NCBI RefSeq assembly: GCF_007750855.1 | Contig: NZ_CP036291.1 | Coordinates: 5,084,001 to 5,148,000 of the forward strand | From: Pirellulimonas nuda | GTDB lineage: Bacteria > Planctomycetota > Planctomycetia > Pirellulales > Lacipirellulaceae | Reading direction: 5' to 3' | Length of the DNA stretch: 64,000 bases | The notes under the pieces: generated by a model | What the model was told of the DNA's origin: nothing | What the model saw: only the letters and a program-made list of their open reading frames with translations | The model's database searches: none | Program-made: the position numbers and the translations under genes | In this document: positions 1 through 64,000 of the stretch, in pieces | Layout of the letters: each line of letters opens with the position of its first letter | How positions within the stretch are numbered: position 1 is the first letter of the stretch

Positions 1-105
1 CGCGCGGGCGATGCTCAGCTGCGACGCAGCGGCGACGCCGGCGGCCGCCGCGGCCGAAGCGCCCAGAAAGCTGCGGCGGTCGGTCTGGTTCGATTCTTGG
101 TGCAT
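1..105 (-). CDS. Tat-exported protein, N-terminal fragment (cut by window edge)
   Basis: Only the first 35 codons are present. The ATG (complement of 103-105) opens a peptide starting MHQESNQTDRRSFLGAS, followed by an Ala-rich hydrophobic stretch. The RRSFLG motif plus hydrophobic core is a twin-arginine signal, so the mature protein is predicted to be exported folded. In planctomycetes such leaders often belong to Gfo/Idh/MocA oxidoreductases or DUF1501/sulfatase proteins, but nothing here discriminates. It lies downstream of the VWA gene on the same strand, separated by a long hairpin element. Confidence 0.75.
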   Translation of the reverse strand, partial: MHQESNQTDRRSFLGASAAAAAGVAAASQLSIARA

Positions 106-194
106 GCCGTTGATCCTCAGAAAAGTTTAGGTTTGCCGGTCGAATGAGATGCCCCAATTCTAGCAACATCACGCGGCCGAGGTAAAGCAACTGG

Positions 195-400
195 GGAGGC
201 GCGGCTGGCGCCGCGGGGGCTGGGGGTTCGCCGCTCCGCGGCTGTCCGCCTACGGCGGACGGGGCTGGGGGACGCTCAAGCGATGGGGCAACCGCTTGAC
301 GTGCCCCCATCGCTTGCGCGTCCCCAACCCCGGGCCGCAGGCCCAGTTCGCCGCGGCGAACGAGCCCCCAGCCCCCGCGGCGTTAGCCGCGCCTCCCCCC
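195..400. repeat. Nested ~200-bp inverted-repeat element
   Basis: Fills most of the 299-bp gap between the Tat protein and the VWA gene. The outer arms (about 195-242 and 346-398) are near-perfect reverse complements built around GCCGCGGGGGCTGGGGG. An inner pair (about 265-298 and 301-338) centres on CAAGCGATGGGG and its complement. The right end abuts the TAG stop of the VWA gene (complement of 405-407). It has no coding capacity and could fold into one long imperfect hairpin acting as a terminator. It resembles a MITE-like mobile repeat, which is an inference from structure only. Confidence 0.7.
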
Positions 401-404
401 CCCG

Positions 405-2474
405 CTAGAAGTAGACGCGGCGGTTGTAGACGTACCACTCGAATAGCAGCAGCACGAGCGCCGCGGTCAGGATCCAGGGCCATAGCTCTTTGCGGCGGGG
501 CGCGAGGCCCGCGGCGGCGACGGCGGTGTTGCCGATCTGGATCGACGCGGCGGCGGCGTCTTGCTCGTCTTCGGGCGACGCGGGTCGCAGGCGGACGTCG
601 CTCTCGGCGCGGTCGAACAGGTTTACGGCGAACCGCTCGATCACCCGGCCCCCGTCGGCCACCTCGTACACGCCCGGCGACTGGGTGTCGTGGAACTGGA
701 AGGGCTCGTCCGCCAGACGAGTCAGTGTCTTTGTCTCTCCCCCCGGGCTGGTCACCACCACGCTCTTGGTGACCCCGGCGGGCCTGAGCTCGACCGTGGC
801 GCCGGGCGGGACCGAGCCCGAGCCGTCGCCGCGCGAACGGGCGACGAAGTAGTTCAACGCGTTCAGCCAGAAGGTCGGGAAGCTGTGCGCCTTGGGCCAG
901 TTGGTGTTGTACTTCTGCTCCCCGGCGTCGGTGGTGAGGATGTCGAACCCCAGCACCGCGTCTTCGTAGCTCTCGCGGGGCGCCGCCACCAGCAGCGGGC
1001 CGGCGGTGGAGTCGATCAGCGTCGCGCCGCCCCGGGGCGTGGTGAGCACCAGGCTCTGGACGATGTCGACGTTGTCGAGCTCAACGTTAGTCATCAGCGG
1101 GTGGATCCGGCTCCAGTCGATAATCTGCGGCAGCGCGGCGGTCTTGGGCGCCGGCGCCGCCGGTTTGGCGTCGGCGTCGGCGTCGGCGTCCGCCTGCTCG
1201 TCCGGCGCCGCGGCGAGGCCTTCTTGCCAGGCAGCCGTCGGCGGCAGGGCGCCGATCATCAGCGTGTTGCAACGCGGCATCGTTTCGGGCGCGCAGCGGT
1301 CGTAGACGATCAGGTCGTACAGGCCCGCCTGGGCGTCGTCTTGATGCTTCTTCTGCTTGAGCACCTCGGGGGAGGCGGTCTCGACCTCCACCACCCGCCC
1401 CGCTCGCCCGGTGGCCAGCGCCGCTTCCAGCACGAAGTTGCCGGGCGTGACCAGCAGCACCCGCCCGGGACGCATGTCGTTCAGCGGCGCGTAGGCGCGG
1501 TTGTCCACCGCCAGCACGTCCTTGATCTCGCTGGTCGATTCGGGCGCCAGCCGCGCCTCGAGCCTGCCGGCGGGGGCGTCCGCCAACGGGAAGGGGGCGC
1601 CGCGGGCCTCTCCGGCGGGAACCTCTAGGCTCTGGGCGTCCAGCAGGGCGCCGTCGAGCTGCACCTCAACGATCACCTTGCGCGGCTCGTCTGTGAAGTT
1701 GGTCACCTGCACGAACGCCTGCCGCTCTTCGGGACGCGACTCGTTCCGCCGGGTGCTCAGCGCGGTGATCGCCAGGTTGTTCGACGTGGTCGAACCGATG
1801 GGCACGTAGACCGGCTCGAGGTTGCCGAGCTGAAAGTCCTTCACGTCGGAGAACCGGCCGTCGCTCATAATGAACAGCGTGGCGGCCTGGGCGTCGGCGA
1901 CGTCGAACGTCATGTCGGTCCCCTCGCCCACCTGCTGGGCCGGGTTCGCCAGCCCGTCGGCCAGCTTCAGCGCGCCCAGCAGGTCGGTCGACTCGTCGGT
2001 CGGCTCGATCGTCGCGAGGCGCTCCTTCAGCAGCCGCGTGTTGTCGGTAAACTCCTGCACCACCCGCGGCGCCCCCGCGAAGCTGACCAGCATGGCGGTC
2101 ATGCCGCGGTCCATCTGGTCGATCAGCCCGGTGACCTGTTGCTTGGCGACCTCCAGCCGATCCTTGGCGCCCTCAACATCGGCGGCGCCCATGCTGGCGG
2201 AGTTGTCGACCAGGAAGATGAACCGCTGCCCCGACAGGTCGGTCCCCTCCCACCCGGGGCGCAGCACGGCCAGGATCGCCAGCAGCGCGAGCAGCAACTG
2301 CAAGAACAGCAGCAGGCTCTGCCGCAGGCGTTGCCACAGGCTGTTGACCCTCAGGTCCTCAATGCTCTTGCGCCACAGGTAGGTGCTGGGGACCTCTACC
2401 GGGGCGCGCTTGAGCTTGAGGAAGTAGAGCGCAAAGATGACCGCGGGCACGGCCGCCATGGCCGCCCACTGCAT
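405..2474 (-). CDS. BatA-like membrane protein with VWA domain
   Basis: A 689-aa membrane protein. The N-terminus carries two hydrophobic segments (about 5-20 and 52-72) around a basic LKLKR loop, as in BatA/aerotolerance-type N-terminal domains. A von Willebrand A domain follows with a MIDAS motif DNSASMG at 90-96. A long beta-rich periplasmic region comes next, and a C-terminal membrane segment lies near 665-685. Members of this family sit with MoxR AAA ATPases and DUF58 proteins, thought to form metal-dependent chaperone or envelope-stress complexes; both partners lie just upstream on the same strand. The ATG used is the first available: an in-frame TAA lies 14 codons further upstream with only rare-type start codons between. 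The substrate is unknown. Confidence 0.85.
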   Translation of the reverse strand: MQWAAMAAVPAVIFALYFLKLKRAPVEVPSTYLWRKSIEDLRVNSLWQRLRQSLLLFLQLLLALLAILAVLRPGWEGTDLSGQRFIFLVDNSASMGAADVEGAKDRLEVAKQQVTGLIDQMDRGMTAMLVSFAGAPRVVQEFTDNTRLLKERLATIEPTDESTDLLGALKLADGLANPAQQVGEGTDMTFDVADAQAATLFIMSDGRFSDVKDFQLGNLEPVYVPIGSTTSNNLAITALSTRRNESRPEERQAFVQVTNFTDEPRKVIVEVQLDGALLDAQSLEVPAGEARGAPFPLADAPAGRLEARLAPESTSEIKDVLAVDNRAYAPLNDMRPGRVLLVTPGNFVLEAALATGRAGRVVEVETASPEVLKQKKHQDDAQAGLYDLIVYDRCAPETMPRCNTLMIGALPPTAAWQEGLAAAPDEQADADADADAKPAAPAPKTAALPQIIDWSRIHPLMTNVELDNVDIVQSLVLTTPRGGATLIDSTAGPLLVAAPRESYEDAVLGFDILTTDAGEQKYNTNWPKAHSFPTFWLNALNYFVARSRGDGSGSVPPGATVELRPAGVTKSVVVTSPGGETKTLTRLADEPFQFHDTQSPGVYEVADGGRVIERFAVNLFDRAESDVRLRPASPEDEQDAAAASIQIGNTAVAAAGLAPRRKELWPWILTAALVLLLFEWYVYNRRVYF

Positions 2475-2583
2475 GGGGCCGAGGGTGTTGCGGAAGAGGT
2501 CGATGGGGAGGTGTTAGGTGTTAGGTCTAGGGCGTTAGGAATTGGCAATTAGGATGGGCGGCGCGGCAGCAGCGGGAACCCAG

Positions 2584-2661
2584 TAGCTGCCGACCTACGG
2601 TCGGCGCGGCGGGCCGCGCCAGCGGGCTTTTCGGTCCGCGCCGACCGTAGGTCGGCAGCTA
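2584..2661. repeat. Perfect 26-bp inverted repeat (CCGACCTACGGTCGG family)
   Basis: Arms 2584-2609 and 2636-2661 are exact reverse complements (TAGCTGCCGACCTACGGTCG and onward) flanking a 26-nt centre. It lies between the DUF58 gene and the downstream VWA gene. A related sequence (GCCGACCTACGGCCGGCGCG) occurs at about 39945-39965 and a degenerate one near 20870, so this is a dispersed family. It would form a strong hairpin in the intercistronic RNA. Confidence 0.85.
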
Positions 2662-2674
2662 TTGGGGGCGCTAG

Positions 2675-3568
2675 TCATCTTACGAGTCCTCTTGAACGCA
2701 TGTAGCCCGACATCAGGTCCGCCACTGGGGTTTGGTTGTCCGCCAACAGGTACGCAACGCCGCGCTTGGCGCAGAACTGTTGGGCTCCGGACGTGAACGC
2801 ATCGAGGGTTTGCTTGTAGCGCTTCAGCAGCGGGGCGCTGGCGGTTACCTCGGCGAAGTCGCCGTCTTCGCAGTCCACCAGCCGCAGGTCTCCCTGGATG
2901 TCGGGGTCGATCTCTTCGCGGCTAAGGACCTGGATCACGTAAACGTCGACCCGCCGCGCGACCAAGTAGCGGATGGCCGCCTCGTAGCCCTCCTTGTCCA
3001 TCAGGTCGCTGATCAGCACCACCACCCCCTGCCCCGAGTTGCGCAGGCAGAACCGCCGCACCCCTTCGGCCAGCGTCGGCGCGTCGTCGGCGGGCTGGAC
3101 GCCGTCGAGCCACTCCAGCATCCGCCACACGCTCTTGCGGCCCCGCAGCACCGGGCCGCGCTCGCGGAGCGACTGCCCGATCCGCTCGATCACCACGCGG
3201 TCGCTCCGCACCAGCCCGACAAACCCCAGCGCCGCGGCGAGCTGCTTGGCGTACTCCAGCTTGCTGGGGTCGCCGAAGCCCATGCTGAGCGAGTCGTCGA
3301 TCAGCGTGAAGAAGTGCAGGTCTTCTTCTTCCAGGAACAGCTTGAGGATCAGCTTGTCGAGCCGCGCGTACAGGTTCCAGTCGAGCCGCCGCAGGTCGTC
3401 CCCGGGCACGTAGTTGCGGAAGTCGGCGAACTCAACCGACTGCCCCTTACGCTTGGAACGCCGCTCCCCCTTCATCCTCCCGCGGAACACCTTGCGCGTG
3501 ACCAGCTCGAGCCGCTGGAGCTGGGCCATAAGCTCGGGGGGGAGGAGGTTGGAGGTGGTTACGGGCAT
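2675..3568 (-). CDS. DUF58 domain protein
   Basis: A 297-aa protein with the DUF58 hallmark RNYVPGDDLRRLDW (residues 51-64) followed by a VWA-like fold with DDSLSMG at 91-97. DUF58 proteins accompany MoxR ATPases and VWA membrane proteins; the MoxR gene lies upstream and the VWA protein directly downstream on the same strand. I chose the start MPVTTSNLL over an ATG 26 codons further upstream because the upstream extension is low-complexity Pro/Ser/Thr sequence encoded by a repetitive stretch. It is predicted to be cytoplasmic, as no signal or membrane segment is seen. Confidence 0.9.
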   Translation of the reverse strand: MPVTTSNLLPPELMAQLQRLELVTRKVFRGRMKGERRSKRKGQSVEFADFRNYVPGDDLRRLDWNLYARLDKLILKLFLEEEDLHFFTLIDDSLSMGFGDPSKLEYAKQLAAALGFVGLVRSDRVVIERIGQSLRERGPVLRGRKSVWRMLEWLDGVQPADDAPTLAEGVRRFCLRNSGQGVVVLISDLMDKEGYEAAIRYLVARRVDVYVIQVLSREEIDPDIQGDLRLVDCEDGDFAEVTASAPLLKRYKQTLDAFTSGAQQFCAKRGVAYLLADNQTPVADLMSGYMRSRGLVR

Positions 3569-3657
3569 GGGGGGGGACGGATTCAGGAAGGGGGAGGTGG
3601 AGATGACGGGGGATGTGGGGATGGGTTTGTGGGCGGCGCGAGGCACACCAACAATCG

Positions 3658-3858
3658 CTAGCCTCCTGCCACCACAGGAGGAAGAAAGAGAGCAACAATG
3701 ACCGAGATTATCAGAACAATGACGATGAAATCTCCCAGTCGAATCTCAAACAAGCCTTTTCCGAACCATGGTTTGCCGAACCATGGTTTGCCGAACCATG
3801 GTTTTTCAACTTGCGGGCAGGCAGTCTGCGGAGAGACATACGGGTTCTCGTCGTCCAT
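3658..3858 (-). CDS. Small single-pass membrane protein with KPWFG repeats
   Basis: A 66-aa protein beginning MDDENPYVSP, an N-terminal signature often seen in short planctomycete membrane proteins. The middle contains three tandem KPWFG units, and the C-terminal half is one hydrophobic helix (about 42-62). The repeat is encoded by a 15-bp unit containing the 10-bp palindrome AACCATGGTT at 3764-3773, 3779-3788 and 3794-3803. It lies between vapC and the DUF58 gene. Function is unknown; it may be co-transcribed with its neighbours. Confidence 0.6.
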   Translation of the reverse strand: MDDENPYVSPQTACPQVEKPWFGKPWFGKPWFGKGLFEIRLGDFIVIVLIISVIVALFLPPVVAGG

Positions 3859-3968
3859 CGTGATTTCTTGGATTCGGGGAACCGACGGTCACACCCTGCA
3901 ACGGAGCGATCCATAGCGGCAGCCAAGACTATCTCCACCTCTCCTGTCATCTCCACCTCTCCCTTCCG

Positions 3969-4400
3969 TCACCCATCCAGCGGATGCCTCCACCGCAGCC
4001 CCGGGAACCGGCCGAAGCCGCGGTCGGCGGTGATCCACTCGCAGTCGTGCTCGATGGCCAGCGCGGCAAGGTAGGCGTCTGGGACGGTGTTGCCGCGGGC
4101 CGCGGTCTTTCGGCAGAGGTCTGTGAAGATTCCCCAGTGACGCGGGCCGGGCTGGACTAGTTCGCAGTTCGGTCGGCTCCGGACACTCGTGACAAAACTT
4201 AACGCCGCGTCAGTAGTTCCGGACGTTGGGAAAAGCCTCCCATTGGTCATGAGGCGGACTACGGAGCTCAAGACGAACTCCGACACAGCATACGGCTCGG
4301 CCGAATTCATTACCGCAGAAAGCCATGATGCAAACTCTAGGTGGTCGGGCGCCGATTCGTTGGTCGCGTTGATAAGCACGTTGACATCCATCAATAGCAT
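3969..4400 (-). CDS. vapC: VapC-like PIN-domain toxin
   Basis: A 143-aa PIN-domain protein. The N-terminus MLLMDVNVLINA supplies the first conserved Asp (D5), an acidic residue follows in AVSEFVL, and the C-terminal PDAYLAALA and ITADRGFGRFPGL segments supply the remaining metal-binding Asps. This matches the VapC family of Mg2+-dependent ribonucleases that usually cleave tRNA or rRNA. The start codon overlaps the stop of the antitoxin gene by one base (TGATG), which is typical translational coupling. Base composition is lower in G+C than the flanking MoxR and DUF58 genes, suggesting acquisition. Confidence 0.9.
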   Translation of the reverse strand: MLLMDVNVLINATNESAPDHLEFASWLSAVMNSAEPYAVSEFVLSSVVRLMTNGRLFPTSGTTDAALSFVTSVRSRPNCELVQPGPRHWGIFTDLCRKTAARGNTVPDAYLAALAIEHDCEWITADRGFGRFPGLRWRHPLDG

Positions 4401-4657
4401 CAGTACTTACCCGGCTCTTCGGCGTCTAAGAAGTCTCGCACGGCCTCGTTATTGTTCATATCCAAGCCTGCGGGGGGTTGGCCCAGCTTGAACGTAGGGA
4501 AAGGCTTGACCGTTTCTTGTTCAGCCTGCTTACTGCGTTGGACGGCGTCGCGCAACACGTTATCAAGCAGCGCATCGAGCGATCGGCCGGTCTCCGCGGC
4601 TAGACGCTGTGCCTCCTCCATCAACTTGTCATCCAAACAAATTGTCGTTTCGACCAT
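4400..4657 (-). CDS. vapB: VapB-like antitoxin
   Basis: An 85-aa protein starting MVETTICLDDKLMEEAQ, a beta-strand plus helix pattern of a ribbon-helix-helix DNA-binding domain. The C-terminal half (about 48-85) is flexible and rich in Pro and acidic residues, suited to wrapping the toxin active site. It precedes vapC with a one-base overlap. It is expected to neutralise VapC and autorepress the pair. Family assignment is by fold pattern and context, so the exact antitoxin subfamily is uncertain. Confidence 0.85.
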   Translation of the reverse strand: MVETTICLDDKLMEEAQRLAAETGRSLDALLDNVLRDAVQRSKQAEQETVKPFPTFKLGQPPAGLDMNNNEAVRDFLDAEEPGKY

Positions 4658-4758
4658 CGCTCACTCCTGGATTGAAGGCTGGCTCGGCGGCCTTTCCATC
4701 AGATCTTTCACAATTCTACCCCCCACCCGTCGCCGTCTCCAATTTTCCTGTCGTCTAA

Positions 4759-5772
4759 TCAAGCCGTCTTCTCTTCCACCTTCTCCGGCACGTGCTTCAA
4801 TATCTCCGTCAGCACCGTGTCCGGGTTCACCCCCTCGGCCTCGGCCTCGAAGTTGAGGATCACGCGGTGCCGCATCGAGGGCAGGTAGACGCGGCGGCAG
4901 TCTTCGAAGCTCACGTTGTACCGACCACCCAACAGCGCCCGCACTTTTGCGGCTAGCGCCACGCTCTGGGCGCCGCGGGGGCTGGCGCCCCAGCGGAGGT
5001 ACTGGTTGGTCGCCGGCGCCGCGAAGGGGCCCTCGGGATGGGTGGCGAGCGTGAGCCGGGTGACGTAGTCCTGCACGTGGGGCGCCAGGATCACCTCGCG
5101 GACCAGCTTCTGCCACTCGACGATCTCGCCGCCGTCCATCACCTTCTGCGGCTCGACGACGATGCCCCGAGTGGTGCGTTCGAGAATGGTGTTCAGGTCT
5201 TCCCGGCTGGAATAGCCGACCACCAGCTTGAACAAGAAGCGGTCGAGCTGCGCCTCGGGGAGCGGGTAGGTTCCTTCTTGCTCGATCGGGTTCTGGGTGG
5301 CCATCACGAAGAACGGCGGTTTCATCTGGAAGACCTGGCCGGCGATCGAGACCGACTTCTCCTGCATCGTCTCCAGCATGGCCGACTGCGTCTTGGGGGT
5401 GGCGCGGTTCACCTCGTCCGCCAGGCAGATCTGGGTGAAGATCGGCCCCTTCTGGAACTCGAACCGCCGCCGGCCGTCGGGGTCTTCGACGATCAGGTTG
5501 GTGCCCAGGATGTCGGCCGGCATCAGGTCGGGGGTGAACTGGATGCGCGAGAAGTCGAGGTCGAGCGTCTGCGCCAGCGTGCGCACCAGCAGCGTCTTGC
5601 CCAGCCCGGGGACCCCCTCGAGCAGCACGTGTCCGCCGACAAACAGGCTGGTCAGCACGCCGTGGACGATCTCGCCGTGGCCGACGATCACTTTGCTCAG
5701 CTCGGCAAAGACGGCCTTGTAGCGCTCGGCGAACTGGGCCGCGCGTTCTTCGATGGAGGAACCGATGCTCAT
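4759..5772 (-). CDS. MoxR-family AAA+ ATPase
   Basis: A 337-aa ATPase. The Walker A motif GVPGLGKT is at 53-60, Walker B-type LADEVNRATPK near 120, and the MoxR segments ATQNPIEQEGTYPLPEAQLDRF follow. The AAA_3 core and the helical lid domain at the C-terminus are both present and length is normal. MoxR proteins act as chaperone-like ATPases for VWA/DUF58 partner proteins; those partners flank it here (VWA protein upstream, DUF58 and a second VWA protein downstream). The vapBC pair has been inserted between moxR and the DUF58 gene. Confidence 0.95.
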   Translation of the reverse strand: MSIGSSIEERAAQFAERYKAVFAELSKVIVGHGEIVHGVLTSLFVGGHVLLEGVPGLGKTLLVRTLAQTLDLDFSRIQFTPDLMPADILGTNLIVEDPDGRRRFEFQKGPIFTQICLADEVNRATPKTQSAMLETMQEKSVSIAGQVFQMKPPFFVMATQNPIEQEGTYPLPEAQLDRFLFKLVVGYSSREDLNTILERTTRGIVVEPQKVMDGGEIVEWQKLVREVILAPHVQDYVTRLTLATHPEGPFAAPATNQYLRWGASPRGAQSVALAAKVRALLGGRYNVSFEDCRRVYLPSMRHRVILNFEAEAEGVNPDTVLTEILKHVPEKVEEKTA

Positions 5773-5779
5773 AGAACTA

Positions 5780-5912
5780 GGAGTTAGGTCTTAGGTGTTA
5801 GTAAACGTGGGGGGAAGAATGGGACGCGGACTAGCGCGGATAAACGCAGACCGTGTGTCAACCCGATCCTTCATTGATCCGCTTCATCCGCGATCATCCG
5901 TGTCCTATTCGT
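5780..5912. repeat. TTAGGTNTTAGG tandem repeat plus inverted-repeat element
   Basis: Just upstream of the moxR start lies a degenerate tandem of a TTAGGT-type unit (about 5780-5800). It is followed by a 'GGACGCGGA ... GCGGAT' arm (about 5817-5850) and its imperfect reverse complement ending GTGTCCTATTC (about 5876-5911). The second part is related to the perfect element at 48499-48602. Nothing coding is seen. Confidence 0.6.
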
Positions 5913-5921
5913 ATAAAGGGC

Positions 5922-8900
5922 TCACTCGTTTCGGGCGTCGCGCTTCGCTTTCTTCAGGCGGTCCATGTAGCTCTCTTCTTGCTTGGTTTCTGTCGGCTCG
6001 CTCTTGCGTGTGGGCGTGGGGGCGACTCGGGGCTTGACGCCTCGCTCCAGGTCCGCCAGCGGCGAGCCGGTGGGCTGCGGCGCCTCGTCTAGCTCGAAGC
6101 GGCGGCTCGCTTCGCCTTCGCGGAGTTCTCGTTTGCGGCTCTGCAGCCTCGACACGGTGGCGGGCGCCGGGGCGTCTGCCGGGCGGCCCAGCACGCGCTC
6201 GGCGAACTTCTGGCGGAGCGGGCCCAGCCACGCCGTGCTCACCTGCACGCGGCGCACGAACACGTCGCCCATGAACAGCAGGCTGGCGGCCAGCACCAGC
6301 AGGGGCCAGATGTCTTGCCCCGCCACCGCGGGCTTCATCGTGCGGCGGTAGGCGTTCACCTCCAGCAGCCCGGGGGCCAGCTTCTCGGCGCCGGTGAGCT
6401 GGGCGTTCGCCTCGGCGCCGATCACCTTGCCGGGCTCGGCGCCGGTGGGCGGCAGCGCGGCCATCGCTTCCAAGAGCGGGGTGTTGGCTTCGCGGGCGCG
6501 GAACTCGTCGCTGTAGCCCACGTTCACGCCGGTGCGGATCATCGCCTGGCCGGCGCCGGGGCTGATCATCAGCATGTAGCTGCCGGGGTCGGGGGAGTCG
6601 AACGCCCCCACGTATCGGCCCGGCGCCACTTGTTCGATCACCAGCGGGATCGACTTGAGGTCGGGCCCCACCGCGGCGCCGGTCATCGCCTGGACGTTGA
6701 TGAACTCGTCGTCTTTCCCCACGGCGTCGATCACGACGCGGGTCTTGCCGTCGACCGTCTCGGTGGCCACGGCGAAGTTGCCCGTGTCGCCGGTGGGGCG
6801 CATCGACCAGCGGACCATCTGGCTAAAGAAGCGGTCGTAGTCGTCCCAGCCGGTCCACTGGTTCGCCCAGCGCTTGCCGGCGTCGGTGGTGAAGGCGACG
6901 CTCTTGCCCACGCCGAACGTCCACGACGCCAGCAGCACGCTGTTGTCTGGGCTCGGGGGGACCGGCGAGCGGAGCAGCACGTCGACCAGCGAGCTCTCTT
7001 TGACGGTCGTCATCACGAAGCCGGAAATCGGCGGGTAGGGCTCGCTGACGCCCGCGATCATCTCGCTGCGCCCCACCAATAGCGGGACCACCGGGGGGGA
7101 CAGTTCTTTGACGAGCGGCTGGGCGACGCGGCGGGCTTCTTGCTGGTAGATCCGTGGCAACGCGTTGGCGTTGCGGACCACGTAGTACTTGCCGCCGGTC
7201 TTGTTGGCCAGGTCCTGCATCGTGTTGCCGAACCCCTGCCTGCCGGCCGTGCCGTGGCCGCCGACTTCGACGGTGGTGATCTTCACCCCCTGCTTGATGA
7301 AGGCCTGGACCGTGTTGCCCGACGGGGGCGCGGGGTCGCCGTCGCTGATGATGATGCAGTGCTTGATCGACGGCGTGGGGTTGGTCAACTTGGCGAAGGC
7401 GCCGACCGTTTTTTGCATGCCGGGGTCGAAGTCGGGCATGTCGCCCACCGTCAGCCGGTCGATCAGCCGCAGCATCCGCGAGCGTTCGGCGCCCACCTGC
7501 ACCATCCCCCCTTGGGTGTTGGCCCACAGCCAGGTGTCGGTGCCGTTCCATTGCAGCAGCCCGGCGTAGTCCTTGGGGCCGAGCGCCTTGACCGCCTCGG
7601 CGGCGATCACCTTCTGCCAGTAGTTGCCTTTGGCGATCTCGCTGGCGTGCATGATCATCGCCAACGCGCCGACCGGCGTGACCTTGGCGCTCTTGATACG
7701 GAAGTCGACCGGCATCGCCTTTTCAATCGCGGTGTCGGTCCACCCGCCGGCGCCGAAGCTGCGGTCGCCCCCCAGCATCACCAGCCCGCAGCCGAACTCC
7801 TCGGTGTTGCGGACCAGCATCTCGATCTGGGCGTCCGAGAACGCCGTGATGCTCTCGGTGTTGATCGGCCCCGCGCCGCCGAAGCCCCCCGACCGCGGCA
7901 CGTTCGCTAGGATCACCGAGTCGTACCGCTGCAGCTCCGCCAGCGTGGCGAACAGCCGGTCGCTCCGCTGGACGGTGATCTCGAGCCCCTCGCTCCGCAG
8001 CCGCTCTACCAGGTAGTCGAACTCCCCCGGGTTCTCCCAGTCTTCGATCAGCAGCACCTGGCCCCGGCCGCGGACGTGGGTAAAGGCGGTGGCCACGTTG
8101 TTCTGCAACGACCCGTCGCTGGAGCGATCGCCGGGGGTGAACCGCCCCTCGTAGGTGTAGAAGTCGGACTGCTCGATCGTCTCGCGGATGGTGTAGACGT
8201 TCTTTCCGGGCGCCAGCTCGACCGGCTGATCGGAGAGGGTGGTCTCGCGGTCCCCCGCCTTGCGGACGATCTTCAGCGTGCCCGCGACCGGCGACGAGCC
8301 CGGTTCGGAGTCGTTGTCGACCACCACGCGAAGCTCGAACGGCTGGCCGCGGCGGACGTCGGCCGGCAGGGCGACCTTGTCGACGGTGATCTCGCTGTGC
8401 CGCTCTAGCGGCACCGGCAGCACGTCGATGCTCACGCCGGCGTCGGCCATGGCGCGGGCCTCGCGCAGCGCGCTGCCGACGTTCTCATTGCCGTCGGTGA
8501 CGATCACCACACGGCGGGCGGCGTCGCCCGGGAACAGGCTCATCGCCCGCTGCATGGCGCCGGCGAGGTTCGTGTGCCGGCGGTCCAGCTCGCTCTCGAC
8601 GCCGGTGAGCTCGTAGTTGAAGTCGACCGGGGGGAGCTCGACCTCGGCGTCGCGGCCGAACACGATCACCCCTGCGCGGTCTTCTTTTTCTGGTTTGCGT
8701 TGCTCGCGGATCGAGGCGTTCACGAAGGCCACCATGGCGGCCCGCTGCTCTTCGGGGATGCTGAGCGACTGGTCGAGCAGGTAGATCACCGTGAGCCGGT
8801 CGCTCTTCTTGCGGAGCTGGGTGTCGGCCAGCGCCAGCAGGATCAGCAGCCCCACCAGGCACCGCAGCAGCACCGCCAGGCCGCCGCGCCAGGTTCCCAG

Positions 8901-9017
8901 CCCAGAATAGCTCTGCCGCGCGAGCCAAACCACGACGCCAACAAACCCGACCAGCGCCGCCAGCAGCAACCCCTGCATGGCGGGCGAAGCGTCGAGTGCG
9001 AGGCCGTAGTCAAGCAT
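5922..9017 (-). CDS. Large VWA / glutamine-amidotransferase-like membrane protein
   Basis: A 1031-aa membrane protein. Two hydrophobic helices lie at about 15-33 and 45-65, then a VWA domain with LLDQSLSI at 80-87. A middle region containing CGLVMLGGDRSFGAGGW resembles the class I glutamine-amidotransferase-like fold found in this family, and a second VWA-like segment contains IISDGDP. Near the C-terminus one more membrane helix (IWPLLVLAASLLFMG) leads into a charged cytoplasmic tail of about 130 residues. I chose the start MLDYGLALDA because the longer reading frame begins within a tandem repeat. It lies directly upstream of moxR and is probably part of the same system; the ligand is unknown. 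Confidence 0.88.
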   Translation of the reverse strand: MLDYGLALDASPAMQGLLLAALVGFVGVVVWLARQSYSGLGTWRGGLAVLLRCLVGLLILLALADTQLRKKSDRLTVIYLLDQSLSIPEEQRAAMVAFVNASIREQRKPEKEDRAGVIVFGRDAEVELPPVDFNYELTGVESELDRRHTNLAGAMQRAMSLFPGDAARRVVIVTDGNENVGSALREARAMADAGVSIDVLPVPLERHSEITVDKVALPADVRRGQPFELRVVVDNDSEPGSSPVAGTLKIVRKAGDRETTLSDQPVELAPGKNVYTIRETIEQSDFYTYEGRFTPGDRSSDGSLQNNVATAFTHVRGRGQVLLIEDWENPGEFDYLVERLRSEGLEITVQRSDRLFATLAELQRYDSVILANVPRSGGFGGAGPINTESITAFSDAQIEMLVRNTEEFGCGLVMLGGDRSFGAGGWTDTAIEKAMPVDFRIKSAKVTPVGALAMIMHASEIAKGNYWQKVIAAEAVKALGPKDYAGLLQWNGTDTWLWANTQGGMVQVGAERSRMLRLIDRLTVGDMPDFDPGMQKTVGAFAKLTNPTPSIKHCIIISDGDPAPPSGNTVQAFIKQGVKITTVEVGGHGTAGRQGFGNTMQDLANKTGGKYYVVRNANALPRIYQQEARRVAQPLVKELSPPVVPLLVGRSEMIAGVSEPYPPISGFVMTTVKESSLVDVLLRSPVPPSPDNSVLLASWTFGVGKSVAFTTDAGKRWANQWTGWDDYDRFFSQMVRWSMRPTGDTGNFAVATETVDGKTRVVIDAVGKDDEFINVQAMTGAAVGPDLKSIPLVIEQVAPGRYVGAFDSPDPGSYMLMISPGAGQAMIRTGVNVGYSDEFRAREANTPLLEAMAALPPTGAEPGKVIGAEANAQLTGAEKLAPGLLEVNAYRRTMKPAVAGQDIWPLLVLAASLLFMGDVFVRRVQVSTAWLGPLRQKFAERVLGRPADAPAPATVSRLQSRKRELREGEASRRFELDEAPQPTGSPLADLERGVKPRVAPTPTRKSEPTETKQEESYMDRLKKAKRDARNE

Positions 9018-9018
9018 G

Positions 9019-9168
9019 AGATGATAGAGGATAGAGGTTAGATGATAGGGAACGGACGACCCCGTACCCCTGCGTGCAGCCAAGTATCAAGACATCTACC
9101 ATCTATCTTCTACCCTCTATCATCTAACCTCTATCATCTAACCTCTATCATCTAACCTCTATCATCTA
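9019..9168. repeat. 14-bp tandem repeat CTCTATCATCTAAC with inverted partner
   Basis: Four units of CTCTATCATCTAAC run 9115-9168, and degenerate copies extend left to about 9095. The reverse complement (GTTAGATGATAG and related units) occupies 9019-9050, so the two clusters can pair. The TAG stop of the NHL gene (complement of 9166-9168) is formed by the last repeat unit. The block lies just upstream of the VWA gene start at 9017. No coding or CRISPR character: there are no spacers. Confidence 0.85.
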
Positions 9169-10098
9169 CAACAACACGCGCTGAACACGGTTGTTGCCGG
9201 TATCGAGCACGTTGAGGCGTCCGCGGCTGTCGAGCACCAGCGACCAGGGGTCGCGGAGCTCACCCGGGGCGGCGCCCAGGCGGCCCCAGGTCCCCATCGA
9301 TTGGCCCTGCTGGTTGAACTTCTGCACGCGGTGGTTGCCGTACTCTACCACCAGCAGGTCTCCGCGTGTGTCCATCGCGATGTCGTAAGGATAATAGAGC
9401 TGCCCCGGCGATGAGCCCTCGTTGCCCCAGAACAGCAGCAGCTCCCCCTCGGTGCTGAACGCCTGGATGCGGTGGTTGCAGGCGTCGCAGACCCACAACC
9501 GGTCTTGGGCGTCGAACAGCAGGTTCTGCGGCCGCACGAACTGCCCGGGCGCCGAGCCGTGCGTGCCCCATTGTAAGAGGAACGAGCCGTCGGGGGCGAA
9601 CTTTTGGATCCGGTCGAACTGGCCGTACTCGGAGACGTACAGGCAGCCCTTGGAATCGTACACGGCGTCGGTGACGAACCCGAACTCGCCCGGCGCGTTG
9701 CCGTTTACGCCGCCTAGCACCTGATCCTCCAGCAGCCGGCCCGCAAGCGTGTAGGGCAGGACGCGGTAGTAGTGGGTGTCGGCCACCAACAGCCGGTCGT
9801 CGCCGGCGACGGTCAGCCCGGTGGGCCGGCCGTGGCGCCACTCGGGGGTCCGCCAGAGGTGGAGGAACTTGCCGTCGGCGTCGAACACCTGGATCCGGGC
9901 CGTAAAATCGACGATGTAGAGCCGATCGGCCTGGTCGATGGCCATCGCGCGCGGCTTTTGGAACCGCCCGTCGGCTAGGCCGCGGCGCCCCCACACCACG
10001 TCGAGCCGCGCAAGCCCGCCGGGGTCGTCGCCGCACCCCGCTGCGCCCGCCAGGAGGGCGCCGCACGAGCTAGCCAAGAAGCAGCGGCGGGTGAGCAT
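9166..10098 (-). CDS. NHL-repeat lipoprotein
   Basis: A 310-aa exported protein. The N-terminus MLTRRCFLASSCGALLAGAAGCGDD combines a twin-arginine-like RR motif with a lipobox (AAGC), so a Tat-exported lipoprotein is predicted. The rest consists of about six NHL/beta-propeller repeats with recurring units such as 'GQF..P..' and 'D..N.RIQ.F'. NHL propellers usually bind proteins or ligands and are not enzymes. I chose this start rather than one 24 codons upstream because only this one places the signal at the N-terminus. Its stop lies in a tandem repeat. Confidence 0.88.
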   Translation of the reverse strand: MLTRRCFLASSCGALLAGAAGCGDDPGGLARLDVVWGRRGLADGRFQKPRAMAIDQADRLYIVDFTARIQVFDADGKFLHLWRTPEWRHGRPTGLTVAGDDRLLVADTHYYRVLPYTLAGRLLEDQVLGGVNGNAPGEFGFVTDAVYDSKGCLYVSEYGQFDRIQKFAPDGSFLLQWGTHGSAPGQFVRPQNLLFDAQDRLWVCDACNHRIQAFSTEGELLLFWGNEGSSPGQLYYPYDIAMDTRGDLLVVEYGNHRVQKFNQQGQSMGTWGRLGAAPGELRDPWSLVLDSRGRLNVLDTGNNRVQRVLL

Positions 10099-10186
10099 CG
10101 GTCGCGGGGCCGGTTTGGGCGGGTTGAGTGGCACTAACCGGTTGTAAGCAAAGCACTTACCGGCGTGCAAGCAGGCGCGTCGCCCG

Positions 10187-10216
10187 TTGACCGTGGTCCG
10201 CGGCAGTGGCTATGAT
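10187..10216 (+). promoter_or_regulatory. Sigma-70-type promoter for the Sua5-phosphatase gene
   Basis: TTGACC (10187-10192) and TATGAT (10211-10216) are separated by 18 bases. The expected start of transcription is near 10222, giving a leader of about 25 nt to the ATG at 10247. The promoter lies in the gap between the divergent NHL lipoprotein gene and the fusion gene. Assigned by match to the consensus only. Confidence 0.6.
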
Positions 10217-10246
10217 GTTTGGCTTCGTTTCCCCAGGTAACCGCGT

Positions 10247-11431
10247 ATGCGTCCCATGGTAATCGACGTCGCCAAGGCGGACGACTTGCGCGATGTCGTG
10301 CACCGGACGGTGCAGGCGCTGGCGGAGGGAAAGGTGGTCGGCGTGCCGACCGATACGGTCTACCACTTGGCCGTGAGCGCCTGCGTGCCTGAGGCGGTCG
10401 AGCGCCTGGCCAAGGTGAGCGGGCGATCCACCGGCGACGGGGCGCCCCTGACGCTGGCGATCAAGGACGCCAGCGAGCTAAACGATTACGCCCCCAACGC
10501 CGGGCCGCTCGCCGAGCGGCTGGCGCGGCGCTGCTGGCCCGGGCCCGTCACGCAGGTGCTGGACGCAGACCGCCAACAGGGGCTCGTGGGGCAACTGCCC
10601 GCAGACTCGCAGAAGCTGATCGTGCCGGACGACTCGCTCAGCCTGCGCGTTCCCGCCAACAACGTGCTGCTCGACGTGCTGCGGATGATGGCCGGCCCCA
10701 TCGCCGTCGCCAGCGTCGTTTCCAACCCGGGCGCCCAGGCGGGCCCCAAGGCCGGCGGCGCCGCGGACGAGGGCGCCGGCGGCTTGAACGCGAGAAACCT
10801 GGCCGAGGCGATGGGCGACGCGATCGACCTGGTGCTCGACGACGGGCCGGCTCACTACGGCCAGGCGTCGACCGTCGTCCGTGTCCAGCGGCAGAATTAC
10901 CAGGTGCTGCGGGAAGGGGTCGTCGCGGCCGACACCATCGACCAGCTCGCCCGTGTGGCGGTCGTGCTGGTCTGCACCGGCAACACGTGCCGCAGCCCCA
11001 TGGCCGAGGCGCTGCTCAAGCAGCAGTTGGCCGAGTCGCTGGGCTGCCAGATTGATCAGTTAGAGTCCCGCGGGTTGGTGGTCATGTCGGCCGGCATCCA
11101 CGCCGCCGCGGGGTCCCCCGCCAGCCCAGAAGCGGTCGATCTCATGAAGGACCGCGGCCTCGACCTCTCGGCACACGGGTCGCAAACGCTCAATGAACGG
11201 ATGGTTCGGCACGCGGATCGCATCATCACCATGACCCGCGGTCACCGGGCGGCTATCGTGGAGGGTTGGCCCGCGGCCGCGGCGCGGACCCACACGCTGC
11301 TCGACGGCGGGGGCGACGTCGCCGACCCGATCGGCGCCCCGCTAGACGTTTACCGCAGGTGCGCCGACCAGATCGCGGCCGGCCTGTCGGCCCACTCGAA
11401 AGCCATCCTAGCCGCCGCGCCCGGCAGCTAG
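10247..11431 (+). CDS. YrdC/Sua5-like domain fused to YwlE-type protein phosphatase
   Basis: A 394-aa two-domain protein. Residues about 8-220 match the Sua5/YrdC/YwlC fold (PTDTVYHLAV at 34-43; VVSNPGAQAG later), normally threonylcarbamoyl-AMP synthase for tRNA t6A. The usual PTDTVYG has His in place of Gly, so activity is uncertain. Residues about 238-394 form a low-molecular-weight phosphatase with the P-loop CTGNTCRS at 243-250 and a DPIG segment containing the general-acid Asp. Thr in the P-loop, instead of the Ile/Leu of tyrosine phosphatases, is the YwlE arginine-phosphatase signature. In Bacillus, ywlC, ywlE and ywlF (rpiB) are neighbours; here the first two are fused and rpiB follows 64 bp later. 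Confidence 0.88.
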   Translation: MRPMVIDVAKADDLRDVVHRTVQALAEGKVVGVPTDTVYHLAVSACVPEAVERLAKVSGRSTGDGAPLTLAIKDASELNDYAPNAGPLAERLARRCWPGPVTQVLDADRQQGLVGQLPADSQKLIVPDDSLSLRVPANNVLLDVLRMMAGPIAVASVVSNPGAQAGPKAGGAADEGAGGLNARNLAEAMGDAIDLVLDDGPAHYGQASTVVRVQRQNYQVLREGVVAADTIDQLARVAVVLVCTGNTCRSPMAEALLKQQLAESLGCQIDQLESRGLVVMSAGIHAAAGSPASPEAVDLMKDRGLDLSAHGSQTLNERMVRHADRIITMTRGHRAAIVEGWPAAAARTHTLLDGGGDVADPIGAPLDVYRRCADQIAAGLSAHSKAILAAAPGS

Positions 11432-11495
11432 TCCTTTTCTTCCGGCAGGCGAGCCGTTCTACTCAATCCAAGCACCACCCTTTGGAACTACCGCC

Positions 11496-11957
11496 ATGCG
11501 AGTCGGCGTCGCGAGCGACCACCGCGGAACCCACCTGCGCGAAAAAGTGATCGAGGTCCTGCATGCGCGGGGGCACGAGGTCGAAGACGCCGGGGTCGAC
11601 GGCTCCGAGAGCGTCGACTACCCCGACTTTGCCGCCATTGTCGCCCGCAAGGTCAGCTCCGGGCAGCTCGACCGCGGCGTGCTGATCTGCGGCACCGGCA
11701 TCGGCATGGCGATCGCCGCCAACAAGTTTGACGGCGTCCGCGCCGCCCCCTGCAACGACGAGGTGACCGCCGAGATCAGCCGCCGCCACAACGACCTGAA
11801 CGTCTTGTGCCTGTCGGCCGACCTGCTCAGCCCACGCGTGGTGGAGCGGATGGTAGAGCTGTGGCTCGACACCGAGTTTGAAGGGGGCCGGCACCTGCGT
11901 CGCATCGAAAAGATCCGGGCGCTCGAGGCCGAAGAACGCGCCTGCGACAAGCCCTGA
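11496..11957 (+). CDS. rpiB: Ribose-5-phosphate isomerase B
   Basis: A 153-aa enzyme of the RpiB/LacA/LacB family that interconverts ribose-5-P and ribulose-5-P in the pentose phosphate pathway. The N-terminal ASDHRGTHLRE motif carries substrate-binding Asp and His, and CGTGIGMAIAANK supplies the catalytic Cys region. RHNDLNVLCL is also family-typical. Length is normal. It follows the Sua5-phosphatase fusion, mirroring the Bacillus ywlC-ywlE-ywlF order. Its TGA stop falls inside the first unit of a 16-bp tandem repeat. Confidence 0.95.
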   Translation: MRVGVASDHRGTHLREKVIEVLHARGHEVEDAGVDGSESVDYPDFAAIVARKVSSGQLDRGVLICGTGIGMAIAANKFDGVRAAPCNDEVTAEISRRHNDLNVLCLSADLLSPRVVERMVELWLDTEFEGGRHLRRIEKIRALEAEERACDKP

Positions 11958-12034
11958 CCCACGACTCCCCTGACCCACGACTCCGCTGCCCCACGACTCC
12001 CCTGCCCCACGAAGGCCCTTGCCCCACAAAGGGG
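11954..12034. repeat. 16-bp tandem repeat CTGCCCCACGACTCCC
   Basis: Five degenerate units (about 11954-11969, 11970-11985, 11986-12001, 12002-12018, 12019-12034) of a CTGMCCCACGACTCCC motif fill the gap between rpiB and the glycerate kinase gene. The first unit contains the rpiB stop codon. The last ends in GGGGAGA, which serves as the ribosome binding site for the ATG at 12046. The repeat thus supplies functional flanks to both genes. Confidence 0.85.
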
Positions 12035-12045
12035 AGACACCCTCC

Positions 12046-13392
12046 ATGCCACGCAGCGGGGGCCAACTGCTGGACGACGCGTTGCGCATCTGGCGTGCCG
12101 GGGTCGAAGGGGTCCGCCCCGAGCGGCTGCTGCCGGAGCTGATCGTCCGAGACCGGCACGCGCTGTGGTTCGACGACGTCGAGGTCCCCATGCTGCCCGG
12201 CGGACGCATCGCCGTCGTCGGGGCCGGGAAGGGGGGCTCCGGCATGGTGCGCGGCCTGGAGGCAGCGCTAGGCGAAGCGTTGCTGCGTGAGCGGCGCGTG
12301 GCGGGGGTGGTTTCGGTCCCCGCCGACTGCTTGGGGCCGACGCGGGCTATCGAGCTAGTTTCTGGCCGCCCGCCCGGGGTGAACGAGCCGCGTCCCGAGG
12401 GCGCCGCCGCGGCCCGCAGGATGCTGCAACTGGCGGGATCGCTGGGGCCCAACGATCTTTGCATCTGCCTGCTGTCGGGGGGAGGCTCTGCGTTGCTGCC
12501 GGCGCCGGCCGATGGGGTGACGCTGGAGCAGAAGATCACGCTCACCCGCTTGCTAAGCGCCTCGGGCGCCGCGATCGAGCAGATCAACACCGTCCGGTCG
12601 CAGCTCAGCGTGATCAAAAGAGGGGGCCTGGCCCGTGCTTGCCGCGCAGGGACGCTGGTCACGCTGATCGTCTCCGACGTGTTGGGCGACCCGATCGCGT
12701 CGATCGCTTCGGGGCCGACGGCGCCCAACAACCAGTCTCCACGGGATGCGATTGAGGTGCTCCGGTCGCTAGAGCTCGACAGGGCGCCGGCAGCCGCCCC
12801 GATCGTCGCTTGGCTGAGCGCCCGCGCGCAAAACCCCGAGCCGGCGGCGACGATTGGCTGCCGGTTGCACCACGTGGTCGTCGCCAATAACGCGGCCGCC
12901 GTCGACGCCGCCGGGGTCGAGGCCGAACGGCTCGGCTACAACCACGCGATGATCGCGGCGACGGCGAGCGAGGGCGCGGCCGAAGGGGTCGGCACGGGGC
13001 TAGCCGACGCGGCGCTGGGCATGCGGAGCGCGGGAGACCCCAACTGCTTGATCTCTGGGGGCGAGCCGACCGTCCGGCTAGCGCCTGCGGCAGAGCGGGG
13101 CCGCGGCGGCCGGAACCAGCAGCTTGTGCTGGCCGCCGCGCAGCGGCTGGGGGGCTGCGACGGGATCGCCCTGGTGTCGGGGGGAACCGACGGCGAAGAC
13201 GGCCCCACCGACGCAGCGGGGGGGATGCTCAACGCCGAGATCGCCGGCCGGCTCACCGATTGGGAGACGGCCGACGCGCTCCGCCGGAACGACGCCTACC
13301 CGCTGCTGGAACGCGTCGGGGGCCTGCTCAAGACGGGCCCAACCCACACCAACGTGTGCGACCTACGCGTGGTGGTGGTCGACGCGCCCTAG
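12046..13392 (+). CDS. Glycerate 2-kinase (MOFRL family)
   Basis: A 448-aa protein of the GckA/TtuD/MOFRL glycerate kinase family, which phosphorylates D-glycerate to 2-phosphoglycerate. Visible signatures are the N-terminal AVVGAGKGGSGMV loop, CLLSGGGSALLPAPA, and the C-terminal MOFRL region with RGGRNQQLVLAAAQRL and VSGGTDGEDGPTDAAGG. Length is typical for the type 2 family. The ATG at 12046 is preceded by GGGGAGA at good spacing. It is probably co-transcribed with rpiB, linking pentose phosphates and glycerate to lower glycolysis. Confidence 0.93.
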   Translation: MPRSGGQLLDDALRIWRAGVEGVRPERLLPELIVRDRHALWFDDVEVPMLPGGRIAVVGAGKGGSGMVRGLEAALGEALLRERRVAGVVSVPADCLGPTRAIELVSGRPPGVNEPRPEGAAAARRMLQLAGSLGPNDLCICLLSGGGSALLPAPADGVTLEQKITLTRLLSASGAAIEQINTVRSQLSVIKRGGLARACRAGTLVTLIVSDVLGDPIASIASGPTAPNNQSPRDAIEVLRSLELDRAPAAAPIVAWLSARAQNPEPAATIGCRLHHVVVANNAAAVDAAGVEAERLGYNHAMIAATASEGAAEGVGTGLADAALGMRSAGDPNCLISGGEPTVRLAPAAERGRGGRNQQLVLAAAQRLGGCDGIALVSGGTDGEDGPTDAAGGMLNAEIAGRLTDWETADALRRNDAYPLLERVGGLLKTGPTHTNVCDLRVVVVDAP

Positions 13393-13394
13393 GC

Positions 13395-13470
13395 TGGCGA
13401 GCCGGGTGCGTCTGCACCCGGAGCGCGTACGACGAAGTCAACTACTCCAACGGCTCGCCTGGCTTGCGTA
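13395..13470. terminator. Hairpin between convergent glycerate kinase and DUF1598 genes
   Basis: A stem CCGGGTGC (13402-13409) / GCACCCGG (13414-13421) with a 4-nt loop sits in the gap between two convergent genes. It is followed by an 'ACTCCAACGGCTCGCCTGG' repeat-family fragment (13444-13463) also found near 18870-18900. There is no U tract, so terminator function is inferred from position; it could serve both strands. Confidence 0.45.
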
Positions 13471-13474
13471 GAAC

Positions 13475-14962
13475 TCAGTCCCACCACCAGCCTTCGGCGG
13501 GGGGGGCGCCCAGCGTCTCGCGTTTGGCGTACACCGCGCCGTCTTCGTCCGACAGCAGGTTCTCCTTGTTCAGCGCCTGGGCCGCGTCGATTTGCACGCC
13601 GCCGCCGATGGGGGTCATCAGCGTGCGGCCCTTCCAGATGCTGTTGACGGCGGAGGCCACCTGCTGCGGGGCGTTGTAGGTTTCTACCTTGTAGGCCGAC
13701 TCCTCGGCCAGCACGCCGCCGTTCCAGCCCGTCTTGGCGTAGTAGTCGTTCTTCTGGATCAGCGCCGCGGTCACGGCCAGGTCGATGCAGTTGCGGAGCT
13801 GCGCCCAGATCGGGGCCCGCTCGGCCAGCTTCGGATAGAGCTTGGTGAAACCGTCGACAAAGGTCTGGCTGGCGCGGTTGGAGGAGCCAACGGCGCGCCG
13901 CGTGCCGTCCTGCTGCACAAGCTCGTCCTCGCCGATCAGCTTTACGCCTTCGCCCACCAGCTCGCAGGCCAGGCCGTCTCCGCTGGCGCGGACACACTCG
14001 TAGTCCGGCACGAAGTACCACCGCTGCATCGCGTTGCGGGCAACGGCGGCGGGGTTGGCCTTCTCAACGTAGCTCACCATCCGCACCGGGGGCTGCTCGA
14101 GCCCGATGCCGATCAGCTTCATCCGGTAGTCCGCCTCAACAATCACCTGGGCAAAGTGCGTCCGGGGCGACACGCCGCCGATGCTAATCACCTGCGGCCC
14201 GAGGCTCTCTTGTAGTTGGTGAACAATGAACTGGGTGTCTCCCGGCACCGCCTGGCGGCCGAACTGACGCAGGAAGCCCTGCATGCGGGCCAGCCCCTCC
14301 GGGGTGGGGTCGATCGAGCAGTAGATGGTCGGGTTGTTGCCGCGGCCTTCGGCGGGGAACGCCCGCAGCGCTACGGCTAGGTCTTGCAGCTCGATCACCG
14401 GACGGCCCGTCTCAACGCCGCGCATCCGGCCGTCGGGCGACTCGCCCCACGGCTCGGCGGGGCCGGCGATCACGATGTCGCCGGTTTCTGGGTAGCAAAA
14501 GACGTAATCGATGCGGGTGAGGCCGGCCAGGTGCTTCATCGCGTTGTCCGGGCCGCTGGCGGCGTCGATCTTGGCCGCTACCGCCTTCTCGAGGCGGGTT
14601 AGCGAAACCTTGCGCATGGCGCTCGGCTTGGCGAGGTCTCCCTCGAGACGCGACAGGGCTTGCTGAACGCGTTGTCGCGCCAGCTGGCCGGTGGGGTCAT
14701 TGACCACAACGCGGCGGAGCACGCCGTCGACGTCGACAATCACACCCGAGCCGCCGCCGGTGGCGCCGGTGCCGCCGCCGCCGCCGAGGCCGCCACCCCC
14801 GCCACCGAGGCCGCCGCCTCCGCCGCCGAGGCCGCCGCCGCCACCACCGCCGCCGAGGCCGCCACCGCCGCCAAACTGGGCCGAGCAAGTCGTCGCCAGA
14901 GCGGTCACCAGCAGCAAAGTCAGGCAGCGCACGGACCAGTTGGGTGATCGCAACGTACGCAT
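13475..14962 (-). CDS. DUF1598-like exported protein with Gly-rich linker
   Basis: A 495-aa protein with a signal peptide at the N-terminus (basic MRTLRSPNW, hydrophobic core, cleavage after CSA) and a Gly/Leu-rich segment of about 50 residues (GGGGLGGGG-type repeats). The remaining globular part, including QTFVDGFTKLYPKLAERAP and a final GWWWD, resembles the planctomycete DUF1598 family of unknown function. I chose the start MRTLRSPNW over a frame start 17 codons upstream because it places the signal correctly. The Gly-rich repeats are encoded by CCGCC-type triplet runs at about 14740-14880. Confidence 0.75.
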   Translation of the reverse strand: MRTLRSPNWSVRCLTLLLVTALATTCSAQFGGGGGLGGGGGGGGLGGGGGGLGGGGGGLGGGGGTGATGGGSGVIVDVDGVLRRVVVNDPTGQLARQRVQQALSRLEGDLAKPSAMRKVSLTRLEKAVAAKIDAASGPDNAMKHLAGLTRIDYVFCYPETGDIVIAGPAEPWGESPDGRMRGVETGRPVIELQDLAVALRAFPAEGRGNNPTIYCSIDPTPEGLARMQGFLRQFGRQAVPGDTQFIVHQLQESLGPQVISIGGVSPRTHFAQVIVEADYRMKLIGIGLEQPPVRMVSYVEKANPAAVARNAMQRWYFVPDYECVRASGDGLACELVGEGVKLIGEDELVQQDGTRRAVGSSNRASQTFVDGFTKLYPKLAERAPIWAQLRNCIDLAVTAALIQKNDYYAKTGWNGGVLAEESAYKVETYNAPQQVASAVNSIWKGRTLMTPIGGGVQIDAAQALNKENLLSDEDGAVYAKRETLGAPPAEGWWWD

Positions 14963-15125
14963 AGGGAATCCTCGACAGAGATAAAACGGTCCGCGGGGCC
15001 TACCTTGGGCCACCTACCCGATGGTAATTCGAGGCTCCGGGCAACGCAAACAAACGTGCGGTTGGGCCGGTTATTTTGGCTGTTTGGGGGGCTCGGCGGC
15101 CCCCGGTCCACGGTTCGGGGGGCGA

Positions 15126-15155
15126 TTGCCGGGCGCCCGAGCCCTGCTCTACACT
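15126..15155 (+). promoter_or_regulatory. Possible promoter of ffh
   Basis: TTGCCG (15126-15131) and TACACT (15150-15155) are 18 bases apart, about 50 bases upstream of the ffh ATG. The match to the housekeeping consensus is moderate and is the best in the divergent DUF1598/ffh gap. Confidence 0.35.
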
Positions 15156-15207
15156 CCAAGTTTGCCACGCACCCAACACTACCGCCCCCGCCTGGGGGCG
15201 CCGCTCG

Positions 15208-16686
<1,479 letters not shown>

Positions 16687-16785
16687 CGGATTGGAGCCGC
16701 GGACGAACGCAGATACGAAGCGTCTCAACGGCCACTCCCAACAGCGCGATCAAAACTCCCTTAGTTCGAGTCAACTTCGCGGCAC

Positions 16786-16852
16786 GAGCCGGAAGCGTCG
16801 GCGCCCGGAGGACGTGCGCTGTTGATCCTCCGGGCGCTGACGCTTCCGGCTC
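16786..16852. repeat. 27-bp inverted repeat (GAGCCGGAAGCGTC family)
   Basis: Arms 16786-16812 and 16826-16852 are reverse complements with one mismatch and a 13-nt loop. It lies between ffh and mch and would form a very stable hairpin, so it may end ffh transcripts. The rest of the 280-bp gap shows nothing else convincing. Confidence 0.85.
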
Positions 16853-16966
16853 CCTGAAGAATGTGAAATCGCCCTTGATCGCTCCTTATGCTCTGGCTTC
16901 ATCGGCGTGAATCCGCGTCCATCGGCGGCTTCGAAATCAACGTCGCATCGACGATCGGACAACACA

Positions 16967-17917
16967 ATGCAGCTCAACCAACGCGCCACCCGGCTGGCCA
17001 CTCGGATGCGGTCCCGTGCCGGTGAGCTGCGGCTGGAGCCTCACACGATTGGCGGTGCTCGGGTGCTGGACCTCGGCGTGAGGGCCCCCGGTGGGATCGG
17101 GGCCGGCGTGGCGATGGCGGAGGTCTGCCTGGCGGGGTTTGGCGAGGTTTCCATCGCCGGCGGCCCCGCCCACGTGTTTGACGGCCCGTGGGTGTGGGTG
17201 CGGACCGATCACCCCGTGGCCGCCTGCCTAGCGAGCCAGTACGCCGGTTGGGAGGTGCAAGAGGGCGACTACTTCGCCATGGGCTCCGGCCCGATGCGGG
17301 CCGCGTACGGCCGCGAGGAGCTGTTCGACGCGATCGGCCTGCGAGAATCGGCCGAGCGGGCGGTCGGCGTGCTCGAGGCGGACGCCCTGCCGACGCCGGC
17401 GGTCTGTGAGATGATCGCCGCCAAGTGCAGCGTCAAGCCAGAAGCGCTGACGCTGCTGGCGGCGCCGACGACCAGCCTGGCCGGAACCGTGCAGATCGCG
17501 GCGCGGAGCGTCGAGACGGCGCTGCACAAGCTGCACGAGATCGGCTTCGACGTAAGCCGGATCGAATCGGCCTGCGGCGCCGCGCCGCTGCCGCCGCCGG
17601 CCGCGGACGCCGTGGCGGCCATCGGCCGCACGAACGACGCCATCCTGTACGGCGGCCACGCCACGCTGTTCGTGCGAGGCGACGACGATTCGCTTCGCGA
17701 AGTGGGCGCCCGCGTTCCCAGCAGCTCTTCGCCCGACCACGGCAGGCCCTTCGCCGAGGTGTTCGCCGGCTACGACCACGACTTCTACAAGGTCGACAAG
17801 CTGCTGTTCAGCCCGGCGATGGTGACCCTGGCGAACCTCGACACCGGCAGGGTCCACCGCTTCGGCGCCTACGCCCCGCGGGTGATCGCCCGCTCGTTTG
17901 GATTGGACGCCGACTGA
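16967..17917 (+). CDS. mch: Methenyltetrahydromethanopterin cyclohydrolase
   Basis: A 316-aa enzyme that hydrolyses methenyl-H4MPT to formyl-H4MPT in the tetrahydromethanopterin C1 pathway. Family sequence is visible throughout, for example GEVSIAGGPAHVFDG, VWVRTDHPVAACLASQYAGW, MGSGPMRAAY and the C-terminal YDHDFYKVDKLLFSP. The pathway oxidises formaldehyde to formate in methylotrophs and is present in many planctomycetes, where its role is often assumed to be detoxification. The ATG at 16967 fits family length. The downstream ATP-grasp gene overlaps its stop by one base (TGATG), indicating translational coupling. Confidence 0.93.
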   Translation: MQLNQRATRLATRMRSRAGELRLEPHTIGGARVLDLGVRAPGGIGAGVAMAEVCLAGFGEVSIAGGPAHVFDGPWVWVRTDHPVAACLASQYAGWEVQEGDYFAMGSGPMRAAYGREELFDAIGLRESAERAVGVLEADALPTPAVCEMIAAKCSVKPEALTLLAAPTTSLAGTVQIAARSVETALHKLHEIGFDVSRIESACGAAPLPPPAADAVAAIGRTNDAILYGGHATLFVRGDDDSLREVGARVPSSSSPDHGRPFAEVFAGYDHDFYKVDKLLFSPAMVTLANLDTGRVHRFGAYAPRVIARSFGLDAD

Positions 17918-18792
17918 TGCGACTGGTCGTGCTCGGATCGCCCAATAGCTGGTATTTTGCGGACCTCCAACGCGCAGCCGCGGGACGGCACACGCTGACC
18001 GCGGCGCCGTTCTCTACGTTGACCAGCGGCGTCGTCGACGGGCGCCGGCGCGTCGCCTCGGGGGGCTGCTGCTTGAACGACGTCGACGGCGTGCTGGTCC
18101 GCACGATGCCCCCCGGCTCGCTTGAGCAGGTGGTGTTCCGGATGGACGCCCTGGGGCAGCTCGAGCAGGAAGGGATCGCGGTGCTCAACACCCCGCGGGC
18201 CATCGAGTGCGCCGTAGACAAGTACCTGGCCACCTGCCGCCTGGCCGCGGCCGGCCTCGACACGCCAGAAACCTACGCCTGCCAGACGGCCGACCAGGCG
18301 ATGGAGGCCTTCGACCGATTGGGCCGCGACGCCGTGCTCAAGCCGGTGTTCGGCGGCGAGGGACGCGGCGTCACCCGGCTCACCGACGCCGACCTGGCCT
18401 GCCGCGCGTTCTCGATGCTCCAGCAGCTAGGGGGGGTGATCTACCTGCAGCGCTTCGTGCCGCACCGCGGCGAGGACCTGCGGCTCTTGGTGCTGGGCGA
18501 GCGGGTGCTGGGCATGCGGCGGCGGAACCCGGCCGACTGGCGGACCAACATCAGCCGCGGCGCCACGGCCGGGCCGCTGGAGGTGACGCCCGAACTGGCC
18601 CAGCTCGCCCGGCGGGCCGCGGCCTGTGTGGGGGCGTCGCTGGCGGGGGTCGACCTGCTGCCGGGGGTCGACGGCCGGCTGTACGCGTTGGAAGTAAACG
18701 CCGTGCCGGGCTGGAGGGCGCTCGTGCAGGTCACGGGCGTCGACGTTGCCCGCGAGGTGCTCGCCTTGCTAGAGCAGATGGCCCGCCGGTAG
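17917..18792 (+). CDS. RimK-like ATP-grasp ligase of the H4MPT gene set
   Basis: A 291-aa ATP-grasp protein. Visible ATP-grasp signatures are DKYLATCRLAAAGL, a Lys-containing strand AVLKPVFGGEGRGV, YLQRFVPHRGEDLRLLVLG, and the metal-binding segment ALEVNAVPGW. In methylotrophs a RimK-like ATP-grasp protein (called Orf5 in the archaeal-like C1 cluster) is encoded beside mch and is needed for the H4MPT pathway. A role in adding a glutamyl or other residue to dephospho-H4MPT is inferred. The one-base overlap with mch supports a shared function. The true start is the coupled ATG, although the frame is open further 5'. Confidence 0.85.
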   Translation: MRLVVLGSPNSWYFADLQRAAAGRHTLTAAPFSTLTSGVVDGRRRVASGGCCLNDVDGVLVRTMPPGSLEQVVFRMDALGQLEQEGIAVLNTPRAIECAVDKYLATCRLAAAGLDTPETYACQTADQAMEAFDRLGRDAVLKPVFGGEGRGVTRLTDADLACRAFSMLQQLGGVIYLQRFVPHRGEDLRLLVLGERVLGMRRRNPADWRTNISRGATAGPLEVTPELAQLARRAAACVGASLAGVDLLPGVDGRLYALEVNAVPGWRALVQVTGVDVAREVLALLEQMARR

Positions 18793-18804
18793 CAGAACAG
18801 GCGA

Positions 18805-18903
18805 TCCGGGTGCGTCGGCCCCCGGAGTAGAGTGGGATGCACCGTCGGGAAGCTTTGCGCGAAACAAGCTCCGTTGGCTGACGCCAACGGCTCGCCTGGG
18901 GGG
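18805..18903. repeat. CCGGGTGCGTCGG / ACGCCAACGGCTCGCCTGG repeat element
   Basis: Between the convergent ATP-grasp and K+ channel genes lies a CCGGGTGCGTCGGCCCCCGG hairpin (about 18808-18827). A second unit CTCCGTTGGCTGACGCCAAC extending to 18900 contains the internal pairing TTGG/CCAA. The second unit recurs with variation at 13444-13463, 26600-26630 and, inside a gene, at 50467-50498. Confidence 0.65.
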
Positions 18904-18922
18904 TCTTCTCTGCTTCCCCGAC

Positions 18923-19921
18923 CTACAGCTTGTACGCTTCTTGGAACGCCACCACGTCGGGCTGCTTGCCCATCACGATCACCGTGTCGTCGTGGCAGAA
19001 CAGCTCATCGGGCTCGGGGTTGAACACCATCCGGCCGTCGCTGCGGCGGATGGCGATGATCATCACCCGGTGCCGCTGCCGGGTGCCCGCCTCGCGGACG
19101 CTCTTGCCGGTGAGCGGGCTGCCGGGGCCGATGCTCAGTTCTTCCAGCTCCGCGTCGAGCGTCTGATTGTCGGTGACCAGTTCCAGCATGTCCGCGGCGT
19201 GCGGGCGGGTGACCATCTGAGCGATCCGCCGGGCGCCGATCACGGCCGGCAGGATCACACGGTCGGCGCCCGCCTGCAGCAGCTTCTTCTCGGTGCTGAG
19301 CAGCTCCCCGCGGGCGATGATCCGCAGGCTGCGGCTCAGGTTCCGCGCCGTGAGCGTGAGAAACACGTTGTCGGCGTCGCTGCGCAGCGCCACGACCAGC
19401 GTCTTGGCGCGTTCGATCCCCGCGGCCAACAGCGTGTCCTCGTCGGTGGCGTCGCCGTGCACGGCCAGCAGCCCCTCGTCGCAGGCCTCGACGATCGACT
19501 CCTGGTCGCTGTCGACCACCACGAACGGCTTGTTGCGACGCTTCAGCTCATCGACCAGCGTTTTCCCCATCCGGCCGAAGCCGCAGATGATGGTGTGGTC
19601 GGCGATGTGAGAGATTTCGCGGGTCATGCGTTGAAGCCCCATTGCGCGGCGGATCTGGCCCTCGAACATGGCCTGCAACACCAGACCGATGGTGTACCCC
19701 ACCAGCGTGGTGCCGAACAGGATCAGGGCGATCGTGTAGATCTGCTCGACCGGCCCGACCACGCTGCGTTCGCCGTAGCCGACCGTGGTGACGGTGATCA
19801 CGAAGAAGTAGACCGCCTCGAGCCACCCGTCGCCGGTGATCTGACGCCGGGCGACGATCGCCAGCACGAACAGCCCCGCCATCAGCAGCAAGCAGCGGCG
19901 GATGCGGTGCAGTAGCGGCAT
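18923..19921 (-). CDS. Two-TM potassium channel with RCK (TrkA-N/TrkA-C) domain
   Basis: A 332-aa membrane protein with an inner helix (about 9-26), a pore loop carrying the K+ selectivity filter TVGYG (46-50), and a second helix (about 60-85). The cytoplasmic part has a Rossmann fold RCK/TrkA-N domain with GFGRMGKTLVDEL and a terminal acidic residue of strand 2 in VVVDSDQ. It ends with a TrkA-C domain. This architecture matches MthK/GsuK-like ligand-gated K+ channels. I chose the start MPLLHRIRRC. The gene lies 50 bp downstream of an ABC ATPase on the same strand, possibly co-transcribed. Confidence 0.92.
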   Translation of the reverse strand: MPLLHRIRRCLLLMAGLFVLAIVARRQITGDGWLEAVYFFVITVTTVGYGERSVVGPVEQIYTIALILFGTTLVGYTIGLVLQAMFEGQIRRAMGLQRMTREISHIADHTIICGFGRMGKTLVDELKRRNKPFVVVDSDQESIVEACDEGLLAVHGDATDEDTLLAAGIERAKTLVVALRSDADNVFLTLTARNLSRSLRIIARGELLSTEKKLLQAGADRVILPAVIGARRIAQMVTRPHAADMLELVTDNQTLDAELEELSIGPGSPLTGKSVREAGTRQRHRVMIIAIRRSDGRMVFNPEPDELFCHDDTVIVMGKQPDVVAFQEAYKL

Positions 19922-19971
19922 GCAGTTGTTTCGTCCTTGATGGCGCCGCTCCGCCCAGCGGCGCGGACGCG

Positions 19972-20661
<690 letters not shown>

Positions 20662-20930
20662 GCGGCGGGGGTGCTCAACTTTGAAAAAATACGTTCTGGG
20701 CCACAAGCGGCAGGTTAGAAGCTTCGGCGATCCGCTTGGGCGCCGTCAAGGCTGCGCCGCGATGAAGCAAGAATTTTGCGTCCCCCCGGGGGGTCACTCT
20801 GCCCCCGCCCCCTACAATCGGCCAGCCGAGCTGCCCGCCGGCCGCAACCGCGATCGACGCACCCGCCCTGCCGACCTACGATGGGCGTGCGCTACGAACG
20901 ACTTCGATCCACCCCAAGGCGGAGCCTTCC

Positions 20931-22493
20931 TTGAGTCAACACGTTGTGATCGTCGGCGCCGGACCGGGGGGACTCGCCGCAGCGATGCTGCTGGCCAAGT
21001 CCGGGGTACGCACCACAGTAGTCGAGGCGCAGCCGTACGTCGGCGGCCGGACCTCGACGCTGCACGACCAGGGGTACTGCTTCGACCGCGGCCCCACGTT
21101 TTTTCTCTACCCGCGGATCCTGCAAGAGATTTTCGCCACATGCGGGTACGACCTGTTCGAGGAGTGCCCGATGGCCCGCCTCGACCCGCAGTACCGGCTG
21201 GTCTTCGGCGAAGGGGGCCAGCTGGACGCCACCCCCAACGTTGATCGGATGGAGGCCGAGGTCGCCCGCTTTGCCCCGGGCGACGAGCGCGGGCTGCGGC
21301 CGTTCCTCGCCGAGAACCGCAAGAAGCTGGACCACTTCCAACCGATCCTCGAGTCGCCGTTCTACAAGATGGCGGACCTGCTGCGGCCCGAGGTGATGCG
21401 TTCGGCCCACCTGCTCCGGCCGTGGCGCTCGCTTTATCACGAGGTAGGCCGGTTCTTCAAAGACCCGCGGCTGCGGCTGGCGTTTACGTTCCAGGGCAAG
21501 TACCTGGGGATGTCGCCGTTCCAGTGCCCCAGCCTGTTCTCCATCCTGGCCTACCTAGAGTACGAGTACGGCGTGTTCCACCCGATGGGTGGCTGCGGCG
21601 CGGTGAGCGAGCGGATGGCGCAGATCGTCCGCGATCTGGGGGGCGAGGTGCTGACCGATCAGCCGGTAGAGAGCATCCAGTTCGCCGGCCGTCGGGCCGT
21701 GGGGGTGACCACGCCGAGCGGGCCGATCGCGTGTGACGCCCTGGTGATCAACGCCGACTTCGCCCAAGCGATGCACTCGCTCGTCCCCAACGGGCTGCGG
21801 CGCCGCTGGACCGACGCCAAGCTCCAGCAGAAGCGCTACTCGTGCTCGACGTTCATGCTGTACCTGGGACTCAAGGGCGAACAACCGGAGCTGCCGCACC
21901 ACACGATCTATCTTTCGAAGAGCTACCGGGAGAACCTGCTGAACATCGAGTCGCGGCACCGGCTCGACCCCGACCCCTCGTTCTATGTGCAGAACGCCTC
22001 GGTCACCGACCAGAGCCTCGCCCCGCCCGGCGACAGCACGCTGTACATGCTGGTCCCTACGTCGCAGATGCACGCCAACATCGATTGGACGCAAGAGCGG
22101 GACCGATTCCGCGCGCTCGCCATCCGCCAGCTCTCCAAGATCGGGCTCAACAACGTCGCAGGACGCATCCGGGTCGAACACGTCGTCACCCCCGCCGACT
22201 GGCAGAACGGCTGTCGGATCTTCCGGGGCGCTACGTTCAACCTGGCGCACAACCTGGGGCAGATGCTGTACTGGCGTCCCCACAACCGGTTTGAGGACCT
22301 CGACGGCGTCTACCTGGTCGGCGGCGGCACCCACCCCGGCAGCGGCCTGCCGACCATCTACTCATCGGCCCGTATCACCACCGACTCGCTGCTGGCCGAC
22401 CTGGGCGTAGTGGCTCCGGACAAGCACCGAACCGCCAAGACACCAAGAGCGCCAAGACGCGCCAAGACAGAAGCGGTCGAGAGCCTTAACTGA
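20931..22493 (+). CDS. Carotenoid (CrtN/CrtP-like) FAD-dependent desaturase/oxidase A
   Basis: A 520-aa FAD enzyme of the CrtI/CrtN/CrtP family. The Rossmann motif GAGPGGLAAAML begins at residue 9, followed by GGRTSTLHDQGYCFDRGPTFF. The C-terminal FAD-binding motif includes YLVGGGTHPGSGLPTIY. The start is TTG at 20931, preceded by AAGGCGGAG. It opens a six-gene cluster that resembles the staphyloxanthin set in function. Whether it desaturates squalene/dehydrosqualene (CrtN role) or oxidises a terminal methyl (CrtP role) cannot be told from sequence alone. The last 20 or so residues (KTPRAPRRAK and onward) are encoded by an inverted repeat arm and look acquired. Confidence 0.9.
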   Translation: MSQHVVIVGAGPGGLAAAMLLAKSGVRTTVVEAQPYVGGRTSTLHDQGYCFDRGPTFFLYPRILQEIFATCGYDLFEECPMARLDPQYRLVFGEGGQLDATPNVDRMEAEVARFAPGDERGLRPFLAENRKKLDHFQPILESPFYKMADLLRPEVMRSAHLLRPWRSLYHEVGRFFKDPRLRLAFTFQGKYLGMSPFQCPSLFSILAYLEYEYGVFHPMGGCGAVSERMAQIVRDLGGEVLTDQPVESIQFAGRRAVGVTTPSGPIACDALVINADFAQAMHSLVPNGLRRRWTDAKLQQKRYSCSTFMLYLGLKGEQPELPHHTIYLSKSYRENLLNIESRHRLDPDPSFYVQNASVTDQSLAPPGDSTLYMLVPTSQMHANIDWTQERDRFRALAIRQLSKIGLNNVAGRIRVEHVVTPADWQNGCRIFRGATFNLAHNLGQMLYWRPHNRFEDLDGVYLVGGGTHPGSGLPTIYSSARITTDSLLADLGVVAPDKHRTAKTPRAPRRAKTEAVESLN

Positions 22494-22599
22494 TGCGCGA
22501 ACGCTGGATCGATCAAGAGTCAAGAGAAGGTAGCGGTGAATAAACAGGTATGAATATCGTCCTTGGCGCGTCTTGGCGCTCTTGGCGTCTTGGCGGTTC
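22429..22599. repeat. 38-bp inverted repeat overlapping the end of desaturase A
   Basis: Arms 22429-22466 and 22562-22599 (CTTGGCGCGTCTTGGCGCTC and onward) are reverse complements with a single mismatch. Each arm is itself built of CTTGGCG-type units. The left arm is translated as the C-terminal tail of desaturase A. The right arm ends 5 bp before the ATG of the squalene/phytoene synthase gene, so the element occupies the whole junction. No ribosome binding site other than sequence in or next to the arm (GGCGGTTCTGAA) is seen for the downstream gene. Confidence 0.9.
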
Positions 22600-22603
22600 T
22601 GAA

Positions 22604-23512
22604 ATGGCATCACTCGAACACCTCCTCGAAACCACCAGCCGCACCTTTGCGCTGGCCATCCCGCTGCTCCCCGAGCCGCTGCGGCGGGAGGTGACGCTCG
22701 GGTATCTGGTGTTCCGGATCGCCGACACGCTGGAAGACGCCGAGTGCCTCAACCGCGACCAGCGGATCGCCGGGCTGGAAGAGCTGCAAGCGTTGTTGCG
22801 AGACCCATCCCCCGCCGACGCCGAGCGGTTCGCCCGCCACTGGACGGCCCTGCACCCGACCACCAACCCCGACTACGCCGGGCTGCTGCGGCAAACGGGA
22901 GACGTGCTGGGCGCCGTCGCCCAACTTGAGCCCGCCCCGCGGGAGATCATCCGCCGGCACGCCCGCCGCAGCGCAGCGGGCATGGCCGCCACGCTCCGCG
23001 CGGCCCAGCCCAGCGGAGGCTTCGCGCTGCGGGACATCGGCCAACTGAAAGAGTACTGCTACTTCGTCGCCGGCATCGTCGGCGAGATGCTCACGGAGCT
23101 GTTCTGTCTGAGGCTGGCGCCGTCGCCGGCCCGCGACGCGCTGACGGGCTGCGCGGCCGCGTTCGGCGAGGGGCTGCAGTTGGTGAACATCCTCAAGGAC
23201 GCCGACTGCGACGCCGATCAGGGGCGTCGCTACTTGCCCGTCGGCGTGCCGATGGCTGCCCTCTTTGCGTTGGCCCGACGCGACCTGGCCTCGGCGCGGC
23301 GGTACGTCGACCTGCTGGCCGACGCCGACGCCCCCTCGGGCTGCATCGCGTTCGCCCGCCTGCCGATGGAGCTGGCCCTCGCCGCGCTGGACCGCCTGGA
23401 AACCGCCGGCCCCGGCGCCAAGCTGAGCCGCCAGCAGGTGGCCGACATCCTGGCCGGCGTTACCGGCGCCCTCGCCCCCCAAGTCGCGGCCCCCCAGGAC
23501 GCAGGCGGATGA
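22604..23512 (+). CDS. Squalene/phytoene synthase family protein
   Basis: A 302-aa trans-isoprenyl diphosphate synthase (squalene/phytoene) family member. The first Asp-rich motif is in RIADTLEDAE and the second in NILKDADCDADQGRRYLP, both Mg2+-diphosphate binding. Adjacent CrtN-like genes suggest condensation of two farnesyl-PP to presqualene-PP, squalene or dehydrosqualene for a C30 carotenoid. I chose ATG 22604 because residues encoded further upstream come from a repeat arm. The stop overlaps the next start (ATGA), indicating coupling. Substrate (C15 or C20) is inferred from neighbours. Confidence 0.88.
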   Translation: MASLEHLLETTSRTFALAIPLLPEPLRREVTLGYLVFRIADTLEDAECLNRDQRIAGLEELQALLRDPSPADAERFARHWTALHPTTNPDYAGLLRQTGDVLGAVAQLEPAPREIIRRHARRSAAGMAATLRAAQPSGGFALRDIGQLKEYCYFVAGIVGEMLTELFCLRLAPSPARDALTGCAAAFGEGLQLVNILKDADCDADQGRRYLPVGVPMAALFALARRDLASARRYVDLLADADAPSGCIAFARLPMELALAALDRLETAGPGAKLSRQQVADILAGVTGALAPQVAAPQDAGG

Positions 23513-25020
23513 CGCGGCACACCAGCTCCCGCGCGGCAGCGGCGTCGGTCCGCCCGATCGCCGCGCCCAACGTCGCCACGGCCTTAGCGGCGGCGCGGTC
23601 GGCCCAAACCACCTGGGCCGATACTCCGCTGCCCAAGCGGCTGGCGACGCTCCGCGGGCTACGCAGACTGATCGCGGCCGACCCGATGCCCTGGGCAGAA
23701 GAACTTGCGGCCGGCGGGCTGCGAACCGTCGCCGAGGGGTTGGCTACGGAGGTCATCCCGCTGCTGGACGCCTGCCGCTTCGCCCAGCGCGTCGCCCCCG
23801 CGCTGCTGCGAGAGCAGCGGCTCTCGACGGCCGGGCGGCCCTTCTGGTGCCGGGGCGTGTCGGTGCGCGTCCGTCGCGAGCCGCTGGGCGTGGTGCTGCT
23901 GATCGGCCCCGGCAACTACCCGCTGTTCTTGCTGGGGGTACAGGTCGTTCACGCGATCGCCGCGGGGAACGCCGTGTTGGTGAAGCCCCCCCCGGGGGGC
24001 GAGGCGCCGGCGCTGCGTCTGGTTGCGTCGCTGCGGGAAGCCGGGGTCCACCCGTGCGTGGTCCAACTGCTCGACGCCGACCCGTCGTCCGCCCAACAGG
24101 CGATCGAGCTGGGGGTCGACAAGATCGTCCTCACCGGCGGCGTGAAGACGGGCCGCAGGGTGCTGCACGGCGCCGCGGAGACCCTCACGCCGACCACGAT
24201 GGAGCTCAGCGGCTGCGACGCCGCGTGGGTGCTGGGCAGCGCCGACCTGGAACGCGCGGCCCGCTGCTTGGCGTTCGGGTTAACGCTCAACTCCGGCGCC
24301 ACCTGCATCGCCCCCCGGCGGGTTTACGTAGACGAACGTCACGCAGACGCCCTGTGCGACAAGCTGCTCCGGCAGCTTGCCGGCGCCGAGGCCTGCATCG
24401 TCCCCGAGGCCAACCGCGCCGAAGCCCACCGGCTCATCGGCCAGGCGCTGGACGCCGGGGCGACGCTCCTCTCCCCCAAGACCGGCTACGACCCCAGCCG
24501 GGGCGCGTTCCCACCGGTCGTGCTGCGCGTCGATCGCGGCCCCGTGGAGTTGCAGCGCAGCGACTTGTTCGCCCCGGTGATGACCGTCGCCCCGGTCGTC
24601 AGCGAACAAGAGCTGCTGGCCGAGACGCGCCGCTGCCCCTACGGTCTGGGGGTGAGCATCTTCGGCGACGAGCACGACGCGTTGCGGCTGGCCCGGCAGG
24701 CGCCGGCCGGGTGCGTGACGATCAACGACATCATCGCCCCCACGGCCGACCCACGCGTGCCGTTCAGCGGCTGGGGCCAGAGCGGCTTCGGCGTGACCCG
24801 GGGCAGCGCGGGGCTGCTCGAGATGACCCGCTTGAAGGCCGTGGTCGCCCGCCGCGGCGCGTGGCTGCCGCACCTCGACCCGCCGCGGCCCGGCCTCGCC
24901 AAGTTGTTAGCGGGCTTCCTGACCTACTCCCACGCCGGCACAATGGCCGGGCGGTGGCGCGGCCTGCGGGACGTGGCCGGGGCGCTCCGCGAGAAACCAT
25001 CTAGCACGGACGAACCATGA
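23509..25020 (+). CDS. Aldehyde dehydrogenase of the carotenoid cluster
   Basis: A 503-aa NAD(P)+-dependent aldehyde dehydrogenase. The substrate-pocket Glu is in TMELSGCDAAW and the catalytic Cys in NSGATCIAPRRV. NAD-binding elements such as GPGNYPLFLLGVQ and VLVKPPPGGEAPAL are visible. Within this cluster it probably oxidises a diapocarotenal to the diapocarotenoic acid, the role of AldH/CrtNc in staphyloxanthin-type pathways. It overlaps both neighbours by four bases (ATGA at 23509 and at 25017). The C-terminal 60 residues extend beyond the usual ALDH end. Confidence 0.88.
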   Translation: MTRHTSSRAAAASVRPIAAPNVATALAAARSAQTTWADTPLPKRLATLRGLRRLIAADPMPWAEELAAGGLRTVAEGLATEVIPLLDACRFAQRVAPALLREQRLSTAGRPFWCRGVSVRVRREPLGVVLLIGPGNYPLFLLGVQVVHAIAAGNAVLVKPPPGGEAPALRLVASLREAGVHPCVVQLLDADPSSAQQAIELGVDKIVLTGGVKTGRRVLHGAAETLTPTTMELSGCDAAWVLGSADLERAARCLAFGLTLNSGATCIAPRRVYVDERHADALCDKLLRQLAGAEACIVPEANRAEAHRLIGQALDAGATLLSPKTGYDPSRGAFPPVVLRVDRGPVELQRSDLFAPVMTVAPVVSEQELLAETRRCPYGLGVSIFGDEHDALRLARQAPAGCVTINDIIAPTADPRVPFSGWGQSGFGVTRGSAGLLEMTRLKAVVARRGAWLPHLDPPRPGLAKLLAGFLTYSHAGTMAGRWRGLRDVAGALREKPSSTDEP

Positions 25021-26567
25021 TCGCACCAGCAGCCGATTCCCAAGCGGGGACCCACGTAGGCGTCATCGGCGCCGGGCTCGGGGGGCTCGCCGCGGCCTGC
25101 ACGCTGGCCGCGCGCGGCTACCGCGTCACCCTCTTCGAGCGCAACGGCTGGCTCGGCGGCAAGGCCGCGGTGCTGCACGCGGACGGGTTCCGGTTCGACA
25201 TGGGGCCCACCATCCTCACGGTCCCCTCGGTGCTGCGCCGCGTGTTCGACGAGGCGGGTGTGCGGATGGAAGACCGCCTCGACCTGGTGGCGCTCGACCC
25301 GCAGTGGCGCTGCTTCTTCGAGGACAAGAGCGTGCTCGACCTGGTGGCAGACACCCAGGCGATGAAGCAGCGGCTGCACGCGTTTGCGGGACCGAAGGTG
25401 GCCAGCGGCTACGAGCGGTTCCTGGGCGCCTCGCAACGGCTGCACGAGATCTCCGAGCGTTTCTTCTTCTGGAAGAGCGTCGGCGGCATCATGGACACGC
25501 TCGACTTCAGCCAGACGTTCACCCCCGCGGTGCTGAGCGATTTGCTGCAGTTGCGGATGGGGAAGACCGTCGCGGCGTCGGTGCGGTCTTACGTCCCCGA
25601 AGCGCGGGTGGCGCAGATGATCGACCACTTCACGCAGTACGTCGGCTCGTCGCCCGACGCCTCGCCGGCGGTGCTGTGCGGCATCGCCCACATGCAAACC
25701 AGCGAGGGGATCTGGTACCCGATGGGGGGGACGCGGGCCGTGCCCGAGGCGCTCGAGAAGCTCGCCGGCGAGCTGGGGGTCGAGTTCCGCTTGAACGCCC
25801 CGGTTGCGAAGATCACGGTCGAGCGGGGCGAGGCGACCGGGGTGGTGCTGGAGGGCGGCGAGCGCGTGGCGCTCGACGCGGTGGTCTCCAACAGCGACAG
25901 CGTGCTGACGCACGAAGAGCTGCTCGGCGGCGCAACCTGGAAGAAGTTCCGCAAGCGTCGCAAGTACGAGCCCGCCTGCTCCGGCGTGGTGCTCTACTTA
26001 GGGCTGACGCAGCGGTACGACCAACTGCTGCACCACAACTTTATCTTCTCGCGCGACCCGCACGAAGAGTTCGAGGCCATCTACCGCCGCGGCGAGACAG
26101 CCCCCGACCCCACCTGCTACGTGGCCGCACCGGCGACAACCGAAGCGGCCGTGGCGCCCGAGGGGGGCGAGGCGCTCTACATCCTGGTCCACACCCCCTA
26201 CCGACGCGACGGGCAAGATTGGTCGAAGATGCTCCCCGCGTACCGCCAGGTGATCCTCGACAAGCTGAAGCGGACCGCCGGGCTTGAGGACATCGAGCAG
26301 CGTATCGTCAGCGAGCACGCCCTCACGCCGCAAGACATCGAAGACCGTTACCACGTGCCGCGCGGCGCCATCTACGGGCTCGCGAGCCACGGGCGGTTCC
26401 TCGGGGCGTTCAAGCCCGCCAACCGCAGCCGTGACGTGAAGAACCTGTACCTCGCCGGGGGCGCGGCCCACCCCGGGCCCGGGATGCCGATGGTGTTGAT
26501 GAGCGGCTGGATCGCGGCCGACTCGTTGGACCAGGACCTGGGTGCGGTGGCGAGCGGGGCGGGCTAG
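25017..26567 (+). CDS. Carotenoid (CrtI/CrtN-like) FAD-dependent desaturase B
   Basis: A 516-aa phytoene desaturase family protein. The FAD motif GAGLGGLAAACTLAARG lies near residue 18, then GGKAAVLHADGFRFDMGPT. The C-terminal signature is NLYLAGGAAHPGPGMPMVL. It is the second desaturase-like gene of the cluster and diverges clearly from the first, so the pair probably divides dehydrogenation and terminal oxidation. The start ATG overlaps the aldehyde dehydrogenase stop (ATGA). Confidence 0.9.
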   Translation: MIAPAADSQAGTHVGVIGAGLGGLAAACTLAARGYRVTLFERNGWLGGKAAVLHADGFRFDMGPTILTVPSVLRRVFDEAGVRMEDRLDLVALDPQWRCFFEDKSVLDLVADTQAMKQRLHAFAGPKVASGYERFLGASQRLHEISERFFFWKSVGGIMDTLDFSQTFTPAVLSDLLQLRMGKTVAASVRSYVPEARVAQMIDHFTQYVGSSPDASPAVLCGIAHMQTSEGIWYPMGGTRAVPEALEKLAGELGVEFRLNAPVAKITVERGEATGVVLEGGERVALDAVVSNSDSVLTHEELLGGATWKKFRKRRKYEPACSGVVLYLGLTQRYDQLLHHNFIFSRDPHEEFEAIYRRGETAPDPTCYVAAPATTEAAVAPEGGEALYILVHTPYRRDGQDWSKMLPAYRQVILDKLKRTAGLEDIEQRIVSEHALTPQDIEDRYHVPRGAIYGLASHGRFLGAFKPANRSRDVKNLYLAGGAAHPGPGMPMVLMSGWIAADSLDQDLGAVASGAG

Positions 26568-26635
26568 GCCTCCCTCAAGTAGAAGCACAACGCAACGCAA
26601 CTCCGGTGGCTCACGCCCCCGGCTCGCTCAGGGAA

Positions 26636-27421
26636 ATGAATCCACAAGCGCCCCAGAGCTCGGCCCAGCTGGTTGGTTGGTTCCGGTGGTACGTACGCCG
26701 GTTCGCCCGCAAGCACCTGCACTCGGTCTGTCTGGCCAGCGACGGCATCCCCAGCGACCCCGCCGGTCCGCTGATCGTGTACGGCAACCACGCCGGCTGG
26801 TGGGACCCGCTGGTGGCGCTGTTGATCGCGCACCGTGTGTTTCCGAACCGAGCGATCTACGCCCCGTTCGACGCCGAAGCGCTGCGTCGCTACCCGTTCT
26901 TTGAGCGGCTGGGGTTTTTTGGGGTCGAACAAGACTCGCCGCGCGGCGCCGCGGCTTTCCTGAAGACATCGCAGGGGGTGCTGGCCCGCCCGGGGGCGAG
27001 CCTCTGGATCACCCCCGAGGGCCGGTTCACCGACCCGCGCGACCACGACGCCCCGTTGCGGCCCGGGCTGGCGCACCTGGCGGCAAGCCTGCCCAACGCG
27101 ACGCTGCTCCCGCTGGCGACCGAGTACCCGTTCTGGGAAGAGAAGCTGCCCGAGGCGCTCAGCCGGTTCGGCACGCCCCTGCTCGCCGCGGAGTACGCCG
27201 GCCTGAGCAAGGAGGCGTGGTCGGGGCTGCTCCACGGCCGGCTGCGTGAAACCCAGCGGCTGCTGGCCGAGCAGTCGCTGGCGCGAGACGGCGCCGCGTT
27301 CGAGGTGCTGGTCGGCGGCAGCGCAGGGGTCGGCGGCGTCTACGAGTGGGTCCGCCGGACCGCCGCGGCGGCTTCGGGCCGATCGTACCGCGCCAGCCAC
27401 GGAGCCAAGCTCTCCCGATGA
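26636..27421 (+). CDS. PlsC-type acyltransferase of the carotenoid cluster
   Basis: A 261-aa acyltransferase. The catalytic HX4D motif is NHAGWWDPL and the substrate-binding motif is TPEGRFTDP, both diagnostic of 1-acylglycerol-3-phosphate acyltransferase-like enzymes. In this cluster it may esterify a glycosylated carotenoid, the job of CrtO in staphyloxanthin synthesis, but from a different protein family. The ATG at 26636 follows AGGGAA. A repeat-family fragment (CTCCGGTGGCTCACG and onward, about 26600-26633) lies directly upstream. Its stop overlaps the glycosyltransferase start. Confidence 0.85.
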   Translation: MNPQAPQSSAQLVGWFRWYVRRFARKHLHSVCLASDGIPSDPAGPLIVYGNHAGWWDPLVALLIAHRVFPNRAIYAPFDAEALRRYPFFERLGFFGVEQDSPRGAAAFLKTSQGVLARPGASLWITPEGRFTDPRDHDAPLRPGLAHLAASLPNATLLPLATEYPFWEEKLPEALSRFGTPLLAAEYAGLSKEAWSGLLHGRLRETQRLLAEQSLARDGAAFEVLVGGSAGVGGVYEWVRRTAAAASGRSYRASHGAKLSR

Positions 27422-28542
27422 CCGCTCTTGCCTGGTGCTCGCTGGCGCTCGCGCTGATCCCTGCGTGGTTCTATTGCCGCAACACGCCGATCTTCCGGGT
27501 TCCGCCGCCGATCGACCCTCAGGCGCCGCCCATCGCCCTGTCGGTGCTGATCCCGGCGCGCGACGAGGCGGCGAACATCGGCGACTGCCTGCTGGCGGTG
27601 CTCGCGTCAACCGGCGTCGATCTTGAGGCCGTGGTGCTGGACGACCACTCCACCGATCAGACCGCCGCGATCGTCCGACAGATGGCCAGCGCCGACCGCC
27701 GTGTCCGCTTGATCGTGCCGCCCCAACTGCCGGCCGGCTGGAACGGCAAGCAGCACGCCTGCTGGCGGCTCACCCAAGAGGCGGCGCACGATGAGTGGGT
27801 ATTCCTCGACGCCGACGTCCGCGTCACGCCAGACGCCTTCGCCCGCGCGGCGGCCGAGCGGCGCGCCCGCGCGATCGACTTGTTCGGCGGGTTCCCTCAT
27901 CAGCAAACCGGCACGCTGCTTGAAAAGTTGCTGATCCCGTTGATCCCGTTCGTGCTGCTGGGCTACCTGTCGCTGCGGCAGATGCGGCGTTCGTATGGGC
28001 TGGGCTGGGCGGCCGGCTGCGGGCAGTTTTTTGTCACGCACCGCCACGCCTACGCCGCCTCGGGGGGCCACGCCGCGATCCGCGCGTCGCGTCACGACGG
28101 GGTGATGCTACCCCGCGCCTACCGACGCGCGCGGCTCAGGTCAGACGTGTTCGACGCGTCTCCGCTGGCGACGTGCCGGATGTACGACGGCGCCCGGGCC
28201 GTATGGCAGGGGCTGGCCAAGAACGCGGTAGAGGGCGCCGCGGCGCCGCGGACCATCGTGCCGGTCACGCTCCTGCTGGTGGTGGGGCAGGTGCTGCCGC
28301 TGCCGGGGATGGCGGCCGCTTTGGCGTGGGGCGATTGGCCGGCGGCCGGCCTGTTCGGCGCCGCGTGGTTGCTGGGGCTGGGGGTCCGGTTGCACGCGGC
28401 CCGGCGGTTCCGGCAAGACCTGCTGGGGGCCTGGCTCCACCCGCTGGGCGTGGCCGTGTTGATGGCGCTGCAGTGGTTCGCCCTGGGGGCGTGGCTCGTC
28501 GGTTCCCAGCCCGCCTGGCGGGGCCGACCGGCGACCGCGTAG
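27418..28542 (+). CDS. Family 2 glycosyltransferase (CrtQ-like)
   Basis: A 374-aa membrane glycosyltransferase. It begins with a membrane helix (about 2-20), then a GT-A fold with LIPARDEAANIG, VVLDDHSTDQTA and the metal-binding FLDADVRV. Hydrophobic helices near 165-180 and 285-350 anchor it. This architecture matches diaponeurosporenoate glycosyltransferase (CrtQ). It is the last gene of the cluster and is coupled to the acyltransferase gene by an ATGA overlap. Confidence 0.87.
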   Translation: MTALAWCSLALALIPAWFYCRNTPIFRVPPPIDPQAPPIALSVLIPARDEAANIGDCLLAVLASTGVDLEAVVLDDHSTDQTAAIVRQMASADRRVRLIVPPQLPAGWNGKQHACWRLTQEAAHDEWVFLDADVRVTPDAFARAAAERRARAIDLFGGFPHQQTGTLLEKLLIPLIPFVLLGYLSLRQMRRSYGLGWAAGCGQFFVTHRHAYAASGGHAAIRASRHDGVMLPRAYRRARLRSDVFDASPLATCRMYDGARAVWQGLAKNAVEGAAAPRTIVPVTLLLVVGQVLPLPGMAAALAWGDWPAAGLFGAAWLLGLGVRLHAARRFRQDLLGAWLHPLGVAVLMALQWFALGAWLVGSQPAWRGRPATA

Positions 28543-28552
28543 CCCCCCGAGC

Positions 28553-30349
28553 CTACTTTCCTTCGCCGCCGCCGAGGCCCATCTTCCGCATCCAGTTGCT
28601 CTGTGACTTGCCGCCCGAGGCGGCGGGCTGCTGTGCGTGGCGGACGTTGTCCGCCATCCCCTCCAGCTCGATCCGCCACTCCGCCAGCTCGGACTGCTCG
28701 CGGGCGATGCGGGCCCGCTCCACCGAGAGCTCAAGCTCCGCCTCGCGCAGCTTGGCCTCCCATTGACCGCGTAGTTCCTCGACACGGGCCAGCTCTGCGT
28801 CGACCGCCGCGTCGTTGATCACCGGCGCCGGGGCCGCTGCCGCGTCGCAGGCCTCGTCGCAGCGGGCAGAACTCTCCTCGAGCGCCTGCCGCAGTTGGGC
28901 GATCTCTCGGTCCTTGCCGGCGACCACCTCATCGGTGATCCGGACCGTCCCCTCGATCGTGGCCCGCTCTTCACGCCGCTCGGGCGACGAGTCCCCTTCC
29001 AGGCTGGCCAGCATGCGTCGCTTCTGCGACTCCCAGTCCGAGCCGTTCTCGGCAACCGGCGCCTGCAGCAGCTTGGCCTCGAGCTCGGCCTTCTCCGACT
29101 TGAGCTGACGGATGTCGTCGACGGCCATCTCGAACCGGCGGCGAAGCTCGTCGTCGTCCGCGGCGCCCCCGCCCGACGCGGCGGCCGCGTTCTCCAGTTC
29201 CGCGATCCGCGCCAGCGCGGCGTCTCGGTCGTCGCGGGTTTGTTCTAGTTCGATCAGCAGCGACTCGCCCAAACCGGGGTCCGCCCCCTCGGCCTCAAGC
29301 TCCGCCAGCCGCGCCCGCAGGCCCGCGGCGTCTTGCTGCGCCAGCTCGAACTTCTTCTCGAGCGCTGCCAGCTCGTCGGCCGAGGGCGCCAACTCCCGCT
29401 GCTCGACCGCCGCCAGCAGCGACGCGTTGAGCTGTTCGCACTGCTCGGCGGAGGCCTGGCGTTCTTTGCTGCGGGCCTCGGCCTCGCGTTTGAGGTCCGC
29501 GCGGAGCCGCTCAATGGCCTCGTCGGCGCTCGCCCGCTCCGCGGCCGCTTCTTCCTCGAGACGCTGCATCTCGTCCAGCGTGGCGTCGCGCTCCGATTCG
29601 AGCACGGTGATCGCGGCCGAGGTCTGATCGTCCCGGTCCTCGAGTCGGAGCGAGAACGACTCAAGCTCGGCCTGCGCGGCGGCCAGCTCCTTGGTCAACC
29701 GGGCCACGCGCTCGTCGACCTCGCGGTTGGCGCCCGACTCACCGGACTCGATCTGGGCGGCGCGGTCGGCGAGCTCGTTCGAGCGGGCGTCCAGCTCGGC
29801 GAGCTTGGTCTCGATCTCTGCTTCGAGCCGCTCGAGGTCGGCGTAGCTGGTCTCCAACTGGGCCGCTTCGGCGGCCTGGTCGGCCTCCCGCTGGGCCAAC
29901 GCTTCGGACTGCTGCTGCAATCGTTGGGTGGTTTCGTCGAGTTTCTGCTCGCGTTCGGCCAGCTCTTGGTTGCGGGCCTCGATTTCTTCCAGCCCCTCAA
30001 GGGTCTGCCGGTCGAGGCTAGCACGCTCTTGGGCCAGCTCTGCCCGCTCCGACTCGATGGATTCGTGGGCGCGGTCCAGCTCCTGGGCGCGACCGTCGAG
30101 CTCCTGGATCAGCTCGGCCGACCGCTCCTCGATGCTGGACGACTGGAGCAGTCGTTCCGACTCCAGTTCGGCCGACACCTGGTCCGCGATGGCCTGCAGT
30201 TCGGCGCCCAGCCGGTCTTCGAGCGTCTGGAACGACGCGTCTCGCTCCGCCGCCCGAGAGGCGAACCTGCCCCGCAGGTCGCGCAGCCGGCCGCCGCTGG
30301 CCGCGGCGAGCGCGTCGGCTTGCGGATCGCTGTGCGGCTGGCTGTCCAT
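28553..30349 (-). CDS. Long coiled-coil protein
   Basis: A 598-aa protein that is almost entirely predicted coiled coil (about 25-420 and 480-575): runs of Glu/Leu/Ala heptads such as RAQELDRAHESIESERAELA. It lacks a signal peptide or membrane helix. The C-terminus has a short basic and Gly-rich tail (SNWMRKMGLGGGEGK). A role as cytoplasmic scaffold or filament-like protein is plausible but unproven; no enzyme motif is visible. It converges on the glycosyltransferase gene with only 10 bp between them. Confidence 0.8.
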   Translation of the reverse strand: MDSQPHSDPQADALAAASGGRLRDLRGRFASRAAERDASFQTLEDRLGAELQAIADQVSAELESERLLQSSSIEERSAELIQELDGRAQELDRAHESIESERAELAQERASLDRQTLEGLEEIEARNQELAEREQKLDETTQRLQQQSEALAQREADQAAEAAQLETSYADLERLEAEIETKLAELDARSNELADRAAQIESGESGANREVDERVARLTKELAAAQAELESFSLRLEDRDDQTSAAITVLESERDATLDEMQRLEEEAAAERASADEAIERLRADLKREAEARSKERQASAEQCEQLNASLLAAVEQRELAPSADELAALEKKFELAQQDAAGLRARLAELEAEGADPGLGESLLIELEQTRDDRDAALARIAELENAAAASGGGAADDDELRRRFEMAVDDIRQLKSEKAELEAKLLQAPVAENGSDWESQKRRMLASLEGDSSPERREERATIEGTVRITDEVVAGKDREIAQLRQALEESSARCDEACDAAAAPAPVINDAAVDAELARVEELRGQWEAKLREAELELSVERARIAREQSELAEWRIELEGMADNVRHAQQPAASGGKSQSNWMRKMGLGGGEGK

Positions 30350-30537
30350 GCAGGCGGCTGGGGGGGTGGCGGGCGCGTCGGATACGGGGACCCCGGGCCG
30401 CAGGCGACCATGGTTTCCCCTAGGGGGATATAGGGCGCAATAGGGCTCCGGTCAAAGCGGCGCGGCGCGGTGGAAGCGGTTAGGCCCGTCACACGGCTTG
30501 CAGCGGACGGGGCGCCCCACCAGTCAGCAAAAAGCCA

Positions 30538-31476
30538 TTAATTGACCACGTTTTCCGGCTGCTCTCCGGCCAGCACCGCCGCCACCTGATGGGCCACGCG
30601 CGTGCGCAGGTCGATCATCGACTGGGTAGAAACAAACGCCGTGTGCGGGGTCACCAGCACCCTGGGGTGGTTGTACGGCGGCGCGCTGAGGTCGGGGGGC
30701 TCCGGCGTTTGCACGTCGAGCGCAACGCCCGCGAGCCGGCCCTGAGCGAGCGTGCGGGCCAGCGCGTCGTGGTCTACTAGCCCGCCGCGAGAGGTGTTGA
30801 TCAAGAACGCGTCGGGCTTCATCAACGCCAGCGTCCGATCGTTGATCATCTTGTGGGTCTCGTCCGTCAGCGGCGCCAACAGCGCGACAAAATCGCTCTC
30901 GGCCAGCAACTGGTCGAGCGGGGCCCAAGCCACCCCTTCCGGCGTCGATCCCGAGCGGTTGTTCCCCAGCACCCGGCACCCCAGCGCACGGGCCATCTCG
31001 GCCACGCGTGATCCGATGCGGCCCAAGCCGATCACGCCGAACGTCTGGCCCGCGATCCGCCGGTAGGGCTCTGCGTCGACCAGGCTGTAGCGGCCCGCGC
31101 GGGTGGCGATGGCGCACTCGGCGATCTTGCGGGCCATCGCAAAGGCCAGCCCGATCGTGTGCTCGGCCACCTCCGTCACGCAGTAGTCCGGCACGTTGGT
31201 GACCACGACGCCGCGCTCGGTGGCGCGGGCCACGTCGATATTATCCAGCCCGACCCCGGTACGCGCGATGTGCCGCAGGTTCGGCGCCGCGTCGATCACC
31301 CGCGCCGTGGTGGGCGCCCAGCAGGTGATGATGGCGTCGGCGTCCCCTACCTGGGCCGCGAGCGTGGCTTCTTGGTTGTTGGACGCTTCGCGCAGGTCGA
31401 TGCCGGCCGCGGACAGGATGGCCCGCTCTACCTCGACGTCGGCCCAGGGGTGATCGGTGTAGAACGCGTTTGGCAT
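30538..31476 (-). CDS. D-isomer-specific 2-hydroxyacid dehydrogenase (CtBP-like)
   Basis: A 312-aa NAD-dependent dehydrogenase. The Rossmann motif is GVIGLGRIGSRVAEMA, and the catalytic triad is Arg in NTSRGGLVD, Glu in QTPEPPD and His in VTPHTAFVS. Sequence is closest by eye to the C-terminal-binding-protein/phosphoglycerate-dehydrogenase-like group. Substrate is unknown. It lies downstream of an acyl-CoA synthetase gene, separated by a short tandem repeat. It has no encapsulation-peptide-like extension, so I do not assign it to the nearby microcompartment. Confidence 0.88.
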   Translation of the reverse strand: MPNAFYTDHPWADVEVERAILSAAGIDLREASNNQEATLAAQVGDADAIITCWAPTTARVIDAAPNLRHIARTGVGLDNIDVARATERGVVVTNVPDYCVTEVAEHTIGLAFAMARKIAECAIATRAGRYSLVDAEPYRRIAGQTFGVIGLGRIGSRVAEMARALGCRVLGNNRSGSTPEGVAWAPLDQLLAESDFVALLAPLTDETHKMINDRTLALMKPDAFLINTSRGGLVDHDALARTLAQGRLAGVALDVQTPEPPDLSAPPYNHPRVLVTPHTAFVSTQSMIDLRTRVAHQVAAVLAGEQPENVVN

Positions 31477-31494
31477 CGGCGGATCCGGCGGGTC

Positions 31495-31536
31495 GGTTGG
31501 CGGCTAGCGGTTGGCGGCTAGCGGTTGGCGGCGTCG
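31495..31536. repeat. 14-bp tandem repeat GGTTGGCGGCTAGC
   Basis: Two exact units (31495-31508, 31509-31522) and a third degenerate one (to 31536). The TAG stop of the acyl-CoA synthetase (complement of 31518-31520) lies inside unit 2, so the protein end is encoded by the repeat. Confidence 0.8.
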
Positions 31537-33083
31537 GTGCGACGCTGCGCGTACATCCTGGCGATCTCTGGGGCGAAGTGCAACGCTACCGCGCCGCGGC
31601 GGAGGCTCAGCTTGGGGGTCATTTCACCGCGTTCGATGGAGAAACCACGCCCGATGAGGGTAAACACCCCAACGCCTTCCGTGCCCACACGCGAAGCAAT
31701 CTCCCGTGCGTACAACGCACGGACATGCGGGTGGTTCAGCGCCCCGCGTTTAGACCAGACCCACAGCCGACGCCTGCGGACTTCGGCCCGTAGCCGGTCT
31801 GGGTTCGGCACGATTAGGGCGCCCAGGCATGGCTGGCCCTCGCCGACGACGATCGCTTGCTCGATCCACGGCGACGCGGCGAGCTTCGCTTCGAGCGCTG
31901 CGGGCGAGGCCTTCTTGCCCGTTGAGAGCACGATCAGCTCTTTCTTCCGGCCGGTGATGATGAGGAAGCCGTCGTCGGTCCACGCGCCCAGGTCGCCGGT
32001 GCAGAGCCAGCCGTCGGAAAACGCGGCCCGGGTAGCGGCGTCGTTGCGCCAGTAGCCCATCATCACCCCCGGACCGCGGACCAGCACCTCCTCCCCCTCG
32101 TCGAGCCGGACCTCGACCCCGGGGAGCGGCCTCCCCACGGCGCCCGCCCGGTGGGCGGCCAGTGTTGAGGCCGTGACCACCGGCGCGGCCTCGGTGAGCC
32201 CGTAGCCCGACATCAACGGCAGCCCCGCCGACTCGAAGGCCGACTCGATCTCGCCGGCCATCGCGGCGCCGCCGCTGTAGCAGTGCGTGATGGCCCCACC
32301 CAGCAGCCGTTTCAGCGAGGCGCCCACGGAGGCCTCTCCCCCGGCGGACGCTTCGGCGAACAGCTTCTGACAGAAGTAGGGGACCGAGTTGATCGCGGTC
32401 GGCCGCGCTAGTGCGCAGTCGCGTAGGATCGTCTCGCGCGACTCGGCCAGCACCAGCCGCGACCGCCGCACGAGCCACGTGTACAGGTCGCACGTGCGGG
32501 CGTACAGGTGGCTCAGCGGCAGCATGCAGAGCCGCAGCTCTTGGGACGCCTCGGGCCCCCCCGGCGGCGCCGCCGCGTGGCTGCTTACGGCTTCGCTGAG
32601 CGCCGCCGCGTTGGCCAGCAGGTTCGCGTGCGAGAGCATCACCCCCAGCGGCTCGCCCGACGTGCCCGAGGTGAAGACGATGGTCGCTAGTCCGGGGGGC
32701 GACGCGGGCCCGCCGTCGCTAGGCGCCATGCTCCGGAGTTCGCCCCCCTCCACCTGCATGCGCGCCCCCACACACAGCAAGATCGCCTCGACCTGCGGGG
32801 CCGGCGCGGAGGCGTGCACCGGGACGCTCACCCCCCCGGCGCGGGCGATCGCCAGGTCGGCGATGCACCAAGCTGTGCTGTTGGCGCCGCGGAGCAGCAC
32901 CCTGTCGCCCGGCGCCAGGCCGGCCGTGGCGAGCGACGAGGCGACGCGATCGACCTCGCTGTTGATCTTTCCCCAGGTGAGCCAACCAAGTTCCCCACCG
33001 ACAATTGCGCCGAGCGCCTCGCCATGCGGGTCGGCCGCCGCGTTGGCCGCTAGCAGATCGGCCATAGTCGTGGGCGCAGGCAT
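31518..33083 (-). CDS. AMP-forming acyl-CoA synthetase/ligase
   Basis: A 521-aa adenylate-forming enzyme that activates a carboxylic (probably fatty) acid to an acyl-CoA via acyl-AMP. The P-loop-like motif is IVFTSGTSGEPLGVMLSH, followed by GYGLTEAAPV and the hinge region CTGDLGAWTDDGFLIITGRKKE. The C-terminal domain is present (TGKKASPAALEAKL). Length is shorter than long-chain FadD enzymes by roughly 40-80 residues. I chose ATG 33083 (MPAPTTMADLL); the frame is open further upstream but lacks similarity and would overlap the divergent PII gene. Confidence 0.88.
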   Translation of the reverse strand: MPAPTTMADLLAANAAADPHGEALGAIVGGELGWLTWGKINSEVDRVASSLATAGLAPGDRVLLRGANSTAWCIADLAIARAGGVSVPVHASAPAPQVEAILLCVGARMQVEGGELRSMAPSDGGPASPPGLATIVFTSGTSGEPLGVMLSHANLLANAAALSEAVSSHAAAPPGGPEASQELRLCMLPLSHLYARTCDLYTWLVRRSRLVLAESRETILRDCALARPTAINSVPYFCQKLFAEASAGGEASVGASLKRLLGGAITHCYSGGAAMAGEIESAFESAGLPLMSGYGLTEAAPVVTASTLAAHRAGAVGRPLPGVEVRLDEGEEVLVRGPGVMMGYWRNDAATRAAFSDGWLCTGDLGAWTDDGFLIITGRKKELIVLSTGKKASPAALEAKLAASPWIEQAIVVGEGQPCLGALIVPNPDRLRAEVRRRRLWVWSKRGALNHPHVRALYAREIASRVGTEGVGVFTLIGRGFSIERGEMTPKLSLRRGAVALHFAPEIARMYAQRRTDAANR

Positions 33084-33164
33084 GGGGTGATTGTCCCGCC
33101 GGCCCCGTCGGCCAGCAAGAGAGCCGACTGCCCCCGGCCGCTGCGGTCGGATAGAATGCCGGGC

Positions 33165-33512
33165 ATGAAACTCGTTGTGGCGGTGATCCAGCCAACCAAA
33201 CTCGACACGGTCCGCAAGGCGCTCGCCCGTTTGGGTGTGACGCGCATGACCGTGTGCGACGCGATGGGCTACGCCCGCCAGCGGGGGCACATCGAGACCT
33301 ACCGCGGCCACGAGTACCAGAGCAAGCTGCTGCGCAAGGTGGCGCTTGAGATCGCGGTGAACGAGGACTACCTCGACCGCACGCTGGCCTGCCTAGAAGA
33401 GCACGCCCGCACCAGTGCGGAAGGCCACATCGGCGACGGCAAGATCTTCGTCCTGCCGATCGACCACGCCGTCCAGATCAACGACGGAACCACCGGCCCC
33501 AGCGTCGCTTAA
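33165..33512 (+). CDS. PII-type nitrogen regulatory protein
   Basis: A 115-aa protein of the GlnB/GlnK family. MKLVVAVIQPTKLDTVRKAL is the conserved first strand and helix. The T-loop region RQRGHIETYRGHEYQSKLL contains Tyr residues at positions where uridylylation can occur, and EGHIGDGKIFVLPIDHAVQI is the C-terminal signature. PII senses ATP/ADP and 2-oxoglutarate and controls nitrogen metabolism. No amtB or glnA is adjacent, so its target is not apparent. The start ATG 33165 is the family N-terminus. Confidence 0.93.
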   Translation: MKLVVAVIQPTKLDTVRKALARLGVTRMTVCDAMGYARQRGHIETYRGHEYQSKLLRKVALEIAVNEDYLDRTLACLEEHARTSAEGHIGDGKIFVLPIDHAVQINDGTTGPSVA

Positions 33513-33657
33513 GGCCTCCAGAGTGGTTCGACGGTCGCGGGCGGCCCCCCGGCGGGCGCGGTCAGAATCTCTGTTCTCTCTTTTCGCCCGCTTCAATTAA
33601 GCTAGATCGAAGCGGAGGGTTTGTACGCGTCAGGCGACGACACCCAGAGGACCAGCC

Positions 33658-34329
33658 ATGCGCAGTCCACGCGTCCGGCATCAGATCGCTTGGGAAGCGG
33701 CCCGGCTGATGCTTGAGTTCCCGCAGCTGTGCATCGCGTCGGCCAAGGTCGAGGCGACCCGACGGATCGCTCCCGCGGGCGCCCCGCGGCGCGACCTGCC
33801 CAGCGACGCCGAGGTGGGCCGGCAGTACCACGGGCTCGCGGCGCCCCCCGGCGGCGAGGGCGCCCCGTCGGATGCCGACCGCTACGCCCGCTATCAAGCG
33901 TTGCTGGTCCCACTAGAGAACGTCCGTCAGAACCCCCGCTACCACCCGGAAGGGGACGCGCTCTACCACTCGCTGCAGGTGTTCGACCACGCCCGCGACC
34001 ACGACCCCTACGACGCGGAGCTGCTGGCGGCGGCGCTTCTGCACGACGTCGGCAAGGCGATCGACCGCCACGACCACGAAGCCGCCAGCGCCCGGGCGCT
34101 ACGCGGTCTGGCGAGTGAGCGGACGCTGTGGCTGATCGAGAACCACATGCGCTGCCACGAGTTGGGCGAGGGGAAGCTGGGCGCCCGCGCTAAGCGGCGC
34201 TTGCAGCAGAGCCCCTGGTGGGACGAGCTGGTGCTGCTGAGCGAGTGCGACCGGGCCGGCAGGCGCGCAGGGGTTGAGGCGCCAGAGCTGGAGGAGGCGC
34301 TGGAGTACCTGCGGGAGGTGGAGGGTTAG
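33658..34329 (+). CDS. HD-domain phosphohydrolase
   Basis: A 223-aa protein with an HD metal-binding motif (HSLQVFDHARDHD upstream; LLHDVGKAIDRHDHE) typical of phosphohydrolases acting on nucleotides or phosphate esters. The region before the HD domain (first 85 residues) is basic and without recognisable domain. Conserved planctomycete proteins have the same layout. Substrate is unknown. Confidence 0.75.
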   Translation: MRSPRVRHQIAWEAARLMLEFPQLCIASAKVEATRRIAPAGAPRRDLPSDAEVGRQYHGLAAPPGGEGAPSDADRYARYQALLVPLENVRQNPRYHPEGDALYHSLQVFDHARDHDPYDAELLAAALLHDVGKAIDRHDHEAASARALRGLASERTLWLIENHMRCHELGEGKLGARAKRRLQQSPWWDELVLLSECDRAGRRAGVEAPELEEALEYLREVEG

Positions 34330-34353
34330 TGCGTGTGCGCCACTGACAGCGCT

Positions 34354-35247
34354 TTACAGGCGCCAGCAGTCGTCTGTGTTGCACACGGCGCCGGTCGCCA
34401 GGTTTGAGCTGCCCAGGGCCTGCGTGACGCGTTCGGTGATGAGCCGCACCAGCGCGTCTTCGTCCACTCCAGCCGGGGCGCCCTGGCTGGGGCCGGTCGG
34501 CTTCTCGAACGCCTTGCGGCTCACACCGGTTTCCTGCCAGGTTTCGCGGAAGATGTCGTTCCCGCAGATGTCGCAGTCCTTGTACTCCTCGGTAAGCCGG
34601 GCGTCGCCCATGCCCCACTGCTTCTTCAGCTCGAGCAGCTCGTGGCTCTTCTCCTGGCTGAGGTACTGCACGTGCCCCAACTGGCGGGCGAGCATCAGGA
34701 TGCGGCAGTAGGCGTCCAGGATCTCGGTCCACCAATAGGCCCGTTCGACGGTTTCGCCGAAGCTTACCGTGCCGTGGTTGGCCAGGATCACGACGTTCGT
34801 CTTGTGGACAAACGGCAGCAGCGTCTCGGCGAACGCCTTGCCGCCGGGGGTTTCGTACTTGGTGATCGGCACGTCGCCCAGGAACACCTCGACCTCCGGC
34901 AGCACGCACTGCGGGATCGGCTCGCGGGCCACGGCGAACGCGGTGGCGTGGGGCGGGTGGCAGTGCACCACGCTCTTGATCTCTGGCCGCGCCTTCATGA
35001 TCTCGAGGTGCAACAGCGCCTCGCTGGAGCGCTTCTTCACGCCCGCGGTCTGGTTCCCCTCCATGTCGATCGTGCAGATGTCGGCCGGGGTGAGGAACCC
35101 TTTGGACACCATGGTCGGCGTGCAGAGGACCTCGTTCGGGCCGACGCGGACGGTGATGTTCCCGTCGTTCGCGGCCGCAAACCCCTTCTTGTAGATGCGG
35201 TCGCCGATATCGCAGATGTCTTGCTTCAGTCGGTGGATGTTGAGCAT
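34354..35247 (-). CDS. Class II aldolase of the microcompartment operon
   Basis: A 297-aa class II aldolase/adducin family protein. Zn-ligand His residues appear in VVHCHPPHATAF and LANHGTVSFG, and the N-terminal phosphate-binding region is NDGNITVR. It is expected to split fuculose-1-P or rhamnulose-1-P into DHAP and lactaldehyde, feeding the microcompartment. The C-terminal 60 residues exceed the size of simple FucA and end in an amphipathic helix (DEDALVRLITERVTQALGS) with a Cys/Trp tail, resembling an encapsulation peptide. A CxxC segment (CDICG) precedes it. Last gene of the operon. Confidence 0.88.
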   Translation of the reverse strand: MLNIHRLKQDICDIGDRIYKKGFAAANDGNITVRVGPNEVLCTPTMVSKGFLTPADICTIDMEGNQTAGVKKRSSEALLHLEIMKARPEIKSVVHCHPPHATAFAVAREPIPQCVLPEVEVFLGDVPITKYETPGGKAFAETLLPFVHKTNVVILANHGTVSFGETVERAYWWTEILDAYCRILMLARQLGHVQYLSQEKSHELLELKKQWGMGDARLTEEYKDCDICGNDIFRETWQETGVSRKAFEKPTGPSQGAPAGVDEDALVRLITERVTQALGSSNLATGAVCNTDDCWRL

Positions 35248-35346
35248 AGAAGTAGGGTTTAGGTTTAAGGTCTTAGTCGTTAGTAGTGGATCGCAACTTC
35301 TGAGCGGAGGGCGCCAACCCTCCGATTGGGTCTCGGTCGCAGGCTC

Positions 35347-35625
35347 TTACAGGTTTAAGTCGTCCAAGATCGCTGCGCAGTAGGCGTCTACCGGTTTCAC
35401 GGCTGGTCGGAACGGCTGCGCCGCCTCGCCCCCCTCGCTCACGGCGATGAGCGAGCCGATCCCCGCGCCCAGCTCGTCCCACACCACCAAGGTTTCACCC
35501 GACGGGTCGTCTCCCTCGGGCAGCTCCCCCAGCGTCAGCGGCGTGGCCAGCCGTAGCCGCGCGCCGTCGAACGTCGCGTGGCAGCGGCTGAGCGTGACGG
35601 TTCCTTGCACTTTGGCGATTCGCAT
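35347..35625 (-). CDS. BMC-P (EutN/CcmL) vertex protein 1
   Basis: A 92-aa pentameric shell protein. It has the EutN/CcmL fold pattern: MRIAKVQGTVTLS, strand-rich middle, and VVWDELGAGIGSLIAVSEGGEAAQPF. BMC-P pentamers cap the vertices of the icosahedral shell. This is one of three BMC-P paralogues in the operon. The C-terminal extension (VDAYCAAILDDLNL) is unusually acidic/helical for the family. It is co-directional with the aldolase. Confidence 0.93.
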   Translation of the reverse strand: MRIAKVQGTVTLSRCHATFDGARLRLATPLTLGELPEGDDPSGETLVVWDELGAGIGSLIAVSEGGEAAQPFRPAVKPVDAYCAAILDDLNL

Positions 35626-35712
35626 CGTCTGGGCCTACGAAGTAAATGTCTAAAGCACGGATTTCACGGATTGGGATGCGGCTCGCTTCTGAATCAATCC
35701 GTGGCGTCCGGG

Positions 35713-35958
35713 TTATCCGCGGTTACTCGTCTTGATCTCGATCCGGCGTTGACGCAGCTCGTCGCGGACGCTCGGCGTGACGACCGCGCCCGCGGCGATC
35801 GTTAGCGCTGCGACCCCGTCAAGCTTGCCGGCAATGGTTTCCAAACATACGACGCGCTCGGTGAGCACGAGCTCTCCGGCCTGCGGCTTGACCGCGCCAA
35901 GCCGCCGCAGGACCTCCTGGACGATCCATTCGAGTTGTGCGGGGGATAGCTCCATCAT
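35713..35958 (-). CDS. Small microcompartment-associated protein with helix plus 'TP..RDEL' domain
   Basis: An 81-aa protein, not a shell protein. Residues 4-20 (LSPAQLEWIVQEVLRRLGA) form an amphipathic helix like the encapsulation peptides of the operon's enzymes. After a short linker, residues 31-81 contain LTERVVCLETIAGKL and AAGAVVTPSVRDELRQRRIEI. A comparable 'G..(V/L)TP(S/A)A.D.L..R.I' segment is found at the N-terminus of EutT and in other BMC-associated proteins; this is from memory and unverified. The gene overlaps the upstream BMC-P by 4 bp (ATGA). Function is unknown; it may be a cargo adaptor. Confidence 0.7.
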   Translation of the reverse strand: MMELSPAQLEWIVQEVLRRLGAVKPQAGELVLTERVVCLETIAGKLDGVAALTIAAGAVVTPSVRDELRQRRIEIKTSNRG

Positions 35959-36218
35959 TCTGCGTCAACGATCCCCATCACGCTCCAGCGCACCGGGGTG
36001 GTCTTGCTGCCGACCATCTCACGCGTCGCCCGGCCGTCGCTGGTGAGCATCACGCGGTCGCCGCGGGCGGCGCCGAGACGGTCGATCGCGAGCTGCGGGT
36101 CTCCATCGGGCGACTGGCCGTCCGCCAGCAACGGCTGGGCGACCACCAACCGCCACCCCTGAAGCGACGGGTGCTTCGTGGTGGAGGTAGCCGTGCCGGC
36201 GATGCGGGCGAGGAGCAT
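35955..36218 (-). CDS. BMC-P (EutN/CcmL) vertex protein 2
   Basis: An 87-aa BMC-P pentamer-forming protein: MLLARIAGTATSTTKHPSL, LVVAQPLL, and RVMLTSDGRATREMVGSKTTPVRWSVMGIVD form the family strands. Pentamer vertices close the shell. Its stop overlaps the start of the small 81-aa protein. It is separated from the aldehyde dehydrogenase by 158 bp containing a TTAGGTGTTAG tandem. Confidence 0.93.
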   Translation of the reverse strand: MLLARIAGTATSTTKHPSLQGWRLVVAQPLLADGQSPDGDPQLAIDRLGAARGDRVMLTSDGRATREMVGSKTTPVRWSVMGIVDAE

Positions 36219-36225
36219 GGGGGAG

Positions 36226-36300
36226 GCGTTAGGTGTTAGTTGTTAGGTGTTAGTCTTTAGGAACGAAGTCTTGTGAGCCGGGGCGTCCTCGCCCCCGGCG
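36226..36300. repeat. TTAGGTGTTAGT tandem and GAGCCGGGGCGTC fragment
   Basis: Upstream of the BMC-P 2 gene (minus strand) lie degenerate repeats of TTAGGTGTTAGT (about 36226-36260), similar to those before moxR (5780-5800) and the VWA gene (2510-2530). Next is a single arm GAGCCGGGGCGTCCTCGCCCCCGGCG (36275-36300) that also occurs as an inverted pair at 59415-59480. No gene is seen in this gap. Confidence 0.65.
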
Positions 36301-36376
36301 CGGTGCGAATCTCGTTGTCAACTCAAGCCTCTGCGACGGGGCGGAGCCCGTCGGCTACCGGCCATTCTTTGTGGGG

Positions 36377-37840
36377 CTAGCGGGTTAGCGGCGTTTCTAC
36401 GTCGCGCTTGCCGACGACGTGCAGGTCGTCGATTAGCGAGCAGCGACGTTCGCGGGTGAACGTGAGCGGGGTGGTGACCCCCTCGCCCGTTGGGGTGGCG
36501 ATGGAGAACGACAGGTAGCCCTCGCCCCCCAGGCCCAGCGACGCGGTCGACGGGCCGTTCTTGACGAACAGCGTCACGTCCATCACGCGGCCCATCTTGG
36601 TCATCGCACGCACGTCGTTGGTGTGGATGATGGCGGTGTGGCGGAAGCCGTGCTCGTAGTGCTTGGCCTTGGCGATCGCGGTGTCGATGTCCTTGACCTT
36701 CACGAACGGCAGGAAGGGCATCATCTGCTCGACCGGGACGAACGGGTTCGACTCGTCCGTCTCACCGAAGATGAGCTCGGTCTTGGGGTCGATCCGCTTG
36801 CCGGCAGCCTCGGCCAGCACCGCGGCGTCTTTGCCGATGAACTCCTTTGCGGCGACGTCGTGCTTGTCTTTGCCCTCGCCGACGCTGGTGATCGCGACCT
36901 GTGTGAGACGATCAACTTCTTGCTTGTTGAGCCGCACGGCGCCGGCGCGGCTCATCGCTTCCATCATCTGGTCGAACACGCTGGCGACCACGAACACCTC
37001 TTTCTCCGCGATGCAGAGCAGGTTGTTGTCGTAGGCGGCGCCGGTGATGATCGAACGGGCCGCGCGGTCGAGGTCGGCCGAGGCGTCTACCACCACGGGC
37101 GGGTTGCCGGGGCCGGCGACGATGGCCCGCTTGCCCGAGTTGAGCGCGGCGCGGGCGACCGCGGGGCCGCCGGTAACGCAGATGATCGCGATGCCGCGGT
37201 GCTTAAACAGGTCGGCCGCGGTCTCGAGCGTGGGCTCTTCGATCACGCAGATCAGGTTGTCGATGCCGATGTCCGCGGCGATCGCCTGGTTGAAGCGACG
37301 CACCCCCTCGGCCGCGACTTTCTTGCCGCTGGGGTGGGGGTTCACCACCACCGTGTTGCCGCCGGCGATCATGCTGACGGCGTTGCCCGTGATGGTGGGG
37401 AGCGAGTGCGTGACGGGGGTGATGGCGCCGATCACGCCGAACGGGGCGTGCTCGATCACCGCCAGCCCGTGGTCGCCGCTGAACACCTGCGACTGCAGGA
37501 ACTCGACCCCGGGGGTCTTCTCGCCCAGCGTCTTGAGCTTCTCGATCTTGTGCGCCAGCCGGCCGACCTTCGTCTCGTTCATCTCCATCGTGCCCAGCTC
37601 GACGCACTGCTCGATCGAGATCCGGCGGATGTGGTCGATGGCCCGCTTGCGGTCCGCGATCGGCCGCCGGCTGAGCTGCTCGAACGCCTCGCTCGCGGCC
37701 GCCACGGCGGCGTCGACCGTCGAGAACACCCCGTGCTTGCCCCCCGCGGCGGGGGCGCCGGCGGGCGCCCCGGGGATCGGCCCCACCTCGGCCAGCACCT
37801 GACGGACGACGTCGCGGATCAAGGATTCGTTGATATTCAT
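36377..37840 (-). CDS. CoA-acylating aldehyde dehydrogenase of the microcompartment
   Basis: A 487-aa EutE/PduP-family dehydrogenase that converts the aldehyde (probably lactaldehyde) and CoA to acyl-CoA with NAD+. The catalytic Cys is in DNNLLCIAEKE, and PVTHSLPTITGNAV and VVVNPHPSGKK are typical of this family. The N-terminus MNINESLIRDVVRQVLAEVG is an amphipathic helix followed by an Ala/Gly/Pro linker, matching a BMC encapsulation peptide. The product acyl-CoA would be taken over by PduL. It is the central enzyme of the operon. Confidence 0.93.
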   Translation of the reverse strand: MNINESLIRDVVRQVLAEVGPIPGAPAGAPAAGGKHGVFSTVDAAVAAASEAFEQLSRRPIADRKRAIDHIRRISIEQCVELGTMEMNETKVGRLAHKIEKLKTLGEKTPGVEFLQSQVFSGDHGLAVIEHAPFGVIGAITPVTHSLPTITGNAVSMIAGGNTVVVNPHPSGKKVAAEGVRRFNQAIAADIGIDNLICVIEEPTLETAADLFKHRGIAIICVTGGPAVARAALNSGKRAIVAGPGNPPVVVDASADLDRAARSIITGAAYDNNLLCIAEKEVFVVASVFDQMMEAMSRAGAVRLNKQEVDRLTQVAITSVGEGKDKHDVAAKEFIGKDAAVLAEAAGKRIDPKTELIFGETDESNPFVPVEQMMPFLPFVKVKDIDTAIAKAKHYEHGFRHTAIIHTNDVRAMTKMGRVMDVTLFVKNGPSTASLGLGGEGYLSFSIATPTGEGVTTPLTFTRERRCSLIDDLHVVGKRDVETPLTR

Positions 37841-37898
37841 AGCTGCGATTGCGATTAAGTATTGGTCATTGAGGCTTGATCATGGGTCATTCCCAAGT

Positions 37899-38213
37899 TC
37901 AAGCGTCGTCACTCTTGAAGACACACTTCTTCTCCACGTGCACCTGATCGACGATGCCGATCACTACCGTGTCGATCGGCATCTCCTTGGTCTCGGGGGT
38001 CAGCCGGGCGCTGGAGCCCTGGGTGATCAGCACCATCTGCCCCACGCCGGCGCCCAGCGGGTCGACCGCCACAAAGGTCCGCCCCGTCGTAACCAGCTTC
38101 TTGCGGCTCTCGCCGTCGAGCCGGAAGGGCTCAACGATCAGCAGCTTCTGCCCGGTCATAGCGGCGACCTTTTGAGTCGCAACGACCGAGCCGGTGACTT
38201 TGGCGATGAACAT
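37899..38213 (-). CDS. BMC-P (EutN/CcmL) vertex protein 3
   Basis: A 104-aa BMC-P protein: MFIAKVTGSVVATQKVAAMTG, VAVDPLGAGVGQMVLITQGSSARL, and MPIDTVVIGIVD are family-typical. I chose ATG 38213; an upstream open frame extends through hairpin repeats and the product would lack similarity. The C-terminal 16 residues (HVEKKCVFKSDDA) form a longer tail than in the other two pentamers. It precedes the aldehyde dehydrogenase. Confidence 0.92.
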   Translation of the reverse strand: MFIAKVTGSVVATQKVAAMTGQKLLIVEPFRLDGESRKKLVTTGRTFVAVDPLGAGVGQMVLITQGSSARLTPETKEMPIDTVVIGIVDQVHVEKKCVFKSDDA

Positions 38214-38237
38214 CGGTAGGTAGCTCTTGTCGGGTGC

Positions 38238-38322
38238 CATGGCCACGCTTGCGTGGCCATGTGGAGCTCTAGGAATTTGACAACTCGTACGGCCGAGGCA
38301 TGCCCACGCGAGCGTGGGCATG
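38238..38322. repeat. Two adjacent 11-bp-arm hairpins between ackA and BMC-P 3
   Basis: Hairpin A: CATGGCCACGC (38238-38248), TT, GCGTGGCCATG (38251-38261). Hairpin B: CATGCCCACGC (38299-38309), GA, GCGTGGGCATG (38312-38322). The two are sequence-related and lie in the 116-bp gap between the acetate kinase stop and the next start. They may set the differential expression or stability of the upstream and downstream parts of the operon mRNA. Confidence 0.85.
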
Positions 38323-38329
38323 GGCCCAT

Positions 38330-39514
38330 TTAGTTCCCAAGTAAGGCTTTCGTCTGCCGCGCCACCACCAGTTCCTCGTTGGTCGGCACGACCCAAATCT
38401 CTGTCTTGCTTGCGGGGGCGTGGACGGCGCCCTCGCCGCGTTGTGAGGCGTTCTTCGCCGGATCGATCTCGATGCCCAGCCCCTCCAGGTCCGCGCACAC
38501 CGCGGCGCGGATGTCGACGCCGTTCTCGCCGATGCCCCCCGCGAACGCGATCACGTCGATCCCCCCCAGCTCCACCAGGTAGGCGCCCAGGTAGTGTCGG
38601 ATGCTGCTGACGTACACGTCGATCGCCAGTTGCGCCCGCGCGTTGCCGCCGTCCGCCGCAGAGCGCACGTCGCGCAGGTCGCCGCTCACGCCGCTGAGGC
38701 CCAGCAGCCCCCCCTGCGAGCCGAGCTCCGCCAGCAGCTCTTCAAACGACTTGCCGGTCCGCTCGGCGACTTGCAGCAGCGCAAACGCGTCGAAGTCTCC
38801 CACGCGGCTCGACTGAGGCAGGCCGGTTTGTGGGCTCATGCCCATGCTGGTCGCCACGCTCTTGCCGCCCCGGATGGCGCACACGCTGCTCGAGCCCCCC
38901 AGGTGGCAGCTCACCACCCGCAGGTCGTCGCGGCCCAACAGCTCTGCGGTGCGAGTCGCCACGTAGCGGTGGCTCGCCCCGTGGAAGCCCCACCGCCGCA
39001 CGCCGTAGTCGGTCGCCCAGTGGTAGGGCGCCGCGTACGTCTTCAGGCGCTCGGGGATGGTCTCATGGAAGCCGGTCTCGAACGCCGCCACCAGCGGCAT
39101 TTCCGGCAGCTTCTCCCCCAACTGCCGCATCGCCGCGATGTAGGGCGGGTTGTGGGCCGGCGCCACGGGGTTCATCTCTTCCATGGCCCGCAGCACGCCG
39201 TCGTCGACCCGGCAGACGCCTCCTGCGCGGCCGCCGTGCACCGCCTTGAAGCCGATCGCCGAGACCTCCGACGCGTCCTTCAGACAGCCGCGATCGGGTT
39301 CGGTCAACTGCCCGAGGCACGCCTCAACGGCCGCGGCGTGGTCCGGCGCTTCGACGGCCAGCTCGGAGCGCTGGCCGGCGATCTCGACAAACGCGTCGCT
39401 CCGCTGGGCGCCAATCCGCTCAACGCCGCCGCGCGCCAGCTCCGCCTCCGTCTCCATGTCGAAGAGGCGGTACTTGAAGCTGGTCGAACCAAGATTGGCG
39501 ACGAGGACTTTCAC
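38330..39514 (-). CDS. ackA: Acetate kinase family protein
   Basis: A 394-aa acetate/propionate kinase family enzyme ([15 protein letters not shown]-terminus; [42 protein letters not shown]). It makes ATP and a carboxylate from an acyl-phosphate. In this operon it would act after PduL, giving lactate (or acetate/propionate) plus ATP. I preferred GTG at 39514 because GGAG lies 5 bases upstream; a TTG five codons earlier is the alternative. No encapsulation peptide is visible, so it may be cytosolic. Confidence 0.92.
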
Positions 39515-39540
39515 GATTGCTCCATGCAAGCGGTTGCTTT

Positions 39541-39608
39541 CAGCGATCAGCGGTCAGCTAAGCGAAAGCAGTCGTCCGAGTTGGCCGAAAGCTGACCGCT
39601 GATCGCTG
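39541..39608. repeat. Perfect 19-bp inverted repeat (CAGCGATCAGCGGTCAGCT)
   Basis: Arms 39541-39559 and 39590-39608 are exact reverse complements. The element lies between the second BMC-H gene and acetate kinase. The CGGTCAGC/GCTGACCG unit recurs at 43506-43531 and 43704-43716, indicating a dispersed family. Confidence 0.88.
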
Positions 39609-39618
39609 ACCGCTCGTG

Positions 39619-39888
39619 TCAACTGAAGAACGCCGTCATCACGCCGTCGCTGGGGCGTGCGATGATGTGGCTGGAGATCAGGGTGCCGGCCTGGCTGGCC
39701 GCCGAGGCGCCGGCGTCTACCGCGGCACGCACGCTGCCGACGTCGCCGCTGACGACCGTCGTCACCAAACCGCCCCCCAGGTCGACCCGCTTCTCGATCT
39801 TCACGTTGGCGGCCTTGGCCATCGCGTCGGTCGCTTCGACCAGCGGCACCAGCCCCTTGGTCTCGATCAATCCAATTGCTTGTTGCAT
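39619..39888 (-). CDS. BMC-H shell protein 2
   Basis: An 89-aa hexameric shell protein of the PduA/CsoS1/EutM type: [42 protein letters not shown] and SHIIARPSDGV. BMC-H hexamers tile the shell facets and form pores at their centre. ATG 39888 is chosen over an ATG 14 codons upstream because it matches the family N-terminus. Followed downstream by acetate kinase. No BMC-T gene is present in the operon. Confidence 0.95.
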   Translation of the reverse strand: MQQAIGLIETKGLVPLVEATDAMAKAANVKIEKRVDLGGGLVTTVVSGDVGSVRAAVDAGASAASQAGTLISSHIIARPSDGVMTAFFS

Positions 39889-39978
39889 CGTGTATCTCTC
39901 GTTGAATTGCGCCGGAGCGCGTGAAAACAAACAAAAGCCAAGAGCCGCCGACCTACGGCCGGCGCGCCCCCACCGCCG

Positions 39979-40278
39979 CTACTTCGAGGCCGGCTTCTTC
40001 GCCAGCTTCAGCACCACGTCTACGTCTTCGTGCGGACGCGGGATCACCTGAACGCTGATCACCTCGCCGATCCGCCCGGCCGCCTGCGCGCCCGCGTCGG
40101 TCGCGGCCTTCACCGCGGCCACGTCGCCGGTGACAAACGCTGCCGCCAGGCCGTTGCCCACCTTGTCCCACGCCAGGAACGTCACGTTCGCTGCCTTGAG
40201 CATCGCGTCGGTCGCCTCGACCAGGGGGACAAACCCCTTGGTCTCGATCATGCCGAGCGCCTCGTTCGTTTTCGCCAT
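39979..40278 (-). CDS. BMC-H shell protein 1
   Basis: A 99-aa [50 protein letters not shown] and [15 protein letters not shown]. It is the paralogue of the adjacent BMC-H 2 and differs mainly in the C-terminal tail ([10 protein letters not shown]). The two together provide the facets of the shell. It lies downstream of pduL, with a 21-bp inverted repeat in the intergenic gap. Confidence 0.95.
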
Positions 40279-40300
40279 CTCGTTTTCCTTTCAGGTTTCA

Positions 40301-40363
40301 GTAGGTCAGGCTGTGCCTGACAGTCGTCACACGCGCCGCTTCGTCAGGCACAGCCTGACCTAC
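40301..40363. repeat. Perfect 21-bp inverted repeat (GTAGGTCAGGCTGTGCCTGAC)
   Basis: Arms 40301-40321 and 40343-40363 are exact reverse complements with a 21-nt loop. It sits between pduL and BMC-H 1. As a strong intercistronic hairpin it may stabilise downstream shell-protein mRNA or reduce read-through. Confidence 0.9.
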
Positions 40364-40367
40364 ACAC

Positions 40368-41081
40368 TTAATGATCGTGGCACTTGCAGGGCTCTTGCTT
40401 GACGAGCTCGACCTTGGTCGCGTGGTCGAGGTCGCAGGCGTTGCCTTCGTCGGTGTCGATGTGCACCTCCAGCTTGCTGGTGGCGTCGGCACGCACCAGC
40501 AGGTCTTCCAGCGTCATACCGCAAGGGCCGCTGATCTTGAGGTTCATGCGGTCGCCGTTCTTGACGCCGTAACGCACCGCGTCCGAGTTGTTCATGTGGA
40601 CGTGCCGCTCTGCGCGGATCACCCCCTGCTTGAGCTCAACCACGCCGGCGGGGCCCGCCAGCACGCAGCCGGGCGTGCCGTCGATCTTGCCGCTGGCCCG
40701 CACGGGCAGGTCGATGCCCAGCGAGATGCCGTCGGTGAACGCCAGCTCCACCTGGCTGTAGTCGCGCGTGGGGCCCAGGACCCGCACGTTGGGCAGCATC
40801 CGCCGCCGCGGGCCGATCACCATCACGGTCTCTTCGGCCGCGTAGAAGCCGTCCTGGTAGAGGTCTTTGTGCGGCGTGAGCTTCCGGCCCGGGCCGAACA
40901 GCGTCTCGACGTCGGCGTCGGTCAGGTGCACGTGCCGGGCAGAGATGCTGACGACCAGCTTCGGCTCGCCCGCCGAGGCGCCGGCAGCGGCGGGCGGGCC
41001 GCTGGGGCCCGCGAGCTGCTGACGCACGATGCGGCGGACGATGTCCTCGATCTGCGAGCTTGGTGGGATAGCGACAGGCAT
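40368..41081 (-). CDS. pduL: PduL phosphotransacylase
   Basis: A 237-aa PduL-type phosphate acyltransferase, which exchanges the CoA of acyl-CoA for phosphate and regenerates CoA inside the shell. Zn-binding His clusters are visible in [12 protein letters not shown] and [13 protein letters not shown]. The N-terminal helix [18 protein letters not shown] plus Gly/Ala/Pro linker is an encapsulation-peptide-like sequence. A C-terminal CKCHDH is Cys/His-rich. It is the first enzyme gene of the operon, just after the regulator, and it works between the aldehyde dehydrogenase and acetate kinase. Confidence 0.94.
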
Positions 41082-41121
41082 GTTGTCGGTTGTCAGTGTT
41101 GTCGGTTGTGTCGGTTGTCAG
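41081..41121. repeat. TGTTGTCGGTTGTCAG tandem repeat upstream of pduL
   Basis: Three degenerate units: 41081-41096, 41097-41110, 41111-41121. The first begins at the pduL start codon complement and the last lies 13 bp from the regulator's stop. It thus fills the junction between the DeoR and pduL genes. Confidence 0.75.
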
Positions 41122-41133
41122 AAAGCAGAAAGC

Positions 41134-41916
41134 TCACGGCTTTGGCGTGCTGGCCAGATGGACCTCGATGCCGGCGTCGGCCAGCACCTCCCGCCACTTG
41201 TCGTCGAGCTCGTCGTCGGTCACCAGTCGGTTGATCTGTGAGAGGGGGCAAAGCGACGCCAGGCTAGCACGGCCGAATTTGCTGCTGTCAGCCACCACGA
41301 TCACTTCCTCTGCCGCACGCATCATCGCCCGCTGGGTGCCGACGATCAGTTGGTTGTCGTTGTGGAGCCCCTGGGCGTTGATCCCGCCGGCCCCGATTAC
41401 CGCCTTCCCGACGCGGACCCCTTCCAGCATCCGGTCGGCGAACTCGCCGTGCAGCGCGCCCGACGGGCCGTGCACGTAGCCCCCCAGCACCACCAGGTCG
41501 ATCCCGCTGGCGCCCGCCAGCAGGCTCGCCATCGGCAGCGAGTTGGTCACTACCTGCAGGGTCCGACCCAGCAGTTGCTGTCCTAATTCATAGGTCGTGC
41601 TGCCGCCATCCAGCAGCACCGTCTCTCGATCGCCGATCAGCCCCGCGGCTACCCGGGCGATCGCTTGTTTTTGTTCTTGCCGGGACACCTGGTGCGTCGT
41701 CAGCGACGCCCCAGCGGCGCCGGTGAAGAACGCTCCGCCGTGGGTCCGCTTCGCGGCGCCTTCGCGTTCCAGGTGGGCCAAGTCGCGGCGGACGGTCGAT
41801 TCCGACACCCCCAGCTCGACCGCTAGGTCTGGCAGCGAAGCAAACCCCCTGCGTTGAACGATTCCTAGCACCCGCGATCGCCGCTGATCTACCATGATTT
41901 TCGGCTGTAGCTCCAT
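41134..41916 (-). CDS. DeoR-family transcriptional regulator
   Basis: A 260-aa regulator. The N-terminal winged helix-turn-helix includes LPDLAVELGVSESTVRRDLAHLEREG, followed by the DeoR sugar-phosphate-sensing domain (RTHGGAFF, LLDGGSTTYELGQQL, VVTNSLPMASLL, GAGGINAQG, VVADSSKFG). DeoR proteins typically repress sugar catabolism genes and are released by a sugar phosphate. It heads the microcompartment operon. The start at 41916 (MELQPKIMVDQRR) or 41895 (MVDQRRSR) are both possible. The promoter region just upstream contains inverted repeats. Confidence 0.92.
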   Translation of the reverse strand: MELQPKIMVDQRRSRVLGIVQRRGFASLPDLAVELGVSESTVRRDLAHLEREGAAKRTHGGAFFTGAAGASLTTHQVSRQEQKQAIARVAAGLIGDRETVLLDGGSTTYELGQQLLGRTLQVVTNSLPMASLLAGASGIDLVVLGGYVHGPSGALHGEFADRMLEGVRVGKAVIGAGGINAQGLHNDNQLIVGTQRAMMRAAEEVIVVADSSKFGRASLASLCPLSQINRLVTDDELDDKWREVLADAGIEVHLASTPKP

Positions 41917-41932
41917 CACCTGCTCGCTAACG

Positions 41933-41987
41933 TGAAACCTTTCAGCCGAATTATGCGCGCACGAATGAAAGAAAGCAATCACTTTCT
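41933..41987 (-). promoter_or_regulatory. Promoter and putative operators of the microcompartment operon
   Basis: On the minus strand TTGCTT (complement of 41973-41978) and CATAAT (complement of 41950-41955) are separated by exactly 17 bases, a good sigma-70 promoter. An inverted repeat AGAAAG-N6-CTTTCT (41970-41987) overlaps the -35 box. A second, TGAAA-CC-TTTCA (41933-41944), covers the predicted start of transcription. Such placement suggests repression by the DeoR protein encoded immediately downstream. Recognition by this regulator is inferred from position. Confidence 0.6.
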
Positions 41988-42203
41988 GGACGGAATATTC
42001 CACACAGCAATTACAGGACTCCCCACCGCCCAAAAAACCGGCTCCAAAGACTACGCCACGCAGGGCGCCCGCCCGGCCTTGGAGGGGTTTTGGCTGCGGA
42101 AAGGTGCAGAACGCAGGGAGATTGGGCGTTGCGGGGGTTTGCTCGGCGGACTTTCGTCCGCCGCTGGCCTTTCTGGCGGCCGTCTGGCGTCACCCGGGCT
42201 GGA

Positions 42204-42932
42204 TTACCCGAACAGGTTGCCCATCAGGTCACGGACGCCGAGGGTCCGCGGGCTCGAGAGGACCTCGCCCCGCTCGAAGCCGGCCGATTGGCCAAAGTAG
42301 GTCGCCATGGCGGTGACGCGCTCGATAATCCCCTGCTTTTCCGGCGGGAACTGCGTCTGATAGGCCAAGATGGACGCCAGCTTCTGCTCGAACGTAGAGG
42401 TGATGTCCGCCACGAAGTAATTACCCCGGTCGGGGGGGCCGATCGTGTAAAAGGCCAGCGAGTAGTAGAGCTGGGCGTCGATGCGGTGCACCGGCATGCC
42501 GTCGAACTGGTCGTCCCATTTGCAGAGCCGCGAGTAGAACACGGCCGCGTCGGTGAGCTGCATCGCCTGCCAGTGGTCGGGGGAGGCCATCGGGGTCCGC
42601 TCGCCGATGGCCAGCACCAGCCGGGGGCGGAGCCGCCGGAACACTTTGGCCAATTCCAGCCGGTTTTCGTGCGTATCGAACAACCGCCGGTTGGGCAGCG
42701 GCAGCGTCACGCGCTCGTGCACCCCCAGCAGCTCGGCCGCCCGCCGGGCCTCGGCCAGCCGCACCTCGGGGCCGGGCGAGCCGGGCGTGGGTTCGCCGTC
42801 GGTCAGGTCGACAATGCCGACCCGATGCCCCTGCTCGACCAGCTTCGCCAGCAGCCCCCCGCAGCCGATCTCGACATCGTCTGGATGAGCGCCAACGGCA
42901 ATCACGTCGAGTTTGCTTGATTCTTGCGTCAT
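42204..42932 (-). CDS. PIG-L/LmbE deacetylase, BshB1-like
   Basis: A 242-aa Zn-dependent deacetylase of the PIG-L/LmbE family. [22 protein letters not shown] carries the catalytic AHPDD and Zn ligands; [16 protein letters not shown] supplies the distal His. The 240-residue length and N-terminal motif fit BshB1, which deacetylates GlcNAc-malate in bacillithiol synthesis. No bshA or bshC is adjacent, so other substrates are possible. I chose ATG 42932; the open frame continues upstream into an inverted repeat. Confidence 0.82.
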
Positions 42933-42960
42933 GCCCGCGAGTATACCCGTACGGACAGAT

Positions 42961-43141
42961 GGCCACAAAAAGGCACAAAGAAGCACAAGAGGGGTGGCGG
43001 GGACGCACCGCGCGACGGAAGCCCTCGCGGTGGTGGGAAAATCTTCGCTCCGGCGGGGGCTCTCCATCCGGACGATCGTCCGCCGAGGAAAGCACCCGAG
43101 CCTTCTTTTCGTTTTGTGCTTTCTTGTGCCTTTTCGTGGCC
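42961..43141. repeat. ~180-bp inverted-repeat element (GGCCACAAAAAGGCACAA)
   Basis: The 309-bp gap between the divergent deacetylase and acidic-protein genes contains arms 42961-42989 (GGCCACAAAAAGGCACAAAG and onward) and about 43113-43141 (the imperfect reverse complement). About 120 bp of unrelated sequence lies between them. It resembles the other arm-flanked intergenic elements, with A-rich arms. I see no small gene within it. Confidence 0.75.
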
Positions 43142-43241
43142 AACGTTTTGTCTGCGTCGGGCGTCGCTTGACAATACGACGGGTCACCTTTCCAATTTAG
43201 CCGGGCAGGTTTCGATTCCTTTTGATTGATGAGGCGGTACG

Positions 43242-43490
43242 TTGGCTGCTACGGAAGACGACTGGGAAGACACCGACGACGCCTCAAGCAGCGGCGACTC
43301 GTGGGACGACCCTTCGGGCGACTCGGGCGTGACCGAAGAGCTTGAGGACTTCGAGGACGACGACTTCGACGACGACTTCGACGACGACTTCGAAGAAGAG
43401 TGGGACGAAGACCCCGCCCTCACCGAGTACGCCGACGAGTTCCCCCGCGGCGACAAGGACGACGACGACTCGGACGAGTTCGACGATTGA
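43242..43490 (+). CDS. Very acidic small protein
   Basis: An 82-aa protein starting with TTG at 43242 (MAATEDDWEDTDD). More than half of the residues are Asp or Glu, with a repeating FDDDFDDDFEEE segment encoded by a TTCGACGACGAC repeat. No domain recognised; the sequence is expected to be unfolded. The TTG is preceded by GATGAGGCG as a possible ribosome binding site. The protein lies about 245 bp upstream of ileS in the same orientation; similar acidic proteins next to ileS may exist in relatives, which I cannot verify. Confidence 0.55.
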   Translation: MAATEDDWEDTDDASSSGDSWDDPSGDSGVTEELEDFEDDDFDDDFDDDFEEEWDEDPALTEYADEFPRGDKDDDDSDEFDD

Positions 43491-43505
43491 TCGCTGCGCG
43501 ATCGC

Positions 43506-43716
43506 GGTCAGCTTTCAGCGGTCAGCCGTCAGCTTTTCCCTTGGTTGGGCAGCTGCGGTCGGAGGCGTCCCCCTGCGCTCCCCGCGGCAGTTGGCCGGAC
43601 AATCCCCTCTCACTGGCGAGCTCGGCTGCCCTTTCTACAGCCCGCGCTGGATGGTTTACTGAGCGGTCGACTGCCGCTCAAACCATCACTTTCCCAAGCT
43701 GAACGCTGAAAGCTGA
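43506..43716. repeat. TCAGCTTTCAGCG inverted repeat flanking the pre-ileS gap
   Basis: TCAGCTTTCAGCG at 43508-43520 and its exact reverse complement CGCTGAAAGCTGA at 43704-43716. Extra GGTCAGC units lie near 43506-43531. This element fills most of the 245 bp before ileS. Related to the family at 39541-39608. Confidence 0.7.
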
Positions 43717-43735
43717 AAGCCGACAGCTCCTACCC

Positions 43736-46700
43736 ATGTTCCAACCCGTCGATGGCGCCGTCAGCTTCCCGGCGCTCGAAGAACAAGTCCTCGCGTTCTG
43801 GAAAGAGGGGCGGGTGTACGAGCAGTCGCTCGCCCAGCGCGAGGGCGCCCCGCCGTTCGTGTTCTACGAAGGCCCCCCCACGGCCAACGGCATGCCCCAC
43901 CCGGGCCACTGCCTCACGCGGACCATCAAGGACGTCTTCCCGCGGTACCGCACGATGCGCGGCTTTCGTTGTGAAAGAAAAGCAGGCTGGGACACCCACG
44001 GGCTGCCGGTCGAGGTCGAGGTCTGCAAAGAGCTGGGGATCCACAGCAAGGACGAGATCGAGGCCTACGGCATCGAGCCCTTCATCCAGAAGTGCCAAGC
44101 GAGCGTGTGGCGCTACATGCAGGAGTGGCGCCGCCTGACCGAACGACTCGGCTTCTGGGTCAACCTCGACGAGGCGTACGTCACCTACCACCAGAGCTAC
44201 ATCGAGAGCGTGTGGTGGAGCCTCAAGACGTTGTTCGACCGCGGGCTGCTGTACCAGGGTCACAAGATCGTCTGGTGGTGGGCCCAGGGGGGGACGGCGC
44301 TGTCGGCGGGCGAAGTTGGGCAGGGGTATCGGGAGGTGGCGGACCCGAGTGTGTATGTGCGATTTCGATTACTGGACGAAAACGCTTGCGAGGAGTCTGA
44401 CGAGAGCTTAGTCGTTTGGACTACGACGCCATGGACTTTACCGAGTAATCAGTTCGCGGCAGTGCATCCAGAATTGGAGTATGCAGCGTTAGGCACCGAA
44501 CTGGACGGAAAGCCGCATCGATTGATTGTTGCTGCCAAGCTCGTGGAGACGCTCCGGCAAAAAACGAAGCAGGATCTCTTGGAGGTCGATGAGCGGAGAA
44601 AGGGCGAGGACCTAATTGGTCACAGATATCGGCCGCCCTTCGACTGCTACTACTCAGACCAAGCCCATGCTCGGGGCAAGAGGCGAGACGGATTGGAAGA
44701 TGCGCTCGCTTGGCGAATTGTCGGCGCAGACTTTGTGACTACGGATAGTGGTACTGGGATCGTTCACCAAGCGCCCGCGTTCGGCGAAGTCGATTACGAC
44801 GTCCTGGTCGCAGAACGCGATCGATTCATCGAGGACGATGGTCCGACGCTCATCAACTGCGTCGCCCCCGACGGCAAGTTCACCGACGAAGCCCCCGAGT
44901 TCGTCCGTGGCCGCTGGGTCAAGGACTGCGACAAGGACATCATCCGCGACCTCAAGGCACGCGGGCTGCTGTTCCACCAAGAGCAGTACCTGCATGACTA
45001 CCCCTTCTGCTGGCGGGCCGAAGAGGACCCGTTGATCCAGTACCCGCGCGAGAGCTGGTTTATCAAGACCACCGCGTACAAGGACGCGATGGTCGCCAAC
45101 AACCAGGCCGTGAACTGGCTCCCCGAGCACATCAAAGATGGGCGGATGGGGAAGTTCTTGGAGAGCAACGTCGACTGGGCGCTGAGCCGCGAACGCTACT
45201 GGGGCACGCCGCTGCCGATCTGGCAGTGCGACTCCACCGGGAAACAAGAAGCAATCGGCGGGTACGACGAGCTGCTCGCCAAACCGGGGGTCGCCGGGAC
45301 CGACGTTTGGGACAGGGCCAAGGCTAAGAACCCCGACCTGCCGGACGACCTGCGGGTCCACAAGCCGTACATCGACGCGGTGACTTATGACTCGCCGTTT
45401 GCCGAGGGCGCACGCATGAAGCGCGTCACCGAGGTCATCGACTGCTGGTACGACAGCGGCGCGATGCCGTTCGCCCAATGGGGCTACCGCGGCGAAACCG
45501 CGGCGCTTTCCCCCTCCTCCCGAAGTGGAGAGGGGGCAGCCCCCGAGCAACCGTCAGCCAAGGCGAGCGCACTCCGCGCCACAAACCCCCTCCCCAGCCC
45601 TCCCCCTGCCGGGGAGGGAGTACGGCGCGACCCGGCGGCCCAGTTCTTCAGCCAATTCCCCGCCGACTTCATCAGCGAGGCGCTCGATCAAACGCGTGGC
45701 TGGTTCTACAGCCAGCTCGCCATCAGCACGATGCTGTTCGGCGAACAAGAGGCGAGCGGCGACCGGCGAGAAAAGGACGGCGCCGCTAGTGCTCGCCCCT
45801 CGCCCCTCTACCCTCACCCCTTCAGAAATTGCATCGTGCTCGGCCTGATGCTGGGCGAAGACGGGCAGAAGATGAGCAAGAGCAAGCGGAACTACCGCGA
45901 GCCGCGTGAGATCTTCGACAAGTACGGCGCCGACGCGCTGCGGTGGTACTTGCTGGCGAACCAGCCGCCGTGGACCGCCATCCGCTACAGCGAACAAGCG
46001 ATCAAGGACAGCATCCCCGAGTTCTTGCTGCGGCTGTGGAACTGCTACAGCTTTCTGGTGATCTACGCGAACATCGACGGCTGGTCGCCCAGCGGCGCTG
46101 CCGCACCCGGTCCCCCTCCCCGGCAGGGGGAGGGGCTAGGGGAGGGGGCAGCCCCTGGGAAAACGCTCACCAAGGCGATCGCTAGCCGCGTCACAACCCC
46201 CTCCCCCGACCCCTCCCCCTGCGGGGGGAGGGGAGAACGCGTGCTGGCCGAGCGGTCCGAGCTTGACCGCTGGATTATCAGCGAGTTGCACCGCACCGCC
46301 GCTTCCGTGATCGAGCGGATGGACGCCTACGACAACTTCACGGCGTGCGCGGCCATCACCGAGTTCGTCGACGCGCTGAGCAACTGGTGGGTGCGGCGTA
46401 GCCGCGACCGGTTCTGGGCCAAGCAGACGGACTCGCAGGAGAAGCTGGACGCGTACGCCACGCTGTACGAGTGCCTCACCACTACCTGCAAGATCATCGC
46501 CCCGTTCACGCCGTTCTTGGCGGACGCGATGTGGCGGAACCTGTCGGGTATCGTGAAGGGCGCCCCTGAGAGCGTTCACCTGTGCGACTTCCCCGAGCCG
46601 GACGCCGCGGCGATCGACCAGAAGCTCTCGGAGCGGATGGCGTTGGTGCGGTTGATCTCGTCCCTCGGACGGCGGGCGCGCGAGGGCGCCGAGCTGAAGG

Positions 46701-47371
46701 TCCGCCAGCCGCTGGCGCGGGTCGAAGTGATCTTGGCGGACAACACGCACCAGGCCTGGCTGGAAGAGCACGCCGGGGTGATCGCGGACGAGCTGAACGT
46801 CAAAGCGGTGGAGTTCAGCGACACGCCAGAAAAATACGTCGACCACGAGGTGCTGCCCAACTTCAAGCTGCTGGGCAAGCGCCTTGGCAAGCTGATGCCG
46901 AAGGTGAAGCAGGCGCTCAGTCAGCAAAGTGGATCAGAACTTCTTGCGAACCTCCGCGACAACGGGCTGATTGACCTGGAGATCGAAGGCCAGGCCGTGC
47001 AGCTCACGCCGGAAGAGGTCGAGGTCCGCATCCAGGCCAAGCCGGGTTGGGCGTCGGCCAACGACAAGGGGGTGGTGGCGGTGCTGTCGACGGAGTTGAC
47101 GCCGGAGCTGGTGGCGGAGGGGCTGGCGCGGGACGTCGTGCGAGCGATTCAGGACACCCGCAAGGAGCGTGGTTGTGAGTTCACGGACCGGATCGAGATC
47201 GGTTTCGAATCCGATTCAGACCAGCTACGATCGGCGGTCGAGTCGCACAAGAAGTACATTGCAGGAGAAACGCTCGCAGATTCGATTTCGCTGGGGCCTC
47301 TCATCGACGTACAATCGATCGAAGTGAGAATCGGGGATGGCTCAGCCAAGCTGTTCCTGCGGGTCGTCTAG
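43736..47371 (+). CDS. ileS: Isoleucyl-tRNA synthetase with repeat-derived insertions
   Basis: A 1211-aa class I synthetase. The HIGH-type motif is HPGH at 55-58, the editing domain includes [18 protein letters not shown], and KMSKS is at 712-716. Anticodon-binding and C-terminal regions follow. Two in-frame insertions (about residues 591-629 and 792-834) are copies of one palindromic repeat, encoding similar peptides (EGAAP...KA.A.R.T.P). A shorter Arg/Pro-rich insertion lies at about 675-696. A segment at 44320-44860 (editing domain) and the last 200 bp use markedly less GC-rich codons than the rest. All core motifs are intact, so the enzyme is expected to be functional. Confidence 0.95.
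45507..45620 (+). repeat. Palindromic repeat element copy 1, in frame in ileS
   Basis: About 114 bp with terminal hairpins: CCCCCTCCTCCCGAAGTGGAG at the left, a GGGGGCAGCCCCC centre, and CCCTCCCCCTGCCGGGGAGGG at the right. It shares about three quarters of its bases with copy 2 over 90 bp and contributes the peptide [20 protein letters not shown]. The element lies between the catalytic [16 protein letters not shown] motif and [16 protein letters not shown]. No frameshift. Confidence 0.85.
46110..46236 (+). repeat. Palindromic repeat element copy 2, in frame in ileS
   Basis: About 127 bp beginning GTCCCCCTCCCCGGCAGGGG and ending CCTCCCCCTGCGGGGGGAGG. The inner part GAGGGGGCAGCCCC...CCAAGGCGA...CGCG.CACAA.CCCC matches copy 1 in the same orientation and same reading frame, giving [20 protein letters not shown]. 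It falls after KMSKS, just before [13 protein letters not shown] at the start of the anticodon-binding region. Confidence 0.85.
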
Positions 47372-47416
47372 TTTTTGCACGACCACCGCGCGAAGTCAGA
47401 CTAACGAGGCGCCAGC

Positions 47417-47848
47417 ATGCGAGCCGCAGCAGAGATGGTTGAAATCCGCGTTGATGTAACGTTGACCAACGCGATCGACGAAGGTCTCGTGCGTCGTGGC
47501 GGGATGGAGGCGCACGACGTCCGAAGCGTTCAGACCGACGCGAAGGTAGACACCGGCGCCATCCGCACTTGCATACCGGCGAGCCTTGCCAAGCGACTCG
47601 GGCTTACCACTGTCGAACACCTAGAGATCGAACTGGCCAACGGCGAGACGGAGACGGTCGAATTGACAGAACCTCTGCGTATCGAGCTGTCGGGTAGATC
47701 GACGACCGAATCGACGCTCGTACTAGGCAATGAAGTGCTGATCGGCCAGACCGTGCTCGAAACGACCGACCTGTTGGCCGACTGTGCTCGACAGCGCTTG
47801 ATTCCCAATCCAGATCATCCCAACGGTCCGGTACTGAAGGTGAAATGA
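47417..47848 (+). CDS. Retropepsin-like aspartic protease family protein
   Basis: A 143-aa protein with the single-domain aspartic protease motif VDTGAIRT at about 44-51, preceded by an N-terminal strand (VEIRVDVTLTNAID). Family members resemble clan AA retropepsin-like proteins, active as dimers, of largely unknown role in bacteria. The sequence is GC-poorer than its neighbours. ATG 47417 or the ATG at 47435 may be the true start. The stop overlaps the purN start (ATGA at 47845). Confidence 0.75.
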   Translation: MRAAAEMVEIRVDVTLTNAIDEGLVRRGGMEAHDVRSVQTDAKVDTGAIRTCIPASLAKRLGLTTVEHLEIELANGETETVELTEPLRIELSGRSTTESTLVLGNEVLIGQTVLETTDLLADCARQRLIPNPDHPNGPVLKVK

Positions 47849-48507
47849 CGGACCGACACCCGCTCCCCATCGCCGTGCTGATCTCCGGCGCCGGCCGGTC
47901 GCTCAAAAACCTGCTCGACCTGGTCGCAGCGGGCAAGGTGCCGGTCGATGTACGGCTGGTGATTTCGAGCTCGGCGAGCGCCGGCGGGCTGCAGATCGCC
48001 GAGCAAGCCGGCGTGCCGACCTCGGTCGTCAATCGCAGCGACTACGACTCGCACGACGCCTACGGCGCCGGGATCTTCTCGCGGTGCCGCACCGCGGGGG
48101 TCGAGCTAGTCGTGATGGCCGGGTTCTTGAAGTTCGCCCCCGTGCCGGACGACTTTGCCGGCAAGGTGGTGAACATCCACCCGTCGTTGCTGCCGGCGTT
48201 CGGGGGCCAGGGGATGTACGGCGAGCGGGTCCACCAAGCGGTGCTCGACTACGGCGCCAAGGTCACCGGCGTCACCATCCACTTCGTCGACAACGAGTAC
48301 GACCAGGGCCCCATCATCTGGCAGCAGCCGGTGCCGGTGTTCGACGACGACACGGCCGAGTCGCTGGCCGCGCGGGTGTTCGAGACCGAAAAAGAAGCCT
48401 ACCCCCACGTGCTGCGGATGCTGGCCGGCGGGCGGGTGAAGCTGGACGGCCGACGGGTCACCATGACCAGCCCGCGGCGGCGTGCTGCTAGCGAGATCGA
48501 CGAATAG
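47845..48507 (+). CDS. purN: Phosphoribosylglycinamide formyltransferase
   Basis: A 220-aa PurN, which transfers a formyl group from 10-formyl-THF to GAR in purine synthesis. Visible signatures are VLISGAGRSLKNLLD, VVMAGFLKF, NIHPSLLPAFGG (catalytic Asn and His), and the catalytic Asp in YDQGPIIW. Length is normal. The start overlaps the upstream retropepsin-like gene by 4 bp. The last two residues and stop (GACGAATAG) lie in the arm of an inverted repeat shared with the convergent HIT gene. Confidence 0.95.
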   Translation: MTDRHPLPIAVLISGAGRSLKNLLDLVAAGKVPVDVRLVISSSASAGGLQIAEQAGVPTSVVNRSDYDSHDAYGAGIFSRCRTAGVELVVMAGFLKFAPVPDDFAGKVVNIHPSLLPAFGGQGMYGERVHQAVLDYGAKVTGVTIHFVDNEYDQGPIIWQQPVPVFDDDTAESLAARVFETEKEAYPHVLRMLAGGRVKLDGRRVTMTSPRRRAASEIDE

Positions 48508-48602
48508 GACGCGGATTTATACGGATTGAACGGATCGACGCAGATCAAGGATTTTATCCGTGCTGATCCGCTTAATCCGCGAGAATCCGCGTCCTATTCG
48601 TC
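48499..48602. terminator. Perfect 19-bp inverted repeat shared by purN and HIT gene ends
   Basis: Arms 48499-48517 (GACGAATAGGACGCGGATT) and 48584-48602 (exact reverse complement). The 3' ends of both convergent genes lie in the arms: each protein ends Asp-Glu followed by TAG. The element could act as a bidirectional terminator. No U tract is present. A related imperfect element occurs at 5817-5911. Confidence 0.8.
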
Positions 48603-49145
48603 ACCCCGCAGCAGTTCCCACACCGCTTCGAGCGACTGCGGGATCACTCGCACGCCGGCCAGGGTGGGCATGAAGTTGTGGTCGCCCGGCCAGCGGGGGA
48701 CGATGTGCCAGTGCAAGTGCCCCGGCACCCCGGCGCCGGCGTCGCGGCCGAGGTTCAGCCCCACGTTGAATCCCTGGGCGGTTAGGCGCTCGCGCAGTTG
48801 GTCCGTCATATAGGCGATCGACTGCTGCATCTCGAGGTGCTCGGCGTCCGTGAGCTCTGCGATGCCGCCGACGTGCCGCAACGGCGCGACTAGCAGGTGC
48901 CCGTTGGCGTAAGGGAAGCGGTTGAGCAAGACGAGGCTCGCCGCACGGCGGCGGATCACCAGGAGCTGTTGATCCGCCGACCCCAGGTCCTGGAACTCTG
49001 CGGCGGCGCGGCACAAGAAGCAGCCGTGGTCGGCGGCGGGCCGCCAGCCGCTGGGTTCGGGCGGGGGGGCGCCGGGGGCGTCGCCTTTGACGTAGCCCAG
49101 CCGCCAGGGCGCCCAGATGCGCTCGTCCAGGGGTGCGTTGTCCAA
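48594..49145 (-). CDS. HIT-family nucleotide hydrolase/transferase
   Basis: A 183-aa HIT protein. The triad GHLHWHIVPRW is the His-x-His-x-His-x-x motif, and the upstream LVLLNRFPYANGHLLVAP strand-loop is typical. The HGCFLC segment may bind Zn, as in the Ap4A phosphorylase/GalT-like branch (APA2-type, 'histidine triad'). The start is TTG at 49145 (preceded by GGGTAGAG); the stop of the upstream exported-protein gene lies 5 bp away, so the pair is probably one operon. Confidence 0.85.
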   Translation of the reverse strand: MDNAPLDERIWAPWRLGYVKGDAPGAPPPEPSGWRPAADHGCFLCRAAAEFQDLGSADQQLLVIRRRAASLVLLNRFPYANGHLLVAPLRHVGGIAELTDAEHLEMQQSIAYMTDQLRERLTAQGFNVGLNLGRDAGAGVPGHLHWHIVPRWPGDHNFMPTLAGVRVIPQSLEAVWELLRGDE

Positions 49146-49150
49146 CGGCT

Positions 49151-49804
49151 CTACCCTGCGGGCTTCTGCTTGGTGATGCTGCCGACCAACTCGACAAACT
49201 CCGGCCGGGCGGCGGCCACCACGGCGTCGGGGCCGGTCATCTTGATGAAGTAGTTGCCGGCGTCTTTGCTCAGCACGATGGCGCCCAGCAGGCGGTGTTC
49301 GGGCTTTTCCTCGGTCGGACCGAACGGGCCGCGCGGGGCGTCGAGGTAGGTCCCCGCGATCTCAACGGTGTGGACCTGCATGCCGCGGACCTCGAGCTCC
49401 TCGATCTTGGCCTGCTCCCGCACCGCGCCCCCACCGGCGCCGCGGAACTGGCCGATCCAGCGGGCGATGTTCTGCTCGACCGAGCCTCCGGCGGGCATCA
49501 CGGTCAGCCGCGCGGGCTCTAGCTCGGCGAGCGCCTGGTCGTCGGCCGGCGGGGGCACCACCAGCTCGACCTCGATGATCCGGTTACGCGGCTCGACCTG
49601 CTTCCACGCGGCGGGGGCCTTGATGGCCAGGGCGCCCTCGGCGAGCGCGATGGTCTGCGGCTCGGCACGCTTGGCCGGCGCCGGCTTGGCGGCGGCGGGC
49701 GCCGCGGCGGGTTCGGTTTCTGTCTCTACTGCAAAGGCGGCGAGGGGCGTCGTCGCGAGCAAGAAACACGCGAGCGCGTGCCGGAGCGGGGCGGGTTTCG
49801 TCAT
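49151..49804 (-). CDS. Exported protein of unknown function
   Basis: A 217-aa protein with a cleavable signal peptide (MTKPAPLRHALACFLLATTPLAAFA) and an Ala/Pro/Glu-rich spacer. A domain then follows with WKQVEPRNRIIEVELVVPPP and KDAGNYFIKMTGPDAVVAAA. The pattern resembles planctomycete secreted proteins with a DUF-type beta-rich domain; I do not recognise an enzyme motif. It is closely followed by the HIT gene. Confidence 0.7.
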   Translation of the reverse strand: MTKPAPLRHALACFLLATTPLAAFAVETETEPAAAPAAAKPAPAKRAEPQTIALAEGALAIKAPAAWKQVEPRNRIIEVELVVPPPADDQALAELEPARLTVMPAGGSVEQNIARWIGQFRGAGGGAVREQAKIEELEVRGMQVHTVEIAGTYLDAPRGPFGPTEEKPEHRLLGAIVLSKDAGNYFIKMTGPDAVVAAARPEFVELVGSITKQKPAG

Positions 49805-49910
49805 GCTAGGTCCTCTCAAGAACGAGGTGGGGCTGCCGTTCTGAACGGTTCAAGACAAGGTTGCTGCGCATCGCGCCTCCCAGATCATAGCCGCCCGCCG
49901 GCCCGCAACG

Positions 49911-50615
49911 TCAACCACCGGCCGCGACGTTCTGCTGGCTGAGCACGACCCCTAACGCCACGGCCAGCGCGATCGTGACCAGCAGCAGCCCAACGACCAG
50001 CGCTACCCGCAGCGAATTGTTCTTCTGCCGGTGGCGGATGCGACGCGCGGCCGCCGGGGCCGCCGGGGCGGCAGGCGCCGTGGGCGTCGGGGGGGCCGCA
50101 AACCCCTGCGGGGGAGGCCCTTCTGCTTCTTGTGCCTCTTGTGCGGGGGGAGCCACGGGCGCCGCTGGCGCGGCCGCGAGCAGTTGATCGCGGACATCGG
50201 CCAGCACACGCCATTCGGGCCAGCCGTCGCGCCACACGTAACCCTCGTCGGCGATGGCGCCGGAGTCGATCCAGTGGCGGAGCTCCGCCAGAGGGCCGGG
50301 GCCCAACTGCTGGCCGGCGGCCGACCGCGCGTACCAAACCGGTGAACTGTCTACTTCGGCCGCCGGCGGCTTGGGGGCCGGAGGCGTGGCTGGTTGGGCG
50401 GCCGCGGGGGGTGGCGTTGGGGCGACAGTGGGTGGCGCCGCGGAGGCCAGAGTAGCCGCTGGGGCTGCTCCGGCGGCTGACGCCGACGGCCCGCCTGGCG
50501 GGGGCATAGGGATCTCGATCCCTACCCCACACGAGGGGCATACGCCGCGTTTTCCCGCGAGTTCCTGCTTTACGTTAAGGCGGTGGCCATTGGGGCAGGA
50601 AAAGCGGATGCCCAT
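49911..50615 (-). CDS. Zinc-ribbon, GYF_2-domain membrane protein
   Basis: A 234-aa protein with an N-terminal zinc ribbon (FSCPNGHRLNVKQELAGKRG then CPSCG), an Ala/Pro-rich linker, and a GYF_2-type domain (WYARSAAGQQLGPGPLAELRHWI...GYVWRDGWPEW at about 90-135). A second linker and a C-terminal membrane helix (about 207-229) complete it. GYF_2 domains bind proline-rich peptides. The linker residues PPGGPSASAAGAAP are encoded by a copy of an intergenic repeat family (50467-50498). Function is unknown. Confidence 0.75.
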   Translation of the reverse strand: MGIRFSCPNGHRLNVKQELAGKRGVCPSCGVGIEIPMPPPGGPSASAAGAAPAATLASAAPPTVAPTPPPAAAQPATPPAPKPPAAEVDSSPVWYARSAAGQQLGPGPLAELRHWIDSGAIADEGYVWRDGWPEWRVLADVRDQLLAAAPAAPVAPPAQEAQEAEGPPPQGFAAPPTPTAPAAPAAPAAARRIRHRQKNNSLRVALVVGLLLVTIALAVALGVVLSQQNVAAGG

Positions 50616-50901
50616 CGAATCACGCAGTCAAAAGTGGCCCAGGCGAGTTACCGAAGCCTTATTCTAGCAGCAATTGCCGGAGAATCACGCCCGGCCGCCC
50701 CCCGGGGCCCCGAGCCGGCCGCGCGGAAGCGCCGATTATGCCGCCCGCGGCAGGCCGGCGGCCCCAACGAATCGACAACCTAACGAACAAAATCTGGTGC
50801 GGATTGCCGGTCGGGCCTAAACTGAGTAGCTAGTGCCGGGCGGCCATGGGGAGCCGCCGGCGACCTACGCGGACGTAACGCGTCAAGCACGCAGGGTTAG
50901 C

Positions 50902-51525
50902 ATGCAGAACGATGACCAGGAGCAGGACGGGCCGATCGAGATCGCCATGGTCGGCGATTTGACCGATTGCGAAGCAGAGCTTACCGACCGGCTCTTGAGC
51001 GTAGAGCCGGGCCGTGAGTGCACCATCTACTTCGACTCGCCGGGGGGGAGCCCCTACTGCGCGATGTCGTTGATGACGCTGATCCGGCTCCGCGGGCTCA
51101 AGGCGACCGGCGTGGTCACGGGCGAGTGCTCTAGCGCCACGCTGTGGCCCTTTGCCGCGTGCAGCCGGCGGATCGTCACCCCCTTCAGCGTGTTGCTGTT
51201 CCACCCCATGCGGTGGCAGAGCGAAGAGAACGTCGGCCTCTCCGAAGCGGCCGAGTGGGCGCGACACTTCGGCCAGCTCGAGAACGACATGGACGCCCTG
51301 CTGGCGGACCTGTTCCAGGCGCCGCGAGACCTGATGCAGCAATGGATCTCGCCCGGCCGGTACGTCGGGGGGCGGGAACTAGCCGCGGCGGGCCTCGCCG
51401 AGCTGGTCGAGTTTAGCGACCTGACCAAGCTGGACCTGTGCGGGCTCAACGCCCCGATGGCGCCGGCGTCGCCCGCGCCCCGCGCCCGTCAACGCACGGC
51501 CGCAGCGGCCCGGCGGACCAACTAA
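50902..51525 (+). CDS. ClpP-like protein, catalytic Asp apparently missing
   Basis: A 207-aa protein of the ClpP/crotonase-like serine protease fold. [15 protein letters not shown], the nucleophile region [14 protein letters not shown] and the His in SVLLFHPM align with ClpP. The segment that should hold the third catalytic residue, ERDRF in E. coli ClpP, aligns by eye with SPGRY, so Asp is replaced by Gly. The protein starts with acidic residues ([11 protein letters not shown]) and lacks an obvious ClpP propeptide. It may be a regulatory paralogue or inactive subunit. The start ATG is preceded by GCAGGG. Confidence 0.75.
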
Positions 51526-51571
51526 CGACTTCGCTTCTACCCGTATCCGCCTTTGCCCAAGAGGGGACAGG

Positions 51572-52834
51572 ATGTCCCGCGGCGTTCGGCTTTTGTGTTG
51601 CCTAGCCGCGATGGCCTGCGCCGTTGGCTGCGGCCAGCGCGACCCCGACTACGCGGCCGTGGTGCGCCAGTGCGCGGCGTTGCCCACGGCGCGTGCTTCG
51701 TCGCTTGCGCCGCTGCGCGGCCAGATCGAGCAGATCGAGGCCGACGGGGGGCTGCCGCTGCAGATGGCCCAGCGCGCCGCCATGGGGCGGCCCTTCCCCA
51801 CGCTCATGCTGCACGATCAGCAGCGGCTCTCGCTGGGCCAGGAGCTCGACGCGTACACGCCGGGCGACCGCTTCACGTTCGACTTCGAGACGCTCTCCGA
51901 GGTGCAGAAGTGGCTCAAGAACCACAAGCTGCTGCTCGACCGCGTTGACACCGCGACCGGCCGGCTAGAAGGGGGGCCGACCCCCAGGTTCGAGCAGGGC
52001 TTCTTCGATCAGATGGCGTCGCTGGACGACGCGGCCATCGCGGCCCGCGCACTGCTGTTGCGGGGGGCGGTGCGGTTGGCCAACAACGACGCCGCCGGCG
52101 CAGCCAGCGACGTGGCCGCCTCGTTGGCCTGGTCCGACGCGCTGGCCAAGACCGCCAGGATCGAGACGCGGGCCCTCGCCGGGCTGCTGAGGGCCGAGGC
52201 GCTGCTGGCGGCCGAGGAAGTAACCTGGTCCGCGGCCTGCACCACCGCCGAGATCGACCAACTCTACGCCGCCCTGCGTGAGTCTCTGGATGGCGAGACG
52301 GGCCTCCGCGAGCCGCTGCTGGGCGAACGGGCCGTGGTGCTGCACGCCTACGAGGCGGTGCAGGCCGGGCTGCTGGACAAGCTGGTAACCGACGAAGAGA
52401 AGAAGTCGCTGAACAAACGCGGGCTGATGGCCAACTGGCGCAGCGCGTCTAGCGCAGACATCGAAGCCGATGAGCTGGCCTACCTAGAAGCGATCGGCTG
52501 GGTGATTGAGCAGTCGCGCCGCCCCCTCTCCGAGTGGCGCAAACCGCTGGTCGACCGCCTGGAGCTGCTCCCCGCCGGGACGCTGGCCAAGGAGCTCTTC
52601 TTCCGCGATCTGCCCGACGCGATGCAGCTTGCCTACGACGACCGCGCGCGGCGCGAGGCCGCCGCGGTGGGGCTGGCGACCGCGGGGGGGCTGCAGTTGC
52701 CCCCGTACCGAGAGAACCCCGCCAACGGCGTGGCGTACGAGGCGCGTCGCCAGCAAGACCGGGTGCGGATCCTCTGCGGCGCGGCCCGGCTGCACGACCC
52801 CGAGTTCCGCATCATCGAGCGGCCTACGCCGTGA
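51572..52834 (+). CDS. Lipoprotein of unknown function, helix-rich
   Basis: A 420-aa protein with a signal peptide and lipobox (AMACAVGCGQ), so a lipid-anchored envelope protein is predicted. The remaining sequence is mostly Ala/Leu/Glu-rich helices without recognised domain. It follows the ClpP-like gene by 46 bp in the same orientation. Its last 11 bases overlap the convergent downstream gene. Conserved planctomycete hypothetical is the best label; function not apparent. Confidence 0.7.
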   Translation: MSRGVRLLCCLAAMACAVGCGQRDPDYAAVVRQCAALPTARASSLAPLRGQIEQIEADGGLPLQMAQRAAMGRPFPTLMLHDQQRLSLGQELDAYTPGDRFTFDFETLSEVQKWLKNHKLLLDRVDTATGRLEGGPTPRFEQGFFDQMASLDDAAIAARALLLRGAVRLANNDAAGAASDVAASLAWSDALAKTARIETRALAGLLRAEALLAAEEVTWSAACTTAEIDQLYAALRESLDGETGLREPLLGERAVVLHAYEAVQAGLLDKLVTDEEKKSLNKRGLMANWRSASSADIEADELAYLEAIGWVIEQSRRPLSEWRKPLVDRLELLPAGTLAKELFFRDLPDAMQLAYDDRARREAAAVGLATAGGLQLPPYRENPANGVAYEARRQQDRVRILCGAARLHDPEFRIIERPTP

Positions 52835-53510
52835 GGGCGACGGCGCGGGACGCGAACCGCCGCAGCCAGGCCTGGGCCGTTTCGACGTCGTTGTCGCGCC
52901 CCGTCACGGCGATCCCGAGCCGGGCGCGGCGGATAACCCCCTTCTCCAAGAACGGGCAGTTCAGGCTCCACCGCACCGAGGCGCCCGCCTCCGATGAGGT
53001 CAACTCTGGACCGACGCAAACATCGGCCGGGTCGACGGTTTCAATCACCGACAGCCCGCCGCCGACGATGCGGTGCAGCACGGCAGCGGCCCCCGCGGGG
53101 CCCTGCAGCGCGACCGATTCTTCGCTGCGCCACTGGGACTGGACCCACACCTTGGGCGAAGTGTCGAGAAGCTGCGTCTGCAGCGAGACGAGCGCCGACA
53201 ACTCCGCCGGGTCGCCCGCGGCGCGCGGCTCGTCATCGACACGCCAGTAGAACTCTTCGCGGAACGGAAAGCGGGCGTCGGGGGCGTACGCTGCCACGAG
53301 GTCGGGCCCGCGGACATACGCCTCTTCGAGGCTGCGTGCGTCGCCGGGGTTCGTCCGCCGCCAGAGGACGCCGATCTCGTCGGCGTCTGCCATCTGAATG
53401 CGGGCGCCGGCTTCAGGGCTGCCCAGGTCGATATGGCCGCGCAAGGCGCCCTGCGTAAGCACGGCGCGGCCTGCATCTAATCGCCAAGGCGATCCATTGC
53501 TCATCGTCAT
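52824..53510 (-). CDS. Hypothetical cytoplasmic protein
   Basis: A 228-aa protein without signal or membrane helix, beginning MTMSNGSPWRLDAGRAVL (or two residues later). Beta-rich, with FYWRVDDEPRA and WVQSQWRSEESVALQG segments. No family recognised. The longer open frame upstream is less likely because it runs into GGTTGTTGGGGGACA repeats (53551-53580). It overlaps the convergent lipoprotein gene by 11 bp at the 3' end. An intrinsic terminator lies about 100 bp upstream in the same orientation. Confidence 0.65.
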   Translation of the reverse strand: MTMSNGSPWRLDAGRAVLTQGALRGHIDLGSPEAGARIQMADADEIGVLWRRTNPGDARSLEEAYVRGPDLVAAYAPDARFPFREEFYWRVDDEPRAAGDPAELSALVSLQTQLLDTSPKVWVQSQWRSEESVALQGPAGAAAVLHRIVGGGLSVIETVDPADVCVGPELTSSEAGASVRWSLNCPFLEKGVIRRARLGIAVTGRDNDVETAQAWLRRFASRAVALTA

Positions 53511-53548
53511 GACGTAGCTTGCCTGGGATCGATCGTGGGTAACGCCAG

Positions 53549-53582
53549 CGGTTGTTGGGGGACAGTGGTTGTTGGGGGACAA
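53549..53582. repeat. GGTTGTTGGGGGACA(GT) direct repeat
   Basis: Two tandem copies of GGTTGTTGGGGGACA with a 2-bp spacer, directly upstream of the minus-strand gene at 53510. Same class of short-period repeat as at 9115-9168 and 11954-12034. Confidence 0.7.
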
Positions 53583-53610
53583 CCGGAGGTCTGCCTTGGC
53601 GTAAGTCTAC

Positions 53611-53650
53611 AAAAAAACCCCGCCGAACACCGGGAGGTGAAGCGACGGGG
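53611..53650 (-). terminator. Intrinsic terminator on the minus strand
   Basis: Read on the minus strand: CCCCG (complement of 53646-53650), an inner hairpin CACC-TCCC-GGTG (complement of 53628-53639), CGGGG (complement of 53618-53622) and then seven T (complement of 53611-53617). This is the clearest Rho-independent terminator in the window. It has no protein gene upstream on its strand, so it ends either an RNA transcript or the leader of the gene at 53510. Confidence 0.7.
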
Positions 53651-53810
53651 CCGGAACAGAGAAGAGGCCAAGCAGTCGGGCAGCGGATGATGATAATGAG
53701 GCCAGACGTCGAAACGGTCGAAAGACCGCGTTCGAAAGATCAACGTCTACCCCGACACGTTGCCAGGCGGCACTTCCCTGAATCTCCCGCATCATAACAG
53801 AGATCGGGCC
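53611..53810 (-). ncRNA. Possible structured RNA
   Basis: The 512 bp between the genes at 53510 and 54023 hold no convincing open frame. On the minus strand a TATGAT box (complement of about 53792-53797) with a TGGACT-like -35 16 bases upstream could start a transcript that ends at the terminator at 53611-53650 (about 180 nt). Inside it, AGACGT/ACGTCT arms (53704-53709, 53743-53748) enclose a CGGTC/GACCG stem (53715-53719, 53724-53728). On the plus strand that inner stem would carry a GAAA tetraloop, so strand is not certain. I do not recognise an RNA family. Confidence 0.3.
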
Positions 53811-53903
53811 CAAGTCCAGCAAATTGATGAAAAAATGTGCCCGCGGCCCCGCCCCGCTCTGGTCCGGGCCGCACGGCGGACCGCGGCTGCCGAGCCCCTG
53901 CAG

Positions 53904-53931
53904 TTGACTCCCCTTCTGGTGGGGATATGAT
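53904..53931 (+). promoter_or_regulatory. Sigma-70-type promoter for the STAS/anti-sigma kinase genes
   Basis: TTGACT (53904-53909) and TATGAT (53926-53931) with a 16-base spacer. Predicted transcription start near 53938, giving an 85-nt leader to the STAS gene at 54023. Confidence 0.6.
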
Positions 53932-54022
53932 CGCGACAAAGCGTTATGTTCGCGCGATTTAGGTCGCGGCCGCTCGGCCAACTCCTGATCGCTTTCCTTT
54001 GCCGGCGACCCACGACTGATCT

Positions 54023-54376
54023 ATGAGTGCTTTCCACAGGCTAAAGTTGAGTACGTCGAAGCAGGTCACCGTGGTGACCTTTAACGACTCGAAGATTATC
54101 GACGAAGAAGAGATCCAAGAACTGGGACAGGAACTCTACGATCTGGTAGACCGCGAGGGGCTGAAGAAGATCGTGCTGAACTTCGGCAACGTCGAGTTCC
54201 TCTCCAGCGCCGCGTTGGGCAAGCTGATCAGCTTCGAGAAGAAGGTCCGCACCAGCAAGGCGGACCTGATCCTGACCAACATCAGGCCAGAAATCTACGA
54301 AGTCTTCGCCATTACCAAACTCACCAAGCTGTTTAAGATAAAAGACGACGAGGCAGACGCCCTGGCGGTTCTCTAG
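54023..54376 (+). CDS. STAS-domain anti-sigma factor antagonist (SpoIIAA/RsbV-like)
   Basis: A 117-aa STAS-domain protein with the phosphorylatable Ser region NVEFLSSAALGKLI. Such proteins bind and release anti-sigma factors when dephosphorylated. The next gene encodes an HATPase_c kinase of the RsbW type, completing a partner-switching pair. No sigma factor or phosphatase lies next to them, so the target is elsewhere. A promoter is visible about 95 bp upstream. Confidence 0.9.
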   Translation: MSAFHRLKLSTSKQVTVVTFNDSKIIDEEEIQELGQELYDLVDREGLKKIVLNFGNVEFLSSAALGKLISFEKKVRTSKADLILTNIRPEIYEVFAITKLTKLFKIKDDEADALAVL

Positions 54377-54468
54377 CCGCGCGGCGCGTCGGCCCGGGAA
54401 CGGCGGATTCGCAGGAGTAGGTGGACAATTAGGGCGTCCGGACCGCCCGAAACGCTGAGGCTGCTGAA

Positions 54469-54900
54469 TTGAAGGAAGCCTGGGACTGGACCGTCGCTAC
54501 GTCGCTGCCTAGCCGCCGCGGCGCCCACCTTCCGTTGATGGAAGACATCCTCGAGCGGATGGCCTCTCTGGGCTGGAGCGGACGCGACTTTTTCGCGGTG
54601 CAGATGGCGCTGGAAGAGTCGCTCGCCAACGCCATCAAGCACGGCAATCAGTGCAACGAGGCGAAGCAGGTCCGCGTCGACTGCCGCTGCAGCCGAGACA
54701 AGTTCCGGCTGGAGGTGGAGGACGAAGGCGCCGGTTTCACCCCCATGGGGGTCGCCGACTGCACCTCCGAAGAGGGCCTGGAGGCCGCCTGCGGCCGCGG
54801 CATGCTGTTGATCCAGGCCTACATGGACACGGTTACCCACAACGAGCAGGGGAACCTCATCACCATGGAAAAGGCGCGGGCCGCGGCCGAGCCCGAGTAG
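54469..54900 (+). CDS. RsbW/SpoIIAB-like serine kinase, anti-sigma factor
   Basis: A 143-aa HATPase_c protein. The N-box is EESLANAIKHGN and the G1 motif is VEDEGAGFTP, typical of anti-sigma serine kinases. The start is TTG at 54469. It would phosphorylate the STAS protein encoded 92 bp upstream and hold a sigma factor or act on another output. Confidence 0.88.
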   Translation: MKEAWDWTVATSLPSRRGAHLPLMEDILERMASLGWSGRDFFAVQMALEESLANAIKHGNQCNEAKQVRVDCRCSRDKFRLEVEDEGAGFTPMGVADCTSEEGLEAACGRGMLLIQAYMDTVTHNEQGNLITMEKARAAAEPE

Positions 54901-55059
54901 CCCGAGTAGCCCGCCTTGCTCCTGCGTGAGCCGGGCCGGCCCCGGGGCCGGGGACGGCCCGGCTCGCTCGGGATGGCGGCTCGTCTTGACCGCCGAGTCG
55001 GCGTCTGGGAGCCTCCCGCTCCCCCCCCTCCCCCCCCCCGCGGACAGGACGCCCCGCAC

Positions 55060-55659
55060 ATGACGCTGCGCTCGCTGCTGGCCGGTGCGACCCTCCTCGT
55101 CGCGGCGGGCTGTGCGTCTCCCTACCAGCAGGACCGGCTGGCGGGGGCCGGCGGGTTGCTGGGGGCGGGCGCCGGGGCGCTCATCGGCAGCCAATCGGGC
55201 AACCCCGCGGCAGGAGCGATCATCGGCGCCGGTGTCGGGGCGCTCACCGGATCGGTCGTCGGGGGCTCGATCGACGAGGCCGCGGCGCGAAACCGGGCCC
55301 AGATCGAGGCGGCCTACGGCCGTCAGGTGCCGGCCGGCACAGCTACTCCCGATCAGGTGGTGGCGCTCAGCCGCGCCGGCGTGAGCCCGGCATTGATCGT
55401 GGACTACGTCCGCACCTCGGGGGTCGACCATCCCGCGACGGTGCAGGAGGTCATCGCGCTGCACCAGCAGGGGGTGCCCTCAGAAGTGATCCAGGCGATG
55501 CAATCGCCGCCACCGGCGCCATCGGCCCCGCCGATCGTGATCGAGGAGCAGCCGCTGGGGTACGGCCCCCCCGTTTTCTACCCGCCCGGCCCCCCGTGCG
55601 GGTTCTACGGGCCAAGATGCGGGCCGCGGGTGGGTTGGGGGATTTCCATTAGCAACTAA
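55060..55659 (+). CDS. Glycine-zipper lipoprotein
   Basis: A 199-aa lipoprotein (signal LLAGATLLVAAGC with lipobox AAGC) containing a Gly-zipper membrane-spanning region (AGAGGLLGAGAGALIGSQSG...AIIGAGVGALTGSVVGG, about 25-75). The middle is helical and includes PDQVVALSRAGVSPALIVDYV. A Pro/Gly/Tyr-rich C-terminus follows (YGPPVFYPPG). Related proteins are outer-membrane/periplasmic. A run of C residues (CTCCCCCCCCCC, 55020-55039) precedes the start. Function is unknown. Confidence 0.8.
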   Translation: MTLRSLLAGATLLVAAGCASPYQQDRLAGAGGLLGAGAGALIGSQSGNPAAGAIIGAGVGALTGSVVGGSIDEAAARNRAQIEAAYGRQVPAGTATPDQVVALSRAGVSPALIVDYVRTSGVDHPATVQEVIALHQQGVPSEVIQAMQSPPPAPSAPPIVIEEQPLGYGPPVFYPPGPPCGFYGPRCGPRVGWGISISN

Positions 55660-55857
55660 TCGCTTGGTCCGGGGTTTAGTCTCCCAGAGGCGCACTGCGC
55701 GGCGGCGAAAACCGCTGCGCTCGTGGCGGACGCAAATCGTGGCAACTACCATGAGGATAACGGTTTCCGTTTGCGCTCCGGCGCCCCTCCACGACCCAAC
55801 CAACTTCGGCCCAGGCACAGCCCGCTGGCGGGCCGTGCCCTTGAACCAGATCTACGC

Positions 55858-58800
55858 ATGCAACCGAACGATTCATTCCGTTTTTTCCCCGTCGGGCTCC
55901 TGGCGGTGTGCGCCCTGCTTGCCGGCAGCGCCGCTCCCGCGGCCGTGCCAGAGCTGGTGGGGACGCTGTCGATCGCCGTTGAGCCCGAAGTGGCCAAGCA
56001 GCTCGGCCTGACCGCCGCCCAACGCGACAAGCTGTTTGACGTGATCGATGACGCAGAACTCCGCGGCGCCAGCCTGGCGGTCGCCGCGGAACGCATCCCC
56101 AAGACCAGCCAGGTTGAGCGGCTGGCGCCGTTCCGCTTGGCGGTCCAGCGGGCGGGGCTGGCGTTGCTGAGCGAGGCGCAGCGGCAGCGTGTGGCCGAGC
56201 TTGCCGCCGAGCGTGAGAACCCCGCGTTTGACGCCGCTGAGGCGATCGCCGCCGCCGTGCCGATGGACGAGGCGATCGAGCGGACCAAACAGAACCTAGA
56301 GCAGCCGGTCGAGGCGCCGGCGTCGGATGCCGCCGCGGACGAGCCGGCCGAAGCTAAAGAGGACGCCAAGCCCGCCTCGGAAGCCAGACCCGCGGCCAGC
56401 GAAGCGCCCGCCGTTGCCCAGCCGGCCCCGAGCCAACCGGAAGCCTCCCCCTCCGACATGAAGCCGGCCCCCGCCGCCGAGGCGGTAGCAGAGAAGGCGG
56501 CGGAGCCAGAGGCAGAACAGCCGGCCGACAGCAAAGCAGACGACAAGCCAGCGGTCGCCGCGGCGGCGCCGGCGCCCGTGCCGGCCGGCGACGGCCGCAT
56601 GACCATCAACTTCCGCTACCAGCCGTGGAAAGACGTGATCGATTGGTACGCCGAGCAGGCGGAGCTGTCGCTGGTGCTTGAGTCTCCCCCAACCGGCACC
56701 TTCAACTACCAAGACACCAAGCGCTACACCGCCGCCGAGGCGCTCGACGTGCTCAACAGCGTGCTGCTGACCAAGGGGTACACCCTGGTCCGCAAGGGGC
56801 GGATGCTGCTGTTGGCCAACCTAGAAGACGGCATCCCGCCCAACCTGGTGACCGACGTCCCGCTCGACGAGCTGAACGACCGCGGCGAGTACGAGCTGAT
56901 CCGCGTGCTGTTCCGCGTGCGGGGCGTCACCCCCGCCGAGGCCTCAGATCAGCTCCGGTCGCTCGTTGGCCCGCAGGGCTCGATCGTGGTCGTCCCCTCG
57001 GCCGGCATGATCCAGGTGACCGAGACCGCCGGGCGGATCCGGGTGATCCGCGACGTGGTCGAGGCGTTCGGACGCCGCGACCTGCTGGACGGCGAGCTGA
57101 AGACCTTCGACCTCAAATTCGCCCTAGCGGACGAGCTGCTCCCCGCCCTGCGGCCGATGCTTGGCATCCCGGAGGGCTCGCTGTCGACCGACGACGGCTC
57201 GCTGCGGCTGGCCATCGACTTCATGGGAGAGCGTATCCTCGCCCGCGGCAACAGCGACAAGCTGGGGGCGTTGGCGGACCTGATCGACCTGCTCGACGTG
57301 CCGGGCTCGATGGGAACGGGCGCAGCCGAGGCGCCGCAGCTTGAGGTCTACCCGGTGGTCAGCGCCGACCCCGAAGTGGTGCTCTCGGTCGTGCAGACGC
57401 TGCTTGCCGGGAGCGAAGGGACCCGCCTGGCGACCGACGCAGCGACCGGAAACCTGGTCGCCCTGGCGACGCCGTCCGAGCACGCCACGATCCGGGCGAC
57501 GCTGCAGCAGATGGGGCAAGACGCCCGGACGATCGAGGTGATCCCGCTGTACGAAGTCGATCCCACGTCGGCCGTAATGGCCATCCAGCGGCTGTTTGCC
57601 GGGCCCAACCCCGAGAAGCCCGATCCCCGCGCCCCGGTGGTCGACGCCGATTTGTACACCAACAGCCTGCTGATCCGCGCGTCGGGGAGCCAGCTCACAC
57701 AAATCCGCGGCCTGCTAGAGAAGATGGGCGAGAGCTCCGATTACGAGGCAGACATGGCCGCCCGCGGCAATGTGCGGATGCTGCCGTACACCGGCGCCGC
57801 GGCCCGATCGGCGTTGTCGCAGATCGAGCGGATCTGGCCGGCGTTGCGACCCAACCAGATCCGGATCGTCACCCCTTCGGAAGTGATCCCCAGCTTCGTA
57901 CCGAGCGACCACGGCGGCTACGGCGATCCGATGTCCCCGCTGGACCCGCTGGAGTCGATGTTCCAGCAGTTCGCCCCCCCCAGCGCGGCGCCCCCGATCG
58001 ACCGCGGCACGAGCCTGCCGGCCCCCGGCCGGGTGCGGGCGCGATTCGCTGCCCAGCAAGAGCCGGCCGGTGAAGCCGCCCCTGCCGAGGGCGCGGCGGC
58101 CCAACCACAAGAAGCCCAGCCTCAAGCACAGCCTCAAGCAGCGCTACAACCCGCGGCGCCGCAGCAAGAGCGGTCCGCGACGCTGTTTGTGGCGCCGGGC
58201 GCAGGGGGCACGATCATCGCCTCGAAGGACCTGGACGCCCTCGACGAGTTTGAAGAATTGCTGTCCGCCAGCGCCGGTCGGTCGGCCTCGGGGGGACGCG
58301 AGTACGCCGTGTTTTACCTGAGGTACTCAACGGCGCCTGTAGCGGCCCAGATCCTGTCGAAGGTGTTCGGCGCCAGCAGCTCCGCCGGCGGTGGCGGCGG
58401 CCTGCTGGGAGGCATCGCAGACGCGGCGATGGGCGACATGGGCGGGGGCCTGATGGGCGACCTGCTAGGGATGGGGGGGGGCGACTCTTCCGCCGCCGGC
58501 TTCTCTTCGGCGAGCGTTGATATTGTGCCCGATGTACGCCTGAACGCCCTAATCGTTTACGCCCGTCCAGACGACCTCGAGTCCATCGAGCGGCTGCTGC
58601 GGATTATTGACCAGCGGATCGGTCCGACCGAAGTCGAAGCGGGCGGGCGGCCGCGGATGATCCCCGTTGTGAACCACAAGGCCGCCTCCATCGCCGAGGT
58701 GGTCAAAGAGGTCTACCAGGACCGCATGCAGCAAGCCAGCGGCGGCGGCGGGCGGGGCGGCGGCGGGCCGAGCCCAGAAGACATCATGAAGATGCTGCGC

Positions 58801-59328
58801 AGCAAGGGTGGTGGCGGCGCAGCCGGCGGGGGAGACACCCAAGAAGAGGCCAAAATGACGATCGGCGTCGACGAGCGCAGCAACTCTCTGATCGTACGCG
58901 CGCCCGATCAACTGTTCATGGAGGTCGAGCGGCTGGTCAAGGACCTCGACGAAGAGGGCCTGGAAACGCCGCAGTCGACCCGCGTGGTGTCGCTACGCAA
59001 CACGAACGCAGAAGCGGTGAAGAACGCCCTGCAATCGCTGCTGGGCGAAGACGCCGTGATTACTACCGGGAGCGACAGCTCGTCGGGGCGTACTTCTAGC
59101 TCGCGCAGCAGCAGCCCATCGTCTAGCAGCGGATCGAGTTCCGACGCCGAGAAGCAACGCGAAGAGTTCATGCAACGCATGGACTTCTTCCGCAGGCTCC
59201 GGGAATCGGGTGGCGGCGGCGGGGGCGACACAGGCGGCCGCGGGGGCGGCGGCGGCGGTGCTCCCAGTGGCGGCGGCGGCCGGGGCGGTGGTGGTGGCGG
59301 CGGTGGCGGCGGCCGCGGCGGGCGCTAA
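55858..59328 (+). CDS. Secretin-N-repeat protein with Ala/Glu/Pro linker and Gly-rich tail
   Basis: A 1156-aa exported protein. A signal-like helix at the N-terminus (FFPVGLLAVCALLAGSAAPA) precedes a helical domain, then a long Ala/Pro/Glu linker (about 150-240). Several N0/N1-type secretin_N modules follow, for example VYPVVSADPEVVLSVVQTLL, VIPLYEVDPTSAVMAIQRLF, FYLRYSTAPVAAQILSKVF and VVSLRNTNAEAVKNALQSLL. The C-terminus is Ser-rich and then Gly-rich (last about 50 residues). The beta-barrel secretin domain of GspD is not visible, so this is not a complete secretin; it may be a periplasmic ring-forming protein. The start is chosen at MQPNDSFRFF. Confidence 0.78.
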   Translation: MQPNDSFRFFPVGLLAVCALLAGSAAPAAVPELVGTLSIAVEPEVAKQLGLTAAQRDKLFDVIDDAELRGASLAVAAERIPKTSQVERLAPFRLAVQRAGLALLSEAQRQRVAELAAERENPAFDAAEAIAAAVPMDEAIERTKQNLEQPVEAPASDAAADEPAEAKEDAKPASEARPAASEAPAVAQPAPSQPEASPSDMKPAPAAEAVAEKAAEPEAEQPADSKADDKPAVAAAAPAPVPAGDGRMTINFRYQPWKDVIDWYAEQAELSLVLESPPTGTFNYQDTKRYTAAEALDVLNSVLLTKGYTLVRKGRMLLLANLEDGIPPNLVTDVPLDELNDRGEYELIRVLFRVRGVTPAEASDQLRSLVGPQGSIVVVPSAGMIQVTETAGRIRVIRDVVEAFGRRDLLDGELKTFDLKFALADELLPALRPMLGIPEGSLSTDDGSLRLAIDFMGERILARGNSDKLGALADLIDLLDVPGSMGTGAAEAPQLEVYPVVSADPEVVLSVVQTLLAGSEGTRLATDAATGNLVALATPSEHATIRATLQQMGQDARTIEVIPLYEVDPTSAVMAIQRLFAGPNPEKPDPRAPVVDADLYTNSLLIRASGSQLTQIRGLLEKMGESSDYEADMAARGNVRMLPYTGAAARSALSQIERIWPALRPNQIRIVTPSEVIPSFVPSDHGGYGDPMSPLDPLESMFQQFAPPSAAPPIDRGTSLPAPGRVRARFAAQQEPAGEAAPAEGAAAQPQEAQPQAQPQAALQPAAPQQERSATLFVAPGAGGTIIASKDLDALDEFEELLSASAGRSASGGREYAVFYLRYSTAPVAAQILSKVFGASSSAGGGGGLLGGIADAAMGDMGGGLMGDLLGMGGGDSSAAGFSSASVDIVPDVRLNALIVYARPDDLESIERLLRIIDQRIGPTEVEAGGRPRMIPVVNHKAASIAEVVKEVYQDRMQQASGGGGRGGGGPSPEDIMKMLRSKGGGGAAGGGDTQEEAKMTIGVDERSNSLIVRAPDQLFMEVERLVKDLDEEGLETPQSTRVVSLRNTNAEAVKNALQSLLGEDAVITTGSDSSSGRTSSSRSSSPSSSSGSSSDAEKQREEFMQRMDFFRRLRESGGGGGGDTGGRGGGGGGAPSGGGGRGGGGGGGGGGRGGR

Positions 59329-59345
59329 CCGCAGGGGGGAACTAG

Positions 59346-59480
59346 CCCGCGAGAGCGGGCGCAGTTCCGGCCGGGCAAGAGGTCTACCCGAGGGTCCGGG
59401 GGCTACCCGAGGGTCCGGGGGCGAGGACGCCCCGGCTCACCACGAGAGCCGCCTGCGAGCCGGGGCGTCCCCGCCCCCGG
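59346..59480. repeat. Direct 19-bp repeat plus 24-bp inverted repeat after the secretin-N gene
   Basis: CCCGCGAGAGCGGG hairpin (59346-59359), two direct copies of CTACCCGAGGGTCCGGGGG (59384-59402, 59403-59421), and an inverted repeat with arms 59415-59438 and 59457-59480 (one mismatch). The rest of the 370-bp gap up to 59698 shows nothing coding that I can support. Confidence 0.85.
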
Positions 59481-59698
59481 CGTAGTGCAATGCGGCCCCA
59501 GACTCCTGGCCCCAGCCACATGATCAGCCGCATGAGCGCGGGCGACGCCTGAGGGGAAGCTCCCGCCAACCGGATCCGCCCTGCCCTGGTAGAACGCACG
59601 CGGCTTTGCCGGGATCGAGCCCAAAGTGATCCCTTGCATCGGGATCCTCTCTGTTTCGGGCTCAGGCCCAGGTACTTCGGGCCGGGGGCCGGTTCCCC

Positions 59699-60754
59699 CT
59701 ACTTCAGGGCTTCGTCCGGCGTGATGATGCCGTCGTTGTTGCGGTCGTAGCCGGCGAATTCCCTCGCCTTCGAGTCCGACCAACTGCTGGTGTACTCGTG
59801 CATGGCCACCTGGCCGTCGAGGTCGGCGTCGCGGTCCATGAACCAGCTCGGCAGGCCGTCGGGCAGCCGCTCGTGGGCAGAAGCGAACCGCCAGCTCTTT
59901 CGCTCGCTATCGTCCTTCTTGGCGCCGCTCGACGATTTCCGCTCCAGGTCCCGCTTGTACTGGTCGCTGTAGCGGTAGGTGATCCGCTTGCGCATCTCCT
60001 CGGCCGTGATCACGCCGTTACGGTCGTAGTCCGCCTTCTCGGGTTCGCCGCCGATCTTCTTCCACTCGTCACGCTCCAGCACGCCGTTTTTGTTGTCGTC
60101 GTACTTGTCCATCAGCCCCTTGGCGTAGCTGGTCGCCTTGTCGTTGGAGTCGTCGTCTCGGGAATCGCGTCTGCCCGAGTCCCGGGACCGCGAGTCGGAG
60201 TCACGCGAGTTTGAGTCCCGCGAGTCAGAGCCGCGTGAGGCCGACTCTTGGGCCTGATCCCCGGTAAAACCTTCCGGCTTGGCGACTTCCGTCGTCACGC
60301 CGAACCGCATGTCCAGCGGCACCGGGCTGACCGCTTCGCCGCGGACACGCTTGAGCGAGTCTTCGATGCTCACCTTCATGCCGGGCTTGAACTCCCCTTC
60401 GACGATCCGGCCCATGATCCACCGCTCGCGCTCGCCGACCTCGTTGTAGTCGACCACCCCGTCTTTGTTCTTGTCGAGGTTGTTCATGAACTCGGCCCGC
60501 CGGCGTTCGCGGTCGCGGTCGTACCCCCCGCCGCCGCTGTCTCCGCCGCGGTCTCCGCCACGATCGCCCCCCCGGTCCCCGCCGCGATCACCTCGGTCGC
60601 CGCGATCCCCACGGTCTCCACCGCGGTCGCCGCCATCTCCCCCTCGGCCGGGCTGGGCCAAGCAGGTTTGGGTAGCGCCGGCCAGCGGCAAGAGCAGCAG
60701 CACCGCCAGCAGCAGGCAGTGGCGGGGAAACGCGATTCGTTGCAGGAGCTTCAT
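59699..60754 (-). CDS. Exported EF-hand protein
   Basis: A 351-aa protein with a signal peptide (LLAVLLLLPLAGATQTCLA), a GGDRGGDRGD repeat of about 50 residues, then five EF-hand-like Ca2+ loops: DKNKDGVVDYNE, DDNKNGVLERDE, DYDRNGVITAEE, DRDADLDGQVAMHE and DRNNDGIITPDE. Between them is a charged Ser/Arg/Asp-rich linker. EF-hand proteins of this layout are frequent in planctomycetes; Ca2+ binding in the periplasm or outside is likely but the role is unknown. It converges on the secretin-N gene. Confidence 0.88.
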   Translation of the reverse strand: MKLLQRIAFPRHCLLLAVLLLLPLAGATQTCLAQPGRGGDGGDRGGDRGDRGDRGDRGGDRGGDRGGDRGGDSGGGGYDRDRERRRAEFMNNLDKNKDGVVDYNEVGERERWIMGRIVEGEFKPGMKVSIEDSLKRVRGEAVSPVPLDMRFGVTTEVAKPEGFTGDQAQESASRGSDSRDSNSRDSDSRSRDSGRRDSRDDDSNDKATSYAKGLMDKYDDNKNGVLERDEWKKIGGEPEKADYDRNGVITAEEMRKRITYRYSDQYKRDLERKSSSGAKKDDSERKSWRFASAHERLPDGLPSWFMDRDADLDGQVAMHEYTSSWSDSKAREFAGYDRNNDGIITPDEALK

Positions 60755-60873
60755 CTCTCTATCCTATCCAAAGCGTCCAAAATACCGAAACAGGCGGGCC
60801 GTCAGGGGCTGGCCGAGCAGCGACGCCGGCCGAACAATAGCTCTCCCCTGCTGATTGAACCCCAAGTTCGCCG

Positions 60874-62061
60874 ATGCGTGCCGAAATAATCGCCATTGGC
60901 GACGAGCTGACCACCGGCCAGCGGCTCGACACCAACACCCAGTGGCTCGCCGAGCGGCTTACCGATATCGGGCTGGAGGTGGCCTTCCACACGACCGTAG
61001 CAGACGACCTGGAGGCGAACGTGGCCGTCTTCAAGGCCGCCGCGCAGCGGGCGGAGGTAGTGGTCTCTACCGGCGGGCTGGGCCCCACCGCCGACGACCT
61101 GACGCGGGAGGCAATGGCGGCCGCCGCCGGGGTCGACCTGCGGCTCGACCCGGCCCAGCTCGCCCACATCGAACAGATGTTCCTCTCCCGCGGCCGGGAG
61201 ATGCCCCAGCAGAACCGCCGCCAGGCAGAGTTCCCCCAAGGCGCCCTGGCGATCCCCAACGCCACCGGCACGGCCCCCGGCGTCCAGCAGACCCTCGAGC
61301 GGCTCCACCGGCCCCCTTGCGTGCTGTTCGCCCTGCCGGGCGTGCCCAGCGAGATGCGGCAGATGTGGCGAGACTCGGTCCGGCCGGCCCTGGCCCGGCT
61401 CTACCCCCAGCCGCGCACCATCCGGCACCGCCGGCTGAAGTGCTTCGGGGTCGGCGAGAGCCACCTGGAAGCGATGCTGCCCGGCATGATCGACCGCGGC
61501 CGCGAGCCGCGTGTCGGCATCACCGTCAGCGGCGCCACGATCACCCTGCGTGTGACGGCTGCCGGCCAGACCGAGGCCGAGAGCCACGCCGCGATGGCGC
61601 CGACGCTGCTCGAGATCCGCCAGCGGCTGGGCGTGCTGGTGTTCGGCGAAGAGGACGACGAGCTGCAGCACGCCATCGTCCGCCTGCTGGCGGCGCGGGG
61701 AGAGACGGTCGCCCTCAGCGAGCTGCTGACCGCCGGCACGGTCGCCGGCTGGCTGGCAGACGCCGACCCCGAGGGCGCGGTGTTCGTCGGAGGCGAGACC
61801 CCGCTGCGGCAACCCGCGGCCGACGTGGCGGCCCAGGCGACGGCGTGCCGAGAACGCTACGGCGCGGACTACGCGCTAGCGATCGGCGTCGAGACGATGC
61901 TCGACGGCGTGTCCCAGGCGCCGATCGCGTTGGCGGACTCCCATGGGGTGACAGTAAGACACTTCCCCACCCTCGGCAGCCCCGCCATCCTGAAGCCACG
62001 CACCGGCAAACTTGCCCTGAACCTGTTGCGGCTGAATCTGCTCGATACGGGTGACGGTTGA
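60874..62061 (+). CDS. cinA: CinA-family protein
   Basis: A 395-aa CinA-type protein. The N-terminal MoeA/MogA-like domain starts AEIIAIGDELTTGQRLDTNTQW and includes STGGLGPTADDLTREAMA. The C-terminal region resembles the CinA amidase domain (SELLTAGTVAGWLADADPEGAVFVGGETP), which may deamidate nicotinamide mononucleotide. CinA thus has a role in pyridine nucleotide recycling; the flanking nadE fits this. Length is near the family norm. The start ATG 60874 matches family N-termini. Confidence 0.92.
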   Translation: MRAEIIAIGDELTTGQRLDTNTQWLAERLTDIGLEVAFHTTVADDLEANVAVFKAAAQRAEVVVSTGGLGPTADDLTREAMAAAAGVDLRLDPAQLAHIEQMFLSRGREMPQQNRRQAEFPQGALAIPNATGTAPGVQQTLERLHRPPCVLFALPGVPSEMRQMWRDSVRPALARLYPQPRTIRHRRLKCFGVGESHLEAMLPGMIDRGREPRVGITVSGATITLRVTAAGQTEAESHAAMAPTLLEIRQRLGVLVFGEEDDELQHAIVRLLAARGETVALSELLTAGTVAGWLADADPEGAVFVGGETPLRQPAADVAAQATACRERYGADYALAIGVETMLDGVSQAPIALADSHGVTVRHFPTLGSPAILKPRTGKLALNLLRLNLLDTGDG

Positions 62062-62090
62062 TTCCGACGAAGAAACACAAAGACGGGGTG

Positions 62091-62279
62091 GACCACGGAT
62101 CGCACGGATTTCGCGGATACGATCGGGGTGGGCGGCTTGTCCAAACCCGCGAGACACGAAGCGGTTAGCTCGCGCGTTCGCCGTTCGTGCAGCGACCATG
62201 TACGTTGTGATCCCGCTTCACTTGCTTGCTGCTTCAGCGCCCGTCACTGATATCCGTAAAATCCGTGCTATCCGTGGTC
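62091..62279. repeat. ~190-bp inverted-repeat element (GACCACGGATNGCACGGATT)
   Basis: Arms 62091-62119 and 62251-62279 are imperfect reverse complements (about 4 mismatches in 29) in the 268-bp gap between cinA and nadE. The ACGGAT-rich arms are a known type of planctomycete intergenic repeat; here they may separate two pyridine nucleotide genes. No gene is seen in the middle. Confidence 0.75.
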
Positions 62280-62329
62280 AGGCTTTCGTGCCTTTCCGCG
62301 GCCATCCCTCCAGCGGCTAGAATCATTTG

Positions 62330-64000
62330 ATGCAACTCATCCGCCTCGCCGCCGCCTCGCTCAACCAGACGCCGATGGACTGGCGTGGCAACTTCGACCG
62401 GATGGCCGCGGTCATCGACGCGGCACGCCGGCAGGGGGTCGGCCTGCTCTGCCTGCCGGAGCTGTGCGTCACCGCGTACGGCTGCGAGGACATGCACTTC
62501 TCCCCCGCGGTGCGGTCTCGCGCGCTCGACCTGGTGCAGCAGCTCCTGCCGCTCACGGACGGGATCGCGGTGGCGGTGGGGCTGCCGATCGCGGTGGGGC
62601 CCGCGCTGTTCAACGGCCAAGCGATGCTGGTCGACGGCCGGCTGGCGGGGATCGTCTGCAAGCAGCACCTGGCGAACGAGGGGATCCACTACGAGGCGCG
62701 GTGGTTCGAACGCTGGCCGGCCGGCGCGGTCGATTCGATCGAGGTCGATGGCAGGCGGGTCCCTGTAGGGGACCTGCTGTTTGACATCGGCGGCGTACGC
62801 GTCGGCATCGAGATCTGCCGCGACGCCTGGATCGCCGAGCGGACCGGCATCGCCCTGGCCCGCCGCGGCGCCGACGTGCTGCTGAACCCCAACGCCAGCC
62901 ACTTCGCGTTCGGCAAGTGCGACATCCGCCGGCGGTTCGTTGTCGAGGGGTCGCGGACCCTGGGCGTCGCGACGGTCCACTGCAACGCGTTGGGGAACGA
63001 GTCGGGGCGCTCCATCTACGACGGCGACACGATGATCGCCGCACTCGGCCGGCTCGTCGCCAGCGGGCCGCGGTTTTCGCTGGCCGACTCGCAGCTCTCG
63101 AGCGCCGTGGTCGACGTCGCTCAGTTGCGGCAGAACCGCACCCGCTGGATGGAGGCGGGCCGCGTCGGCAAGCAGGACGCCGGGCTGGTGGCCGCCCCGC
63201 TGGAGTGGCCCACGGTCCCCGACACCGAGGGGGCGTCGGCGCCGCTCGGCTCGGCGTCGTCCGCTACGGACGCCCCCTGGGAGTCGGGCCCGCACCGCAA
63301 GGAGGAAGAGTTCGCCCGGGCGGTAACGCTCGGCCTGTTCGACTACCTGCGCAAGAGCCGGGCCAACGGGTTTGTCGTGTCGCTCAGCGGAGGCGTCGAT
63401 TCCGCGGCGGTCGCTACGCTCTGCTGGCTGATGGTCCGCCTGGGCGTGGCCGAGCTGGGGCAGGCCGGCTTCGCCAAGCGGCTGCCGAGCGTGTGCGGGG
63501 CCCAAGAAGCGGGCGACCCCCGCGGGCTCGTGCGGCGGCTGCTGACCTGCGTCTACCAATCGACCCGGCAGTCGGGCGCCGCCACCCAGAACGCCGCCCG
63601 CGGGGTCGCCGAGGCGATCGGGGCCGAGTTCCACCTCTGGAGCGTCGACGCGATGGTCGACGCCTTTGTGGGCGTGGTCGGCGAAGCGACCGGCCGCGAG
63701 ATCGACTGGCAGACCGACGACGTCGCCCTGCAGAACATCCAGGCCCGCGCCCGTGGGCCGGGCGTGTGGCTGCTAGCGAACCTCAAGAACGCGCTGCTGC
63801 TGACCACCAGCAACCGCAGCGAGGCGTCGGTCGGCTACGCCACGATGGACGGCGACACCTGCGGCGGGCTGGCGCCGGTGGCGGGGATCGACAAGCACTT
63901 CCTGCGGCACTGGCTGCGGTGGATGGAGACCGCCGGACCGGCCGGCGTTGGCCCCCTGCCGGCGCTCGCGGCGATCAACGCCCAGCGTCCCACGGCCGAG
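62330..64000 (+). CDS. nadE: Glutamine-dependent NAD+ synthetase (3' end beyond window)
   Basis: 557 codons are present before the window edge. The N-terminal nitrilase-like glutaminase domain has Glu in LCLPELCVTAYGCEDM, Lys in GIVCKQHLANEG and the catalytic Cys in GVEICRDAW-like GIEICRDAWIAER. The C-terminal ammonia-dependent NAD synthetase domain begins around residue 320 with VVSLSGGVDSAAVAT (PP-loop) and continues with KNALLLTTSNRSEASVGYATMDGD. It converts nicotinate adenine dinucleotide, ATP and glutamine to NAD+. ATG 62330 is the first family-compatible start. Confidence 0.95.
   Translation, partial: MQLIRLAAASLNQTPMDWRGNFDRMAAVIDAARRQGVGLLCLPELCVTAYGCEDMHFSPAVRSRALDLVQQLLPLTDGIAVAVGLPIAVGPALFNGQAMLVDGRLAGIVCKQHLANEGIHYEARWFERWPAGAVDSIEVDGRRVPVGDLLFDIGGVRVGIEICRDAWIAERTGIALARRGADVLLNPNASHFAFGKCDIRRRFVVEGSRTLGVATVHCNALGNESGRSIYDGDTMIAALGRLVASGPRFSLADSQLSSAVVDVAQLRQNRTRWMEAGRVGKQDAGLVAAPLEWPTVPDTEGASAPLGSASSATDAPWESGPHRKEEEFARAVTLGLFDYLRKSRANGFVVSLSGGVDSAAVATLCWLMVRLGVAELGQAGFAKRLPSVCGAQEAGDPRGLVRRLLTCVYQSTRQSGAATQNAARGVAEAIGAEFHLWSVDAMVDAFVGVVGEATGREIDWQTDDVALQNIQARARGPGVWLLANLKNALLLTTSNRSEASVGYATMDGDTCGGLAPVAGIDKHFLRHWLRWMETAGPAGVGPLPALAAINAQRPTAE

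Follow-up and report, generated by a model that had tools for sequence, protein, structure and literature searches.

BoxC/TM-like palindromic repeats in frame inside the isoleucyl-tRNA synthetase gene of a planctomycete

How do palindromic DNA repeats come to lie in frame inside the gene of an essential enzyme, and how does the protein accommodate them? The question is raised by ileS in a 64-kb window (the whole stretch of DNA that was analysed), G000:C1:5084001-5148000, of a planctomycete genome assembled as one contig of 6.62 Mb. The top solved relatives of the ileS product are 8c8v and similar type 2 isoleucyl-tRNA synthetase (IleRS2) chains of Priestia megaterium, at E about 1e-242. Since a search of the own genome (G000) returned a single ileS match at E<=1e-50, the gene is presumably the sole copy and one that must work. 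By eye, the sequence directly upstream (43500-43735) contains short TCAGC- and GCTGAAAGC-type repeats in a run, a further repeat kind; downstream, a small ORF resembling an aspartic-protease-type domain (47417-47848) is followed by a purN-like ORF (47845-48507). The features of ileS are collected in Table 1.

Table 1. Features of ileS and its inserts, in window coordinates
Feature	Position	Strand	Evidence
ileS, type 2 isoleucyl-tRNA synthetase	43736..47371	+	one open frame, 1211 aa; top match among solved structures 8c8v, E 1e-242
Copy 1 of the palindromic element, loop 1 (FAQW...PADF)	45507..45620	+	in frame; own-genome BLAST matches; loop 58 aa
Copy 1 right arm, triplex motif	45586..45618	-	2 mismatches vs E. 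coli consensus; third strand an exact mirror
Third length-variable stretch, loop 2 (LFG...HPFRN)	about 45743..45814	+	loop table; PDB alignment gap
Copy 2 of the palindromic element, loop 3 (YANID...ELDRW)	46110..46236	+	in frame; both arms 0 mismatches to arm pattern
Copy 2 left arm, triplex motif	46114..46146	+	2 mismatches vs E. coli consensus
Copy 2 right arm, triplex motif	46199..46232	-	0 mismatches vs published E. coli TM consensus

According to the initial annotation, ileS holds two copies of one palindromic repeat that share about three quarters of their bases over 90 bp and keep the same reading frame. Both copies are indeed present, in the same orientation and within one open frame of 1211 aa. 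Neither insert contains an in-frame stop, and BLAST aligns the two over 92 query bases with 81 % identity (E 9.9e-15). The palindromic nature and the common frame hold in part. Copy 2 is an inverted repeat whose arms (46111-46148 and 46197-46234) are 84 % complementary, whereas the left arm of copy 1 is shortened, has no third strand and does not come within 4 mismatches of the triplex motif (TM) consensus described below. Only in their middle parts are the two copies read in a common codon phase; the right arms are read in phase 2 (copy 1) and phase 1 (copy 2). The closest relative of copy 1 is an element in the ribonuclease R gene, rnr, of the same genome (G000:C1:998421-998530), 81 % identical over 112 bases and read in the same codon phases. 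The middle phase is common to all three copies, and copy 2 departs from the rnr element by one phase in the right arm. Because copy 1 is thus nearer to the rnr copy than to copy 2, an origin of copy 2 by duplication of copy 1 within ileS is not favoured. An assembly artefact was likewise discarded, the own genome being one contig and other assemblies carrying similar inserts. The initial annotation named two insert-like loops, both of which were found, and overlooked a third stretch, loop 2, at about 45743-45814, which is absent from solved IleRS relatives in the PDB alignment. On its minus strand at 45795 loop 2 has two units of a GAGGGGC heptad; own-genome loci totalling 142,617 bases contain 4 short arrays of such heptads, a raw count. 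This stretch is perhaps a repeat of another kind.

The arm of the element corresponds to a class II intrastrand triplex motif, the BoxC/TMECO motif of E. coli (PMC4666352). The published E. coli consensus reads CCCTCNCCC N3-6 GGGNGAGGG N3 GGGNGAGGG, and the pattern used here for the genome scans was CCCTCCCC-loop-GGGGAGGG-loop-GGGGAGGG. Among 218 arm rows, 6 fit the E. coli consensus exactly, 148 lie within 2 mismatches and 7 fall outside 4; the rows were preselected with a related pattern and some overlap, so that the fit of the whole set is partly by construction. None of the 218 rows came within 4 mismatches once shuffled. At the level of sequence, the plainest fact on the identity of the arm is that the copy 2 right arm matches this consensus without a mismatch. 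The third strand mirrors the purine strand of the stem, the 8-base mirror being exact in 155 of the 218 rows. Within ileS it is exact in three arms out of four, the exception being the left arm of copy 1. A pair was scored as a plus-strand arm followed by a minus-strand arm at most 260 bases on, which makes the inverted order a matter of definition. From arm to arm, 78 of 80 pairs span 84-172 bp, the two exceptions measuring 197 and 299 bp; sizes group around 92 and 150-160 bp, interiors are variable and single arms are common.

The rest of the genome does contain further copies of the repeat. Copy 1 has 21 own-genome BLAST matches at E<=0.01, and a scan with the exact arm pattern gives 23 occurrences, compared with none when the pattern is reversed; together with the shuffled arms, these counts rule out chance similarity. 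Two one-mismatch matches to the pattern, at 979 and 4313 kb of the own genome, gave no arm in the arm scan. Exact arms are present in 14 of 43 genomes of the family, which we take to be Lacipirellulaceae, and the backwards control gave 0 in all 43. Among 196 genomes drawn from the order, exact arms are present in 13 of the 36 that belong to the family and in none of the 160 others. Several copies may lie clustered within about 8-13 kb, as at loci L238 (G000:C1:382000-395500) and L313 (G002:C1:472400-488100). Taken together, both inserts of ileS belong to a dispersed inverted-repeat element that has class II triplex motifs at its outward ends and that occurs in intergenic DNA as well as, in frame, within genes.

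The nearest known system is BoxC/TM. As described by Holder et al. 2015 (PMC4666352), it has the same pyrimidine-purine-purine arm with a second loop of 3 bases, often TTA, CTA or CCG; inverted pairs occur there too, and four of the pairs in Table 1 of that paper span 85-100 bp by subtraction. The same paper reports that E. coli oligonucleotides of the motif form a triplex as an isolated single strand. Two E. coli intergenic sites, fepB-entC and ygfF-gcvP, were looked up. The planctomycete elements differ in that their interiors vary and are often longer than those of BoxC/TM pairs. They also lie in frame in genes, whereas the account of E. coli MG1655 in that paper has the motif always intergenic (PMC4666352); that location is a property of the E. 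coli collection and not of the motif as such.

A second parallel, drawn in the initial annotation, is with the Rickettsia palindromic elements (RPE), reportedly described by Ogata et al. 2000. The parallel is sound as to the effect and fails as to membership. Reviews portray RPE as palindromes of 105-146 bp in frame in unrelated conserved genes, with one host enzyme (gmk) staying active (PMC2229807, PMC10969869), and a palindrome of about 100-150 bp in frame in unrelated conserved genes is also what is seen here. However, the planctomycete element has no single peptide frame: all three phases of the left arm are used in the ileS loops, and the right arms of copies 1 and 2 differ, the shared middle phase of these copies and the rnr copy notwithstanding. 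Its BoxC/TM arms, moreover, place it by arm consensus in another DNA family, and its host is a planctomycete. The third comparison concerns the GTAG/CGTC REPs. Repeats within the genes of DnaE2, uvrA, recB and tRNA synthetases were reported by Di Nocera et al. 2013, two Xanthomonas recB genes being hit at about the same site (PMC3733652), and DnaE2, uvrA and tRNA synthetase genes are hosts here as well. REPs are, however, 20-40 bp long with GTAG or CGTC tags, the GTAG kind being tied in that account to RAYT transposases (PMC3733652), while the arm of our element is another sequence and no Y1 transposase lies beside an element copy among the matches listed. A search of the open-access literature on planctomycete repeats, intragenic REPs, IleRS insertions and coding triplex repeats gave no such case among the matches listed.

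Insertion in frame is not confined to ileS. By codon-usage score, 8 of 25 own-genome rows and 15 of 113 rows from relatives lie in coding frames, where rows do not equal elements: three rows represent the two ileS copies and two represent one element at locus L309. ORF L247, coding by this score and without a family match, is probably spurious. Flanks were examined in the own genome and in G002, G004, G006, G012, G018, G041 and G042, that is, in 8 of the 14 positive genomes. Hosts whose family models score above cut-off are rnr, dnaE2 (error-prone DNA polymerase, with two inserts), bioA (G006 and G042), uvrA (G042 and G002, two genus codes), an AMP ligase gene (G018 and G042), the cytosine methyltransferase gene dcm and an NRPS gene, the last with a borderline codon score. 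Tentative hosts, with a family match under cut-off, are two adenine methyltransferases (one in G006, also under the codon threshold, and one in G042), a GlcF-like protein and a glycosyltransferase. As G006, G018 and G042 fall in one genus code, gene sites common to them may be inherited. With regard to uvrA, a double-length frame of about 2345-2626 aa was counted by hand in at least 31 of the 43 family genomes (for example G000:C1:5584795-5590698; L376-L396 in part; L311), and the double-length gene of G002 (L311) holds three palindromic elements in frame. A role of uvrA as a second hotspot was rejected, the motif being found in 0 of 30 scanned loci, though other uvrA copies carry elements.

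In relatives, the ileS loops differ in having or lacking the element. An ileS match was obtained in 42 of the 43 family genomes, and loops 1, 2 and 3 were measurable in 39, 36 and 35 genomes, respectively. Loop 1 has 15-18 aa in 23 of the 39 and 24-82 aa in the other 16 (hand count). Among 80 loci from named relatives, largely Pirellulales, loop 1 could be measured in 64, with 13 aa in 53, 14 in 1, 15 in 8 and 17 in 2; the other 16 were unmeasurable. The triplex motif is present in loop 1 of 8 of 39 genomes at up to 3 mismatches and of 11 of 39 at up to 5, in loop 3 of 7 of 35 and in loop 2 of none of 36. The loop 1 sequences of G041, G007 and G040 fit only with 4-5 mismatches, a level that shuffled G007 loops reach in 3 of 50 cases. 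For loop 3, the placement in G041, where the scan interval was too long, rests on the exact arm and the loop table, and the row of G001 was left out, its interval having run over loop 1. The initial annotation had named two results that would speak against it, loops conserved in relatives that share no repeat elsewhere and a lack of other copies in the genome; neither occurred.

On the best tree of the 39 IleRS cores without loops, parsimony, which counts changes and not their direction, gives 7 changes for loop 1 with all 11 carriers and 5-6 if the three weak ones are left out or scored absent. Loop 3 requires 5 changes over 34 measured rows, five rows with unmeasured loop 3 (including G012) being left out. 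Well-supported branches alone force 4 changes in loop 1 and 3 in loop 3. The same two IleRS loops have thus gained or lost elements several times within one Pirellulales family.

The suggestion that the repeat is tolerated as loops of the protein agrees with the structural data. An AlphaFold2 model of residues 1-1060, built on an alignment with 29 relatives, has a mean pLDDT of 80.1. Values below 50 are found at 586-630, 672-690 and 789-831, the three inserts, and otherwise only at 347-349. The PDB sequence alignment with solved type 2 IleRS runs in blocks 14-590, 636-786 and 839-1191, whose breaks coincide with inserts; those of copies 1 and 2 fall between blocks, the alignment resuming on either side. 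The model makes it likely that the inserts are disordered, although a thin alignment at unique inserts is an alternative cause of low pLDDT.

The explanation that accounts best for these observations, and one that we consider very probable, is that BoxC/TM-like non-autonomous repeats inserted repeatedly, were filtered for an open frame and were retained as disordered loops. Copies would spread by a process that uses the hairpin or a single strand, the candidates being a trans-acting transposase and template switching at stalled forks. As the element is G+C-rich and often free of stops, some insertions into genes leave the frame open. Selection would then remove insertions that break the fold and keep those in length-variable loops, where the retained peptide, rich in proline and glycine, would probably form a disordered linker. 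The insert would be translated rather than spliced, at a cost that is mild at most. Outside genes, 22 of 66 pairs combine an open frame with an arm-to-arm length divisible by three, and inside genes only 3 of 13 pairs have such a length; the true ends of the element must therefore differ from the arm ends, and the filter argument is a rough one. An adaptation of the element towards being stop-free is unsupported, intergenic copies having 1.71 of 6 frames open versus 2.11 in shuffles. As to the mover, the own genome has 15 Y1_Tnp matches, and the 10 with listed positions all lie more than 10 kb from an element copy, so that none of these 10 is tied to the element. Five of the 15 have nearly equal top scores and may be copies of a single insertion sequence. 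Of the 43 family genomes, 42 have Y1 transposases, and these include genomes without an exact arm. Comparison with relatives gave no readable target-site duplication or exact empty site, the relatives being too diverged.

Repeated insertion has to be weighed against a single old insertion in each loop, inherited vertically and lost in sister genomes, with the excess in ileS due to old age and slow loss of in-frame copies. G006, G018 and G041, of one genus code, do have loop 3 inserts with similar flanking peptides. The tree gives no direction, its supported branches force few changes, and for loop 3 the clustering falls only just short of what chance labels permit, 5 changes being needed against a mean of 6.5 after shuffling. 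However, within either loop the left arms differ in phase from genome to genome: in loop 3, phase 2 in G000 and G004, 0 in G002, G006 and G018, and 1 in G056; in loop 1, phase 2 in G042, 0 in G001, and 1 in G056 and G057. Sister genomes also differ, G015 having the motif in loop 1 and none in loop 3 and G002 the reverse, so that repeated losses would have to restore the plain loop 1 of 17 aa seen in G002 against its insert-bearing sister. In addition, copy 2 looks young, its arms being intact. Descent from one insertion per loop is, in our judgement, rather unlikely.

We are just as doubtful that ileS is a true insertion hotspot, where a DNA feature of the loops would attract the element beyond mere tolerance. 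At up to 3 mismatches the motif is found in loop 1, loop 3 or both of 13 of 39 ileS genes, compared with 0 of 30 valS genes (Fisher p 0.0003; 7 of 27 against 0 of 30, p 0.003, for genomes in both sets), p values that are too small given that the rows are related; some of the valS loci are incomplete, the longest frame being 492 aa at the least. That G041 has only two exact arms, one of them in ileS, points in the same direction. Nevertheless, the same excess is expected if insertions are selectively kept in loops able to take up linkers of 40 aa. Other genes are also shared as hosts: bioA, AMP ligase and adenine methyltransferase copies are present in two genomes each, in one genus code and possibly by inheritance, and uvrA copies in two genomes of two genus codes.

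The element could instead act in RNA or DNA, as a terminator, pausing site or instability switch, and regulate the enzyme through its presence in ileS. The RNA of copy 2 is predicted to fold into a very stable hairpin (-92 kcal/mol, z -5.6; for copy 1, -52.9 and z -2.3), and TM sites have been linked to genome instability in the E. coli study (PMC4666352). We regard this reading as improbable: presence of the element differs between sister genomes, and the 64-kb window gave no Rfam match, on which ground an RNA family was rejected. Convergent growth of a G+C-rich, low-complexity coding loop by slippage, which would suit the Pro/Gly/Ala-rich insert peptides and the several unrelated repetitive peptides of loop 2, is scarcely credible for arms that keep stem, loop and mirror third strand, a structure lost on shuffling, and that are also found between genes.

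A tentative case can be made that the IleRS loops are recurrent landing sites of BoxC/TM-like elements across genera, more so than ValRS, and as such a record of both insertion and fold tolerance, in which the linkers may tune the enzyme. Palindromes that code for protein are on record from Rickettsia, Wolbachia and genomes rich in REPs (PMC2229807, PMC3733652). In the present case a widespread kind of repeat, described as intergenic in E. coli, is inserted in frame in planctomycete genes that are essential or serve repair, and in the same loops in several genera. This illustrates how palindromic DNA can be tolerated within proteins, and such loops need not be errors of assembly or annotation. 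It also opens two questions to testing: which activity moves BoxC/TM repeats, and whether repeats that are translated are simply tolerated or sometimes used.

Two minor observations concern the loops of relatives. Loop 3 of G012 contains a PPREGEG peptide that may be the relic of an arm. Loop 2, perhaps a third tolerated site that accepts unrelated repeats, contains in-frame repetitive peptides of the types NPQSEIPNPQS/NPKSEIRNPKS and NDEARMTNDE...FDIRHSSF in relatives of several genus codes.
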